DNA from: Sphingomonas bacterium
Lineage (GTDB): Bacteria > Pseudomonadota > Alphaproteobacteria > Sphingomonadales > Sphingomonadaceae
DNA: 44,784 nt
NCBI RefSeq assembly: GCF_028292925.1
Contig: NZ_JAQGLK010000012.1
Coordinates: 1 to 44,784 of the forward strand
Direction of reading: 5' to 3'
The notes below the pieces were generated by a model. That model was not told the origin of the DNA, did not search any database, and saw only the letters and a list, made by a program, of their open reading frames with translations. A program made the position numbers and the translations under genes. The number at the start of each line of letters is the position of its first letter. The first letter of the stretch is position 1. This document shows, piece after piece, positions 1 to 44,784 of the stretch.

Positions 1-2099
1 GCGCCCGTGGTTCGCAGGCGCAGATCAAGCAGCTGGCCGGCATGCGCGGCCTGATGGCCAAGCCGTCGGGCGAGATCATCGAGACGCCGATCATCTCGAA
101 CTTCAAGGAAGGCCTGACCGTCCTTGAGTACTTCAACTCCACCCACGGCGCCCGCAAGGGCCTCGCGGATACGGCGTTGAAGACGGCCAACTCGGGCTAC
201 CTGACCCGCCGCCTTGTCGACGTTTCGCAGGATTGCGTGATCGTCGAGGAGGATTGCGGCACGGAGCGCGCGCTGGAGATGAAGGCGATCGTTCAGGGCG
301 GCGCGACCATCGCCTCGCTTGGCGAGCGCATCCTGGGCCGCACGACGGCGGAGGACATCATCGACTCCAAGACCCGCGAGGCGATCGTGGTCGAGGGTAC
401 GCTGCTGGACGAAGCCGCGATCGTACAGATCGAGGCGACCGGGGTGCAGGCGGTGAAGATCCGTTCGCCGCTGATCTGCGAATCCAAGGGTGGCGTTTGC
501 GCGGCCTGCTACGGGCGCGATCTCGCCCGCGGTACGCCGGTCAACATCGGTGAGGCTGTCGGCGTCATTGCCGCGCAGTCGATCGGTGAGCCGGGTACGC
601 AGCTGACGATGCGGACGTTCCACATCGGCGGCGCGGCGCAGCTGAACGAGCAGTCGCATCTGGAGGCGGTTGCCGACGGCAAGCTCGAGTATCGCGGGCT
701 TCGCATCATCGTCGACACCCGTGGCCGCCGCGTTTCGCTCAGCCGCAACGCCGAGATCGCGATCGTCGATCTGGAAGGCCGCGAGCGGGCGACGCACCGT
801 ATTCCCTACGGCGCGTACCTGCTGTTCGACGACGGCCATCTGCTGACCAAGGGCGATCGCCTGGCCGAGTGGGATCCGTTCACCATGCCGGTGATCACGG
901 AGACCGGCGGAACGGTGAAGTATCAGGATCTCATCGAGAACTCGACGCTGACCGAGCAGGTCGACGAGGCCACCGGCATCTCCCAGAAGGTGGTGACGGA
1001 ATATCGCTCGACCAGCCGCAAGGAGGATCTGCGTCCGCGCATGACCCTGCTGGAAGGCGAATCGGGCGAGGCGGCACGCTACATGCTGGCGCCGGGCACC
1101 GTGCTCTCGGTCGAGGATGGCCAGCGGGTCGCGGCGGGTGAGGTTCTCGCCCGTACGTCCCGCGAGTCCGCCAAGACGCGCGACATCACCGGCGGTCTGC
1201 CGCGGGTGGCGGAGCTGTTCGAGGCGCGCAAGCCGAAGGAGAATGCGATCATCGCGAAGGTCTCGGGCCGTGTCGAATTCGGCAAGGACTACAAGGCCAA
1301 GCGCAAGATCAGCATCCGTCCGGACGATGGCGGCGATCTGGTCGAGTATCTGATCCCGAAGTCGAAGGTGATCGACGTTCAGGAAGGCGACTACGTCAAG
1401 CGTGGCGACAATCTGATCGGCGGCTCCCCGGATCCGCACGACATTCTGGAAGTGCTCGGGATCGAGCCGCTTGCCGAATATCTCGTGTCGGAGATCCAGG
1501 AAGTCTATCGGTTGCAGGGCGTGAAGATCAACGACAAGCACATCGAGACGATCGTTCGTCAGATGCTGCAGAAGGTTGAGATCACGGCCGCCGGCGACAG
1601 CACCTTCCTGCCGGGCGAACAGCTCGACCGCGAGGAGATGGACGAGGCCAACGTCAAGCTGGTGGCCGACGGCCGCGAGCCGGCGCAGGGCAAGCCGATC
1701 CTGCTGGGCATCACCAAGGCCTCGCTGCAGACGCGCAGCTTCATCTCGGCCGCTTCCTTCCAGGAAACGACCCGGGTGCTGACCGAGGCCTCTGTGCAGG
1801 GCAAGATCGACACGCTCAACGGTCTGAAGGAAAACGTGATCGTGGGCCGCCTGATCCCGGCGGGCACGGGCGCGGGCATGAACCGCCTGCGGGTCACTGC
1901 CTCCTCCAAGGATGCCGCGCTCCGCGCTTCGCAGCGTTCCATCGCTGCGGCGATCGTCGCGCCCATCTCGGCAGCCGAAGAGCATGCGGCCGAACTGAAG
2001 CGCCCGATCGAGGCGGACACCGGCAGCGATCCGCTGGCCGCGGTCATCGCCGAGACGCACGGCACCGATGCGGATGCGGGCGACTACCTGCAGAGCTGA
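1..2099 (+). CDS. rpoC: DNA-directed RNA polymerase subunit beta' (C-terminal part)
   Basis: This is the C-terminal half of the beta' subunit of RNA polymerase, which builds the active-site cleft and the jaw. The frame is open from the left edge (first whole codon at base 3), so the 5' part lies outside the window. Family signatures are visible: '[18 protein letters not shown]' just inside the edge, the trigger-loop region with '[19 protein letters not shown]', the zinc-binding cysteines in '[17 protein letters not shown]', '[21 protein letters not shown]', and near the end '[14 protein letters not shown]'. Identification is firm. A stem-loop follows the stop codon, so the rpoBC transcript probably ends here. 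Confidence 0.98.
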
Positions 2100-2133
2100 T
2101 CCGCCGAAGGATCCTGCAAAGCGTAACAACGGA

Positions 2134-2166
2134 AAGCGCCGTCGCCCGACAAGGGCGGCGGCGTTT
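2134..2166 (+). terminator. Probable rho-independent terminator after rpoC
   Basis: A 14-bp stem can form between 2134-2147 and 2153-2166 with two G-U pairs and a 5-base loop (gacaa). The 3' arm ends in TTT and another TTT follows after four bases, so the U-tract is weak. It lies 35 bp after the rpoC stop. It could also act as an attenuator before the small gene downstream. Confidence 0.55.
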
Positions 2167-2189
2167 ACCGTTTCGAGGGAGGACCGCCG

Positions 2190-2354
2190 ATGCTCATCAA
2201 GCTGATCGCGATCATGCTGCTGGCGGCGCTGCTGCTGCCGATGCTCGGCGGGATCCGCCGCATCCGCGATCTGCCGCGATCCGGTCGGACACCGGATCCC
2301 TCGGCCGCCGCTGAGCCGGACGCGACCGGCGAGGGCGACATTCGCAACGACTGA
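2190..2354 (+). CDS. Small single-pass membrane protein, 54 aa (hypothetical)
   Basis: A 54-residue ORF preceded by an excellent ribosome binding site (gagggagga, about 7 bases before the ATG). Residues 2-20 are hydrophobic (MLIKLIAIMLLAALLLPMLG). They are followed by a basic stretch (RRIRDLPR) and an acidic, Pro/Ala-rich tail. This fits a signal-anchor peptide with a cytoplasmic or periplasmic tail. I do not recognise a family. The strong Shine-Dalgarno sequence and GC-rich third positions argue that it is translated. It sits between the rpoC terminator and a glycosyltransferase gene, 48 bp before the latter's ATG. Confidence 0.6.
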   Translation: MLIKLIAIMLLAALLLPMLGGIRRIRDLPRSGRTPDPSAAAEPDATGEGDIRND

Positions 2355-2402
2355 CGAAGGTGCGTTGGCCTTTTGGCGGGCGAGCGTCTATCGAGCGGCC
2401 GG

Positions 2403-3587
2403 ATGGACGTTACCGAACTTCGCGTCGCCCTGTTTACGGGCAATTACAACTACGTGCGGGACGGCGCCAACCAGGCGCTGAACCGGCTCGTCGGCTATCT
2501 GCTCGCCCAGGGTGTCGCCGTACGGATCTATTCGCCGCGGACCGACACGCCGGCCTTCCCGTCCGTCGGCAAGGTGGTCGGCGTGCCTGCCTTGCCCCTG
2601 CCCGGCCGTGCCGAATATCGCGCGCCCCTGTTCATACCGCCAAGCGTGAAGCGCGACGTGCGGGCGTTCGCGCCGTCCATCTTTCACGTCGCCAGTCCCG
2701 AGATCCTCGGCCATCGCGCCGTCACACTGGCCCGCAAGCTGAACAAGCCGGTGGTCGCTTCGGTGCACACCCGCTTCGAAACCTACCCCCGTTATTACGG
2801 CCTCACCTTCCTGGAGCCGGTGATCGAGGCGGCGCTGCGGCGCTTCTATCGGCGCTGCGATGCGATCTTCGCACCTTCGGAATCGATGGCGCAGCTGCTG
2901 CGCGATCAGCGGATGAGCTACGATGTCGGCATCTGGTCCCGCGGGGTGGACCGGGACGTGTTCGCCCCCGAACGGCGCGACATGGAGTGGCGGCGCAGCT
3001 TCGGCATCTCCGACGATGAGGTGATCATCGGCTTCGTCGGACGGCTGGTCATGGAGAAGGGGCTGGATGTCTTCGCCGACGCCATAAACGAACTCGAACA
3101 GCGCGGCGTGCGGCACAAGGTGCTCGTGATCGGCGAAGGCCCGGCGCACGGCTGGTTCGAGCGGCGGTTGCCCAATGCGGTGTTTGCCGGTTTCCAGAAG
3201 GGGCCTGATCTGGGCCGCGCCGTGGCATCGTGCGATATGCTGTTCAACCCGTCCGTTACCGAGACGTTCGGCAATGTGACGCTGGAGGCGATGGCCGCCG
3301 GCCTGCCCGTTGTCGCCGCCCGCGCGACCGGCAGCCAGAGCCTGGTCCGCGAAGGCGTGACCGGGCGGCTGATCGGCCCCGGCGCGATCGGGGATTTCGC
3401 CGACGCGCTGCAACTCTATTGCGAGGATGCCGACGGCCGCGCCCGCGCCGGGGAGGCGGGCCGCCGCACCAGCGAGCGATATGGCTGGGATCAGGTCAAC
3501 CGGGTGCTGCTCGATGCCTATCTGCGCATCGCCCGCCAGCGCGAAAAGGGCGCCAGCGGGCCGCCGCGAATGGGGCCGCGCATCTAG
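2403..3587 (+). CDS. GT4-family glycosyltransferase (MgtA/SqdX-like)
   Basis: A cytoplasmic or membrane-peripheral retaining glycosyltransferase with the GT-B fold. The N-terminal domain opens with 'LRVALFTGNYNYVRDGANQA', the acceptor-side Rossmann domain of mannosyl- or sulfoquinovosyl-transferase-like GT4 enzymes. The hinge 'GIWSRGVDRDVFAPERR' and 'GFVGRLVMEKGLDVF' begin the donor domain. The E-x7-E motif is present as 'ETFGNVTLE', followed by 'AMAAGLPVVAARATG'. ATG 2403 was chosen because the conserved sequence begins six codons later; an in-frame TTG at 2373 is an alternative. Sugar and acceptor cannot be read from sequence; glycolipid synthesis is plausible for this subfamily. Confidence 0.88.
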   Translation: MDVTELRVALFTGNYNYVRDGANQALNRLVGYLLAQGVAVRIYSPRTDTPAFPSVGKVVGVPALPLPGRAEYRAPLFIPPSVKRDVRAFAPSIFHVASPEILGHRAVTLARKLNKPVVASVHTRFETYPRYYGLTFLEPVIEAALRRFYRRCDAIFAPSESMAQLLRDQRMSYDVGIWSRGVDRDVFAPERRDMEWRRSFGISDDEVIIGFVGRLVMEKGLDVFADAINELEQRGVRHKVLVIGEGPAHGWFERRLPNAVFAGFQKGPDLGRAVASCDMLFNPSVTETFGNVTLEAMAAGLPVVAARATGSQSLVREGVTGRLIGPGAIGDFADALQLYCEDADGRARAGEAGRRTSERYGWDQVNRVLLDAYLRIARQREKGASGPPRMGPRI

Positions 3588-3598
3588 CCATCCGCGCC

Positions 3599-3616
3599 GC
3601 CGCCCGGCTTGGCGGC
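3599..3616. terminator. Small hairpin between convergent genes
   Basis: GCCGCC (3599-3604) can pair with GGCGGC (3611-3616) across a 6-base loop, between the convergent glycosyltransferase and DUF2218 stop codons. There is no U-tract on either strand, so its role as a bidirectional terminator is only a suggestion. Confidence 0.3.
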
Positions 3617-3618
3617 AG

Positions 3619-3990
3619 TCAGCCGGAAACTGCGTCTTCCCATGTGAAGGGCAAGGGCGCCTCCCGGAAGGCGAAGCGATCGAGGTGGCGGGCGAGAACG
3701 CCCTTCATATGGGCCAGCTGGGGCGGGACGCTCGCGTCGATCCGGCATTCCAGCGTGTCCGGGTGGGCGATCATCGTCACCACCGCCTTGTCCGGCCATT
3801 CGGCTCCGCGCGCATCGCGAGGAAACTGGACGACGCCCTTCCCGGCATCGAAAACCACCTCCAGATTGTGGCTCCAATGCTTGCAGAGCTGCTGCATATA
3901 CTTGCTGCCGCTGGTGGTGGGCACCTGTGCCGTGCTGCTTGTGGCCGTGCCGCCGGTCTCCGGGCTGCCGGCTTGCGTGTCGTCCGTCAT
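3619..3990 (-). CDS. DUF2218 domain-containing protein
   Basis: A 123-aa protein with a low-complexity Ser/Thr/Gly N-terminus (residues 1-25) followed by a DUF2218-type domain. The domain features are 'SKYMQQLCKHW', a central strand with 'VVFDAGKGVVQFP', 'ECRIDASVPPQLAHM' and the C-terminal 'LARHLDRFAFRE' ending in 'FTWED'. The family is small and soluble, and its function is not established; in other genomes members are often near iron or siderophore genes. A good Shine-Dalgarno (aaggag) precedes the ATG. Its start overlaps the stop of a 46-aa ORF upstream (ATGA), so the two are probably translated together. Confidence 0.85.
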   Translation of the reverse strand: MTDDTQAGSPETGGTATSSTAQVPTTSGSKYMQQLCKHWSHNLEVVFDAGKGVVQFPRDARGAEWPDKAVVTMIAHPDTLECRIDASVPPQLAHMKGVLARHLDRFAFREAPLPFTWEDAVSG

Positions 3991-4127
3991 GGTCCTGCTC
4001 CTTGCAACGGTTCGATGTTCTGCGCCGCGGCGTCGAGGATCGCGGCAACCTCGTGCAGGGTCTCGGCCGCAACGCCCCCGACCGTCAAGCGCTGGTGCTT
4101 CCCATCGCCTACCTGCCTTCGGGACAT
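3987..4127 (-). CDS. Possible small protein, 46 aa, coupled to the DUF2218 gene
   Basis: An ATG at 4127 opens a 46-codon frame whose TGA overlaps the ATG of the DUF2218 gene by 4 bases. The product has an amphipathic helix-like part (GGVAAETLHEVAAILDAAAQ). An in-frame stop lies two codons before the ATG, so no longer form exists. There is no clear Shine-Dalgarno. The ATGA overlap and high GC at third positions support it; lack of a recognisable family and weak initiation context argue against it. Confidence 0.4.
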   Translation of the reverse strand: MSRRQVGDGKHQRLTVGGVAAETLHEVAAILDAAAQNIEPLQGAGP

Positions 4128-4255
4128 AACCTAGGGCCTGCCTGGATCGAGATTTCCACCGTGGATGAGACCGGCCCCGCGTGGCGGGATCGCACCTTCA
4201 CGCATTTGCGGGTGGCTGGTGCGTCGGCCGCGGTGATCTCCTATATCGATGCGCT

Positions 4256-5575
4256 ATGGCGGACCTGTTCGAACAGCCCGGCGAAAGCCTTTCCGAAGCT
4301 ACCGGCGCCGAAGGGCCGCTGGCCGATCGGCTGCGGCCCCGCCAGTTGGCCGATGTCGTGGGTCAGGATCATCTGACCGCGGCGGAGGGAGCAATCGGCC
4401 GGATGGTCTCCGCGGGAAGGCTTTCCTCGATCATCCTGTGGGGGCCGCCCGGCACCGGCAAGACGACGATCGCCCGGCTGCTGGCGGATGCGGTAGGCCT
4501 GCGCTTCGCCGCGATCTCGGCCGTGTTCTCAGGCGTCGCGGACCTCAAGAAGATGTTCGCCGCGGCGCGCGATCATGCCCGGATCGGTGCCCGCACCTTG
4601 CTGTTCGTGGACGAGATCCACCGCTTCAATCGTGCCCAACAGGATGGCTTCCTCCCCTATGTCGAGGATGGAACCGTGATCCTGGTGGGCGCGACGACCG
4701 AAAATCCTTCGTTCGAGCTCAATGCGGCATTGCTCAGCCGCGCCCAGGTCCTGATCCTCCACAGGCTCGATGCGGCGGCGCTGGAACTGTTGCTGACGCG
4801 CGCCGAGGCAGCGGAGGGGCGCCCGCTCCCGCTGAATCCGGATGCGCGCGCAGCCCTGATCGCCAGTGCGGACGGCGATGGTCGCTTCCTGCTCAACCAG
4901 GCGGAGACGTTGTTCGCGGTGGACCTGCCCGTACCGCTCGATCCCGCCGGGCTGTCGGCGCTGCTGCACCGGCGGATGCCCGTCTACGACAAGGATCGGG
5001 AGGGGCATTACAATCTGATTTCCGCGCTTCACAAATCGCTGCGGGGATCGGATCCGCAGGCCGCGCTCTATTATATGGCGCGGATGCTCGTCGCGGGCGA
5101 GGAGCCGCTCTACGTGCTGCGGCGGCTGGTACGGTTCGCCTCGGAGGATGTCGGCCTCGCCGATCCGCAGGCACTGGTGCAGTGCCTTGCCGCCAAGGAC
5201 GCGTATGATTTCCTCGGCTCGCCCGAGGGCGAACTGGCGATCGTGCAGGCCTGCCTGTATCTTGCCACCGCGCCCAAATCGAATGCGGCCTATGCAGCGC
5301 AAAAGGCGGCATGGGCATCGGCGAAGCAGACGGGATCGCTGATGCCGCCGCGATCGATCCTCAATGCGCCCACCAAGCTGATGAAGGAGATCGGCTACGG
5401 GAAGGATTACGCCTACGATCACCAGGCGCCCGATGCCTTTTCCGGCGACGATTACTGGCCGGAGGAGATGGCGGCGCAGACCTTCTACACCCCGTCTCCG
5501 CGCGGGTTCGAGGCGAAGGTGGCCGAGCGGCTGGCCCATTGGGATCGGCTGCGCAGCGAGCGCCGCGGCGATTAG
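4256..5575 (+). CDS. rarA: Replication-associated recombination protein A (AAA+ ATPase)
   Basis: A 439-aa cytoplasmic AAA+ ATPase of the RarA/MgsA/WRNIP1 family, related to clamp-loader subunits, which acts at stalled replication forks. Features in order are the N-terminal 'PLADRLRPRQLADVVGQDHL', Walker A 'GPPGTGKTT' (about 63-71), Walker B 'LLFVDEIHRF' (115-124), sensor 1 'GATTENPSFELN' and the family's tetramerisation region with 'YYMARMLVAGEEPLYVLRRL' and 'SEDVGLADPQAL'. The C-terminus has 'PKSNAAYAA' and 'IGYGKDYAYDHQ'. Length is normal. ATG 4256 is chosen because homology begins soon after it; open frame continues upstream without conserved sequence. It is divergent from the DUF2218 pair. 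Confidence 0.96.
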   Translation: MADLFEQPGESLSEATGAEGPLADRLRPRQLADVVGQDHLTAAEGAIGRMVSAGRLSSIILWGPPGTGKTTIARLLADAVGLRFAAISAVFSGVADLKKMFAAARDHARIGARTLLFVDEIHRFNRAQQDGFLPYVEDGTVILVGATTENPSFELNAALLSRAQVLILHRLDAAALELLLTRAEAAEGRPLPLNPDARAALIASADGDGRFLLNQAETLFAVDLPVPLDPAGLSALLHRRMPVYDKDREGHYNLISALHKSLRGSDPQAALYYMARMLVAGEEPLYVLRRLVRFASEDVGLADPQALVQCLAAKDAYDFLGSPEGELAIVQACLYLATAPKSNAAYAAQKAAWASAKQTGSLMPPRSILNAPTKLMKEIGYGKDYAYDHQAPDAFSGDDYWPEEMAAQTFYTPSPRGFEAKVAERLAHWDRLRSERRGD

Positions 5576-5673
5576 ATCGTCATGATCCCGGCGGTGGCAG
5601 AGCTGACCTGCATTAACGCACTCCACCGCGCCAGCGTCTAGATCGCGGCCATGCAAACCGAACGCACGACAGG

Positions 5674-6270
5674 ATGATGGACCCGACGAACAACGATAAG
5701 GCGCCCGGCGGTGTCGCCCTGCTGATCATCGACATGATCAACGATCTCGACTTTGCCGGCGGCAAGGAGATGCTGCCCGCGGTGGAAGCGGCGGCCGCGG
5801 CGATCCTGCAGCTGCGGGACGAGGCAACCGCGCTCGGCGTGCCGATCGTGTACGTCAACGACAATTACGGCCAGTGGCACTCCGAACGATCGCGGATCGT
5901 GGAATATTGTTCGCGGGACGAAAGCGCCGCGCGCTCGCTCGTGAAGCGGATTGCCCCGCGCCATGACGACTTCTTCGTCATCAAGCCGCAGTTCTCGGGC
6001 TTCTATTCGACGAACCTGCCGGTGCTCCTGCCGACGCTGGGGGCGAACCGGCTGGTGCTTACCGGCGTCGCGGCGGATATCTGCGTGCTGTTCACCGCCG
6101 CCGACGCGCACATGCGCGACTATGATCTGTGGGTGCCAACGGACACCGTCGCCAGCCTGGATGCGCAGCGCACGGCCTGGTCGCTCGACATCATGGCAAG
6201 ATCGATGAAGGCAGAAACCCGCCCGACCACGGATCTCGCGCTGGCCGAGTGGGTTGCCACTTCGACGTGA
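5674..6270 (+). CDS. Isochorismatase-family cysteine hydrolase
   Basis: A 198-aa cysteine hydrolase with the isochorismatase/nicotinamidase fold. The catalytic triad is visible: Asp20 in 'LLIIDMIND', Lys104 in 'VIKPQFSGF' and Cys137 in 'GVAADICVLFTA', with the cis-peptide Ala-Ala/Val pair before the cysteine. These enzymes hydrolyse amide or vinyl-ether bonds (nicotinamide, ureidoacrylate and others). The substrate cannot be told here. The first of two adjacent ATGs is used; the second (5677) is equally possible. It lies 98 bp after rarA and 51 bp before the ClpP-like gene, all on one strand. Confidence 0.9.
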   Translation: MMDPTNNDKAPGGVALLIIDMINDLDFAGGKEMLPAVEAAAAAILQLRDEATALGVPIVYVNDNYGQWHSERSRIVEYCSRDESAARSLVKRIAPRHDDFFVIKPQFSGFYSTNLPVLLPTLGANRLVLTGVAADICVLFTAADAHMRDYDLWVPTDTVASLDAQRTAWSLDIMARSMKAETRPTTDLALAEWVATST

Positions 6271-6321
6271 TTTTCCGCCCGGCCACACACTGATCGACAT
6301 CGTACTTGCAAGGAGACCGAC

Positions 6322-6900
6322 ATGGCTTTTGACGATCCGATTGCCCGCCCGCAAGTCACCGATATCCCCCAGATCCGCCTGTCCGGCAGCATCGACGATG
6401 GAACGCTGTCGGCGTTCAACACGCAACTCGCCGGGGTCGCGCCCGGCGACGTGCCGATCACCGTCGAACTTTCGACGCTGGGCGGCGATGCCGAGGTCGG
6501 CCGGCGGCTGGCGCTGGAGGCCAAGATCGCGGCGCGCAGCCTGGCACCGCGCACCTTGCTGTTCCTCGGCAAGACGACCGTCTTTTCCGCGGGGGTGACG
6601 ATGATGTCGGGCTTTCCGCGCGACCACCGTTTCCTGACCGAAGACACGGTGTTGCTGATCCACTGCCGCCAACTGCAGAAGACGATCGAGATCCAGACGT
6701 CGCTGCGCGGTGCCAAGCTGCAGATCGGCCAGATCCTTTCCGAGATCGAAAACGGATTGCGTGTGGAAAAGGAGGACTTTGCCGCGCTGATCGCCGACAG
6801 CGACGTTTCGATGGACGAACTGCTCGAGAGGGCGGGCACCAACTGGTACGTGCCGGCGCGCGAGGCGCTCGATCGCGGGCTGATCGGCGGGATCGTCTGA
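6322..6900 (+). CDS. ClpP-like serine peptidase (S14 family)
   Basis: A 192-aa protein with a ClpP/crotonase-type fold. 'VELSTLGGDAEVGRRLALE' matches the ClpP strand-turn that binds substrate. 'FSAGVTMMSG' supplies the presumed nucleophile Ser89, and 'LLIHCRQ' the presumed His114. The C-terminus 'GTNWYVPAREALDRGLIGGIV' resembles the ClpP segment containing the acidic residue and 'A.e.GLiD.i'. It is shorter and more divergent than housekeeping ClpP and has no Clp ATPase beside it. A strong ribosome binding site (aaggag) precedes the ATG. It is convergent with the glycosidase gene, 10 bp apart. Confidence 0.82.
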   Translation: MAFDDPIARPQVTDIPQIRLSGSIDDGTLSAFNTQLAGVAPGDVPITVELSTLGGDAEVGRRLALEAKIAARSLAPRTLLFLGKTTVFSAGVTMMSGFPRDHRFLTEDTVLLIHCRQLQKTIEIQTSLRGAKLQIGQILSEIENGLRVEKEDFAALIADSDVSMDELLERAGTNWYVPAREALDRGLIGGIV

Positions 6901-6910
6901 CGGCGGCCGG

Positions 6911-8371
6911 TCAGGCCGGCGTGATCGCCAGTGCCACGTCCGTGCGCAGATCGGGCACGGGGACGGTGGTGGCGGCGGCGGCGGCATCCGTCACGATGAT
7001 GTCGCCACCGCCGCACAGCGTTCCCGCTTGAGTATCGAAGCGCCGGACGAGGTAGCGCCCGGCGGCGAGCCCCGGCACCGTCACGTCGGCGTCCCGCGCC
7101 GCGGCGCAGGGATCGAGTGTGCCATCGCGCCGGATCGTATCCGTCCGCAGCAGCCAGATCAGCGCCTGTTCCCCATCGCCGCAGCCGAACCCCGCCACCC
7201 CCGCCGATACGGAGAGCGTCTGGTTCAGGTTGCGGCGGCGAAAGCGCGTCCAGTCGATCAGCGGCAGGAAGGCGGCAAGCGCGCGCTGCGCCTCGCGCAT
7301 TCCCGGCGTCAGCACATGGGGGTGGCGGTTGGGCCAGCGCATCCCGCCCCCTGCCCCGCCGCTCGCCAGATGGGCCCACTGGATGTGCCGGAAATATTCG
7401 TCGTCGAACGCCGCCGGCAACGTCTTGTGCTTGTCCTTGAAGCGGTGGATCGGGCCATGTTCGCTATCGAACACCGGCCGCAGGTCGCTTGCCTCGTTCA
7501 CCGCCGCGCCGATCAGCCTGCCCACCGCCAGCGCCGGAGCTACCGTATCGCGCGGATCGTCGATCGTGCCATGTTCGTAGAGGTGGGTGTTCGCAAAATC
7601 GAGCGCGGGGTGGCGAAAGATCGGCGTGCACAGATCCGGGTACTTCACCAGTTCCGGCCCGAAGATCGACACCGTCTGCGGATGAGCCCGGCCGTGGCGC
7701 GCGATTTCGTGCGCGCGGAGCCATGTCGAGACATCGTCGATGAACGGCGCGAAGCTCGCCGGGTCGTCGCCGCCGTGCGCGGGGTGGATCTCGTTCCAGA
7801 TGTCCCACGCGAACAATGCCGGGCTACCACCCCACCGATCGCTGGCAAAGGCGAGCCGCGCCTTGAGTGCGGCACGGGTATCGGGGCAGGTCAGCCACTT
7901 GCGGCGCCCGGCGCACGGGCCGCCATTCGCCCGGTTGTACGGATGGTGCCGCCACTGCGTCCACATGAAGAAGGTATCGACCGGCGTGAGCAGCAGCCGC
8001 AGCCCGACCTTCTCGCACAGCGCGAACAGATCGTCCCACAGCTGCACCATGTTCGGCGCGAACCGGCCGACCGGCTTTTCGATATAACGGTGGCGAACCT
8101 GCGCATATTCCAGCATCAGCCGCAGGCAGGTGACGCCGTGCGCCTGCAGCCAGCGCAGATGCGCCTCGACACCGGGCAGATCGCGGCGGCGGAACAGCCC
8201 GTTCAGCTCGGGCCAGGAGATCGCGTCGTTCTGGCCGATCGGCGTCCACGGATCACCCTGTTCGGTGACGAAGTAGGGCAGACCCGGACGGGTCTCGATC
8301 CACGGCATCGATGGCGCGCGGCCGGAGGTACAGGTTTCGCCATCGTTCGCGGATCGATCCAGCCATTGCAT
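6911..8371 (-). CDS. GH5-like (cellulase-superfamily) glycoside hydrolase
   Basis: A protein of about 486 aa resembling clan GH-A glycosidases. 'PYFVTEQGDPWTPIGQNDAI' is the usual entry strand. 'WDIWNEIHPAHG' carries the likely acid/base Glu and 'VFDSEHGPIH' the likely nucleophile Glu, about 110 residues apart as expected. A C-terminal region of about 100 residues looks like a beta-sandwich. No signal peptide is seen, so it is probably cytoplasmic. The start is uncertain: ATG 8371 is used, GTG 8401 gives ten more residues, and ATG 8308 fits best where recognisable sequence begins but lacks a ribosome binding site. Substrate unknown. It is divergent from the DUF1003 gene. Confidence 0.8.
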   Translation of the reverse strand: MQWLDRSANDGETCTSGRAPSMPWIETRPGLPYFVTEQGDPWTPIGQNDAISWPELNGLFRRRDLPGVEAHLRWLQAHGVTCLRLMLEYAQVRHRYIEKPVGRFAPNMVQLWDDLFALCEKVGLRLLLTPVDTFFMWTQWRHHPYNRANGGPCAGRRKWLTCPDTRAALKARLAFASDRWGGSPALFAWDIWNEIHPAHGGDDPASFAPFIDDVSTWLRAHEIARHGRAHPQTVSIFGPELVKYPDLCTPIFRHPALDFANTHLYEHGTIDDPRDTVAPALAVGRLIGAAVNEASDLRPVFDSEHGPIHRFKDKHKTLPAAFDDEYFRHIQWAHLASGGAGGGMRWPNRHPHVLTPGMREAQRALAAFLPLIDWTRFRRRNLNQTLSVSAGVAGFGCGDGEQALIWLLRTDTIRRDGTLDPCAAARDADVTVPGLAAGRYLVRRFDTQAGTLCGGGDIIVTDAAAAATTVPVPDLRTDVALAITPA

Positions 8372-8496
8372 GGAACAGGGTGCACCTTCATCCGATCGCA
8401 CCGCCCGACCGGCGCGTGGCCGGACACCTAGCGCGGCCGGGGCTAAATGGAAGAGTTACCGGGCATTTCCGTCGCTGGACAATTGGAGAAGCAGAA

Positions 8497-9039
8497 ATGT
8501 CGCAACAGAAGCAGCAGCAGCAAGAACAAGCGGCATCGTCCGGCATGAGCAGTGCCCTGCGCGCCAACATCGATGCGGTGCAGCGGCATCGCGAGCAGGC
8601 GCGCCGCGATGCAAAGTTCAGCGAACGTGTCGCCGATGCGATCACCCGCTTCGCCGGCAGCATGACCTTCGTGCTGATCCATCTCGCCGCCTACACGCTG
8701 TGGATCGTGATCAATCTCGGCTGGATCCCAAGCCTGCCGCGGTTCGACCCCTCGTTCGTCGTGCTGGCGATGGAAGCTTCGGTCGAAGCGATATTCCTGT
8801 CGACGTTCGTGCTTATCAGCCAGAATCGCATGGCCGCCGCGGCCGATCGCCGTGCCGATCTGGATCTGCACATCAACCTGCTGGCGGAACACGAACTGAC
8901 CAAACTCGCGGTGCTGCTGGCGGCCATTGCCGACAAGCTGGATGTGCACAGCGACGCGGACGTGGAATTGTCCGAGATCATGCAGGACGTGCAGCCGATA
9001 AAGGTGCTCGACGAACTCGACGCCGGTGCCGAGGGCTGA
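8497..9039 (+). CDS. DUF1003 family membrane protein
   Basis: A 180-aa inner-membrane protein. The N-terminus is Gln-rich (SQQKQQQQEQ). The DUF1003 core follows: 'FSERVADAITRFAGSMTFVL', a first hydrophobic helix (about 54-71, 'LIHLAAYTLWIVINLGWI'), 'FDPSFVVLAMEASVEAIFLS' with the second helix, 'LISQNRMAAAADRRADLDL' and a cytoplasmic 'HINLLAEHELTKL' helix. Function of the family is not established. The start has a Shine-Dalgarno (ggagaa, 7-8 bases upstream). The stop codon lies inside a heptamer tandem repeat. Confidence 0.92.
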   Translation: MSQQKQQQQEQAASSGMSSALRANIDAVQRHREQARRDAKFSERVADAITRFAGSMTFVLIHLAAYTLWIVINLGWIPSLPRFDPSFVVLAMEASVEAIFLSTFVLISQNRMAAAADRRADLDLHINLLAEHELTKLAVLLAAIADKLDVHSDADVELSEIMQDVQPIKVLDELDAGAEG

Positions 9040-9068
9040 GGGCTGAGGGCTGAGGGCTGAGGGCTGAG
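9031..9068. repeat. Heptamer tandem repeat GAGGGCT, 5.4 copies
   Basis: Five perfect copies of GAGGGCT (9031-9065) plus GAG. The first copy encodes the last residues of the DUF1003 protein and copies 1-2 supply its TGA. The array fills more than half of the short gap before the convergent ino1 stop at 9104. Because the stop is in the first copies, changes in copy number would not alter the protein. No stem-loop is formed, so it is not a terminator. Confidence 0.95.
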
Positions 9069-9103
9069 CGGCGGTGCCCTGCCCCGCTCCGCTCTGACGC
9101 CGC

Positions 9104-10201
9104 CTAGCCCGCGATGAACGCCTCCACCGCGTTGTAGGCGGCATCGTCGGTCATCTGCTCGGGCGGGTGCTTGCAGAAATAAGCGGACGGGGCGAGGATC
9201 GGGCCGCCGATGCCGCGATCTTTGGCTACTTTGGCGCAGCGGATCATATCGATCGCGACGCCGGCCGAATTGGGGCTGTCCTCAACGGAGAGGCGCAGTT
9301 CCAGGTTCATCGGCACGCCGCCGAACAGCTGCCCCTCCATCCGCAGGAAGCAGACCTTGTTGTCGTTCTGCCACGCCACGTAATCGGATGGGCCGACATG
9401 GATATTCTCGTCGTCGAGCCGGTGTTCGGCGACGGACTGTACCGCCTCCGTCTTGGACACCTTCTTGGAGGCCAGGCGCGACTTGTTCGCCATGTTGAGG
9501 AAGTCGGTATTGCCGCCGGTATTGAGCTGGTACGTCCGATCGAGCTTCACGCCGCGCTTGGCGAACAGATCGGTCAGCACGCGGTGCACGATCGTCGCGC
9601 CCAGCTGCGCCTTGATGTCATCGCCGATGATCGGCACGCCCGCCGCGCGGAACTTCTCGCCCCATTCGGGCTGGCTGGCGATGAAGACCGGCATGTTGTT
9701 GACGAAGGCGACACCGGCGTCCAGCGCGCACTGCGCGTAGAACTCCGTCGCCTTCTGGCTGCCGACGGGCAGGTAGTTGACCAGCACGTCCGCCTTGCTC
9801 TCGCGCAATGCCGCGATCACATCCGCCGCATCCGGCTCGGCCGCATCGGCGACGACGAAGGTGCGGTGCTCGGGGTGGTCGGCCATATGATCGGCCACGC
9901 CGTCCAGCACGCGGCCCATGCGGACCGTCGCGCCCGTCGCCTCGACATCTTTGCAGAACACGGTGGTGCAGTTCGGCTTGGCAAAGATCGCCTCGGCCAC
10001 ATCGCTGCCAACCTTGCGGGCATCGACATCCCACGCCGCGACGACGCGGATGTCGCGCGGCTGGTAGCCGCCGAGATCCCAGTGCATCAGCCCGATCTGC
10101 TCGTTGGCGCCGCCCTTGCTGTAATGGGCCAGCCCCTGCACCAGCGACGATGTGCAATTGCCCACGCCGATGACGGCGACGTTGATGCGGGGTTCACCCA
10201 T
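9104..10201 (-). CDS. ino1: Inositol-3-phosphate synthase
   Basis: A 365-aa NAD-dependent enzyme converting D-glucose 6-phosphate to 1L-myo-inositol 1-phosphate (inositol-3-phosphate). The length and the motifs fit the short actinobacterial/archaeal-type enzyme. 'INVAVIGVGNCTSSLVQG' near the start is the NAD-binding loop. 'NYLPVGSQKATEFYAQCALD' and 'GDDIKAQLGATIVHRVL' form the catalytic region, and 'LNTGGNTDFLNM' and 'DSPNSAGVAIDMIRCAKVA' are also conserved. ATG 10201 is chosen because the NAD loop follows seven residues later and ggagtg precedes it. Its start overlaps the preceding glycosidase stop by 8 bp. It is the last gene of the left arm of the cluster and supplies the inositol unit. 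Confidence 0.96.
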   Translation of the reverse strand: MGEPRINVAVIGVGNCTSSLVQGLAHYSKGGANEQIGLMHWDLGGYQPRDIRVVAAWDVDARKVGSDVAEAIFAKPNCTTVFCKDVEATGATVRMGRVLDGVADHMADHPEHRTFVVADAAEPDAADVIAALRESKADVLVNYLPVGSQKATEFYAQCALDAGVAFVNNMPVFIASQPEWGEKFRAAGVPIIGDDIKAQLGATIVHRVLTDLFAKRGVKLDRTYQLNTGGNTDFLNMANKSRLASKKVSKTEAVQSVAEHRLDDENIHVGPSDYVAWQNDNKVCFLRMEGQLFGGVPMNLELRLSVEDSPNSAGVAIDMIRCAKVAKDRGIGGPILAPSAYFCKHPPEQMTDDAAYNAVEAFIAG

Positions 10202-11135
10202 GGATTTCACTCCGCTCCGGCACGACCAGGCCGGCAGCGGCCTGTGCGGGGGCATAACGTTCGATCATCTGCGCGCAGAAGTCGGCAAAGGCCTGCGGAT
10301 CGCGTGGCGGGCTGGTGTGATGCGGCGCGATGCCGAGATGCTCGGGCGTGAAGCAGAAGGTGACGGTGACGTCGAAGTCCGCCAGCGCCTCCATCTGCCG
10401 ATCGAACCAGCCGATCGCATCTTCGCGGAAGCTGTCGGCCCAGCTCAGCCCGGTGCGCAGGTGGCGCACGCCCAGCCGCTTCATCCATGCAACCGCGTCG
10501 TCGAGCCGGGGATCGCGGTAATGGAACCACTGCATCAGCCCCATCTCACCGGCATGGCGGGCATAATGCTCCAGAGACGGCTTGGGCGTGCCATCCTCAC
10601 GGATCAGGCCCATGTAGAAATGGCGGTAGTAGCTCGATCCCTCCGCCTCGCGGTGGCGGGTGGTCGCGCCCCATTCGCGCGGGAGATCGTACAGGCTGTA
10701 CCAGAATATCCGCGGCACGAGGCCGATCAACAGTTCGGCCGTGCGATCGACACCGAAGACCTGCACCTGCTCGGCCCCGAACGATCCCACGCCGACTTCC
10801 GTTACCCATACCGGATGGTTGGGACAGACGGCCTGGATTTCGGCGACCTTGGCCGGCCATTCGTCGATCTGCCACAGGTTCCAGTCGAGCGGGAAGCCGT
10901 GCACCGCGACGACGTCCACCTCGTTCAGCACGCCGTGGCGGGCAAGCGTGGTGACGAAGTGCGGATCGATCGGCGACATGCCGCCCAGCACCCGCGTCAC
11001 CGCCGGGTTCACCGCGGCGATGGCGCGGCCGGCGCGGATCACCGTATCGGCATAAAGCGACCAGTCTGGGTCGAGCGCCGGATCCCAGTGCGACTTATTG
11101 TTCGGCTCGTTCCAGAGCATCGCCGCTTCGATCAC
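10194..11135 (-). CDS. GH39/GH-A-like glycosidase with apparently circularly permuted TIM barrel
   Basis: A 313-aa protein of the kind labelled beta-xylosidase. It begins abruptly at what is normally strand 4: 'AAMLWNEPNNKSHWD' with the acid/base Glu10. Then come 'VVAVHGFPLDWNLW', 'VWVTEVGVGSFG' with the likely nucleophile Glu113, and 'RIFWYSLYD' (strand 8). The part usually found before the NEP motif comes last: 'MKRLGVRHLRTGLSWAD' (about 218-234), 'FDVTVTFCFTPEHLG' (254-268) and 'FADFCAQMIERYA' (283-295). Both catalytic glutamates are kept. Start GTG 11135 has a perfect ggagg at 6 bp and overlaps the methyltransferase stop (GTGA). No signal peptide. It may act as a hydrolase, a transglycosidase or a non-catalytic binder. 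Confidence 0.82.
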   Translation of the reverse strand: MIEAAMLWNEPNNKSHWDPALDPDWSLYADTVIRAGRAIAAVNPAVTRVLGGMSPIDPHFVTTLARHGVLNEVDVVAVHGFPLDWNLWQIDEWPAKVAEIQAVCPNHPVWVTEVGVGSFGAEQVQVFGVDRTAELLIGLVPRIFWYSLYDLPREWGATTRHREAEGSSYYRHFYMGLIREDGTPKPSLEHYARHAGEMGLMQWFHYRDPRLDDAVAWMKRLGVRHLRTGLSWADSFREDAIGWFDRQMEALADFDVTVTFCFTPEHLGIAPHHTSPPRDPQAFADFCAQMIERYAPAQAAAGLVVPERSEIHG

Positions 11136-11926
11136 TTGGAACCTCCTACCGCCGGATAGACGGCGCCGACGGGGCCGTAATCGGCGAACGGCACCGGCCC
11201 GGCGCGGCAGATATAGACCTCGTCATGCGGGCCGGATTCGATCGTGAACCCCGCCGCGCGCAGCATCGCCTCGTTCGCGGCGCGGTTGGGCACCCACCAG
11301 TTCGTCCAATCGTGCGCGAACTCGCGCTCGACGAAGTGGAGCTTGGGGTAACCCGGCTCGTCGAACGCATCCGGCTCGTTGAAGTCATAGTCATCGGCGA
11401 TTTCGGCAACGGCCTTGGCGCCGCGGGTGAGCGACTGGAAGATCAGCATGTCGCGCGCGACATGCTCGCGGATCAGGTCCAGCGCCAGCAGCGGGTGCCG
11501 CAGGTGATAGAGCACGCCCATGAAGATCACGACGTCGAACTGCTCGCCAAGCGAACCGACATCGTAGACGGACAGCTTGGCGAACTCGACATCGTCGAAC
11601 GCCAGCGCTTCCGCGGCGAGCCGGGCCTGCGCCAGGTAGCGATCGTCCCAGTCGATGCCGAGCACGCGGGCGGCGCCGCGGCGCTTCATCTCGATCGAAT
11701 AGAAACCGGCATTGCAGCCGATATCCAGCACCGACTTGCCGGTCAGGTCGGCCGGCAGCGCATGGGCGAAACGCTCGAACTTGCGGCCCGGATAATCGCC
11801 GAGGAAATGATCCGGGGCGGTCCAGATCCCGCCCAGGTTGATGTTGTGAAACCAGGGCGCCAGCGTGTCGATCCGCGCCTGCAGCGCATCTTCCGCCATG
11901 GTGTCGCGCTGTTGCGGTTCGCTCAT
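11132..11926 (-). CDS. SAM-dependent methyltransferase, TIGR04290/CmoB-like
   Basis: A 264-aa class I methyltransferase. The N-terminal 'WFHNINLGGIWTAPDHFLG' and 'GRKFERFAHALP' are typical of the CmoB/DUF1698-like group that includes the TIGR04290 family. The SAM-binding motif I is 'VLDIGCNAGFYS' (66-77), followed by 'VLGIDWDDRYLAQARLA' (acidic residue for the ribose) and 'VIFMGVLYHLRHPLLAL'. It is probably not the tRNA enzyme CmoB, because its neighbours are sugar and inositol genes; an O-methylation of a sugar or inositol is inferred. It overlaps the phosphatase stop (ATGA) upstream and the glycosidase start (GTGA) downstream. Confidence 0.88.
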   Translation of the reverse strand: MSEPQQRDTMAEDALQARIDTLAPWFHNINLGGIWTAPDHFLGDYPGRKFERFAHALPADLTGKSVLDIGCNAGFYSIEMKRRGAARVLGIDWDDRYLAQARLAAEALAFDDVEFAKLSVYDVGSLGEQFDVVIFMGVLYHLRHPLLALDLIREHVARDMLIFQSLTRGAKAVAEIADDYDFNEPDAFDEPGYPKLHFVEREFAHDWTNWWVPNRAANEAMLRAAGFTIESGPHDEVYICRAGPVPFADYGPVGAVYPAVGGSK

Positions 11927-12516
11927 GCCGCCGCCCTTTCGTTCAGGCCGAGGACCCGGCTGCCCCACGATCCGACGAGCAGAGTGCTGAGCGACGCGGT
12001 GTCGACATCGAACCGCAGCAGTTTGTCGAAATCCAGCCCCAGCGCATCGGCGACGAGGCCGCGGATGATATCGCAGTGGCTGACGCAGACGACACCGCCG
12101 CCCTGCCCGGCAAGCGCCGCGACATGCTGTCGGGCGCGCGCCACCGCTGCGTCCATCGTCTCGCCTTCCGGCGGACGGGTGCTGCCGCGGCGGGCATTCC
12201 ACGCATTCCAGGCGGCATCGCCGGCCAGATCGTCGAAGCTGCGCCCGCTCCATTCGCCAAAGTCGATCTCGTCCAGCGCATCGACGATCTCGACCGTGGC
12301 GCCGATGCGTTCCGCGATGATCTCGGCGGTCTCCACCGCGCGCTGGCGCGGGCTCGTGTGCACCGCCCGCACATCCTCGCGCGTCAGCCGCTCGGCCACC
12401 GCCGCGGCCTGTGCACGCCCTTGCCCGGTAAGGGGAACGCCGCCGCGCCGGCCGGTCAGTACCTGGCCGAGATCGCCGTGTGCACCATGCCGCACCAGAA
12501 ACAGGTTTACCGTCAA
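11923..12516 (-). CDS. Histidine phosphatase family protein
   Basis: A 197-aa protein of the phosphoglycerate-mutase-like histidine phosphatase superfamily. The catalytic 'LVRHG' (His10, numbering from the TTG) comes at the N-terminus. 'SPRQRAVETAEIIA' is the second phosphate-binding arginine motif, 'DEIDFGEWSGRSF' holds the conserved Glu, and 'VVCVSHCDIIRGLV' the second catalytic His. The conserved part starts right after TTG 12516 (MTVNLFLVRHG), so this rare start is chosen; longer in-frame starts exist but add sequence unlike the family. It is the first gene of the left arm. A role in dephosphorylating inositol phosphate or a glycosylated intermediate is inferred. Confidence 0.85.
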   Translation of the reverse strand: MTVNLFLVRHGAHGDLGQVLTGRRGGVPLTGQGRAQAAAVAERLTREDVRAVHTSPRQRAVETAEIIAERIGATVEIVDALDEIDFGEWSGRSFDDLAGDAAWNAWNARRGSTRPPEGETMDAAVARARQHVAALAGQGGGVVCVSHCDIIRGLVADALGLDFDKLLRFDVDTASLSTLLVGSWGSRVLGLNERAAA

Positions 12517-12572
12517 CGCATGCCCCGAATATCCATGATCGCCCGTCCGCGGTCTGCCACGAGGAAAGAGCC

Positions 12573-12599
12573 TACATAGAAGCCGGCGCGCTTCGTCAA
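12573..12599 (-). promoter_or_regulatory. Candidate promoter of the left arm
   Basis: Reading the minus strand, TTGACG (12599-12594) is followed after 15 bases by TATGTA (12578-12573), 57 bp before the phosphatase start codon. The -35 hexamer is good, while the spacer is short and the -10 only partial. Offered as a candidate only. The rest of the 316-bp gap 12517-12832 holds the palindrome at 12674-12689 and no convincing ORF. Confidence 0.35.
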
Positions 12600-12673
12600 C
12601 CCGCATGACGCGGGAGAGACAAAGCCAGCAAAGCGGAACATAGTTGATGATGAAGCTGTTGAGCGATATGCAT

Positions 12674-12689
12674 GTAGCTTGCAAGCTAC
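12674..12689. promoter_or_regulatory. Perfect 16-bp palindrome in the divergent intergenic region (possible operator)
   Basis: GTAGCTTGCAAGCTAC is identical to its reverse complement. It stands between the two divergent arms, 158 bp upstream of the phosphatase start and 144 bp upstream of the epimerase start. The symmetric, unspaced design suits a dimeric regulator controlling both arms. No regulator gene is in the cluster, so the binding protein is unknown. Confidence 0.5.
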
Positions 12690-12832
12690 CCGATCTTCCG
12701 CGTTCGGCAAGCACGGCGGATCGCAGGCATGCAACGACTTAACTTGGATTAGGTGGCCGGGCAGGTGAATTGTGCCCGACGACCGATAAAGAACGTCGTC
12801 CAACCAGCGGGCGGGCAAGTAAAGGGGAACGC

Positions 12833-13945
12833 GTGGAACGGATTCTCATCACCGGCGGCGCCGGGTTCATCGGCCGCTTCGTCGCGGACGAGCTGATTGC
12901 CCGCGGCAACCAGGTCCGCGTTCTCGATAGCCTGATTGAGCAGGTGCACGGCGACATCGAACGCCCCGCCGCGCTGAACCCCGAGGTGGAACTGATCCGC
13001 GCGGACGTGCGCAACGGCGATGCGGTCACCAAGGCGCTGAAGGGTGTGGACAGCGTGATCCACCTTGCGGCCGAAGTCGGCGTCGGCCAGTCGATGTACG
13101 AGGTGGAACGCTACACCTCCGTCAACGATGTCGGCACGGCCGTGCTGTTCGAAAAGCTGATCGACAATCCGGTGCGCCGCGTGGTCACCGCATCGTCGAT
13201 GTCGATCTACGGCGAGGGCCTGTACCGCGACGCCGACGGCGCCTTCGTCGAGGATGCCGAACGCACCACCCTGCGCGACGGCCAGAAGAACTGGGAGCCG
13301 ACCGATACGCAGGGGCGGCCGCTCACCCCCGTCGCCACGCCCGAGTGGAAACGCCCCAACCTCGCATCGATCTACGCGCTCAACAAATATGTGCAGGAAC
13401 GCACGACGTTCATCATGGCCAAGCCGTACGGCATGGAGGGAACGTGCCTCCGGCTGTTCAACGTCTACGGGCCGGGCCAGGCGCTCTCCAATCCCTATAC
13501 GGGCGTTCTGGCGATCTTCGCCTCGCGTCTGCTGAACGGCCAGCAGCCGATGATCTTCGAGGATGGCGAGCAGCGGCGGGATTTCGTCCATGTGTCGGAC
13601 GTGGCGCGGGCCTTTGCCGACGCGCTGGTGCTCCCGCAGGCGGTGGGCGAGACGTTCAACATCGGATCGGGCCATGATCGTTCGGTAAGCGAGGTCGCCA
13701 CCGAACTGGCCAAGGCGATGGGCAAGAACGACATCAGCCCGAAGACTGTCGGCAAGGCGCGTATCGGCGATATCCGCCACTGCTTCTGCGACACGACGAA
13801 GGCGGCGGACAAGCTCGGCTTCCAGGCACGGCAGGATTTCGGCGAAGGGCTGGCCGACCTGGCCGAATGGGTGGCGGAGCAGACCGCGGACGACCGCGTC
13901 GATCAGGCGCGCGCCGAACTCGAAGCACGGGGGCTGGTCTCGTGA
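12833..13945 (+). CDS. NAD-dependent epimerase/dehydratase (extended SDR)
   Basis: A 370-aa extended short-chain dehydrogenase acting on a nucleotide sugar. The NAD loop is 'TGGAGFIG' (7-14). 'VTASSMSIYGEG' contains the catalytic Ser, and Tyr181/Lys185 occur in 'YALNK' (the YxxxK motif). 'VYGPGQALSNPYTG' and 'QRRDFVHVSDVARAF' are typical of UDP-glucose 4-epimerase- and dTDP-rhamnose 4-epimerase-like enzymes. An insertion of about 40 residues before the Tyr (about 131-173) is characteristic of a subgroup I cannot name. Start GTG 12833 has aggggaa a few bases upstream. It is the first gene of the right arm, and its stop overlaps the next start (GTGA). Confidence 0.9.
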   Translation: MERILITGGAGFIGRFVADELIARGNQVRVLDSLIEQVHGDIERPAALNPEVELIRADVRNGDAVTKALKGVDSVIHLAAEVGVGQSMYEVERYTSVNDVGTAVLFEKLIDNPVRRVVTASSMSIYGEGLYRDADGAFVEDAERTTLRDGQKNWEPTDTQGRPLTPVATPEWKRPNLASIYALNKYVQERTTFIMAKPYGMEGTCLRLFNVYGPGQALSNPYTGVLAIFASRLLNGQQPMIFEDGEQRRDFVHVSDVARAFADALVLPQAVGETFNIGSGHDRSVSEVATELAKAMGKNDISPKTVGKARIGDIRHCFCDTTKAADKLGFQARQDFGEGLADLAEWVAEQTADDRVDQARAELEARGLVS

Positions 13946-15045
13946 GCGGGGGCGGGTCCGCCGACGCTGCCGACGGGCGGCCGATCCTCGTCACCGGCGG
14001 CGCGGGGTTCATCGGCTGCAACATTGCCGACCGGCTGGCGGGCCTTGGCCACGATGTGCTCGTCTATGACGCGCTCGCCCGTCCCGGCGTGGAGACCAAC
14101 CTCGCCTGGCTCAAGGAGCGCCATCCCAAGCGGATCAGCAGCATCGTCGCCGACATCCGCGACGAGGACGAGGTGCGCCGCGCCGCCGCGGACGCCAAGG
14201 CGGTGTTCCACATGGCCGCGCAGGTTGCCGTCACCACCAGCCTGGTCGATCCGCGCGACGATTTCGAGATCAATATCCGCGGCACGCTCAACCTGCTCGA
14301 TGCGCTGCGCGTGCGTGGCGATGCCACGCCGTTGATCTTCGCATCCACCAACAAGGTGTACGGCGATCTGGCGGATGTCGATTTCGTGCTGGCGGGGGAT
14401 ACCTACCAGCCCGACGACGCCGACATCCACGCGCACGGCATCGGTGAGGATCGCCCGCTCGAGTTCCACACACCCTATGGCTGCTCCAAGGGCGCGGCGG
14501 ACCAGTATGTGCTGGATTATGCGCGCAGCTTCGCCGTGCCGACGGCGGTGTTGCGGATGAGCTGCATCTACGGGCAGCGGCAGATGGGCACGGAGGATCA
14601 GGGCTGGGTCGCCCACTTCCTGATCCGGGCGCTCACCGGCGAGCCGATCACGCTTTACGGCGATGGCTATCAGGTTCGCGACATCCTCGACGTGTCCAAC
14701 GCCGTCGACGCATATCTGGCGGCGTGGCAGCGGATCGATGCGGTATCCGGCCAGGCATTCAACCTGGGCGGCGGGCCGGCCAACGCGGTCAGCCTGCGCC
14801 GCCTGCTCGCCTATATCGGGGAACTGATCGGCCGCGAGGTGGACGTATCCTTTTCGGATTGGCGGGCGGGCGACCAGCGTTACTTCGTCGCGGATACCCG
14901 CGCGGCCGAGGCGGCGCTGGGTCTCGGGCCGAAGGTGCCGTGGCGGGAGGGCGTCGCCACGCTCGCGCGGTGGCTGGCGGAGGTGCGCGGCATCGCCCTG
15001 CCGGGTGGCATGGCCGAACCGGAACTGGCGAGAGCCGCATCGTGA
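13942..15045 (+). CDS. NAD-dependent epimerase, CDP-paratose 2-epimerase-like
   Basis: A 367-aa extended SDR. The NAD loop is 'TGGAGFIG' (18-25). 'FASTNKVYGDL' is followed by the hallmark 'TPYGCSKGAADQYV' with Tyr179 and Lys183; this string is close to CDP-paratose/tyvelose 2-epimerases. 'RMSCIYGQRQMGTEDQGWVAHF' and 'YGDGYQVRDILDVSNAV' also fit that group. The substrate is probably a nucleotide-activated hexose, but the nucleotide cannot be told. The first eleven residues are a low-complexity extension from GTG 13942, which overlaps the previous stop. The next gene starts 30 bp downstream. Confidence 0.88.
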   Translation: MSGGGSADAADGRPILVTGGAGFIGCNIADRLAGLGHDVLVYDALARPGVETNLAWLKERHPKRISSIVADIRDEDEVRRAAADAKAVFHMAAQVAVTTSLVDPRDDFEINIRGTLNLLDALRVRGDATPLIFASTNKVYGDLADVDFVLAGDTYQPDDADIHAHGIGEDRPLEFHTPYGCSKGAADQYVLDYARSFAVPTAVLRMSCIYGQRQMGTEDQGWVAHFLIRALTGEPITLYGDGYQVRDILDVSNAVDAYLAAWQRIDAVSGQAFNLGGGPANAVSLRRLLAYIGELIGREVDVSFSDWRAGDQRYFVADTRAAEAALGLGPKVPWREGVATLARWLAEVRGIALPGGMAEPELARAAS

Positions 15046-15075
15046 GCGGTACGCGCCAGTGATCGGAACACGCAC

Positions 15076-16212
15076 GTGAGCGATGGACGGCCCCACCTGT
15101 TGATGACGACGGATGCCGTTGGCGGCGTCTGGCAATATTCGACGGATCTTGCCCGCGAACTCGCGCGGCAGGGCTGGCGGACGACGCTCGCCGTGCTCGG
15201 CCCTGCCCCCGGCCGATCGCAGCGCGAAGGTGCCGCATCGATACCGGGCCTCACCCTCCTCGACACCGCGATGCCGCTCGACTGGATGGCGCATGACAGC
15301 GGGGCGATCGCGCGCGCCGGCCGGGCTATCGCCGCGCTCGCTCGCAACCTCCATGCGGACGTGATCCATCTGAACAGCCCGGCACTGGCTGCGGAGGTAA
15401 CGTTCGACGTGCCCGTGGTCGCCGTCACCCACAGCTGCACCGCAACCTGGTGGGCGGCGACGCAGGCAGGCCCCCTGCCCGACGAACTCGCCTGGCGGCC
15501 GGCAATCGCCGCGGCCGGCCTCGCCGCAGCCGATCGGGTCATCGCGCCGAGCGCGTCCTTCGCCGCTGCCACCCAGCGCGCCTACCGGCTGCCCCAGCGC
15601 CCGATCGTCGTCCACAATGGCCGCGCGCCGCTCACCCGGCCGAGCGCGGCGATGCACGATTTCTGCTTCACCGCCGGCCGGCTGTGGGACAAGGCGAAGA
15701 ACATCACCACGCTCGACCGCGCCGCCGGGCGGCTGACGGTGCCCTTCCGCGCCGCCGGCTCGCTCCACGGCCCGAATGGCGAGGCGGCGCCGCCGTTCGA
15801 GCATCTCCATTCGCTCGGCAGCGTCAGCGAGGCGGAAATCGCCCGCTGGCTCGCTTCACGGCCGGTCTTCCTGAGTGCCACGCATTACGAACCCTTCGGG
15901 CTGGCGGTGCTGGAGGCGGCGGCGGCGGGATGCCCGCTCATCCTGTCGGACATACCGACCTTCCGGGAACTGTGGGACGGGGCCGCCACCTTTGTCGCGG
16001 CCAACGACGCCACCGGCTTCGCGGCCGCGGCGGACGCGATCGTCGGCGACACCGGGCTGCGGATGGCGCTGGGAGAGGCGGCACAGCAGCGCGCGGCCCG
16101 CTACACCCCTGCGGCGATGGCGGCCGGCATGGCGACGATCTACGCAGGCCTTGGCATTTCGCCCCGCTCCTCGGCGCCGGCCACCGCGCGCGCAGGCCGG
16201 GCAGCAGCATGA
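15076..16212 (+). CDS. GT4-family glycosyltransferase
   Basis: A 378-aa GT-B fold glycosyltransferase. The N-terminus 'MTTDAVGGVWQYSTDLAREL' has the glycine-rich acceptor-domain loop, and 'HADVIHLNSPALAAE' and 'VIAPSASFAAA' follow. The donor-binding half has 'FTAGRLWDKAKNI' and an E-x7-E motif in 'EPFGLAVLE', then 'AAAAGCPLILSDIPTFRELW'. Start GTG 15076 is the first good start with conserved sequence after it. Its stop overlaps the next ATG (ATGA). With ino1 and a phosphatase in the same cluster, comparison with the mycothiol GT4 MshA, which glycosylates inositol phosphate, is natural, but the acceptor is not established. Confidence 0.88.
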   Translation: MSDGRPHLLMTTDAVGGVWQYSTDLARELARQGWRTTLAVLGPAPGRSQREGAASIPGLTLLDTAMPLDWMAHDSGAIARAGRAIAALARNLHADVIHLNSPALAAEVTFDVPVVAVTHSCTATWWAATQAGPLPDELAWRPAIAAAGLAAADRVIAPSASFAAATQRAYRLPQRPIVVHNGRAPLTRPSAAMHDFCFTAGRLWDKAKNITTLDRAAGRLTVPFRAAGSLHGPNGEAAPPFEHLHSLGSVSEAEIARWLASRPVFLSATHYEPFGLAVLEAAAAGCPLILSDIPTFRELWDGAATFVAANDATGFAAAADAIVGDTGLRMALGEAAQQRAARYTPAAMAAGMATIYAGLGISPRSSAPATARAGRAAA

Positions 16213-17321
16213 AGATCGTCTATTTCACCCATTCGCTGGCGTCCTGCTGGAACCATGGCAACGCCCACTTCCTGCGCGGCGTGCTGCGCGATCTGGTCGC
16301 GCGCGGGCACGATGTCGTCGCGCTGGAGCCGGAGGGATCGTGGAGCCTCGCCAACCTGACCGCCGATCATGGCGATGCCGGGCTGACGGCATGGCGCACG
16401 GCCTATCCCGATCTGTCGTCCGCCGTGTTCGATCCGGCCGGGGACGTCGAGGCCCTGGTCGATGGCGCGGACGTGGTGATCATGCACGAATGGAACGATC
16501 CCGCGCTGGTCGGCCGGATCGGGGCGCTGCGGAGCGGCGGGGCGGGCTTTACCCTGCTGTTCCACGATACCCATCACCGCGCCGTGAGCGATCCAGAGGC
16601 GATCCGGGTGTTCGATCTGTCCGGCTACGATGCCGTGCTCGCCTTCGGGGAGACGCTGGCGGAGGTCTATCGCGGCTGGGGCTGGGGGGACCGCGTGTTC
16701 GTCTGGCACGAGGCGGCCGACCTGCGGCTGTTCCACCCGCCGGAGGTGGAGCGCGCCCGCGAAGGGCTGATCTGGATCGGCAACTGGGGTGACGACGAAC
16801 GCTCCGCCGAACTCGAAAGCTTCCTGTTCCGCCCGGCACAGCAGGCCGAACTCGCGCTCGACATATATGGCGTCCGCTACCCGGAAACGGCCCGCGCCAC
16901 CCTTGCCAGCTACGGCGCCCGCTATCACGGCTGGGCGCCCAATGCGCGCGCGCCGGAGCTGTTCGCGGCGGCGATGGCCACGGTGCACGTGCCGCGCCGT
17001 TTCTACACCACGATCCTGCCCGGCATCCCGACGATACGGGTGTTCGAGGCGCTCGCCTGCGGCATCCCCCTGGTCTCCGCGCCGTGGCGGGATAGCGAAG
17101 GGCTGTTCCGCGGCGGCCGGGATTACCTGATCGCGGCCGACGGCGCGGAGATGACGCGGCACCTGCGCGCGCTGCGCAACGATCCGGCTCTGCGCGCCAG
17201 CCTGGTGGCGAGCGGGCTGGAGACGATCCGCGCCCGGCACAGCTGCACCCACCGGGTCGACGAACTGCTCGCCATACTCGATCGTCTCGGCGCCCTCGCC
17301 CCAATCGGAAGCAATCCATGA
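16209..17321 (+). CDS. CgeB-like glycosyltransferase, first of three
   Basis: A 370-aa GT-B type protein. It begins 'MKIVYFTHSLASCWNHGNAH' and keeps the pattern shared by all three tandem copies: hydrophobic strand, 'SL.S.W..G.A', then 'R..L..L..RGHDV..LEP'. The C-terminal donor half has 'HGWAPNARAPELFAAA', 'ATVHVPRRFY' and 'TIRVFEALACGIPLVSAPW' with the Glu expected to contact the donor. This matches the CgeB/Glyco_trans_1_2 group. ATG 16209 overlaps the previous stop by 4 bp, and its own TGA overlaps the next ATG. Donor and acceptor unknown. Confidence 0.82.
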   Translation: MKIVYFTHSLASCWNHGNAHFLRGVLRDLVARGHDVVALEPEGSWSLANLTADHGDAGLTAWRTAYPDLSSAVFDPAGDVEALVDGADVVIMHEWNDPALVGRIGALRSGGAGFTLLFHDTHHRAVSDPEAIRVFDLSGYDAVLAFGETLAEVYRGWGWGDRVFVWHEAADLRLFHPPEVERAREGLIWIGNWGDDERSAELESFLFRPAQQAELALDIYGVRYPETARATLASYGARYHGWAPNARAPELFAAAMATVHVPRRFYTTILPGIPTIRVFEALACGIPLVSAPWRDSEGLFRGGRDYLIAADGAEMTRHLRALRNDPALRASLVASGLETIRARHSCTHRVDELLAILDRLGALAPIGSNP

Positions 17322-18406
17322 AGATCGCCTTCTACGGCTCCAGCCTGCTCTCCTCCTACTGGAACGGCGCGGCGACCTATTATCGCGGCATCCTGAGTGA
17401 TCTGGCGTCGCGCGGGCATGACATCACCTTCTACGAACCGGATGCGTTCGATCGCCAGCAGCACCGCGACATCGATCCGCCGGAATGGTGCCGCTCCGTC
17501 GTCTATCCGGCAACGATCGAGGCCGTGCGCGGCGTGCTGGCGGAAGCGGGCGATGCGGACGTGGTCGTCAAGGCGAACGGCGTCGGCGTGTTCGATCGCG
17601 AGTTGCTGGAAGGCGTCATCGCCCACGCCTCGCCCGATGCCCTGCGCATCTTCTGGGATGTCGATGCCGCCGCCACTCTGGACGAGATGCGCGGCGATGC
17701 CGATCACCCGGTCCGCCGCGCGCTGCCCGATCTGGACATGGTGCTCACCTATGGTGGCGGCCCGCCGGTGATCAATGCCTATGAGGCGTTCGGCGCGGCG
17801 CGCTGCGTGCCGATCTACAACGCGCTCGACCCCACGACCCACTTTCCGGTCGCGGCCGAACCGCGCTTCGCCGCCGATCTCGCCTTCCTCGGCAACCGCC
17901 TGCCCGACCGCGAGGCACGGGTGGAGGAGTTCTTCCTCAAGGCGGCAGCGGCACTGCCCGATCGCAGCCTGCTGATCGGCGGCAACGGGTGGGACAGCAA
18001 GGCCATGCCCGGCAACGTGCGCCACATCGGCCATGTCTATACGCGCGAGCATAACGCCTTCAACTGCACGCCGCTGGCGGTGCTGAACGTGGCGCGGGAC
18101 AGCATGGCCGATGTCGGCTTCTCCCCCGCCACCCGCGTGTTCGAGGCGGCCGGCGCCGCCGCCTGCCTGATCACGGACGCATGGGAGGGGATAGAGCAGT
18201 TCCTGGCGCCCGACAGCGAGGTGCTGGTCGCCCGCGACGGGCAGGATGTGGCGGAGCATGTCGCGGCGCTCACCCCCGAACGGGCGCGCACGATCGGCCA
18301 GGCCGCGCTTGCCCGCGTGCTCGCCGAACACACCTATGAAAAGCGCGGCGCCGAGGTTGATGCGATCCTGCGGGCCCACGCCGCCCGCGCGCGCGAGGCG
18401 GCATGA
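17318..18406 (+). CDS. CgeB-like glycosyltransferase, second of three
   Basis: A 362-aa paralogue of its two neighbours. The N-terminus 'MKIAFYGSSLLSSYWNGAAT' leads to 'LASRGHDITFYEPD', and 'RIFWDVDAAATLDEM' follows. The donor domain has 'DLAFLGNRLPDREARVEEFF', a glycine-rich 'LLIGGNGWDSK', 'FNCTPLAVLNVARDSMADVG' and 'PATRVFEAAGAAACLITDAW', where the acidic residue of the E motif is kept. Its 'ARD' plus 'FSPATRVFEA' segments align by eye with the third copy, so these two look closer to each other than to the first. It is joined to both neighbours by ATGA overlaps. Confidence 0.84.
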   Translation: MKIAFYGSSLLSSYWNGAATYYRGILSDLASRGHDITFYEPDAFDRQQHRDIDPPEWCRSVVYPATIEAVRGVLAEAGDADVVVKANGVGVFDRELLEGVIAHASPDALRIFWDVDAAATLDEMRGDADHPVRRALPDLDMVLTYGGGPPVINAYEAFGAARCVPIYNALDPTTHFPVAAEPRFAADLAFLGNRLPDREARVEEFFLKAAAALPDRSLLIGGNGWDSKAMPGNVRHIGHVYTREHNAFNCTPLAVLNVARDSMADVGFSPATRVFEAAGAAACLITDAWEGIEQFLAPDSEVLVARDGQDVAEHVAALTPERARTIGQAALARVLAEHTYEKRGAEVDAILRAHAARAREAA

Positions 18407-19479
18407 GGATCGTCGTCCTGGGCCTCAGCCTCTCCTCGTCGTGGGGGAATGGCCACGCGACCACGTTCCGCGCCCTTCTGCGCGCCTTTGCGGCGCGGGG
18501 ACACGACATAGTGTTCCTCGAACGGGACGTGCCCTGGTATGCCAGCCAGCGCGATCTGGCCGATCCGGATTTCTGCCGGCTCGCCTTCTACGGCGACCTG
18601 GCGGGGCTGGAGAGCTGGCGGGACGAGATCGCGGCCGCAGATGCGGTGATCGTCGGCTCCTACGTGCCGGAGGGCGTGGCGGTCGGCCGCTTCGTGCAGG
18701 AGACGGCGCGCGGCGTGACCGCTTTCTACGATATCGACACGCCGGTCACACTGGCCAAGCTGGCCCGCGGCGACTTCGAATATCTCTCGCCGGAGATCAT
18801 CCCCGGTTACGGCGTCTATCTGTCGTTCACCGGCGGGCCGACGCTCGACCTGCTCGAGCGCAGCTATGGTTCGCCGGCGGCGCGGGCGCTGTACTGCTCC
18901 GTCGATCCGGAAGCCTATCCGCCGCTCGATGTGCCGAAGCGGTGGGATCTCTCTTATCTCGGCACCTACAGCCCCGATCGCCAGCCCACGCTGGAACGGC
19001 TGCTGATCGGGCCGGCGCGTGCCGAGCCGGATCGCCGCTTCGTCGTCGCCGGGCCGCAATATCCGGCGGGCATTGCGTGGCCGGAGAACGTGGAGCGGAT
19101 CGATCACCTGCCGCCTGCCGACCATGCCGGGTTCTACGCAGCCTCGCGCTTCACCCTGAACGTGACGCGCGACGACATGATCCGGGCCGGCTGGTCCCCC
19201 TCCGTCCGGTTGTTCGAGGCGGCGTCGTGCGGCACGCCGATCATCTCGGACATCTGGGACGGGATCGGTGACCTGCTGATCCCTGGGGAGGAGATCATCC
19301 TGGCAGAGGATGGCGCCGCGGTGACGGCGGCGCTGGCCGGCGATGCCCGGGCAATCGGCGCGGCGGCACGGGCACGGGTGATGGCGGGGCACACCGCCGG
19401 CCACCGCGCGGCCGAGCTGGAGACCTATCTGAACGAGGCGATTGCGGCCAAGGCGGACGTCAGCGCCGCCGCCGAATGA
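18403..19479 (+). CDS. CgeB-like glycosyltransferase, third of three
   Basis: A 358-aa protein. The N-terminus 'MRIVVLGLSLSSSWGNGHAT' and 'FAARGHDIVFLERDVPWY' match the cluster's pattern. 'TAFYDIDTPVTLAKL' and 'YLSFTGGPTLDLLE' follow. The donor half has 'WDLSYLGTYSPDRQPTLERL', 'FTLNVTRDDMIRAGWSPSVR' and 'LFEAASCGTPIISDIWDG'. It belongs to the same family as the previous gene. Start and stop overlap both neighbours by 4 bp. Like its paralogues it lacks membrane segments, so it is probably a cytoplasmic enzyme acting on a soluble or membrane-surface acceptor. Confidence 0.85.
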   Translation: MRIVVLGLSLSSSWGNGHATTFRALLRAFAARGHDIVFLERDVPWYASQRDLADPDFCRLAFYGDLAGLESWRDEIAAADAVIVGSYVPEGVAVGRFVQETARGVTAFYDIDTPVTLAKLARGDFEYLSPEIIPGYGVYLSFTGGPTLDLLERSYGSPAARALYCSVDPEAYPPLDVPKRWDLSYLGTYSPDRQPTLERLLIGPARAEPDRRFVVAGPQYPAGIAWPENVERIDHLPPADHAGFYAASRFTLNVTRDDMIRAGWSPSVRLFEAASCGTPIISDIWDGIGDLLIPGEEIILAEDGAAVTAALAGDARAIGAAARARVMAGHTAGHRAAELETYLNEAIAAKADVSAAAE

Positions 19480-21197
19480 TCGTGTATGGCGACCGGGCCG
19501 AAACGGTCCGGCCCCGCGACCGGCTGGCCGAACTCGCCCGCGCGCTCGACGCGGTCGCCGCCATGGCCGCCGGAATAGCGCGGCATGGCGCGCTCGCCGC
19601 CTGCTTCGTCACCCTCGGCCAGATTGTCCAGGGCGTCGCCGATGCAGATCTGGAGCGCTCCGGCGCGGATGGCGGATCGGCGGCAGAGGCGGCATTGATG
19701 CCGGTGCTGGCCGCCACGGCCGGGGCCCTGCTCGCTTCGTGGGAAAGCGGGTTTCAGGCGCTGCCGCCCCTGCCACCGCTGCCGCCCCTGCCCTGCCCCG
19801 AAGATCTGCCGGAAACGATCGCGCTACGCCTGCCCGAGGGCTACGCCTTCTACGGCGTCTATCCGGAGGGGTATGCCGCCGCCGCCAGGAAGCTGAGGCT
19901 GGCCGGAGCGCCGCGGGTCATCGGCATTCGCAGTATCGGCACCGGGCTGGCCGCCATCGTCGCCGCCGCGCTGGAGGCACCGCCCCCGCTTACGGTGCGC
20001 CCCATCGGCCACCCGTTCGACCGGACGATCGCGCTGACGCCGGCTGCGGACGCGGCGCTCATCGATCCGTCCGCGCACTATATCGTCGTCGATGAAGGCC
20101 CGGGCCTCTCCGGCAGCTCGTTCGCCGCCGTCGCCGCATTCCTGGAGGAGCGCGGCGTTTCGGCCGGGCGGATCGCCTTCCTGCCGAGCCACGCCGGTGC
20201 GCCGGGCGCGCAGGCGAGCGAGCGCACCCGCGACCGCTGGGCCGCGGCGCAGCGCCCGGTCGTCGCGCTGGAAGAACTGATCCCGCCGGAGCGGCTGGCG
20301 GAATGGGTTGCGGCGCTGGTCGGCCCGGTCGACACCGTCGAGGATATATCGGGCGGCAGCTGGCGCGCCCTCGCCTATCCGGGCGAGCGCGACTGGCCGG
20401 CGATCAACCCGATGCAGGAGAAGCGCAAGTTCCTGATGCAGGCGGGGGGCGAACGCTGGCTGGTCAAGTTCTCCGGCGTGGGGTCCGTCTCGCTCGACAA
20501 GCTCCATCGTGCACGCCTGCTCCACGCGGCAGGGTTCGTGCCGGAGGTACGGGGGGCGGTGCACGGCTTCCTCGTCCAGCGGTGGATCGATGCGGCGTCG
20601 GTTTACAGGGCAGCAGGGGACGTCGTCGACTTCGCCGCACGCTATCTCGGCGCCCGCGCGCGGCTGCTGCCGACGGCGGGCAGCGGCGCGTCCGTCGAGG
20701 AACTGTTCGACATGGCGCACTTCAATATCGGGCAGGCGCTAGGCGGCGCGGCGGCGGCGGCGTTCGCGCGCCGTCACCCCGATCGCACGGCCCTGGCCGC
20801 CCGCGTGCGAACGGTCGCGACGGACAATCGCTGTGATCCGCACGAATGGCTCCGCTCCCCCGACGGCCGGCTCTGGAAGGCGGACGCGCTGGACCACGAT
20901 GCCGCGCACGATCTGGTCGGCGCACAGGATCTCGCCTGGGATGCCGCCGGGTTCCTTGCCGAGTTCGATCCGGGGCGCGACCGCGCGACACGGTTCCTCG
21001 CCGATCTGGAGGCCGCGGCCGGGCGCGCTATCGACCCCGGCCTGCTCGCATTTCTGCAACCCTGCTACCTGGCGTTCCGGCTGGGCGCAGCGCAGATGTC
21101 GGCCGACTCGCTTGGCGGCTGGCCGCAGGAGCAGGCGCGCAACCGCGCCGCTGTCGCCCGCTACGCGGCGGGTATCGCCGATCTTCTCGGCGGCTGA
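19476..21197 (+). CDS. Fused phosphoribosyltransferase-like / kinase-like protein
   Basis: A 573-aa protein ending the right arm. Residues 1-95 are helical. A Pro-rich linker (97-108, PPLP repeats) precedes a type I phosphoribosyltransferase-like domain (about 115-285): 'GIRSIGTGLAAIVAAAL' (a PPi-loop-like strand and glycines) and 'YIVVDEGPGLSGSSF' (202-216), equivalent to the PRPP-binding motif with its acidic pair and Ser/Gly loop. The C-terminal part (about 290-570) looks kinase/APH-like: 'RWLVKFSGVG' with Lys331, 'LLHAAGFVPEVRG', 'GFLVQRWIDA' as hinge, then 'DGRLWKADALDHDAAHD' with candidate Asp residues 473/475. It could couple ribosyl transfer with phosphorylation of the cluster's product. 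The domain assignments are by eye. Confidence 0.7.
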   Translation: MIVYGDRAETVRPRDRLAELARALDAVAAMAAGIARHGALAACFVTLGQIVQGVADADLERSGADGGSAAEAALMPVLAATAGALLASWESGFQALPPLPPLPPLPCPEDLPETIALRLPEGYAFYGVYPEGYAAAARKLRLAGAPRVIGIRSIGTGLAAIVAAALEAPPPLTVRPIGHPFDRTIALTPAADAALIDPSAHYIVVDEGPGLSGSSFAAVAAFLEERGVSAGRIAFLPSHAGAPGAQASERTRDRWAAAQRPVVALEELIPPERLAEWVAALVGPVDTVEDISGGSWRALAYPGERDWPAINPMQEKRKFLMQAGGERWLVKFSGVGSVSLDKLHRARLLHAAGFVPEVRGAVHGFLVQRWIDAASVYRAAGDVVDFAARYLGARARLLPTAGSGASVEELFDMAHFNIGQALGGAAAAAFARRHPDRTALAARVRTVATDNRCDPHEWLRSPDGRLWKADALDHDAAHDLVGAQDLAWDAAGFLAEFDPGRDRATRFLADLEAAAGRAIDPGLLAFLQPCYLAFRLGAAQMSADSLGGWPQEQARNRAAVARYAAGIADLLGG

Positions 21198-21200
21198 GGG

Positions 21201-22148
21201 TCAGCCGGGGGCGTGCCCCGCGCCGACGAGCCACAGCACGATGGGGATCGTCACGAACGACGCCGTGGTCGCCACGAGCAGGGCGGCCGCGCAGACCTTC
21301 TCCTGCCCGTAACGGCCGCCGAGGATCGGATAGACGCTGAACATCGGGATGCAGGCGAGCACGATGGCCGCACGTCGCAGATCGGGGTCCGGCACCGGGA
21401 TCAGCTGAAGGAAGCCGATTGCCGCCAGCGGGTGCAGCACGAGCTTGCCGATGGAGATCTGCGCAATCTCCCCGACGATCCCGGCCACGCGCAGCCCGAC
21501 CAGCGTGCCGCCGATCGTGAACAGGGCGACGGGGGCGGAGGCATCCGCGATCATCCCGACTGCCTTGGCGAGCGGCGCGGGCAGGTGCAGCCCGGCCAGT
21601 CCGAAGGCACCGCCGGCCAGAATGGCGAGGATGAGCGGGGTGCGGGCGAGATTCACGACGATCCCGCGCGCGATCCTTCCCGCCCCCGGATGCCCGCTGC
21701 GCCCTGCCTCGGCCAGCGCCAGGGCAATCGGCAGCACGACGAGATTCTCGACGATCATCGTCAGCGCGAGCGCGATGGCGGCCGGCGCCCCGAGGAACTG
21801 CGCGGCGACCGGGTAGCCGATGAAGCCGCTGTTCGATGCCGCCATGCCGAGCCCGCGGATCGCGCTCTCCGTGATGCCCTGCCGCCGCACCGCCCGGAAC
21901 CAGACGAAGCCGCCGAGCAACGCGGCGACGGAGGCGAGCGCATAGACCGCAAGGTAGCTGCCATCGAAGATTTCGGCGAGAGGCCGCTGCGAGAGCGCCC
22001 GGAACACCAGGGCCGGCAAGGCAAAGGTGATGACGAAGCGGCCCAGCCCGCGCACCTGATCGGGGGTGATGATCCCCTGCCGCGTGGCGAAGTATCCGGT
22101 TCCGATCAGGAGGAAGATGGGCAGCACGATGGCCAGGATCGGCAGCAT
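21201..22148 (-). CDS. AEC family transporter
   Basis: A 315-aa inner-membrane carrier of the auxin efflux carrier (AEC) family. About ten hydrophobic segments are visible in two halves separated by a short loop near residue 165. Typical features are 'PIFLLIGTGYFATRQGIIT' at the N-terminus, 'LGRFVITFALPALVFRAL' and 'AASNSGFIGYPV' in the first half, and 'PVALFTIGGTLVGL' in the second. Substrates in this family are organic acids or amino acids; none can be assigned here. ATG 22148 has gaaagg upstream; open frame continues beyond without conserved sequence. It is convergent with the cluster's last gene (3 bp gap). Confidence 0.9.
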   Translation of the reverse strand: MLPILAIVLPIFLLIGTGYFATRQGIITPDQVRGLGRFVITFALPALVFRALSQRPLAEIFDGSYLAVYALASVAALLGGFVWFRAVRRQGITESAIRGLGMAASNSGFIGYPVAAQFLGAPAAIALALTMIVENLVVLPIALALAEAGRSGHPGAGRIARGIVVNLARTPLILAILAGGAFGLAGLHLPAPLAKAVGMIADASAPVALFTIGGTLVGLRVAGIVGEIAQISIGKLVLHPLAAIGFLQLIPVPDPDLRRAAIVLACIPMFSVYPILGGRYGQEKVCAAALLVATTASFVTIPIVLWLVGAGHAPG

Positions 22149-22294
22149 GTCGGCCTTTCTCCAGAAGAAGCGTGATGGGCGCGTAGCGAGCGTCCGGTGC
22201 GTCCGCAATGGCCGCGGGAAGGCATCGCCGCCGGCGCACGCGACTCGCTGCCATTCCATGACTAAGCAGGTGGGAACATCGGGCCGGGGGCAAA

Positions 22295-23185
22295 ATGATC
22301 GATTCGACTGGTGCACCGGCGAAGCCACGGGGCACGATGCTGTTGCCGCTTGCCGCGATCGTGGTGGCGATGGTCTCCGTTCAGGGCGGTGCCTCCTACG
22401 CGAAACGGCTGTTCCCGCTGGTCGGCGCGCAGGGCACGACGGCGCTGCGCCTCGGCATCGCGGCGATCCTGCTGGCGATCGTGATGCGGCCGTGGCGGTC
22501 CCGCATCTCGCGGACGACGGCGCCGGCGCTGATCGGCTACGGCGTCGCGCTCGGCGCGATGAACCTGATGTTCTATCTGTCGCTGCGCACGGTGCCGCTC
22601 GGCATTGCCGTGGCGCTTGAATTTCTCGGGCCGTTGGCGGTGGCGATGCTTTCGTCGCGCCGGGCGATCGATTTCGTGTGGATCGCGCTGGCGGTGGCCG
22701 GCGTCGCCGTGCTGCTGCCGATCGGGGCAAGCGCGCACGATGTCGATCCGGGCGGGGCGGCGCTGGCGATCGGCGCCGGCATCGGCTGGGCCTTCTACAT
22801 CCTGTTCGGCCAACGCGCCGGGGCCGCGCACGGCGCGCAGACCACCGCGATCGGCACCGCCATCGCGGCGATCGTGGTGGTTCCGGTCGGGATCGCGCAT
22901 GCCGGCGCCGATCTGCTGTCCGCGCCGCTTCTCTGGTCCGGGCTGATCGTCGCCGTCCTCTCCAGTGCCCTGCCCTATTCGCTGGAGATGATGGCGCTTA
23001 CCCGCCTGCCGACGCAGACCTTCGGTACGTTGATGAGCCTGGAGCCCGCGGTGGCGGCAGTCAGCGGGCTCGCCTTCCTGGGCGAGACCTTGACCGGCGT
23101 GCAGTGGCTCGCGATCGGCGCCGTCATGTTCGCCTCTGCCGGCACGGCGCTCACATCCCGCTCCACGACGGTGCTGCACGACTGA
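22295..23185 (+). CDS. rhtA: EamA-family transporter, RhtA-like
   Basis: A 296-aa drug/metabolite transporter (DMT superfamily) with ten predicted transmembrane helices in two EamA repeats. 'GGASYAKRLFPLVGAQGTTA' after the first helix, 'NLMFYLSLRTVPLGIAVALE' and 'FLGPLAVAML' are typical of the threonine/homoserine exporter RhtA. The second repeat has 'SSALPYSLEMMALTRLP' and 'FGTLMSLEPAVAA'. The symbol is by resemblance; the substrate is not shown. The next gene starts 10 bp after its stop, so both are likely co-transcribed. Confidence 0.85.
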   Translation: MIDSTGAPAKPRGTMLLPLAAIVVAMVSVQGGASYAKRLFPLVGAQGTTALRLGIAAILLAIVMRPWRSRISRTTAPALIGYGVALGAMNLMFYLSLRTVPLGIAVALEFLGPLAVAMLSSRRAIDFVWIALAVAGVAVLLPIGASAHDVDPGGAALAIGAGIGWAFYILFGQRAGAAHGAQTTAIGTAIAAIVVVPVGIAHAGADLLSAPLLWSGLIVAVLSSALPYSLEMMALTRLPTQTFGTLMSLEPAVAAVSGLAFLGETLTGVQWLAIGAVMFASAGTALTSRSTTVLHD

Positions 23186-23195
23186 GGATTTACCG

Positions 23196-23735
23196 ATGCC
23201 TCCTTCTTCCGTCCGCATCCGCCCGGCGCGCGCCGAGGAGATCCCGATGCTGGAGGCGTTGATCGAGCGATCGGCGCGCGGCCTCAGCCGCCGCGACTAT
23301 GACGAGGCCGAGATCGAGGCGCTGATCGCGCACATCTTCGGCGTGGATACCCAGGTGGTTGCCGACGGAACCTACCTGGTTGCGGAGGTGGACGGGCAGG
23401 TGGCGGGGTGCGGCGGGTGGAGCCGGCGGCGCACATTGTTCGGCGGCGATCGCTTCGCCGCCCGCGAGGACGGCCTGCTCGATCCCGCGACCGACGCGGC
23501 ACGCATCCGCGCCTTCTTCGTCGATCCGGCCTTTGCCCGCCGCGGCGTCGGCAAGGCGATCCTGGCGGCGTGCCAGGCTGCGGCAGTGGCGGCGGGGTTC
23601 CGCCAGCTGGCACTGATGGCGACGCTGCCGGGGGTGCCGTTCTACGCCGCGGAAGGCTTCGTCGGGCAGGACGAGATCCGCGTCCCGGCGGGGGGCCTCG
23701 AAGTTCGTTTTCGGCCGATGATGAAACATGTGTGA
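23196..23735 (+). CDS. GNAT family N-acetyltransferase
   Basis: A 179-aa acetyl-CoA-dependent acyltransferase. The N-terminal strand 'VRIRPARAEEIPMLEALIE' starts the GNAT fold. 'YLVAEVDGQVAGCGGW' is the beta2-beta3 hairpin. 'IRAFFVDPAFARRGVGKAIL' is motif A with the acetyl-CoA pyrophosphate-binding R-R-x-G-x-G signature (RRGVGKA). 'PFYAAEGFVG' is motif B. The acceptor is unknown. It follows rhtA by 10 bp, so it may act on the same metabolite as that exporter. Confidence 0.9.
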   Translation: MPPSSVRIRPARAEEIPMLEALIERSARGLSRRDYDEAEIEALIAHIFGVDTQVVADGTYLVAEVDGQVAGCGGWSRRRTLFGGDRFAAREDGLLDPATDAARIRAFFVDPAFARRGVGKAILAACQAAAVAAGFRQLALMATLPGVPFYAAEGFVGQDEIRVPAGGLEVRFRPMMKHV

Positions 23736-24059
23736 CACTTTGACACACCCTGCGCATTAATCTGCAGGCGGCGCTTACACGCTATTGCCAAACATCCTCG
23801 TCCTTGAAAGTATCGTGACAGATTCCGGCAAGGGGCTGGCATCAATCACAATATTGTCGAACACGGACGAGGCAATCCTCCGTGAGCAAGGCGGCTTCGG
23901 CCCGAGTGCTTTTGCGCCCTGGAAAGATGTGCCTTCTAAACATGTACACGGCAGGGGCGTACCGCCCTGCCCGGAAGCGAAGCAGGAAAGAGATTCAAAA
24001 CAAGACATAATCGCGGAGAGGATCCTGTCGCGGCGCTCTTAACAGAGGACGCAGGATTC
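23736..24059 (+). other. Long intergenic leader upstream of the TonB receptor
   Basis: A 324-bp gap that is visibly richer in A/T than its surroundings. It starts with TGACAC direct repeats (23733-23738 and 23741-23746), the second including a TTGACA hexamer (23740-23745), though no good -10 follows. A hairpin can form between GGCAGGG (23950-23956) and CCCTGCC (23965-23971). It ends with a Shine-Dalgarno (gagga) before the receptor ATG. It contains a TTG-started 85-codon frame, which I do not believe. It probably holds the receptor's promoter and a structured 5' leader. Confidence 0.5.
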
Positions 24060-26813
24060 ATGACTTCAGCCAACCGAAGTGTTTCGCATCTTGCATTGGT
24101 GATCGCATCGCTGTTCCCGGCGGGTGCGGGCCAGGCCCAATCCACCACTCCCCCGGTAGAACCCACCACGGTGGTGCCCGGCGTCCCGGAAGATATCGCT
24201 CCCGGAAGTGAAATCATCGTCACCGGCACGCGCCGCACCGATCGCACGGTCGCTGAGTCACCTACCCCGATCGACGTGTACAGCGGTGCCGAGCTCGTGA
24301 AGCAGGGCTCGGCCGACATGAACCAGATCCTCCAGAACCTGGTCCCCTCCTTCACCGTCGCCCGCTATGCGATCGGCGACGGATCCAGCTTCGTCCGTCC
24401 GCCCAACCTGCGCGGCCTGGCCCCGGATCAGACGCTGGTCCTTCTCAACGGCAAGCGCCTCCATCGCTCCGCGCTCGTCCAGATCGGCGCCAATGCGCAG
24501 AGCGCCGGCGCGCATTCGGCCGATCTCGCGCAGATCCCGGCGATCGCCGTGAAGAACGTGGAGGTGCTGCGCGACGGTGCATCGGCACAATATGGTTCGG
24601 ATGCCATCGCCGGCGTCATTGCCATGTCGCTGAAGGACAATTCGGACGGGATCAGCGGCTATGTCCGCTACGGCCAGTATTATGAAGGGGACGGCAAGGA
24701 TTACCAGGCGGCGCTGAATGCCGGTTTCGCGCTTGGCGACACCGGCTTCATCAACTTCAGCGGCGAATATGTGAACGCCGGCAAGACAAGCCGCGGCGTC
24801 ACCCGCCCCGGCGCGCTGCAGCTCTCGATCGAGCAGCCGACCATCGGAGTTCCCGAACTTGCCCAGCGTTACGGCAACCCGAAACTGGAATCGGAGCGGT
24901 TCTTCGTCAATGGCGGGTTCGATTTCGGCGAGAGCAGCCTCTACTTCTTCGGTAATTACGGCCACAGCTATCAGGAAGAAAGCTTCAACTATCGCCAGTC
25001 GGTCGACGCGACCGGCTTCGGCCGATCGGGCGTCTTCAACGACATCTTCACCGATTTCGACAACACGCGTGCCGGTATCCAGAGCGGCGCGGCAGGCGGC
25101 AACGTCTATGCGCCCAACAGCTACCAGGTCACCGGGCCCACCGCCCGCAACTATCGGCAGGTCTCCAACTGCTCCGATCCGCTGGTGCAGAATTTCAGCT
25201 GCATCTATCCGGGCGGCTTCACCCCGATCTTCTTCGGCAAGATCGATGATGCGTCCGGCACGGTGGGGTACAAGGGAACAACCGGCTTTGGCCTGAACTA
25301 TGATTTCAGCGCCGGCTACGGCCAGAACACGCTGGCCTACTCGCTCACCAATTCCATGAACCCGTCGCTCGGGGTCACCTCGCCGAACGAGTTCTACCTG
25401 GGCAAGCTCCAGCAGCGGGAAACGCTGGCCAATGCGGATTTCAGCTATCCGCTGGAAATCGGCCTCGCCAGCCCGGTCACGTTCGCGTTCGGCGGCCAGT
25501 ATCACCGCGAAAGCTACGAACTCGGCCTCGGCGACGCCGCCTCCTACGCGGTCGGCCCCTATACCGGAAACCTGGTCTTCCATCAGGACGGCACCCCCGT
25601 CTTTACGGGGACGCCGAACGCCGCCTTCAATTCCGCACTCGCGGTCGGCCCCGGAAATTACCAGTTCCAGCAACTCTCCACCACGCAGGGCGTCGGCGCA
25701 AACGGCTTCCCGGGCTACGGCCCGAACATCGCGGGCGAAAGCAGCCGGAACAGCAAGGGCGTCTACATCGACATCGAAGGCGACATCACGGAGGCGTTCA
25801 GCGTCGGCATCGCCGGCCGCTACGATCGCTTCAGCGACTTCGGCAGCACCACCAACGGCAAGATCTCGGCACGCTATGCCATCGCGCCCTTCGTTGCCGT
25901 CCGCGGCACCGCCAGCACCGGCTTCCGCGCGCCGACCCCGGGGCAGGTGAATACCAGCAGCATCGCGACGGGCTTCAACCCGGGCGATCCGAACCCGGTG
26001 GAATCGGCGACGCTGCCGGTTTCCAGCCCGGTCGCCGCCTTCCTGGGCGCCAAGCCGCTGACGCCGGAAAAGTCGACCAACTATAGCGGTGGCTTCGTCT
26101 TCACGCCGGGCGGCGGGGCGACGCTGACGATCGACTATTACAACATCGAGGTTCGCGATCGCATCGGTACGTCGGGCGCGTTCGACAACTTCACCAGTGC
26201 GCAGCGCCTTCAGTTCCAGTCGCTCGGTCTGGCGAACTTCGCCTCGGTCAACGAAATCCGCTTCCTGACGAACGCCTTCGATACCCGTACGCAGGGCGTC
26301 GATGTGGTCGGCAGCTACCGGATGCCGACGGACATGGGGTCGTTCACCACCACCCTGGCGTTCAACTACAACAGCACGAAGGTCACCGATCGCGATCCGG
26401 ACATCATCACCGATACCAAGGTGCGCCAGCTTGAGAAGACGCTGCCGCGATACCGGGTGGTGGCGACGGAGACCTGGGCCAGCGGCCCCTTCTCCATCCT
26501 CGGCCGGGCCAACTGGTACGGCAAGAACTCGGCGATCGACGACGGCACGGGGCCCAACGGCGAAAGCTATATCGAGCAGGTCTTTGGCAGCGAATTCGTC
26601 TTCGATATCGAAGCGACCTATGCGTTCAACGACACCTTCTCGCTCTCCGTCGGTGCGCAGAACCTGACCGACAACTATCCGGACCGGATCACGCTCGGCG
26701 GGACCTACGCCTCGACGAACGGCGGCCGCTTCACCGGCGATCTCTACCCCGATACGTCGCCCTTCGGGTTCAACGGCGGCTTCTGGTACGCAAAGGCGGG
26801 CTTCAAGTTCTGA
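24060..26813 (+). CDS. TonB-dependent outer-membrane receptor
   Basis: A 917-aa outer-membrane receptor for energised uptake. It has a signal peptide (about 1-26, ending 'AGAGQAQ'), a TonB-box-like 'EIIVTG' near residue 58, and a plug domain: 'DRTVAESPTPIDVYSG', 'RPPNLRGLAPDQTLVLLNGK', 'VEVLRDGASAQYGSDAIAGV'. A long beta-barrel follows, with 'GFRAPTPGQVN' and 'NYSGGFVFTP' in the conserved receptor region. The last residue is Phe ('YAKAGFKF'), as needed for barrel assembly. The ligand is not evident. Its neighbours are an exported amine oxidase and a cytochrome c, which suggests an amine, amino acid or peptide. Confidence 0.95.
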   Translation: MTSANRSVSHLALVIASLFPAGAGQAQSTTPPVEPTTVVPGVPEDIAPGSEIIVTGTRRTDRTVAESPTPIDVYSGAELVKQGSADMNQILQNLVPSFTVARYAIGDGSSFVRPPNLRGLAPDQTLVLLNGKRLHRSALVQIGANAQSAGAHSADLAQIPAIAVKNVEVLRDGASAQYGSDAIAGVIAMSLKDNSDGISGYVRYGQYYEGDGKDYQAALNAGFALGDTGFINFSGEYVNAGKTSRGVTRPGALQLSIEQPTIGVPELAQRYGNPKLESERFFVNGGFDFGESSLYFFGNYGHSYQEESFNYRQSVDATGFGRSGVFNDIFTDFDNTRAGIQSGAAGGNVYAPNSYQVTGPTARNYRQVSNCSDPLVQNFSCIYPGGFTPIFFGKIDDASGTVGYKGTTGFGLNYDFSAGYGQNTLAYSLTNSMNPSLGVTSPNEFYLGKLQQRETLANADFSYPLEIGLASPVTFAFGGQYHRESYELGLGDAASYAVGPYTGNLVFHQDGTPVFTGTPNAAFNSALAVGPGNYQFQQLSTTQGVGANGFPGYGPNIAGESSRNSKGVYIDIEGDITEAFSVGIAGRYDRFSDFGSTTNGKISARYAIAPFVAVRGTASTGFRAPTPGQVNTSSIATGFNPGDPNPVESATLPVSSPVAAFLGAKPLTPEKSTNYSGGFVFTPGGGATLTIDYYNIEVRDRIGTSGAFDNFTSAQRLQFQSLGLANFASVNEIRFLTNAFDTRTQGVDVVGSYRMPTDMGSFTTTLAFNYNSTKVTDRDPDIITDTKVRQLEKTLPRYRVVATETWASGPFSILGRANWYGKNSAIDDGTGPNGESYIEQVFGSEFVFDIEATYAFNDTFSLSVGAQNLTDNYPDRITLGGTYASTNGGRFTGDLYPDTSPFGFNGGFWYAKAGFKF

Positions 26814-26841
26814 TAGCCGCTCCTTCCGTTGCCAGGACGAT

Positions 26842-26866
26842 GGCGGCCCGGGCGTTCCGGGCCGCC
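26842..26866 (+). terminator. GC-rich hairpin between receptor and oxidase genes
   Basis: GGCGGCCCG (26842-26850) pairs perfectly with CGGGCCGCC (26858-26866) across a 7-base loop, 29 bp after the receptor stop. No U-tract follows, so it may be a partial terminator or mRNA-stabilising element setting receptor level against the downstream oxidase. The remainder of the 172-bp gap to 26986 shows no gene. Confidence 0.45.
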
Positions 26867-26985
26867 GATACGTGCCGCGACCGGAATGTCGATCCGGCTG
26901 CGGCAGGAAATCCGCGGCGGAATCCGGACTGCGGACAGGATCCGGTTCCGTCCCGCCCCCTTCAATCCAAGTGGATCGCACGCAC

Positions 26986-28560
26986 ATGACGATGACACGA
27001 CGCTCCTTTCTCGAAAGTCTCGGCTCGGTCGGCGGCACCGCGCTGGTGCTGGCCGGCATGGAGGCGTTCGGGATGGGCACCGCCTCCGCACAGACCCTGC
27101 CCCCGGCGCTGCAGGGCGGCGGCAAAGGCAAGTCGATCGTGATCCTGGGCGCAGGCGTCGCGGGGCTGACCGCCGCCTACGAACTGACCCGTGCCGGATA
27201 CAAGGTGCAGGTGATCGAGGCGCGATCCTTCGCGGGCGGCCGATCGCAGACCGCGCGCAAGGGCTTCCAGCTGACCGAGCTGGGTGGCCAACCCCAGACA
27301 TGCGAGTTCGACGACGGCCTTTATATCAACCACGGCCCCTGGCGGATCCCGTTCCACCAGCGTTCGACGCTCCATTACATCAAGCAGTTCGGCGTGGACG
27401 TGGAGTTGTTCAACAACGACAACGACAATAGCTACGCCTACTTCACCAAGGGCAGCGGCCCGCTGGCGGGCAAGCGCGTCCGCAAGCGGGAGATCGCCGC
27501 GGATGCGCGCGGCCACGCCGCCGAACTGCTCGCCAAGGCGGTCCAGTCCAAGGCGCTCGACCAGCAGTTCACCGCCGACGACAAGGAGTTGTTCCTCAGC
27601 TACCTGGATAGCGAAGGCTACCTCAAGGGCGCGGCGCACGATTATTCGGGCACCGACGGCCGCGGCTGGATCGTCAAGCCGGGGGCGGGCCTGATCGCGG
27701 GCGAGGAAGCCAAGCCCTACGCGCTCACCGACGTGCTTCACTCGAATGCGTGGAAGGTCCTGTCCTCCGTCTCGGAGTGGGATCAGCAGCGGACGATGTT
27801 CCAGCCCAAGGGCGGCATGTACATGATCCCGACCGGGTTCATGAAGCATATCGATCCCAAGCTGATCCGCTTCAGCACCGTCGTCGAAAAGATCCGGCAG
27901 GACGGCGGCGGCGTCGAGGTCAGTGTCGTCGACGGCAAGGGCCAGCGAAGCGTGGTCAAGGGCGATTACTGCCTGTGCACGATCCCGCTTTCGGTGCTCA
28001 AGTCGATCGACAATGGCCTGTCGGCTGCACACAAGTCGGCGATGAACGGCGTCGCCTATGCTCCCGTCGGCAAGATCGGGCTGCAGATGAAGCGCCGTTT
28101 CTGGGAAGAGGACGAGTGGATCTATGGCGGCCACGTCTACACCGACGATGCCGACATCGGCAGCGTCTCCCTCCCCTCGACAGGTTGGATGGGGCGCAAG
28201 GGCGTGCTGCTCGGCTATTACAATTTCGCGGCCAATGCCGCCAAGGTGAGCGCCCTTTCGCTTCAGGATCGGACCAGGCACGCGCTTGCGTTCGGTCAAA
28301 AGGTGTTCCCCGGCCAATATGCCGAGAATTTCGAAACCGCCTTCTCGGTCGCGTGGCACCGGGTGCAGTATAACCTCGGCGGCTGGGGCGTCTGGAGCGA
28401 AGAGGCGCGGGCACGCGACTATCCTGTGCTGCTTCAGCCCGACAACCGCATCTACCTGGCGGGCGAGCATCTCAGCCATCTCGGCGGGTGGCAGGCAGGC
28501 GGCATCGAATCCGCGTGGATGCAGATCGATGCGATCCACAAGCGGATGAGCGCGGCCTGA
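26986..28560 (+). CDS. Flavin monoamine oxidase family protein, Tat-exported
   Basis: A 524-aa FAD-dependent amine/L-amino-acid oxidase. The N-terminus carries a twin-arginine signal: 'TRRSFLES' (4-11), a mildly hydrophobic stretch and 'TASAQ' as cleavage region. The FAD fold follows: 'IVILGAGVAGLTAAYEL' (51-67), 'VIEARSFAGGRSQTA' and the C-terminal flavin signature 'IYLAGEHLSHLGGWQAGGIE'. ATG 26986 (MTMTRRS) is used; ATG 26992 would also keep the RR motif. Export means folded enzyme with FAD in the periplasm. The cytochrome c gene 64 bp downstream suggests electrons go to the respiratory chain rather than to oxygen; that is inference. Confidence 0.92.
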   Translation: MTMTRRSFLESLGSVGGTALVLAGMEAFGMGTASAQTLPPALQGGGKGKSIVILGAGVAGLTAAYELTRAGYKVQVIEARSFAGGRSQTARKGFQLTELGGQPQTCEFDDGLYINHGPWRIPFHQRSTLHYIKQFGVDVELFNNDNDNSYAYFTKGSGPLAGKRVRKREIAADARGHAAELLAKAVQSKALDQQFTADDKELFLSYLDSEGYLKGAAHDYSGTDGRGWIVKPGAGLIAGEEAKPYALTDVLHSNAWKVLSSVSEWDQQRTMFQPKGGMYMIPTGFMKHIDPKLIRFSTVVEKIRQDGGGVEVSVVDGKGQRSVVKGDYCLCTIPLSVLKSIDNGLSAAHKSAMNGVAYAPVGKIGLQMKRRFWEEDEWIYGGHVYTDDADIGSVSLPSTGWMGRKGVLLGYYNFAANAAKVSALSLQDRTRHALAFGQKVFPGQYAENFETAFSVAWHRVQYNLGGWGVWSEEARARDYPVLLQPDNRIYLAGEHLSHLGGWQAGGIESAWMQIDAIHKRMSAA

Positions 28561-28624
28561 GCCGGCACGCGCGACTGCCCGATCAGCTCAACCGTAAACC
28601 GAACAGCGTAACGAAGGTCCGGAT

Positions 28625-29062
28625 ATGAAAATCGTGCTTATCGCCGCCCTGTCCTGCGCCGGTGTCGCCGCGGCTGCCGTCGCACAGACCCCGGCGCAAC
28701 ATGCCGGCGCCGCCCAGGCGCCCGCGGGCGGGCAATCGGCCGTTGCCGGCAGGGAAATCTTCGCCACCAATTGCGCGGCCTGCCACCAGCCGGAGGGCGA
28801 AGGGATCGAGGGGGCGTTCCCCAAGCTTGCCGGCAATGCGTTCGTCGCCGGGGATCCCGAGGGTGTCGTCGCGACGCTGCTCAACGGGCGGGGCGGCATG
28901 CCGAGCTTCCGCGACGATCTGAAGGACGATCAGCTCGCCGCCGTCGCCTCGTTCATCCGGTCGAGCTGGGGCAATGCGGCCGCACCGATCCCCGCACAGG
29001 CGTTCGCAGCCCAGCGTAACGGGACGACGGAGGTGATCGCCCGGCCGATCCCGGCGCACTGA
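28625..29062 (+). CDS. Class I c-type cytochrome
   Basis: A 145-aa periplasmic monoheme cytochrome. Residues 1-20 are a Sec signal peptide ending at 'AVAQ'. An Ala/Gly/Gln-rich linker follows, then 'FATNCAACHQPEGEG' with the heme motif CxxCH (Cys50, Cys53, His54). 'PKLAGN' and 'NGRGGMPSF' supply the typical loop and the sixth ligand Met92, and 'LKDDQLAAVASFIRSSWG' is the C-terminal helix. A tail of about 30 residues follows. It is probably co-transcribed with the amine oxidase and is the likely electron acceptor. It is convergent with the histidine kinase gene. Confidence 0.93.
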   Translation: MKIVLIAALSCAGVAAAAVAQTPAQHAGAAQAPAGGQSAVAGREIFATNCAACHQPEGEGIEGAFPKLAGNAFVAGDPEGVVATLLNGRGGMPSFRDDLKDDQLAAVASFIRSSWGNAAAPIPAQAFAAQRNGTTEVIARPIPAH

Positions 29063-29120
29063 CGGGGGGGCTGCCGGGGCGATCCGCGGTCGATCGCTCC
29101 GGTGGCCGGGCGCGCGTCTC

Positions 29121-30545
29121 TCAGCCGTGGATCGCGGGAAGAGTCAGGATGAAGCGCGCGCCCTTGCCCGCCGCGCTTTCGACGACGAGGTCGCCACCCA
29201 TCGCCTGCGCCAGCCGCCGCGCAATGTAGAGGCCCAGCCCGGTGCCGCCCGGCTCGGCTGGATCGACGCGTTCGAACTTTTCGAAGATCCGCGCCTGATC
29301 GGCGCTGTCGATCCCCTTGCCCTGATCGGCCACGATCAGGGCGACGCGGCTGCCATCGCGCTCGCACCGCACCGCCACCGTTCCGCCGTCCGGCGAATAG
29401 CGGACGGCATTGCCGATCAGGTTGACCGCGATCTGCAGCGCACGCCGGAACTCCGCCAGCGCCGGCAGCGCCTCCGTCGGGGCAGGCCGATCGATCGTGA
29501 TATCGCGGTCGGCGGCACGGACGGAGAGCAGGCCGGCGGCACGGCGGGCAACGTCCGCCATGTCGACGGGATCGCGCATCGGGGTAAAATCGGGGCGTTC
29601 GATGGTCTGCAGATCGACGAGGTCGTCAACGAGCGCGAGCAAGTGCCGGCCGGCGGTGGCGATATCCTCGGCATAATCGGCGTAATCGCGACGCAGCGGC
29701 CCGTCGCTCTGGCTGCGGATGCTCTCGGCGCGGCTGATGATCCGGTCGAGCGGCAGGCGCAGCGCCACATCGAGCCGCCGTGCAAAGGCCGCGCCCTGCT
29801 CCTGACGTTCGCGCTCCGCACGTTCCTCGCCGGCGCGCTGCTGTGCCTGGCGCGCCCGCTCCGCCTCCTCGTCCGCCGGGTCCGGAACGGCGGTGGCGGT
29901 GCCGCGGAAACCCGCGAAACGCCCGTCCCCGCCGACCAGCGGCATCCCCGACAGCGTGAGCAAAGCGCCGGGCCGGGCCTTCAACTCGGCCGCCTGGTCG
30001 CGGAACATCGCCTGCTGCGCCAAGCCAAGCAGGATAGGCAGCGTGCCGTCCTCGCTTTCGATCAGCGTGAAGATGCGCGTCAGCGGCTGACCTGCGAAGC
30101 CCTGCGCGACATCGCCGATGCGATCCGCGGACGTGGGATCCAGCGCGCGCAGGTTGAGCGCCGCGTCCGTCTCCCACGTCCAGTCCGCACCGGCGCGCAG
30201 GAAATCGTGCGTGCGCCCGGGGGGCGCCGCGGGGAAGGGAGGGGTCGCCGGGCGACGTCTCCAGCCGACGATGGCCAGATCGATCGCATCGCCATCGGGC
30301 TGCGCGCGGACCCAGAGATCGAGATCGTCCAGGCCATCGGCCGCAACCACACCGCGCGAGACGACCACGTTCAGCCGCCGCGCCAGCCGCGCGACCGCCG
30401 CGATCTGGGGCACCGCCACCGTGCCACCCGCCGCCCCGCCGGCGCGCCGGTGCAGAGCGGCAAGCAGCGGATCGGCACCGATCAGGCGCCCGCCACGATC
30501 GATCCGCCCGCGCACCGGGGCGTTATCGTCCGCGCCGCCGTTCAC
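29121..30545 (-). CDS. Histidine-kinase-like protein lacking the phospho-acceptor His
   Basis: A 474-aa protein. The N-terminal half contains PAS-like sequence (about 115-220: 'DWTWETDAALNLRALDP', 'LTLSGMPLVGGDGRFAGFRG'). A short coiled coil (225-250) leads into a HisKA-like helical hairpin (253-316), where 'LDVALRLPLDRIISRAES' aligns with the usual 'SHELRTPLNAI' but has Val260 in place of the His. The ATP-binding domain looks intact: N box 'NLIGNAVRYSPDGG' (375-388), G1 'VADQGKGID', F box 'IFEKFERVD' and G2 'GGTGLGLYIA'. No membrane segment. Its start overlaps the stop of a small upstream gene (ATGA). It may be a DivL-like allosteric pseudo-kinase or an ATPase. Confidence 0.82.
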   Translation of the reverse strand: MNGGADDNAPVRGRIDRGGRLIGADPLLAALHRRAGGAAGGTVAVPQIAAVARLARRLNVVVSRGVVAADGLDDLDLWVRAQPDGDAIDLAIVGWRRRPATPPFPAAPPGRTHDFLRAGADWTWETDAALNLRALDPTSADRIGDVAQGFAGQPLTRIFTLIESEDGTLPILLGLAQQAMFRDQAAELKARPGALLTLSGMPLVGGDGRFAGFRGTATAVPDPADEEAERARQAQQRAGEERAERERQEQGAAFARRLDVALRLPLDRIISRAESIRSQSDGPLRRDYADYAEDIATAGRHLLALVDDLVDLQTIERPDFTPMRDPVDMADVARRAAGLLSVRAADRDITIDRPAPTEALPALAEFRRALQIAVNLIGNAVRYSPDGGTVAVRCERDGSRVALIVADQGKGIDSADQARIFEKFERVDPAEPGGTGLGLYIARRLAQAMGGDLVVESAAGKGARFILTLPAIHG

Positions 30546-30868
30546 CGCCGCCCAGCATTGCGCGTCGCGCGATCCGGCTCGGCCCGCACCTGCCGCTGAC
30601 CGGCGCCGAGCGGCCGGAGGGAAATCGTATCGCGGGCGGCAGGCGGATCCACCTGCCCTTCCGCGCAGGGGCGCAAGGCGAGGAACTGATCAGGGCGCGG
30701 GAGCCGGCGGGCGATCCGCATCGAACCGACCGGAAGTGGATCATCCTTGTGCCAGGGAAGGCGACTGTCGAGGTGACTGCCGAGCGCGGCGCTGGCAGCG
30801 GCATGGGCGACAGGGATTTGGGCGAGGAGCGACTCGCCAGCAGCCAGGGTGCGATCGTGTATCGGCAT
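30542..30868 (-). CDS. Hypothetical protein, 108 aa
   Basis: A 108-codon frame from ATG 30868 whose TGA overlaps the kinase-like gene's ATG (ATGA). The product is soluble and rich in Arg, Pro and Ala. The middle has 'LPWHKDDPLPVGSMRIARRL' and the C-terminal third is basic. Third-position GC is high as in its neighbours, and it fills the gap between two same-strand genes (33 bp from the one upstream), which supports it as real. No Shine-Dalgarno stands out. I do not recognise a family. Confidence 0.55.
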   Translation of the reverse strand: MPIHDRTLAAGESLLAQIPVAHAAASAALGSHLDSRLPWHKDDPLPVGSMRIARRLPRPDQFLALRPCAEGQVDPPAARDTISLRPLGAGQRQVRAEPDRATRNAGRR

Positions 30869-30901
30869 CAACGCTGGCTAGCCTCTTATCGTTAAAAGCC
30901 G

Positions 30902-32140
30902 CTAAACTCCTTCTGCCTGAACACGTCCCGCAACGTGCCGTTGCACAACGAAGAAAGATGCCGCTGCATAAAGTGCGATCCCCACCGCACCGGCCAGCCA
31001 CTGCCCGGCGAGCGCGAACGGCAGCGCCGCCCAGATCAATCCATCCGCGTTCGCCAGCCAGACAGGCGGGGATGGCGCGCCGAGCACCGCCAGGATGCGC
31101 CGCTCGGCCGCCAGCGCGACCGCGGCCGCGATGGTGACTGTGCAGACCGCGATCGCCCCCCACCCGGCTGCGGCCTGAAGATCATATCCCAGCGCCAGCA
31201 GAGTGGCCGCGGCGGCCGCATCGCGCAGGCGGTGGAACAAGGGCGCACGTCGCACGTCCGCCAGCCGGGTAGCCGCCAGCCGCTGCGCCACGGCCAGCAG
31301 CGGGCCGGTGAGCAGCAGCAGGACCAAAGCGGCCCAGCGCCAGCCGCCCAGCGCCGCCGGCACCGCCAGGAATGCCGCCGCGGTGCCGCCTGCCGCCAGC
31401 CACATCGGTTCCACGGCGCGGCCGATCAGCGGCCGGAGTGCGAGTTCCTCCATCGGGGGGAACAGGTAGCGCGCCGGCCAGCTTTCCGCCCGCCCGCGCG
31501 ACGCGCGGATCAGGCGCGGATCGATACCTTGCAACACCGCGGCACGATCGGCGATCAGCAGCAATTCGGGGCTCTGCGCGGTTGCCGGGGGGAAAGCGTC
31601 GATCCGCGTCGCGCCTTCCTGCAACGTCCGCCGAAGCAGGGTGGAAAGCATGTCCCACTCCCCGAGCATCGCCACGGTCCGGCGCAGCTGCGCGCCGTCG
31701 ATCAGCGCCAGCCCGCCCCAGCGGGTGAGTGAGTCGATCCGCTCGAACGCCTGTCGCTCGCTGTGATCGGGCACCGTTACCAGGCTCGGCACCGGCGACG
31801 CGACCAGCCGCGCCAGCAGCGGCTCACCGGCCAGGCAGCCATCGGCGATCACCAGCAGGCGCTCGTCGGGATGAAAGCGGTCGGCGGCATCGGCGGCGGT
31901 GCGTGCGACATCCACGGCGATGCCATCGCGGCGCAGCCGATCGAAGGCGGCGGTGAGCGCGGCTGGCATCCGTTCGACCAGAACGACGACGTGCGCGGCC
32001 CCGGCCCGGCGCGCGAGCCGCACCTGCTGCTCCAGCAACGTACCCCCGACAAGCGGAAGGGCGGCGCGAAGCCCCTCGCCCGCGTCGTTGACCTGCCCGT
32101 AGGCAGCTATCAGTGCGCCCAGCGCCACATCGGCTCTCAA
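30902..32140 (-). CDS. Membrane protein with nucleotidyltransferase-like N-terminal domain
   Basis: A 412-aa protein. Residues 1-180 resemble a degenerate NTP-transferase (MobA/IspD-like) Rossmann domain: 'ALGALIAAYGQ' where a glycine-rich NTP loop would be, 'LPLVGGTLLEQQVRLARRAG' and 'LLVIADGCLAGEPLLARLV'. The signature GxGxR is not seen. Residues about 235-400 have several hydrophobic segments ('WLAAGGTAAAFLAVPAALGG', 'WAALVLLLLTGPLLAVAQ', 'FALAGQWLAGAVGIALYAAA'). No CDP-alcohol phosphotransferase motif was found. Start is TTG 32140 with agggggga-like sequence close upstream, or GTG 32128. It lies between the Hpt gene and the small hypothetical gene, on the same strand as both. Confidence 0.65.
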   Translation of the reverse strand: MRADVALGALIAAYGQVNDAGEGLRAALPLVGGTLLEQQVRLARRAGAAHVVVLVERMPAALTAAFDRLRRDGIAVDVARTAADAADRFHPDERLLVIADGCLAGEPLLARLVASPVPSLVTVPDHSERQAFERIDSLTRWGGLALIDGAQLRRTVAMLGEWDMLSTLLRRTLQEGATRIDAFPPATAQSPELLLIADRAAVLQGIDPRLIRASRGRAESWPARYLFPPMEELALRPLIGRAVEPMWLAAGGTAAAFLAVPAALGGWRWAALVLLLLTGPLLAVAQRLAATRLADVRRAPLFHRLRDAAAAATLLALGYDLQAAAGWGAIAVCTVTIAAAVALAAERRILAVLGAPSPPVWLANADGLIWAALPFALAGQWLAGAVGIALYAAASFFVVQRHVAGRVQAEGV

Positions 32141-32230
32141 CGTCCCCCTAGCATTGTGCCGCGATAGGCGCTGGGCGGCGAAGTTGCAAAGGCATGTCGG
32201 CCCATCCGCCCGCAGAATGCGCGCGCGGGC

Positions 32231-32530
32231 CTAGCCGTCGAACGCGGCGATGGCGTTGCGGACGCGGCGCAGCACCACCGGATCGCCGGGGGCGCCGACC
32301 GCCGCTTCCTCGGCAATGCCCATCAGCGTGACCGCGCCGAAGCTTGCGGCCAGCCCCTGCAGGCGGTGGGCGGCCATCAGCCAGTTGCCGTCGGAGCGCG
32401 ATCCGGCCAGCATGTCCGCCGTGCGCGCTGCGCTTTCCAGAAAGGCGGCGCGCAATTCCGCGACCAGTTGGGGATCGTCCCCCACCGCCGCGGCAAGCGC
32501 TGTTCGAAGTACACCGGGATCGTAGACCAT
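32231..32530 (-). CDS. Hpt domain protein
   Basis: A 99-aa single-domain histidine phosphotransferase. The signature helix is 'AAHRLQGLAASFGAVTLMGI' (53-72) with phospho-acceptor His55; the usual Lys three residues later is Gln58. Upstream helices contain 'DPQLVAELRAAFLESAAR' as is typical. It would pass phosphate between receiver domains. It leads a same-strand group of four genes ending with the kinase-like protein that lacks its own His. It is divergent from the TipN-like gene, with 83 bp between the two start codons. Confidence 0.88.
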   Translation of the reverse strand: MVYDPGVLRTALAAAVGDDPQLVAELRAAFLESAARTADMLAGSRSDGNWLMAAHRLQGLAASFGAVTLMGIAEEAAVGAPGDPVVLRRVRNAIAAFDG

Positions 32531-32613
32531 TTACCACAGGTACATGGCAGATCGTTAAGGCTCTGTTGCCACCGATGCTTCCGCCGCGCCGCAAAGGTGG
32601 TACACAGGCGGTT

Positions 32614-34920
32614 ATGGCGACAGGGGCAAGATCTGTGGAAGAATGGCGCGGCCATATGGGCCATACGGCCCAGGCGGATCCGGTGATCGAGGCGGCTGGG
32701 CCTGGACTCGACGATTACCAGCCGGCCTATGACGATCAGGATGGCGATGGCGATGCAGCCCGCCCGAACTGGCCGCAGCGTATTGCCGCGATCTTCCTCG
32801 GTCTCGCGGCGCTGGCGTGGATCGGGATCGCCGGCTGGCACCTGCGCAGCGTGATTGCCGGCGGCGCGCCCGCTTTGGTCTCCGCCGCCGCGACTGTGTG
32901 CATGCCGCTGACGCTGATCGGGATCGCCTGGCTTTTGCTGCAACGGACCAGCCGGCGGGAGGCGCGGCGTTTCGCCCGCACCGCCACGGCGATGCGGGCC
33001 GAGGCGACGCAGCTCGAACATGTCCTTGCCACCCTATCGGCGCAAATCGCCGCCAACCGGCGCGAGCTGGCCGATCATGCCCACCAGTTGCTCCTGCTCG
33101 GCGACGAGGCGACGGCGCGGCTGTCCGGCATCAGTGCCGGGATGCGCAGCGAAACCGGCGAGATCGCCCGTCATTCCAGCCAGCTTGAGCAGGCCGCCCG
33201 CGGCGCTCGCGGCGACATGGCGCTTCTGCTGCAGGATCTGCCACGGGCCACCTCCGAAAGCCGCTCGATAGCGACGCTGCTGCAGGAAGCCGGCATCGGC
33301 GCCCAGGAACAGGCCGGCGCGCTTTCGGCGGCACTGAGCGCGATCAGCCAGGGTGGCCGGGAGGCAGAGGACGTCGCCGGTGGCGCGGCGCAGCGACTGG
33401 CGGCGCACCTCGCCCAGATCGAAGGAACGAGCGCGCTCGCCGGCGAGCGGATCGAGGCGGTTGCCGGCCAGATCGGCAGCACCGTCGATACGGCCCTCAC
33501 CCAGGCGGCCGGCGCTCTCGACGAAGCCCGCCGGGCGATCGACACGCAGGCTGCAGCGATGATCGCCATGTCCGAACAGGCGCGCGTCGCGCTGGAACAG
33601 GCGGGCGCCGAATCGGCGCAGGCCCTAGCGAAGCGGCTGGACCAGATTGGCGGACGCCTCGACGATCTCGCCGCGCAACTCGCCACCCAGGCCCAGGCTG
33701 GCGGCGCGATGGTCGGCACCATCGATGCCGGGCTGAGCGCGATCACCGGCCGCATCGAGGCGCTGGGCGCAACCGGTGCCGAACAGTCCGCCGGGCTTGC
33801 CGCGGCGTTCGATCATCTCGAGGACCGTGCCGACCGGATCGACGCAAGCCTGATCCGGGGCGTGCAGAGCGCGGAGGCGCTCGTCGATCGTGCGGGCACC
33901 GTCAATGGCCTGCTGCGGGAAGGCGGCGAGGAGCTGCGGATCATTCTGCCGCAGGCGCTCGATCGTCTGGCGCAGCGTGTCGCCGAAAGTCACGGCGCGC
34001 TGGCCGCGCTCGTTCCGCAGGCGGAAACACTCGCCGCGTCGGCCAACGATGCGGCGACGAAGCTGCACGGTGCCGACGCGCTGCTGCTCCGCCAGGCCAC
34101 GACGATGCGCGCGCTGGGGCTGGCAGCGGAGGAACGGCTGGCGGCGATCCGCGATCAGGCCGGGCAGTTGGAGGCGGCGATCACCGGCAGCGCCGAACAG
34201 GCACGCGCCCTGGCAGAAGGCGCCGGGCCGCAGCTGATCGATTCGCTGCTGCGGGTGCGCGAGACGGCGATGCAGGCGGCCCAGCATGCCCGCGAAGCCT
34301 TTACCAGCGTGATCCCCGCAGCGGCCGCCTCGCTTGGCTCGGCCGCGCGCGAGGCGCTTGCCCGGGTGATGGAGGACGGCATCGAGGAGCAGATGGCCGA
34401 GGTTGCGGCGACCTCCGAACAGGCGGTGCAGGCGGCGCAGCGCGTGACCGAGCGACTGATGCGGCAGATGCTGACCATCGCCGATACCACCGCCGCGATC
34501 GAGGCGCGGATTGCCGACGCGCGCGCCGAGGCGGAGGAGGCCGACGAGGAAACCTTCTCGCGCCGGGTCACCCTGCTGATCGACCAGCTCAACTCCACCG
34601 CGATCAACGTGACCGGCTTGCTGTCGCAGGAAATCGCCGAGACATCGTGGGCGTCGTACCTGAAGGGCGATCGCGGGGTCTTCACCCGGCGCGCGGTGCG
34701 GCTGCTGGACGGTGCGGAGGTTCGCGAGATCCTGCGGCTCTATAACGGCGACACCGAATTCCGCGATCAGCTCAATCGCTACGTCCACGATTTCGAGGCG
34801 ATGCTGCGCCGCGTGCTCGCCAGCCGCGAGGGATCGCAGCTGGCGGTCACCCTGCTCTCGTCGGACATGGGCAAGCTCTACGTCGCGCTCGCCCAGGCGA
34901 TCGAGCGGCTGCGCACCTGA
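32614..34920 (+). CDS. Long coiled-coil membrane protein, TipN-like polarity factor
   Basis: A 768-aa protein with an acidic cytoplasmic N-terminus (1-52), two transmembrane helices (about 57-77 'RIAAIFLGLAALAWI' and 87-109 'LTLIGIAWLLL') and then about 600 residues of Ala/Gln/Glu-rich coiled coil. The coiled coil is followed by a conserved globular end (about 660-768: 'FSRRVTLLIDQLNSTAINV', 'ETSWASYLKGDRGVFTRRAV', 'SDMGKLYVALAQAIERL'). This layout matches the Caulobacter pole marker TipN and related alphaproteobacterial proteins. ATG 32614 has aggcgg upstream; longer in-frame sequence overlaps the Hpt gene and is not coding-like. The divergent signalling genes fit a cell-cycle or polarity role. 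Confidence 0.8.
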   Translation: MATGARSVEEWRGHMGHTAQADPVIEAAGPGLDDYQPAYDDQDGDGDAARPNWPQRIAAIFLGLAALAWIGIAGWHLRSVIAGGAPALVSAAATVCMPLTLIGIAWLLLQRTSRREARRFARTATAMRAEATQLEHVLATLSAQIAANRRELADHAHQLLLLGDEATARLSGISAGMRSETGEIARHSSQLEQAARGARGDMALLLQDLPRATSESRSIATLLQEAGIGAQEQAGALSAALSAISQGGREAEDVAGGAAQRLAAHLAQIEGTSALAGERIEAVAGQIGSTVDTALTQAAGALDEARRAIDTQAAAMIAMSEQARVALEQAGAESAQALAKRLDQIGGRLDDLAAQLATQAQAGGAMVGTIDAGLSAITGRIEALGATGAEQSAGLAAAFDHLEDRADRIDASLIRGVQSAEALVDRAGTVNGLLREGGEELRIILPQALDRLAQRVAESHGALAALVPQAETLAASANDAATKLHGADALLLRQATTMRALGLAAEERLAAIRDQAGQLEAAITGSAEQARALAEGAGPQLIDSLLRVRETAMQAAQHAREAFTSVIPAAAASLGSAAREALARVMEDGIEEQMAEVAATSEQAVQAAQRVTERLMRQMLTIADTTAAIEARIADARAEAEEADEETFSRRVTLLIDQLNSTAINVTGLLSQEIAETSWASYLKGDRGVFTRRAVRLLDGAEVREILRLYNGDTEFRDQLNRYVHDFEAMLRRVLASREGSQLAVTLLSSDMGKLYVALAQAIERLRT

Positions 34921-35051
34921 TCCTGCAACCGCGGATCTGCTCCCCTCCACCGCCGTGAATCCGGCGGACGGGCGTTCGGGGGGGGGCGATCCGCTGGTCC
35001 GGCCGCCGCGCAGGGTGTATATCCGCAGCGGGGGCCGAACAGGAGCGCGCG

Positions 35052-35432
35052 ATGACCGACATCCTTCCCGATCCGGTAACCGATCCCCACCACGAGCTGA
35101 TATCCTCGACGCGCGTGGAGGGTACTCCGGTGCGCAACCTGGCCGGCAAGAAGCTGGGCATCATCCACTCGGTGATGATCCACAAGGTGTCGGGCCGTGT
35201 CTCCTACGCGCTGCTCGCGTTCGATCGTTTCCTGGGCGTGCCCGAATTCGTCTATCCGATCCCGTGGGAAAAGCTGACCTACGATCTCGCTGTCGGGGGT
35301 TATGTCGTCGATCTTACCCGCGAGATGCTGGAGGCCGCGCCGTCGCTCAGTCTCGATGCCGCAGCCCGGCCGTCCGACCGCGCGACGGACGAGGCGCTGT
35401 TCGGCTATTATGGGGCGACGATGTTCTGGTAG
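35052..35432 (+). CDS. PRC-barrel domain protein
   Basis: A 126-aa soluble protein. Residues 15-85 form a PRC-barrel: 'LISSTRVEGTPVRNLAGKKL' is the first strand pair, then 'GIIHSVMIHKVSGRVSYALL' and 'FLGVPEFVYPIPWEKLTYD'. The C-terminal tail 'ALFGYYGATMFW' is a feature of small PRC-barrel proteins of alphaproteobacteria. Function is unknown; the fold is shared with RimM and the photosynthetic reaction-centre H subunit. Ribosome binding site aggagcg. It stands alone, 131 bp after the TipN-like gene; that gap carries a run of nine G (34978-34986). Confidence 0.88.
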   Translation: MTDILPDPVTDPHHELISSTRVEGTPVRNLAGKKLGIIHSVMIHKVSGRVSYALLAFDRFLGVPEFVYPIPWEKLTYDLAVGGYVVDLTREMLEAAPSLSLDAAARPSDRATDEALFGYYGATMFW

Positions 35433-35562
35433 GCCCGCGGCCTTGCCCAAACGCGGACCATCAGGGAACGCGAACCATGTTGCACTGCAACAATCTGCCG
35501 CGTTAAACGTTGGGGATGGAACAGGCGAGCCGGAACGTCCCGACGTCCGCCCAGGAGCCGAC

Positions 35563-36738
35563 ATGCCCAAGATTCGTACCTTCCCCTACGCGCCGCGCTC
35601 CGGCGGCACATCGTCCAGGCTTACCCTGCTGACGGCCGCGGGGCCCAATCCGGGCGCGCTGGCGGGCTATACCTACGTACCCGCGGATGTCGCCGCCCGT
35701 CCGGCGCTGGTGGTCGTACTGCATGGCTGCACGCAGAACGCGGCGGGCTACGATCACGGCGCCGGCTGGTCCACACTCGCCGACGAGCATGGCTTCGTGC
35801 TGCTGCTGCCGGAACAGCAGCGCGCCAACAATGCGAACCTGTGCTTCAACTGGTTCGAACCCGGCGATATCGCCCGCGACAAGGGTGAAGCCGCATCGAT
35901 CCGGGCGATGATCGCGCAGGTCGTGGCCGAGCATGATATCGATCCCGCGCGGATCTTCGTCACCGGCCTTTCCGCTGGCGGGGCGATGGCAGCGGTGATG
36001 CTTGCTACCTATCCCGAGCTGTTCGCGGCGGGCGCGATCATCGCCGGGCTTCCCTACGGGTTCGCCAACTCCGTTCCCGAGGCGATGGAGCGGATGCGTA
36101 GCGGGCCGGGCGCCACGGACATTGCCTTGGCCGGCCGCGTGCGCGCGGCATCGGCCCATGCCGGGCGCTGGCCCCGCCTGTCGATCTGGCACGGCGACGC
36201 CGATCGCACGGTCAGCCCGATCAACGCCGACGCTCTGGTCCGCCAGTGGGCGGCGCTGCACGGGTTGCCGCCGACCCCGACCAGGCAGGACGATAACGGG
36301 GACCACCCCCGCCGCGTGTGGATCGGCGCGGACGGAACCGAGCTGATCGAGGATCACCTGATTGCCGGCATGGGCCATGGCACGCCGCTGGCGCCGGGCG
36401 AAGGGGAGGATCGCTGCGGCACCGCCGGCGCCTACATGCTCGACGTCGGCATCTCCTCCAGCCACGCCATCGCCCGCTTCTGGGGCATTGCCGATGCAGC
36501 AGCAGCAGCAGCAGAAGCAGCAGCGACCGCGGCAAAGCCCGCCGAGTCGCCTGCGGCCGAGCCTGCACCGCGCATTCTGAACCTGCCCGCGACGGGCGCC
36601 GATCTCGCCCCGCCGCCGCGCCGGATGGAAGTGATGGGCCGCACGCCGCACCGGCCCGGAGCTACTGCGCACACCTCTCCGGGCGGCGTACAGGGCATCA
36701 TCGAGGACGCGCTCCGCTCGGCCGGGCTGATGAAGTAA
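35563..36738 (+). CDS. PHB-depolymerase-family esterase
   Basis: A 391-aa alpha/beta hydrolase of the LpqC/PHB depolymerase family. The oxyanion strand 'LVVVLHGCTQNAAGYDHGAG' is followed by 'LCFNWFEPGDIARDKGEAAS'. The nucleophile elbow 'GLSAGG' holds Ser137, the acid is Asp212 or Asp214 in 'HGDADRTV', and His272 sits in 'GMGHGTPL'. No signal peptide is seen, so it may act on intracellular polyester or small esters. After the domain comes an Ala-rich stretch encoded by a CAG run (about 36496-36522) and a Pro-rich tail. Strong ribosome binding site (aggag) before ATG 35563. Convergent with gspN. Confidence 0.92.
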   Translation: MPKIRTFPYAPRSGGTSSRLTLLTAAGPNPGALAGYTYVPADVAARPALVVVLHGCTQNAAGYDHGAGWSTLADEHGFVLLLPEQQRANNANLCFNWFEPGDIARDKGEAASIRAMIAQVVAEHDIDPARIFVTGLSAGGAMAAVMLATYPELFAAGAIIAGLPYGFANSVPEAMERMRSGPGATDIALAGRVRAASAHAGRWPRLSIWHGDADRTVSPINADALVRQWAALHGLPPTPTRQDDNGDHPRRVWIGADGTELIEDHLIAGMGHGTPLAPGEGEDRCGTAGAYMLDVGISSSHAIARFWGIADAAAAAAEAAATAAKPAESPAAEPAPRILNLPATGADLAPPPRRMEVMGRTPHRPGATAHTSPGGVQGIIEDALRSAGLMK

Positions 36739-36767
36739 CCGGCGGGCTGCGGCCCGGCAGGCGTGCG

Positions 36768-37496
36768 CTAAAGCGTCGCATCCACTGCCAGCCGCAGCCG
36801 ATCGCCGACCGGCAGGAAGCCGAGCCCGAGCAATCGCGCCCGCGCTGCATCGCCACCCGGCCGGACGAGGAGTTCCGCGCGGACGCTGCCGCTGCCCTGG
36901 ATCGCCAGCGACAGCATCTCGGCACCGCCCTGACTGGCCAGCGGGAGCATCAGCGCCCCTCCTTCGCACCGGGCATTGCCGGTCAGCCCCGCCGGCAGCG
37001 AAATACCCGCCACGTCACCGGCAAGCTGCGCCTTCACCAGCCCGTCGGCATGGTCGCACAGCCCGTCGCGGAAGCGCACGTTGACCTCCGTCAGATCGAG
37101 GGTGCGGATCGGCAGCGGCGCAAGGCTGGCGCCGATCGGCAGCGATGCGCTCACGTCGTCCACGCCAAGCGCATGCCGGCTGACGATCACCGCGCCGCGC
37201 AAGGGCAAGCCGGCATCGCTTCGCTCCAGCCGGTCCATCTCCACGCGCGCGCGCCCCGCCGCCAGCGGCAGTGGATCGAGGCGCGCGCGCAGATCGCCGA
37301 TCGCGCCGCCGCCGATACGCACCTCGCGCAGCGCCCCCAGCCAGATGCTTCCCTCTGCCTGCCGCGCGGACACGCCGAGGGTATCGATCGCCAGCCAGTC
37401 CAGCGCCAGTCGCAGCGGCAGCAGCGCGACGGCCGCGAACAGGAAGGCGCACAGGAAGAACAGGCCGCGCCCCAGCGGCAACCGGATCCGTCTCAT
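36768..37496 (-). CDS. gspN: Type II secretion system protein N
   Basis: A 242-aa inner-membrane protein with one N-terminal membrane anchor (about 10-32 'GLFFLCAFLFAAVALLPLRL') and a periplasmic beta-rich domain containing 'LGVSARQAEGSIWLGALREV' and 'IGDLRARLDPLPL', both typical of GspN. It is an accessory part of the type II secretion machinery and is absent from many systems. It is the last gene of the operon, overlapping gspM's stop (ATGA). Confidence 0.88.
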   Translation of the reverse strand: MRRIRLPLGRGLFFLCAFLFAAVALLPLRLALDWLAIDTLGVSARQAEGSIWLGALREVRIGGGAIGDLRARLDPLPLAAGRARVEMDRLERSDAGLPLRGAVIVSRHALGVDDVSASLPIGASLAPLPIRTLDLTEVNVRFRDGLCDHADGLVKAQLAGDVAGISLPAGLTGNARCEGGALMLPLASQGGAEMLSLAIQGSGSVRAELLVRPGGDAARARLLGLGFLPVGDRLRLAVDATL

Positions 37497-37975
37497 GCCC
37501 CCTGCCCCCGCACGCTCAGTTCGACCGCGAGGGTGGCATCGGCGTTGGTGCGCACGCTCAGTTGATCGACCACCAGACCGGTCCGGCGCTGGAGATCGGC
37601 GATCCAGCCAAAGAAGGCCGGCGCCCGCACCGCAGGGATGGTGAGCCGGGCGCCGGCACCACCCTCCGCTGTCACTGTCGCGGCCGAAAAACCGCCCTGC
37701 GCGGCGGCACTGGTTACCAGATCGACGATCGATCCGGCCGACACCGGCCGGATGCCGCGCCGCAAGGCGGCGATGGCATCGGCCTGATCGCGCGTGGCCG
37801 CCAGCGCGATGACCGCGCGGCCGTGCCGTTCCCGCGCGTCGGACAGGGCATCGCCGAGCGGGCGGATCACCAGCAGCCAGGCGAAGACGATCAGAAACAG
37901 CCCGGCCATCACCAGCAACAGACGCTGCTCACGCGGGGTGCGCCCGCGGAACCAGTCGATCAGCGATGCCGTCAT
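37493..37975 (-). CDS. gspM: Type II secretion system protein M
   Basis: A 160-aa bitopic inner-membrane protein that partners GspL in the assembly platform. A short cytoplasmic N-terminus 'WFRGRTPREQRLLLVMAG' is followed by one transmembrane helix (about 20-38) and a periplasmic ferredoxin-like domain with 'FFGWIADLQRRTGLVVDQLS' near the end. The sequence is normal for GspM. Its start overlaps the gspL stop (ATGA) and its stop overlaps gspN's start. Since gspL carries a frameshift, the binding partner of this protein may be missing or altered. Confidence 0.9.
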   Translation of the reverse strand: MTASLIDWFRGRTPREQRLLLVMAGLFLIVFAWLLVIRPLGDALSDARERHGRAVIALAATRDQADAIAALRRGIRPVSAGSIVDLVTSAAAQGGFSAATVTAEGGAGARLTIPAVRAPAFFGWIADLQRRTGLVVDQLSVRTNADATLAVELSVRGQGA

Positions 37976-39055
37976 GGCGCCCGCACCGTCAGCTCCGCAC
38001 TCTGCCGCCCGCCCGCCGCCCCGATTGCGCCGGCCGCCACCAGAAAGCCAGACGCAGCGAGCCGTTCCTGGAGCGTCGCGACATCCGCCGGGCCGGCCGC
38101 CAGCACGCGGACCTGCAAGCTACCGTCGCGATCGAAGCGCAGGCTGGCGAGATCGACGTTCGGGGTATCGCGCACCGCCGCGAACACCGCCGCCGCCGCG
38201 CAGGGCGGTCAGCCGCTCCGTCAACTGGACGGGCACGTTGGCGATGTTCGCGCCGCGCGGCAGCGCGCTGCGGGCCACCGTCTCCGCCTCCGCCTCCAGC
38301 CGATCCGCCGCGAATGAGTAGCGGAGGATCAGCGTGAACTGGATCAGCAGCGTGATCGCGACAATCGCCGCCCCGAGCGCCGCCAGCCGGCGGACGAGCG
38401 CCCAATCCATCCGCCAGCGCCGCCGCTTCGCGAACGCCCCCTGCCGCAGATCGAGCGGGCGTGCCGCGATCGCCTCGGCCAGCATCTCCTCGAATCGGTC
38501 GCGTCCGATCGTCTCGATCGGCTCGTCCCCGGCCGCAACGGCCACAAGTTCCGGCTCGGCCGCGAAGGCGAGCATCGGGCCGCGCACCACCGACAGATCG
38601 CCGCTGGCAATGCCGCGGATCCCGCTCTCGGGCGGGAGGATGAGCAGGCTGAGGGGCAAAACGAGATCGGGATCGTGGCCGAGTGCGGCGGCGTGGCCGA
38701 GCCAGCCGGCCATTCGGAACGCGGAAGTGATGGCGATCGCCCGTGGCTCCCCGGCCGGCCCGGCCGTTTGCACCGCAACATGGAGGCCGTCGACCGGCTC
38801 GGCGCTCGCTTCCGCGGCGAGGAGGCGCGCCGCCGCCATCGCCTGCGCCGGCGCGAGCGGGGGCAGATCCACCCAATGAAGCGCGACATCCTGCGCCGGC
38901 ACTACCACAACGACGCGCGCCCGATCGGGCCGGTCCTCCGGCGGCGGCGGCGGCGATCCGGCGTCCCCCCGGCCGGTGATCACGCCATCCTCCAGCCGCA
39001 GCCAGTGGCATGCCGGCGCATCGTCGAGGAACAGCAACAGGGCGCGCGCGCTCAT
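37972..39055 (-). pseudogene. gspL: Type II secretion system protein L, frameshifted
   Basis: GspL links the cytoplasmic ATPase GspE to the membrane platform. The N-terminal frame (ATG 39055) gives the actin-like cytoplasmic domain and one transmembrane helix ('LAALGAAIVAITLLIQFTLI'), but after 'QLTERLTALRGGGG' it runs into unrelated sequence and stops at 38120. The expected periplasmic end ('FAAVRDTPNVDLASLRFDRD', then 'LTVRAP') continues in another frame from about 38187 to 37972. One extra base, or an equivalent deletion, in the GGC/CCG run at 38187-38200 explains it. Sequencing error is possible. The gene is otherwise intact and overlaps both neighbours by 4 bp. A segment usually found between the two parts may also be missing. 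Confidence 0.85.
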
Positions 39056-40056
39056 TCGCCCTCCCCCCATCGTCTCAGCAGAACGCGGGCCGGCACCAAT
39101 CCTCCGTCGATCAGCGCCGTCTCGGTCACCTGCGCCCCCGCCAGCTGCACGTCGAGATCGAGCGCGAACCACCGTGTCTTGATCTGCACCTGGCTGGCCG
39201 CCTCGGCCGGGACGGTCAGATTGGCGAGGGTCTGCGTCCGCCAGAAATCTGCCGTGCTCCCCCAGCCGGCGGATGGGCGGCGGACCAGCACTTCGCGCGC
39301 GCGGCCCACGTCTATCCTTCCCGGCAGCAGCATCGCCAGCAGCGGCGCCTGATCGGGCAGCAGCGTGTTGACGTTGATCGGCGACATCTGCGCCCCCGGC
39401 AGCGCGCAGATCCACGGCCGGAGCGTGGCATAGATTTCCGGCGTCACCCCGGCCACCGCCCGCAACTCGCTGCCCTCGGCGATCAGCGTGTTGGCGGTAC
39501 GATAGGGCCGGGCGGCGCGGGCATAATCGGCATCCTCGGCGCCACCGGGGTTCGGCACGACATCGCCGTCGATCCAGTCCGCCAGCGCAGCGGCGATCCG
39601 CATCGCCGTGCCGCGATCGATGCCGAGCGCCTCCTGCAACGCGACGAATTGCTGCTGGCCCGCCGGACGGGTCGTCAGCTCGGTCGCGGTCGCGCCTTCG
39701 GCAACACTGTTGAGGTTGAAGCAATTGCCCCCATCGCGCACCCGCGCCACGGCCAGCCCTCCGGGGATCGGGATGGTGAAAGCGCGCTTGTTCCAGTTGC
39801 CGGCCAGCGTCGTCCGCTCGATGCCCGGCCCCGCAAAGCCGGCGATCCGCGCGACGATTACCGCCTCCCCGCCGACGGCGAAGGCGCGCGCCTGATCAAG
39901 CGCGATGCCGTTGGTGGCAAGGTGGGTCGCCAGCCGAAGCCGCTCCAGCACCACCGCCGAAAGCGCCGCCATCACCGCGACGAGCAGCAGCACGGTGAGC
40001 AGCGCGGCGCCCTCTTCCGCGGCGCCCTTGCCGATCGCTGGCGGTCTGCCGGTCAC
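39052..40056 (-). CDS. gspK: Type II secretion system minor pseudopilin GspK
   Basis: A 334-aa minor pseudopilin that caps the pseudopilus. The N-terminus is 'EEGAALLTVLLLVAVMAALS', where the prepilin cleavage site G|A and hydrophobic helix are visible; as usual in GspK the +5 residue is not Glu. A large SAM-like domain follows: 'CFNLNSVAEGA', 'ALADWIDGDVVPNPGGAED' and 'SPINVNTLLPDQAPLLA', typical of the family. Start GTG 40056 overlaps the gspJ stop (GTGA). Normal length. Confidence 0.93.
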   Translation of the reverse strand: MTGRPPAIGKGAAEEGAALLTVLLLVAVMAALSAVVLERLRLATHLATNGIALDQARAFAVGGEAVIVARIAGFAGPGIERTTLAGNWNKRAFTIPIPGGLAVARVRDGGNCFNLNSVAEGATATELTTRPAGQQQFVALQEALGIDRGTAMRIAAALADWIDGDVVPNPGGAEDADYARAARPYRTANTLIAEGSELRAVAGVTPEIYATLRPWICALPGAQMSPINVNTLLPDQAPLLAMLLPGRIDVGRAREVLVRRPSAGWGSTADFWRTQTLANLTVPAEAASQVQIKTRWFALDLDVQLAGAQVTETALIDGGLVPARVLLRRWGEGE

Positions 40057-40667
40057 AGACCCGCGCCGGTCAGAAAGAGTTGCCGTACCGCGCCGAAGCG
40101 GGGCACCTGGATCACCGCCTCGACCACCTGCGGGATCGCGTCCGGCCGCGTATTATCCCACCGATCCAGCCAATCCGCGCCGCTGCGGTAACGCAGCCGC
40201 AGGCCCGATACGTTGCCGATCACGATGGTCGGCGGGCCGATTTCCGCCCCGTCCAGCATCGGAAAGGCGCGCCGTTCGATCCGGTCCGCCACCAGGCGGT
40301 ACTCGACCTTCTGGAGCCCGGCGCGGGGAGCGCCATCGGGATTGCTCCAGCCGCGCCGCACGAACGCCAGCGCGACCTCCCCTTCGGCGCCGGTGCCCCC
40401 CGCGAACGCGGCAACGCGGTCACCGTCGCGGTTCCGGGTGATGCGGGGGGCAGCCTGCGCCAGATCGGCGGTGAGGATGGCGCGGGCGCGCTGCAACGCC
40501 GCATTCTCGTCCAGCCGCTCGGCAGTCGCCTGCTGCGCGCGCACGCTGAACCCGAGCAACGCCACCCCCGCCGCTGCCAGCATCCCGAAGATCAGCAGCG
40601 ATACCATCAGCTCGACGATCGTGAAGCCGCGTTCGGATGGGGTGTCGGGGCGAGCGCGCGGCGTCAT
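40053..40667 (-). CDS. gspJ: Type II secretion system minor pseudopilin GspJ
   Basis: A 204-aa minor pseudopilin. The leader 'PSERGFTIVELMVSLLIFGM' shows the prepilin peptidase site G|F with Glu at +5. The globular domain follows, with 'RARAILTADLAQAAPRI' and 'VEYRLVADRIERRAFP' typical of GspJ, which forms the tip complex with GspI and GspK. Overlaps gspI's stop (ATGA) and gspK's start. Confidence 0.93.
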   Translation of the reverse strand: MTPRARPDTPSERGFTIVELMVSLLIFGMLAAAGVALLGFSVRAQQATAERLDENAALQRARAILTADLAQAAPRITRNRDGDRVAAFAGGTGAEGEVALAFVRRGWSNPDGAPRAGLQKVEYRLVADRIERRAFPMLDGAEIGPPTIVIGNVSGLRLRYRSGADWLDRWDNTRPDAIPQVVEAVIQVPRFGAVRQLFLTGAGL

Positions 40668-41041
40668 GAAAGCGGCCGGAACACGGTCATCGTGCCGGCG
40701 GCGGCGCCGTGATCGTCCGCCACCGATATATCAATGCGCTGAAGTTTCGGGCCGGGCGCGGCGCTCGTCCGGCGGGTCCAGCGCCACAGCCGGCCGGCAT
40801 TCTGCTCTTCGCCGTTGGAGAGTCCCATAGTCGGCGGCTCGGGATCGCTCAGCGCCTCCACCGCAATGTTGCGGGCGACGATCTGGCCGATCAGCCGGTC
40901 CTGCAAGCGCGCCGTACTCGACAGGCTGACCCCCTCCAGCCGCAGCAGAGCCAGCGCCGCCAGGCTGAACACCGCCAGCGCGACGACCAGTTCGATGAGG
41001 GTGAAGCCGCTTTCGGCGGATCGGGGATCAGGCGCCGACAC
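40664..41041 (-). CDS. gspI: Type II secretion system minor pseudopilin GspI
   Basis: A 125-aa minor pseudopilin. 'SAESGFTLIELVVALAVFSL' contains the cleavage site G|F and Glu at +5. 'QIVARNIAVEAL' is the conserved GspI helix. GTG 41041 gives a 13-residue leader of normal size and overlaps the gspH stop by 14 bp; a longer upstream frame exists but would give an abnormal leader. Confidence 0.88.
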   Translation of the reverse strand: MSAPDPRSAESGFTLIELVVALAVFSLAALALLRLEGVSLSSTARLQDRLIGQIVARNIAVEALSDPEPPTMGLSNGEEQNAGRLWRWTRRTSAAPGPKLQRIDISVADDHGAAAGTMTVFRPLS

Positions 41042-41498
41042 GCACCGTCCCATCGCCGCCGACATGGATCCGCACGCTCTGTTCGTCCCGCACCAGCACG
41101 ACATCCACCGGGGTGCCCGATCCGGTCGTGTCGAACGTCACACGGGCAGTGCCGCCATCGCCGACGATCGCCTGCGTTCCTTCCGCCCAACGCTGCGGCG
41201 CGAAGGGCTTGGTCGCGATCGGCACCCACCGGCCGGACGAATAGCGGCTGAAGCTGTAACCATCCGGGCGCAACGTCAGCGCGATGTCGCGTGCCTCGAT
41301 CACCGCGGCATCCTGCGCGCCGCGGACGCGGGCGGCAAACCTTTCCGCGTCGGTCTTCAGGTCGCCGCGCGCGTCCGGCATCGTCAGCACCGCCACGCCC
41401 GCCCCCAGCCCGATGATCGCCATGACGACCATCAGCTCGACCAGCGTGAAGCCGCGTTCGCTGGAACGCCGACGGCGCCACATGGCCACCCGCCTCAT
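41028..41498 (-). CDS. gspH: Type II secretion system pseudopilin GspH
   Basis: A 156-aa minor pseudopilin. 'SSERGFTLVELMVVMAIIGL' shows the prepilin site and Glu at +5. 'RFAARVRGAQDAAVIEARDI' and the beta-rich C-terminal domain match the GspH type. ATG 41498 or ATG 41483 give normal leaders. The spacing to gspG's stop is 13 bp. Confidence 0.88.
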   Translation of the reverse strand: MRRVAMWRRRRSSERGFTLVELMVVMAIIGLGAGVAVLTMPDARGDLKTDAERFAARVRGAQDAAVIEARDIALTLRPDGYSFSRYSSGRWVPIATKPFAPQRWAEGTQAIVGDGGTARVTFDTTGSGTPVDVVLVRDEQSVRIHVGGDGTVRVGA

Positions 41499-41511
41499 CC
41501 CAGCGCCCTGT

Positions 41512-42075
41512 TCAACGCCAGTTGCCGAGATCGGCAGCGTCGCCCTCGCCACCCGGCCGGCCATCCGCACCCAGGCTGGAGATGTCGAACGGGCCGTGCT
41601 GTCCCGGCGACGCATATTGATAGGGCTTGCCCCAGGGATCCTCGGGCAGGCGCTTCAGGTAGCCGCCCGCACGGTAGCGGCCGCCCTGCGCCATGCTGGC
41701 AGGTGGCGTCACCAGCGCCTGGAGCCCGTCCCCCGTCGCCGGGTAGTTGAGGTTGTCGAGCCGGTACATTTCCAGCCCCTGCTCGATCAATGCTATGTCC
41801 GCCTTGGCCTTTTCCACCCGTGCCTTGTCCTGGCTGGGCAGCACGTTGATGACGACGATGGTGGTGAGCAGCCCGATGATGACGATCACCACCATCAGTT
41901 CGACCAGTGTGAAGCCGTGTTCGGCGGAGCGCCGCCGGGGTCTGAAGCCGTGTTCGGCGGAACGCCGCCGGGGTGTGAAGCCGTGTTCGGCGGAACGCCG
42001 CCGGGGCGCGAAGCCGTGTTCGGCGGAGCGCGGCAGGGGCCGTGCGGGGCGGCGGCGGGACAGTCGGGTACGCAT
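41512..42075 (-). CDS. gspG: Type II secretion system major pseudopilin GspG with repeat-expanded leader
   Basis: GspG forms the shaft of the pseudopilus. The mature part is normal: 'FTLVELMVVIVIIGLL', 'KADIALIEQGLEMYRLDNLN' and the C-terminal calcium-site region 'GGEGDAADLGNW'. The leader is not: 54 residues precede the cleavage Phe instead of the usual 5-15. It consists of an Arg-rich start followed by repeats of an 11-residue unit holding 'RSAEHGF', four copies in all, the last being the true cleavage site. ATG 42075 has a good gaggt ribosome binding site and there is no internal Met in the leader, so the long form is what the sequence predicts. Lies 7 bp after gspF. Confidence 0.94.
   Translation of the reverse strand: MRTRLSRRRPARPLPRSAEHGFAPRRRSAEHGFTPRRRSAEHGFRPRRRSAEHGFTLVELMVVIVIIGLLTTIVVINVLPSQDKARVEKAKADIALIEQGLEMYRLDNLNYPATGDGLQALVTPPASMAQGGRYRAGGYLKRLPEDPWGKPYQYASPGQHGPFDISSLGADGRPGGEGDAADLGNWR
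41911..42042. repeat. 33-bp in-frame tandem repeat, four copies, in the gspG leader
   Basis: Units at 41911-41943, 41944-41976, 41977-42009 and 42010-42042 (all 33 bp) share the core gaagccgtgttcggcgga on the plus strand and differ by a few bases at their ends; the fourth is the most divergent. 33 is a multiple of three, so copy number changes keep the frame and vary the leader by 11 residues. The unit derives from the prepilin cleavage region itself. Confidence 0.95.
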
Positions 42076-42082
42076 ATCTACC

Positions 42083-43303
42083 TCATGCTCCGGCGAGCGT
42101 GTTGAGTTGCAGGATCGGCAGCAGGATCGACAGCACGATCACCGCCACCACGCCGCCCATGACGACGATGATCGCCGGCTCGAGCAGCGACAAGGCAGTG
42201 GCGGTGAAGCCGTCGAACTCGCGCTCCAGATAGTCGGCGGCGCGCTCGAGCATGGTGTCGAGCTTTCCCGCCGCCTCGCCGCTGGCCGCCATGTACACCA
42301 GCAGCGGCGGAAACACGCCGGCCCGGCGGAGCGCGGCGGACAGGCTGCCGCCGCCGCGGATCGATTCGACGATCTCGGCCGATGCGGCGCGCAGCGCGCG
42401 GTTGTTGATCGTCTGGGTGGTGAGGACGAGCCCTTCGAGCAATGGCAGCCGGCTCGCCACCATCGTCGAGAGAGTGCGCGCCAGCCGCGCGGCGTGAAGA
42501 TCGCGGACCAGCCGGCCGATCAGCGGGAGCCGGAGCGTGCGGCGATCCACCGCCAGCCGGATCGCCGGATCGCGCATCGCCCGCCAGCCGAGCAGCACCA
42601 ACCCCGCCAACGCGATCGCCAGCGCCCACCACCACGCGGCCAGGAACCCGGAAAGCCCCATGACGATGCGGGTGAGCAGCGGCAGCGTCTGCCCCACATC
42701 GTCGAACTGCTCGACGACCTGCGGCACCACGAACACCATCAACGCGAAGACGACGAAGATCGCGACGATCGACAGCACGATCGGATAAGCAAGCGCAGTC
42801 AGTACCTTGCCGCGCACCTTTGCCTGCCTTTCGAGCAGATCGGCCAGTCGTTCCAGGATCGTCGGCAGCGATCCCGAACTCTCGCCGGCCGAGACCATCG
42901 CCCGGTAGAGCGGCGGAAAGCTCGATGCCTCGCGGGTCATCGCCTCCGAGAGCCGGCGCCCCTCGACCACCCCGGTGTGGACGCCCGTCAGCACACGGGC
43001 GACCTGTGCCTCCTCCGTCTGGCGGGCGATCGTCCGGATCGATTCCTCCAGCGGCGCGACCTGGACGAGCGTGGCCAGCTGCCGGGTGAACAACGTCAGC
43101 TGCTTGCCCGACATGCGCCGACGGAAAGCCGGACGACGGCCGAGCAAGGCGGGGTGAGACACGCCCGATCCGCTGTGAATGCGGACGACGTACAACTTTC
43201 GGGATCCGAGCTGCGCCCGCGCCTCTTCTATTGTCGGCGCGCGCACGTTGCCGCGCCGCTCGCGCCCGGCCGTGTCCAGCGCGACATAGTCGAAACGTGT
43301 CAT
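42083..43303 (-). CDS. gspF: Type II secretion system inner-membrane protein F
   Basis: A 406-aa polytopic inner-membrane platform protein. The N-terminus 'FDYVALDTAGRERRGNVRA' is typical. Two T2SF domains follow (about 70-195 and 270-395), each with 'LFTRQLATLVQVAPLEESI'/'RLARTLSTMVASRLPLLEGL' and 'MVSAGESSGSLPTILERLA'/'MAASGEAAGKLDTMLERAA'. Three hydrophobic helices are visible: 'AYPIVLSIVAIFVVFALMVF', 'FLAAWWWALAIALAGLVLLG' and the C-terminal 'IIVVMGGVVAVIVLSILLPI'. Normal length. It is 9 bp after gspE. Confidence 0.96.
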   Translation of the reverse strand: MTRFDYVALDTAGRERRGNVRAPTIEEARAQLGSRKLYVVRIHSGSGVSHPALLGRRPAFRRRMSGKQLTLFTRQLATLVQVAPLEESIRTIARQTEEAQVARVLTGVHTGVVEGRRLSEAMTREASSFPPLYRAMVSAGESSGSLPTILERLADLLERQAKVRGKVLTALAYPIVLSIVAIFVVFALMVFVVPQVVEQFDDVGQTLPLLTRIVMGLSGFLAAWWWALAIALAGLVLLGWRAMRDPAIRLAVDRRTLRLPLIGRLVRDLHAARLARTLSTMVASRLPLLEGLVLTTQTINNRALRAASAEIVESIRGGGSLSAALRRAGVFPPLLVYMAASGEAAGKLDTMLERAADYLEREFDGFTATALSLLEPAIIVVMGGVVAVIVLSILLPILQLNTLAGA

Positions 43304-43312
43304 CGCAGCGAC

Positions 43313-44784
43313 TTAGCCATCGGAGTTCTCACGCCGAGAGATGCGGACCGCCTCCTCCGGGGTGGTCATCCCCTGAACAACGAGCGCACGGGCGGCACTG
43401 GCCAGCGTCGGCGTCCGGGCGAAGCCGTGCGCCGCGATCGCGGCCTCGTCTCCACCGGAATTGATCAGGCTCCGGATCGTATCGTCGATGCGGATCGCCT
43501 CGAACACGCCGATGCGGCCCTTGTAGCCGCTGTGCCCGCAGGCATCGCAGCCGCCCGGTTCGTGAACGATCGCCCCGGCCTCGATCCCCAGCAGCGCGGC
43601 GACGGACGGGGGCGCGGGCATCGCCACCGAACAATGCGGGCACAGCCGCCGCACCAGCCGCTGCGCGATCACGCCGCGCAGGGTGGAGGCCAGCAGGAAC
43701 GGCTCGACCTTCATGTCGCGCATGCGGGTGATCGCACCGACGGCATCGTTGGTGTGCACGGTGGAGAGGACGAGATGCCCGGTGAGCGACGCCTGCACCG
43801 CAATGTCGGCGGTTTCCCGGTCGCGGATCTCGCCGATCATCACCACGTCCGGGTCCTGCCGCAGGATCGCACGCAACCCTGCGGCGAAGGTCAGCCCGAC
43901 CTTGGCGTTGACCTGCGTCTGGCCGACGCCGTCGATCGCGTATTCGACGGGATCCTCGATCGTCAGGATGTTGCGTCGCCCGTCGTTCAGCAGGCGCAGC
44001 CCGGCGTAGAGCGACGTCGTCTTGCCCGATCCGGTCGGCCCCGTGACCAGGATGATGCCGTTCGGATCGCCGAGCGCGTCGCGGAACAGCCGCTCGATGC
44101 CCTCCGGCATGCCGAGCTGATCGAGCCCGATGCCGGCATTCTCCTTGTCCAGGATACGCAGCACGACGCGCTCGCCCGCCCGGCTCGGCAGGGTGGAGAC
44201 GCGCACGTCGAGCAGCTTGCCGCCGAGCGTCAGGCCGATGCGGCCGTCCTGCGGCACGCGCCGCTCGGCAATGTCCAGCCGCGCCATCACCTTCACGCGG
44301 CTCACCACCACCGGGGCGACGTGTGGCGGCATGCGCAGCGTCTCGCGCAGCACGCCATCGATACGCATCCGGACGACGAGGCCGCTCTCATACGGTTCGA
44401 TGTGGATGTCCGACACGCCCTGCCGGGCGGCATCGGCGATGATGCCGTTGATCAGGCGGATAGCCGGGGCATCGTCGGCCGAGTCGAGCAGGTCGTCCGC
44501 CGTCGGCAGGTCGCTGGCCAGCATGCTGAGTTCATCGCCGAGGCCGAGCGTGCCCGCCGCGTCCGCCGCGGCCTGCCCGTCCATCGCGTAGCGTTCGGAA
44601 AGAATCCGGTCGAACCGCTCGACCCCGGCACGCTCCACCGCGAAGCGGCGGCCGAGGACGCGGCGGACCTCGATCAGCGCCTTCGGATCGGCCCCCTCGC
44701 GCAGCGCCACGATCGTCCCGGCATCGCCGTCGTCGGCGATCGCCACGCCGAAGCGACGGGCGAACGCGTAGGGCAGATTGCCGA
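43313..44784 (-). CDS. gspE: Type II secretion system ATPase GspE (N-terminus outside window)
   Basis: The cytoplasmic hexameric ATPase that drives pseudopilus assembly. The frame stays open to the right edge ('LPYAFARRFGVAIADD'), so the first residues are missing. Visible features are 'SDIHIEPYESGLVVRMRIDG' (N2 domain), Walker A 'GPTGSGKTTSLYAG', Asp box 'ILTIEDPVEY', Walker B 'DPDVVMIGEIRDRETA', His box 'GHLVLSTVHTNDA' and a four-cysteine zinc site formed by 'CPHC' and 'CDACGHSGYKGR'. It is the promoter-proximal gene of those seen; gspC/D probably lie to the right. Confidence 0.97.
   Translation of the reverse strand, partial: GNLPYAFARRFGVAIADDGDAGTIVALREGADPKALIEVRRVLGRRFAVERAGVERFDRILSERYAMDGQAAADAAGTLGLGDELSMLASDLPTADDLLDSADDAPAIRLINGIIADAARQGVSDIHIEPYESGLVVRMRIDGVLRETLRMPPHVAPVVVSRVKVMARLDIAERRVPQDGRIGLTLGGKLLDVRVSTLPSRAGERVVLRILDKENAGIGLDQLGMPEGIERLFRDALGDPNGIILVTGPTGSGKTTSLYAGLRLLNDGRRNILTIEDPVEYAIDGVGQTQVNAKVGLTFAAGLRAILRQDPDVVMIGEIRDRETADIAVQASLTGHLVLSTVHTNDAVGAITRMRDMKVEPFLLASTLRGVIAQRLVRRLCPHCSVAMPAPPSVAALLGIEAGAIVHEPGGCDACGHSGYKGRIGVFEAIRIDDTIRSLINSGGDEAAIAAHGFARTPTLASAARALVVQGMTTPEEAVRISRRENSDG

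What the first reader, a model, noticed from the sequence alone, without database searches (positions are those of the whole stretch)
41911..42075. Prepilin cleavage site multiplied by a 33-bp repeat in the GspG leader
The major pseudopilin leader is 54 residues because the region encoding 'RSAEHGF' was repeated four times in frame. Prepilin peptidase cuts G|F before a hydrophobic helix with Glu at +5; only the last copy meets that, but the earlier three are decoys carrying the same residues. Copy-number change would tune leader length and charge (many Arg), and so perhaps GspG insertion or processing.
Basis: partly seen in the sequence, partly recalled or inferred. Interest (0 to 1): 0.75.

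Follow-up and report, generated by a model that had tools for sequence, protein, structure and literature searches.

The report
Repeat that colonises prepilin cleavage sites
A 33-base DNA repeat sits, in reading frame, exactly at the point where the leader of secretion-pilus proteins is cut off, in many relatives of this bacterium and in up to four neighbouring genes at once, and it is its DNA letters rather than its protein meaning that are kept the same.

Summary
In detail: four 33-bp copies (41907-42039, 92% matches) lie in frame in the 54-residue GspG leader. It is one case of a pattern so far seen only in sphingomonads. Two tandem copies occur in 63 stretches among 84,980 species genomes, each directly before GF|TL[VIL]E of GspG, H, I or J, 2 to 9 copies. 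Of 149 gsp loci not chosen for repeats, 22 have an array. The 21-nt core CGTTCCGCCGAACACGGCTTC is conserved at nucleotide level: unusual codons dominate and third-position identity stays near 0.92 while four-fold sites of the same genes fall to 0.4 and the 12-nt linker to 0.5. In 26 array genomes every listed core copy lies in gsp. An empty/filled Sphingobium gspI pair shows a clean 66-bp insertion at GGNTTY^ACG. I read it as a tolerated, probably selfish in-frame minisatellite that spreads between pseudopilin genes through the shared GGCTTCACG junction and expands by slippage, moving the cleavage site downstream. Why the core word is so fixed is unexplained. Charge tuning is not supported. 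Nothing on it turned up in the papers searched.

The parts
41512..42075 (-). gspG, major pseudopilin (187 aa) with the 54-residue leader
41914..42075 (-). GspG leader coding region, from ATG to Gly54 before the predicted cleavage
42010..42042 (-). repeat unit 1 (5'-most, RPLPRSAEHGF), core 42010-42030 one mismatch
41977..42009 (-). repeat unit 2 (APRRRSAEHGF), core exact
41944..41976 (-). repeat unit 3 (TPRRRSAEHGF), core exact
41911..41943 (-). repeat unit 4 (RPRRRSAEHGF), supplies the predicted cleavage site G|F; core one mismatch
42080..42084 (-). Shine-Dalgarno-like GAGGT, 4 bases before the gspG ATG
   Evidence: read from the sequence
41448..41468 (-). single decayed core (3 mismatches) at the GspH cleavage site
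   Evidence: class H from the gene order used
41003..41023 (-). single decayed core (3 mismatches) at the GspI cleavage site
   Evidence: class I from the gene order used
42083..43303 (-). gspF, upstream neighbour
   Evidence: ORF; the name is recalled from the usual gsp gene order and was not tested with a family search

Best explanation
The array is a small in-frame minisatellite that lives at the leader/mature junction of type II secretion pseudopilin genes of sphingomonads. Its unit is 33 bp: a loose 12-nt linker that often starts with ACG, plus a fixed 21-nt core ending in GGCTTC. A unit enters a new pseudopilin gene by recombination or template switching between the short sequence GGCTTCACG, shared by the junctions of gspG, H, I and J, and the same sequence repeated every 33 bp in a donor array of the same operon. 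It therefore lands in frame after the old Gly-Phe and brings a new Gly-Phe in front of the hydrophobic helix. The old cleavage site becomes leader and the new last copy becomes the site. Slippage then changes copy number. The host tolerates this because the leader stays cytoplasmic and is cut off. Shown: register, period, confinement to gsp, copy-number differences between species, nucleotide-level conservation, and one clean insertion site. Inferred: the recombination route, the selfish or neutral status, and that the fixed core is recognised or needed as DNA or RNA.
For: Distribution: in 63 of 63 stretches with two tandem copies among 84,980 species genomes the array abuts a G/H/I/J junction (mature starts TLVE 60, TLIE 35, TLLE 6 in the named loci). 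Of 494 core copies (3 or fewer mismatches) in 215 loci (some genomes present twice), 469 are in register with a G/H/I/J site; of the other 25, 23 belong to junctions cut by a locus end, one is a 30-bp-spaced copy (L233) and one is out of frame (L122). Every core copy listed for 26 array genomes lies in gsp. Period: 36 of 37 array leaders with a TRF hit have period 33. Insertion: gspI without array (L139) and with two units (L124) match at 84% over 322 nt left and 82% over 300 nt right when exactly 66 nt are skipped, 28% if not. ACG follows the array in 106 of 116 genes against 172 of 405 without units. Nucleotide level: in last units Arg is CGT 100 of 109 (background 10%), Ser TCC 102 of 109 (15%), His CAC 97 of 97 (42%), and AGG, 3% of background Arg, is the top codon at -7; the first three hold without the two DNA-chosen loci. 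Third-position identity is 0.87-0.95 in every distance bin, linker 0.49-0.54 in all but the closest bin of 2 pairs (1752 pairs). Exchange: identical linkers in 64 genome pairs against means of 0.6 and 2.3 in shuffles; cross-paralog linker identity within genomes 0.499 against 0.428 permuted, 0 of 2000 as high. Patchy: 13 changes for 22 of 125 rows.
Against: Homogenisation by slippage and exchange within a genome does not by itself explain why the core stays the same across distant genomes while the linker of the same unit drifts, so part of the mechanism is missing. Only one clean empty/filled pair with both flanks was shown; a second pair (L152/L102) has a codon lost and a shortened first unit, and in most close pairs the whole leader differs. 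GGNTTY stands before the first unit in only 33 of 111 arrays. Transfer between genomes has no known vehicle: no exact core in viral contigs, no array match in plasmids. Within-genome linker likeness could partly reflect shared base composition, and shared linkers partly common descent of related species.
Confidence: 0.6

Rival explanations
1. The core is a binding or pairing site for a regulator: a DNA-binding protein, an RNA-binding protein or a small RNA acts on the 21-nt word (hairpin GCCG-AACA-CGGC) in gsp DNA or mRNA, and copy number sets the dose.
For: Silent sites about as conserved as the others, with a sharp end after ACG. Pair 22-27 of the hairpin has the largest excess of pairing of all column pairs tested (275 observed, 244.6 expected), through a G-C to C-G flip that changes Glu-His to Gln-Gln. 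33 bp is close to three helical turns.
Against: The flip is nearly always one haplotype (CAACAG), perhaps one event. A second proposed stem is mixed: pair 4-12 shows excess pairing (213 against 195.9), pair 6-10 a deficit (112 against 123.3), the rest little. Folding is only mildly better than shuffles (z -0.8 to -1.7). Arrays appear in any mix of four genes and are absent from most sampled gsp loci, odd for a regulatory site. In window 41700-42300 no Rfam family reached its gathering score.
Confidence: 0.2
2. The peptide RSAEHGF is selected: repeated leader motifs or decoy G-F sites tune docking of the prepilin peptidase, membrane insertion or processing.
For: The heptapeptide is kept in upstream copies while linkers vary, though my search patterns asked for part of it; the last copy is a normal cleavage site.
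Against: Conservation extends to silent sites and to a rare AGG codon, which peptide selection does not predict. Arrays differ between genes and close relatives and unit charge is not kept. One core with the Gln-Gln haplotype is read out of frame. After upstream G-F sites, position +5 is Glu in 16 of 227 and Arg in 139, and no hydrophobic stretch follows, only the next RSAEHGF.
Confidence: 0.08
3. Ordinary neutral tandem duplication in a permissive leader, arisen separately in each gene, with likeness across genera due to recent horizontal transfer of gsp pieces.
For: Leaders look permissive: sequences I take for dispersed repeats sit in several, shown to be dispersed in one genome. In arrays of 3 or more the 5'-most copies are more decayed (19.2 against 20.5 matches of 21 for the 3'-most).
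Against: Separate duplications would not share one 33-bp period and one 21-nt core across genomes and paralogs. Recent transfer would keep linkers as alike as cores, but linkers are about 0.5 identical.
Confidence: 0.12

Closest known systems
[quoted passage not shown] abstract and outline seen)
   Same: In-frame tandem coding repeat, variable copy number, patchy distribution, nucleotide-level symmetry claimed, intragenomic spread proposed
   Different: 25-residue amphipathic unit in diverse ORFs of many clades; here 11 residues, one bacterial family as far as searched, one operon, always at a signal-peptide junction, and the symmetry is weak
Rickettsia palindromic elements (RPE; passages in the MITE review PMC10969869)
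   Same: Short DNA inserted in frame into protein genes at tolerated places
   Different: About 150 bp, palindromic, in unrelated genes; here 33 bp, tandem, only in pseudopilin leaders
REP/MITE-type dispersed palindromes (recalled; a 97-98 bp example seen in the genome of L122)
   Same: Such a palindrome also sits in a pseudopilin leader (L122)
   Different: Dispersed over the genome; the 33-bp core was seen only in gsp
Coding minisatellites / VNTRs (recalled)
   Same: Tandem units, more alike within arrays, copy number differing between close relatives
   Different: The same core is kept across distant genomes and in four paralogous genes

Membership tests
T2SS major pseudopilin GspG | TIGR01710 score over cut-off, N_methyl motif, T2SSG domain | tested here: met
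   175.3 bits vs 88.85; PF07963 33.0 vs 21.2; PF08334 134.7 vs 21
PARCEL | 25-residue unit | tested here: not met
   period 33 bp = 11 residues
PARCEL | Dyad symmetry of the coding DNA | tested here: inconclusive
   4-bp hairpin with one covarying pair; a second stem gives mixed results
Rickettsia palindromic element | About 150 bp palindrome inserted in unrelated genes | tested here: not met
   33 bp unit, at G/H/I/J junctions
REP/MITE | Copies dispersed across the genome | tested here: not met
   26 array genomes, 2 or fewer mismatches: every listed copy lies in a gsp stretch, reversed-pattern control 0; the last rows of G162 were not listed
Coding VNTR | Tandem copies with copy number varying among close relatives | tested here: met
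   5 vs 2 at 95.4% identity, 2 vs 3 at 92.2%, between species
Coding VNTR | Copy-number variation within a species | not testable with these tools
   one genome per species held; two contigs of Sphingomonas laterariae differ but may be an assembly effect

The most novel reading that the evidence does not exclude
A self-propagating 33-bp micro-element, recognised by its 21-nt core through an unknown trans-acting factor, that homes into the prepilin cleavage-site codons of sphingomonads and reproduces its own target (GGCTTC^ACG) each time. This would be a site-specific coding element that makes a new signal-peptide cleavage site with every insertion.
Probability: 0.2. Interest if true: 0.9.

Novelty: new variant of a known kind. 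Interest (0 to 1): 0.72.

Why it matters
It would show that the leader of a secreted-pilin precursor is a genomic refuge where short DNA can insert and expand without harming the protein, because the insert brings its own cleavage site and is then cut off. The silent-site conservation across distant genomes makes a concrete open question testable: what reads this 21-nt word. It also warns annotators, since leader lengths and start codons of pseudopilins in this family cannot be judged by a usual-length rule.

Tried and rejected
Dispersed mobile repeat: rejected for the core, since every copy listed in the array genomes is in gsp. Two-hairpin unit with the linker pairing to AGGCGT: predicted by folding one consensus unit, but over 281 distinct units only pair 4-12 (0 of 1000 shuffles as high) and weakly 1-15 (32 of 1000) support it, 6-10 goes against it (973 of 1000 as high) and the rest do not differ clearly. 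Translation-optimal codons as the cause of the fixed codons: rejected by AGG and TCT, 3% and 1% of their background amino-acid use. Phase variation: 33 is a multiple of 3, so copy number cannot shift frame. Vehicle: no exact core in IMG/VR, no plasmid match for the array. Rfam: two sub-threshold matches beside the repeat. Other families of the order: 0 of 83 genomes with a core (1 or fewer mismatches), against 19 of 213 in the own family. Other periods: of 22 leaders without arrays that have a TRF hit, 15 have period 12; 12 of these end 64 nt or more upstream, but three leaders (L316, L320, L322) have a short 12-bp repeat ending 7 nt before the junction, so tandem repeats there are not wholly peculiar to this unit. 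Literature: searches for pseudopilin leader repeats, sphingomonad type II secretion, in-frame palindromic elements and the peptide letters returned nothing on this (listings only, apart from PMC2996958 abstract and outline and PMC10969869 passages).

Limits: one search found GspG in 200 of 397 genomes but listed only the best-scoring places, of which I fetched 149 beside the window. My gene finder needs a canonical junction. In one search, 15 of 394 units were dropped as not core-like. One search asked for AE[HN]GF and for 5 of 7 residues, so amino-acid conservation of the core is partly built in; silent-site conservation is not. Copy numbers are minimum values where earlier units are decayed. 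'Genomes' are loci grouped by shared identical gene DNA.

Full report
The array. The window holds one strong 33-bp tandem repeat, 41907-42039, 4.0 copies, 92% matches. On the minus strand it lies in frame in gspG (42075-41512), a 187-residue protein that passes the GspG model and carries the N_methyl motif at residues 50-74. The four units read RPLPRSAEHGF, APRRRSAEHGF, TPRRRSAEHGF, RPRRRSAEHGF, and the last is followed directly by TLVELMVVIV. The leader of 54 residues starts at an ATG with GAGGT four bases upstream and has no other ATG, GTG or TTG codon.

It is not private to this genome. A fully codon-degenerate pattern for two AE[HN]GF motifs 33 bp apart gave 63 stretches in 84,980 species genomes. 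In all 63 the array lies directly before GF|TL[VIL]E of a pseudopilin, with 2 to 9 copies (nine in GspJ of Sphingomonas laterariae at a contig end). The titles name Sphingobium, Sphingomonas, Hephaestia, Sphingomonadaceae or Sphingomonadales, except two Proteobacteria MAGs, one uncultured bacterium and one record labelled Microvirga. In a sample not chosen by repeats (GspG hits, stretches), 22 of 149 loci have a gene with two or more units. Over all 215 loci there are 114 arrays in 68 genome groups: J 39, H 36, G 24, I 15; 33 groups have them in two to four paralogs. On a GspF+GspG tree 22 of 125 rows carry an array, with at least 13 changes of state; for single paralogs the changes are G 7, H 10, I 5, J 9 (FastTree). 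The same-genus genome G001 has none (L186). The window's GspH and GspI carry single decayed cores with 3 mismatches.

The period is fixed. TRF on 490 leaders found tandem repeats in 59; 36 of the 37 in array genes have period 33. Of the 22 others, 15 have period 12, mostly far upstream, but three leaders have a short one ending 7 nt before the junction. One 30-bp-spaced copy exists in L233.

The core is kept as nucleotides. In the last unit of 116 arrays, Arg(-6) is CGT in 100 of 109 Arg codons, Ser(-5) TCC in 102 of 109, Ala GCC in 109 of 112, Glu GAA in 107 of 111, His CAC in 97 of 97. The mature parts of the same genes use these at 10, 15, 32, 40 and 42%. Upstream copies behave alike: CGT 155, TCC 167, GCC 197, GAA 165, CAC 151 of 207. 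Leaving out the two loci chosen by DNA changes nothing of note (113 arrays). The block ends sharply: ACG at +2 in 106 of 116, then ordinary variation. Across 1752 same-paralog pairs the core identity is 0.94-0.98 and third-position identity 0.87-0.95 in every bin of mature four-fold identity from under 0.35 to 0.95, while linker identity is 0.49-0.54 except in the closest bin, which has 2 pairs. Single sites are nearly bimodal: either 14-15 of 15 variable core letters (23 genes) or the background hump, with 14 intermediates at 11-13. Core identity is about 0.91 whether arrays come from one genome or from different ones, from the same paralog or not. Peptide selection alone does not explain this; nucleotide-level constraint, or renewal from intact copies, is needed.

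How it gets in. Sphingobium sp. C100 (L139) and S. cyanobacteriorum (L124) give an empty and a filled gspI. With exactly 66 nt skipped, flanks match at 84% (322 nt) and 82% (300 nt); without skipping the right flank matches at 28%. The insertion point is GGNTTY^ACG, and the insert begins with ACG and ends with GGCTTC, so the frame is kept, the old Gly-Phe stays behind as leader, and the insert supplies the new Gly-Phe. L152/L102 gspI is a similar but less clean pair: one codon lost in the leader and a first unit shortened to 27 nt. The gene I take for gspK, whose start in the window lacks this junction, was not seen with a core: no copy in the fetched loci lies at another gene start, and in G177 the arrayed gspJ is followed by a gspK-like ORF without one. 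This fits spread by the short homology GGCTTCACG between paralogs. Traffic between paralogs is supported by linker likeness within genomes (0.499 against 0.428 permuted, 0 of 2000), by identical linkers in 64 genome pairs against means of 0.6 and 2.3 (maxima 4 and 9) in shuffles, and by near-identical GspH and GspJ leaders in S. quisquiliarum.

One copy in another setting. In S. scionense (L122) a core lies out of frame in the gspI leader, inside the central part of a dispersed palindrome. Nine other copies of that palindrome that I could join in the genome are 97-98 bp; this one is 130 bp, so the difference is one unit (32 or 33 nt by alignment), and the core again stands before ACG. This is a single case.

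Structure. The hairpin GCCG-AACA-CGGC is supported by one pair, 22-27: G-C in 250 and C-G in 16 of 281 distinct units, the highest excess pairing of all column pairs tested. The flip turns Glu-His into Gln-Gln, and since it is nearly always the same haplotype it may be one event. A second stem between linker and core gives mixed results: pair 4-12 in favour, 6-10 against. Folding z-scores lie between -0.8 and -1.7.

Where it is not. In 26 array genomes all listed copies with at most 2 mismatches fall inside gsp stretches that I fetched, with zero in the reversed-pattern control (the last rows of G162 were not listed). No exact core in viral contigs, no plasmid match, none in 83 genomes of other families of the order against 19 of 213 in the own family.

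Reading. I favour a tolerated, probably selfish coding minisatellite that uses the pseudopilin junction as its habitat, with probability 0.6. A regulatory or recognition role of the word is the main rival (0.2). Closest known kinds are PARCELs (abstract and outline of PMC2996958 seen) and Rickettsia palindromic elements (passages of PMC10969869 seen); unit size, habitat and confinement differ. That upstream copies are not cut follows from the established need for a hydrophobic segment and Glu+5 (recalled) and was not tested.

Noticed in passing
L005, L006, L007, L010, L013, L096, L098, L114, L122 (pseudopilin leaders): Leaders of pseudopilins in relatives often contain what look like translated dispersed repeats (for example WVPAFAGT, DPRLRGDDE, VIPAQAGIH, PTPNPSLQAGRG; recalled as such), so the leader may be a general landing place for repeats. 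Only the one in L122 was shown to be dispersed.
   Followed up: partly
L131 and L138 (also L221, L220), Sphingomonas laterariae: Two contigs carry the same gsp genes with different copy numbers (GspG 4 vs at least 7, GspJ 9 at a contig end vs 5); both contigs break inside or beside arrays, so this is a duplicated operon, real variation or an assembly effect.
   Followed up: partly
L114 / L256, Sphingobium quisquiliarum GspH and GspJ: The two paralogs share a near-identical leader including an upstream repeat-like stretch, a sign of copying between paralogs.
   Followed up: partly
L243 and L244 (genome G118): This genome has two gspG loci: in one all four pseudopilins have arrays (15 units in all), in the other no unit was found.
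   Followed up: no
window 9031-9068: Perfect 7-bp repeat GAGGGCT x 5.4; the ORF 8311-9039 (+) ends with a TGA inside its first copies, so copy number would hardly change that protein.
   Followed up: partly
L151 GspJ: Seven-unit array in which the three 5' copies end in Gly-Cys instead of Gly-Phe, a change apparently copied along the array.
   Followed up: no
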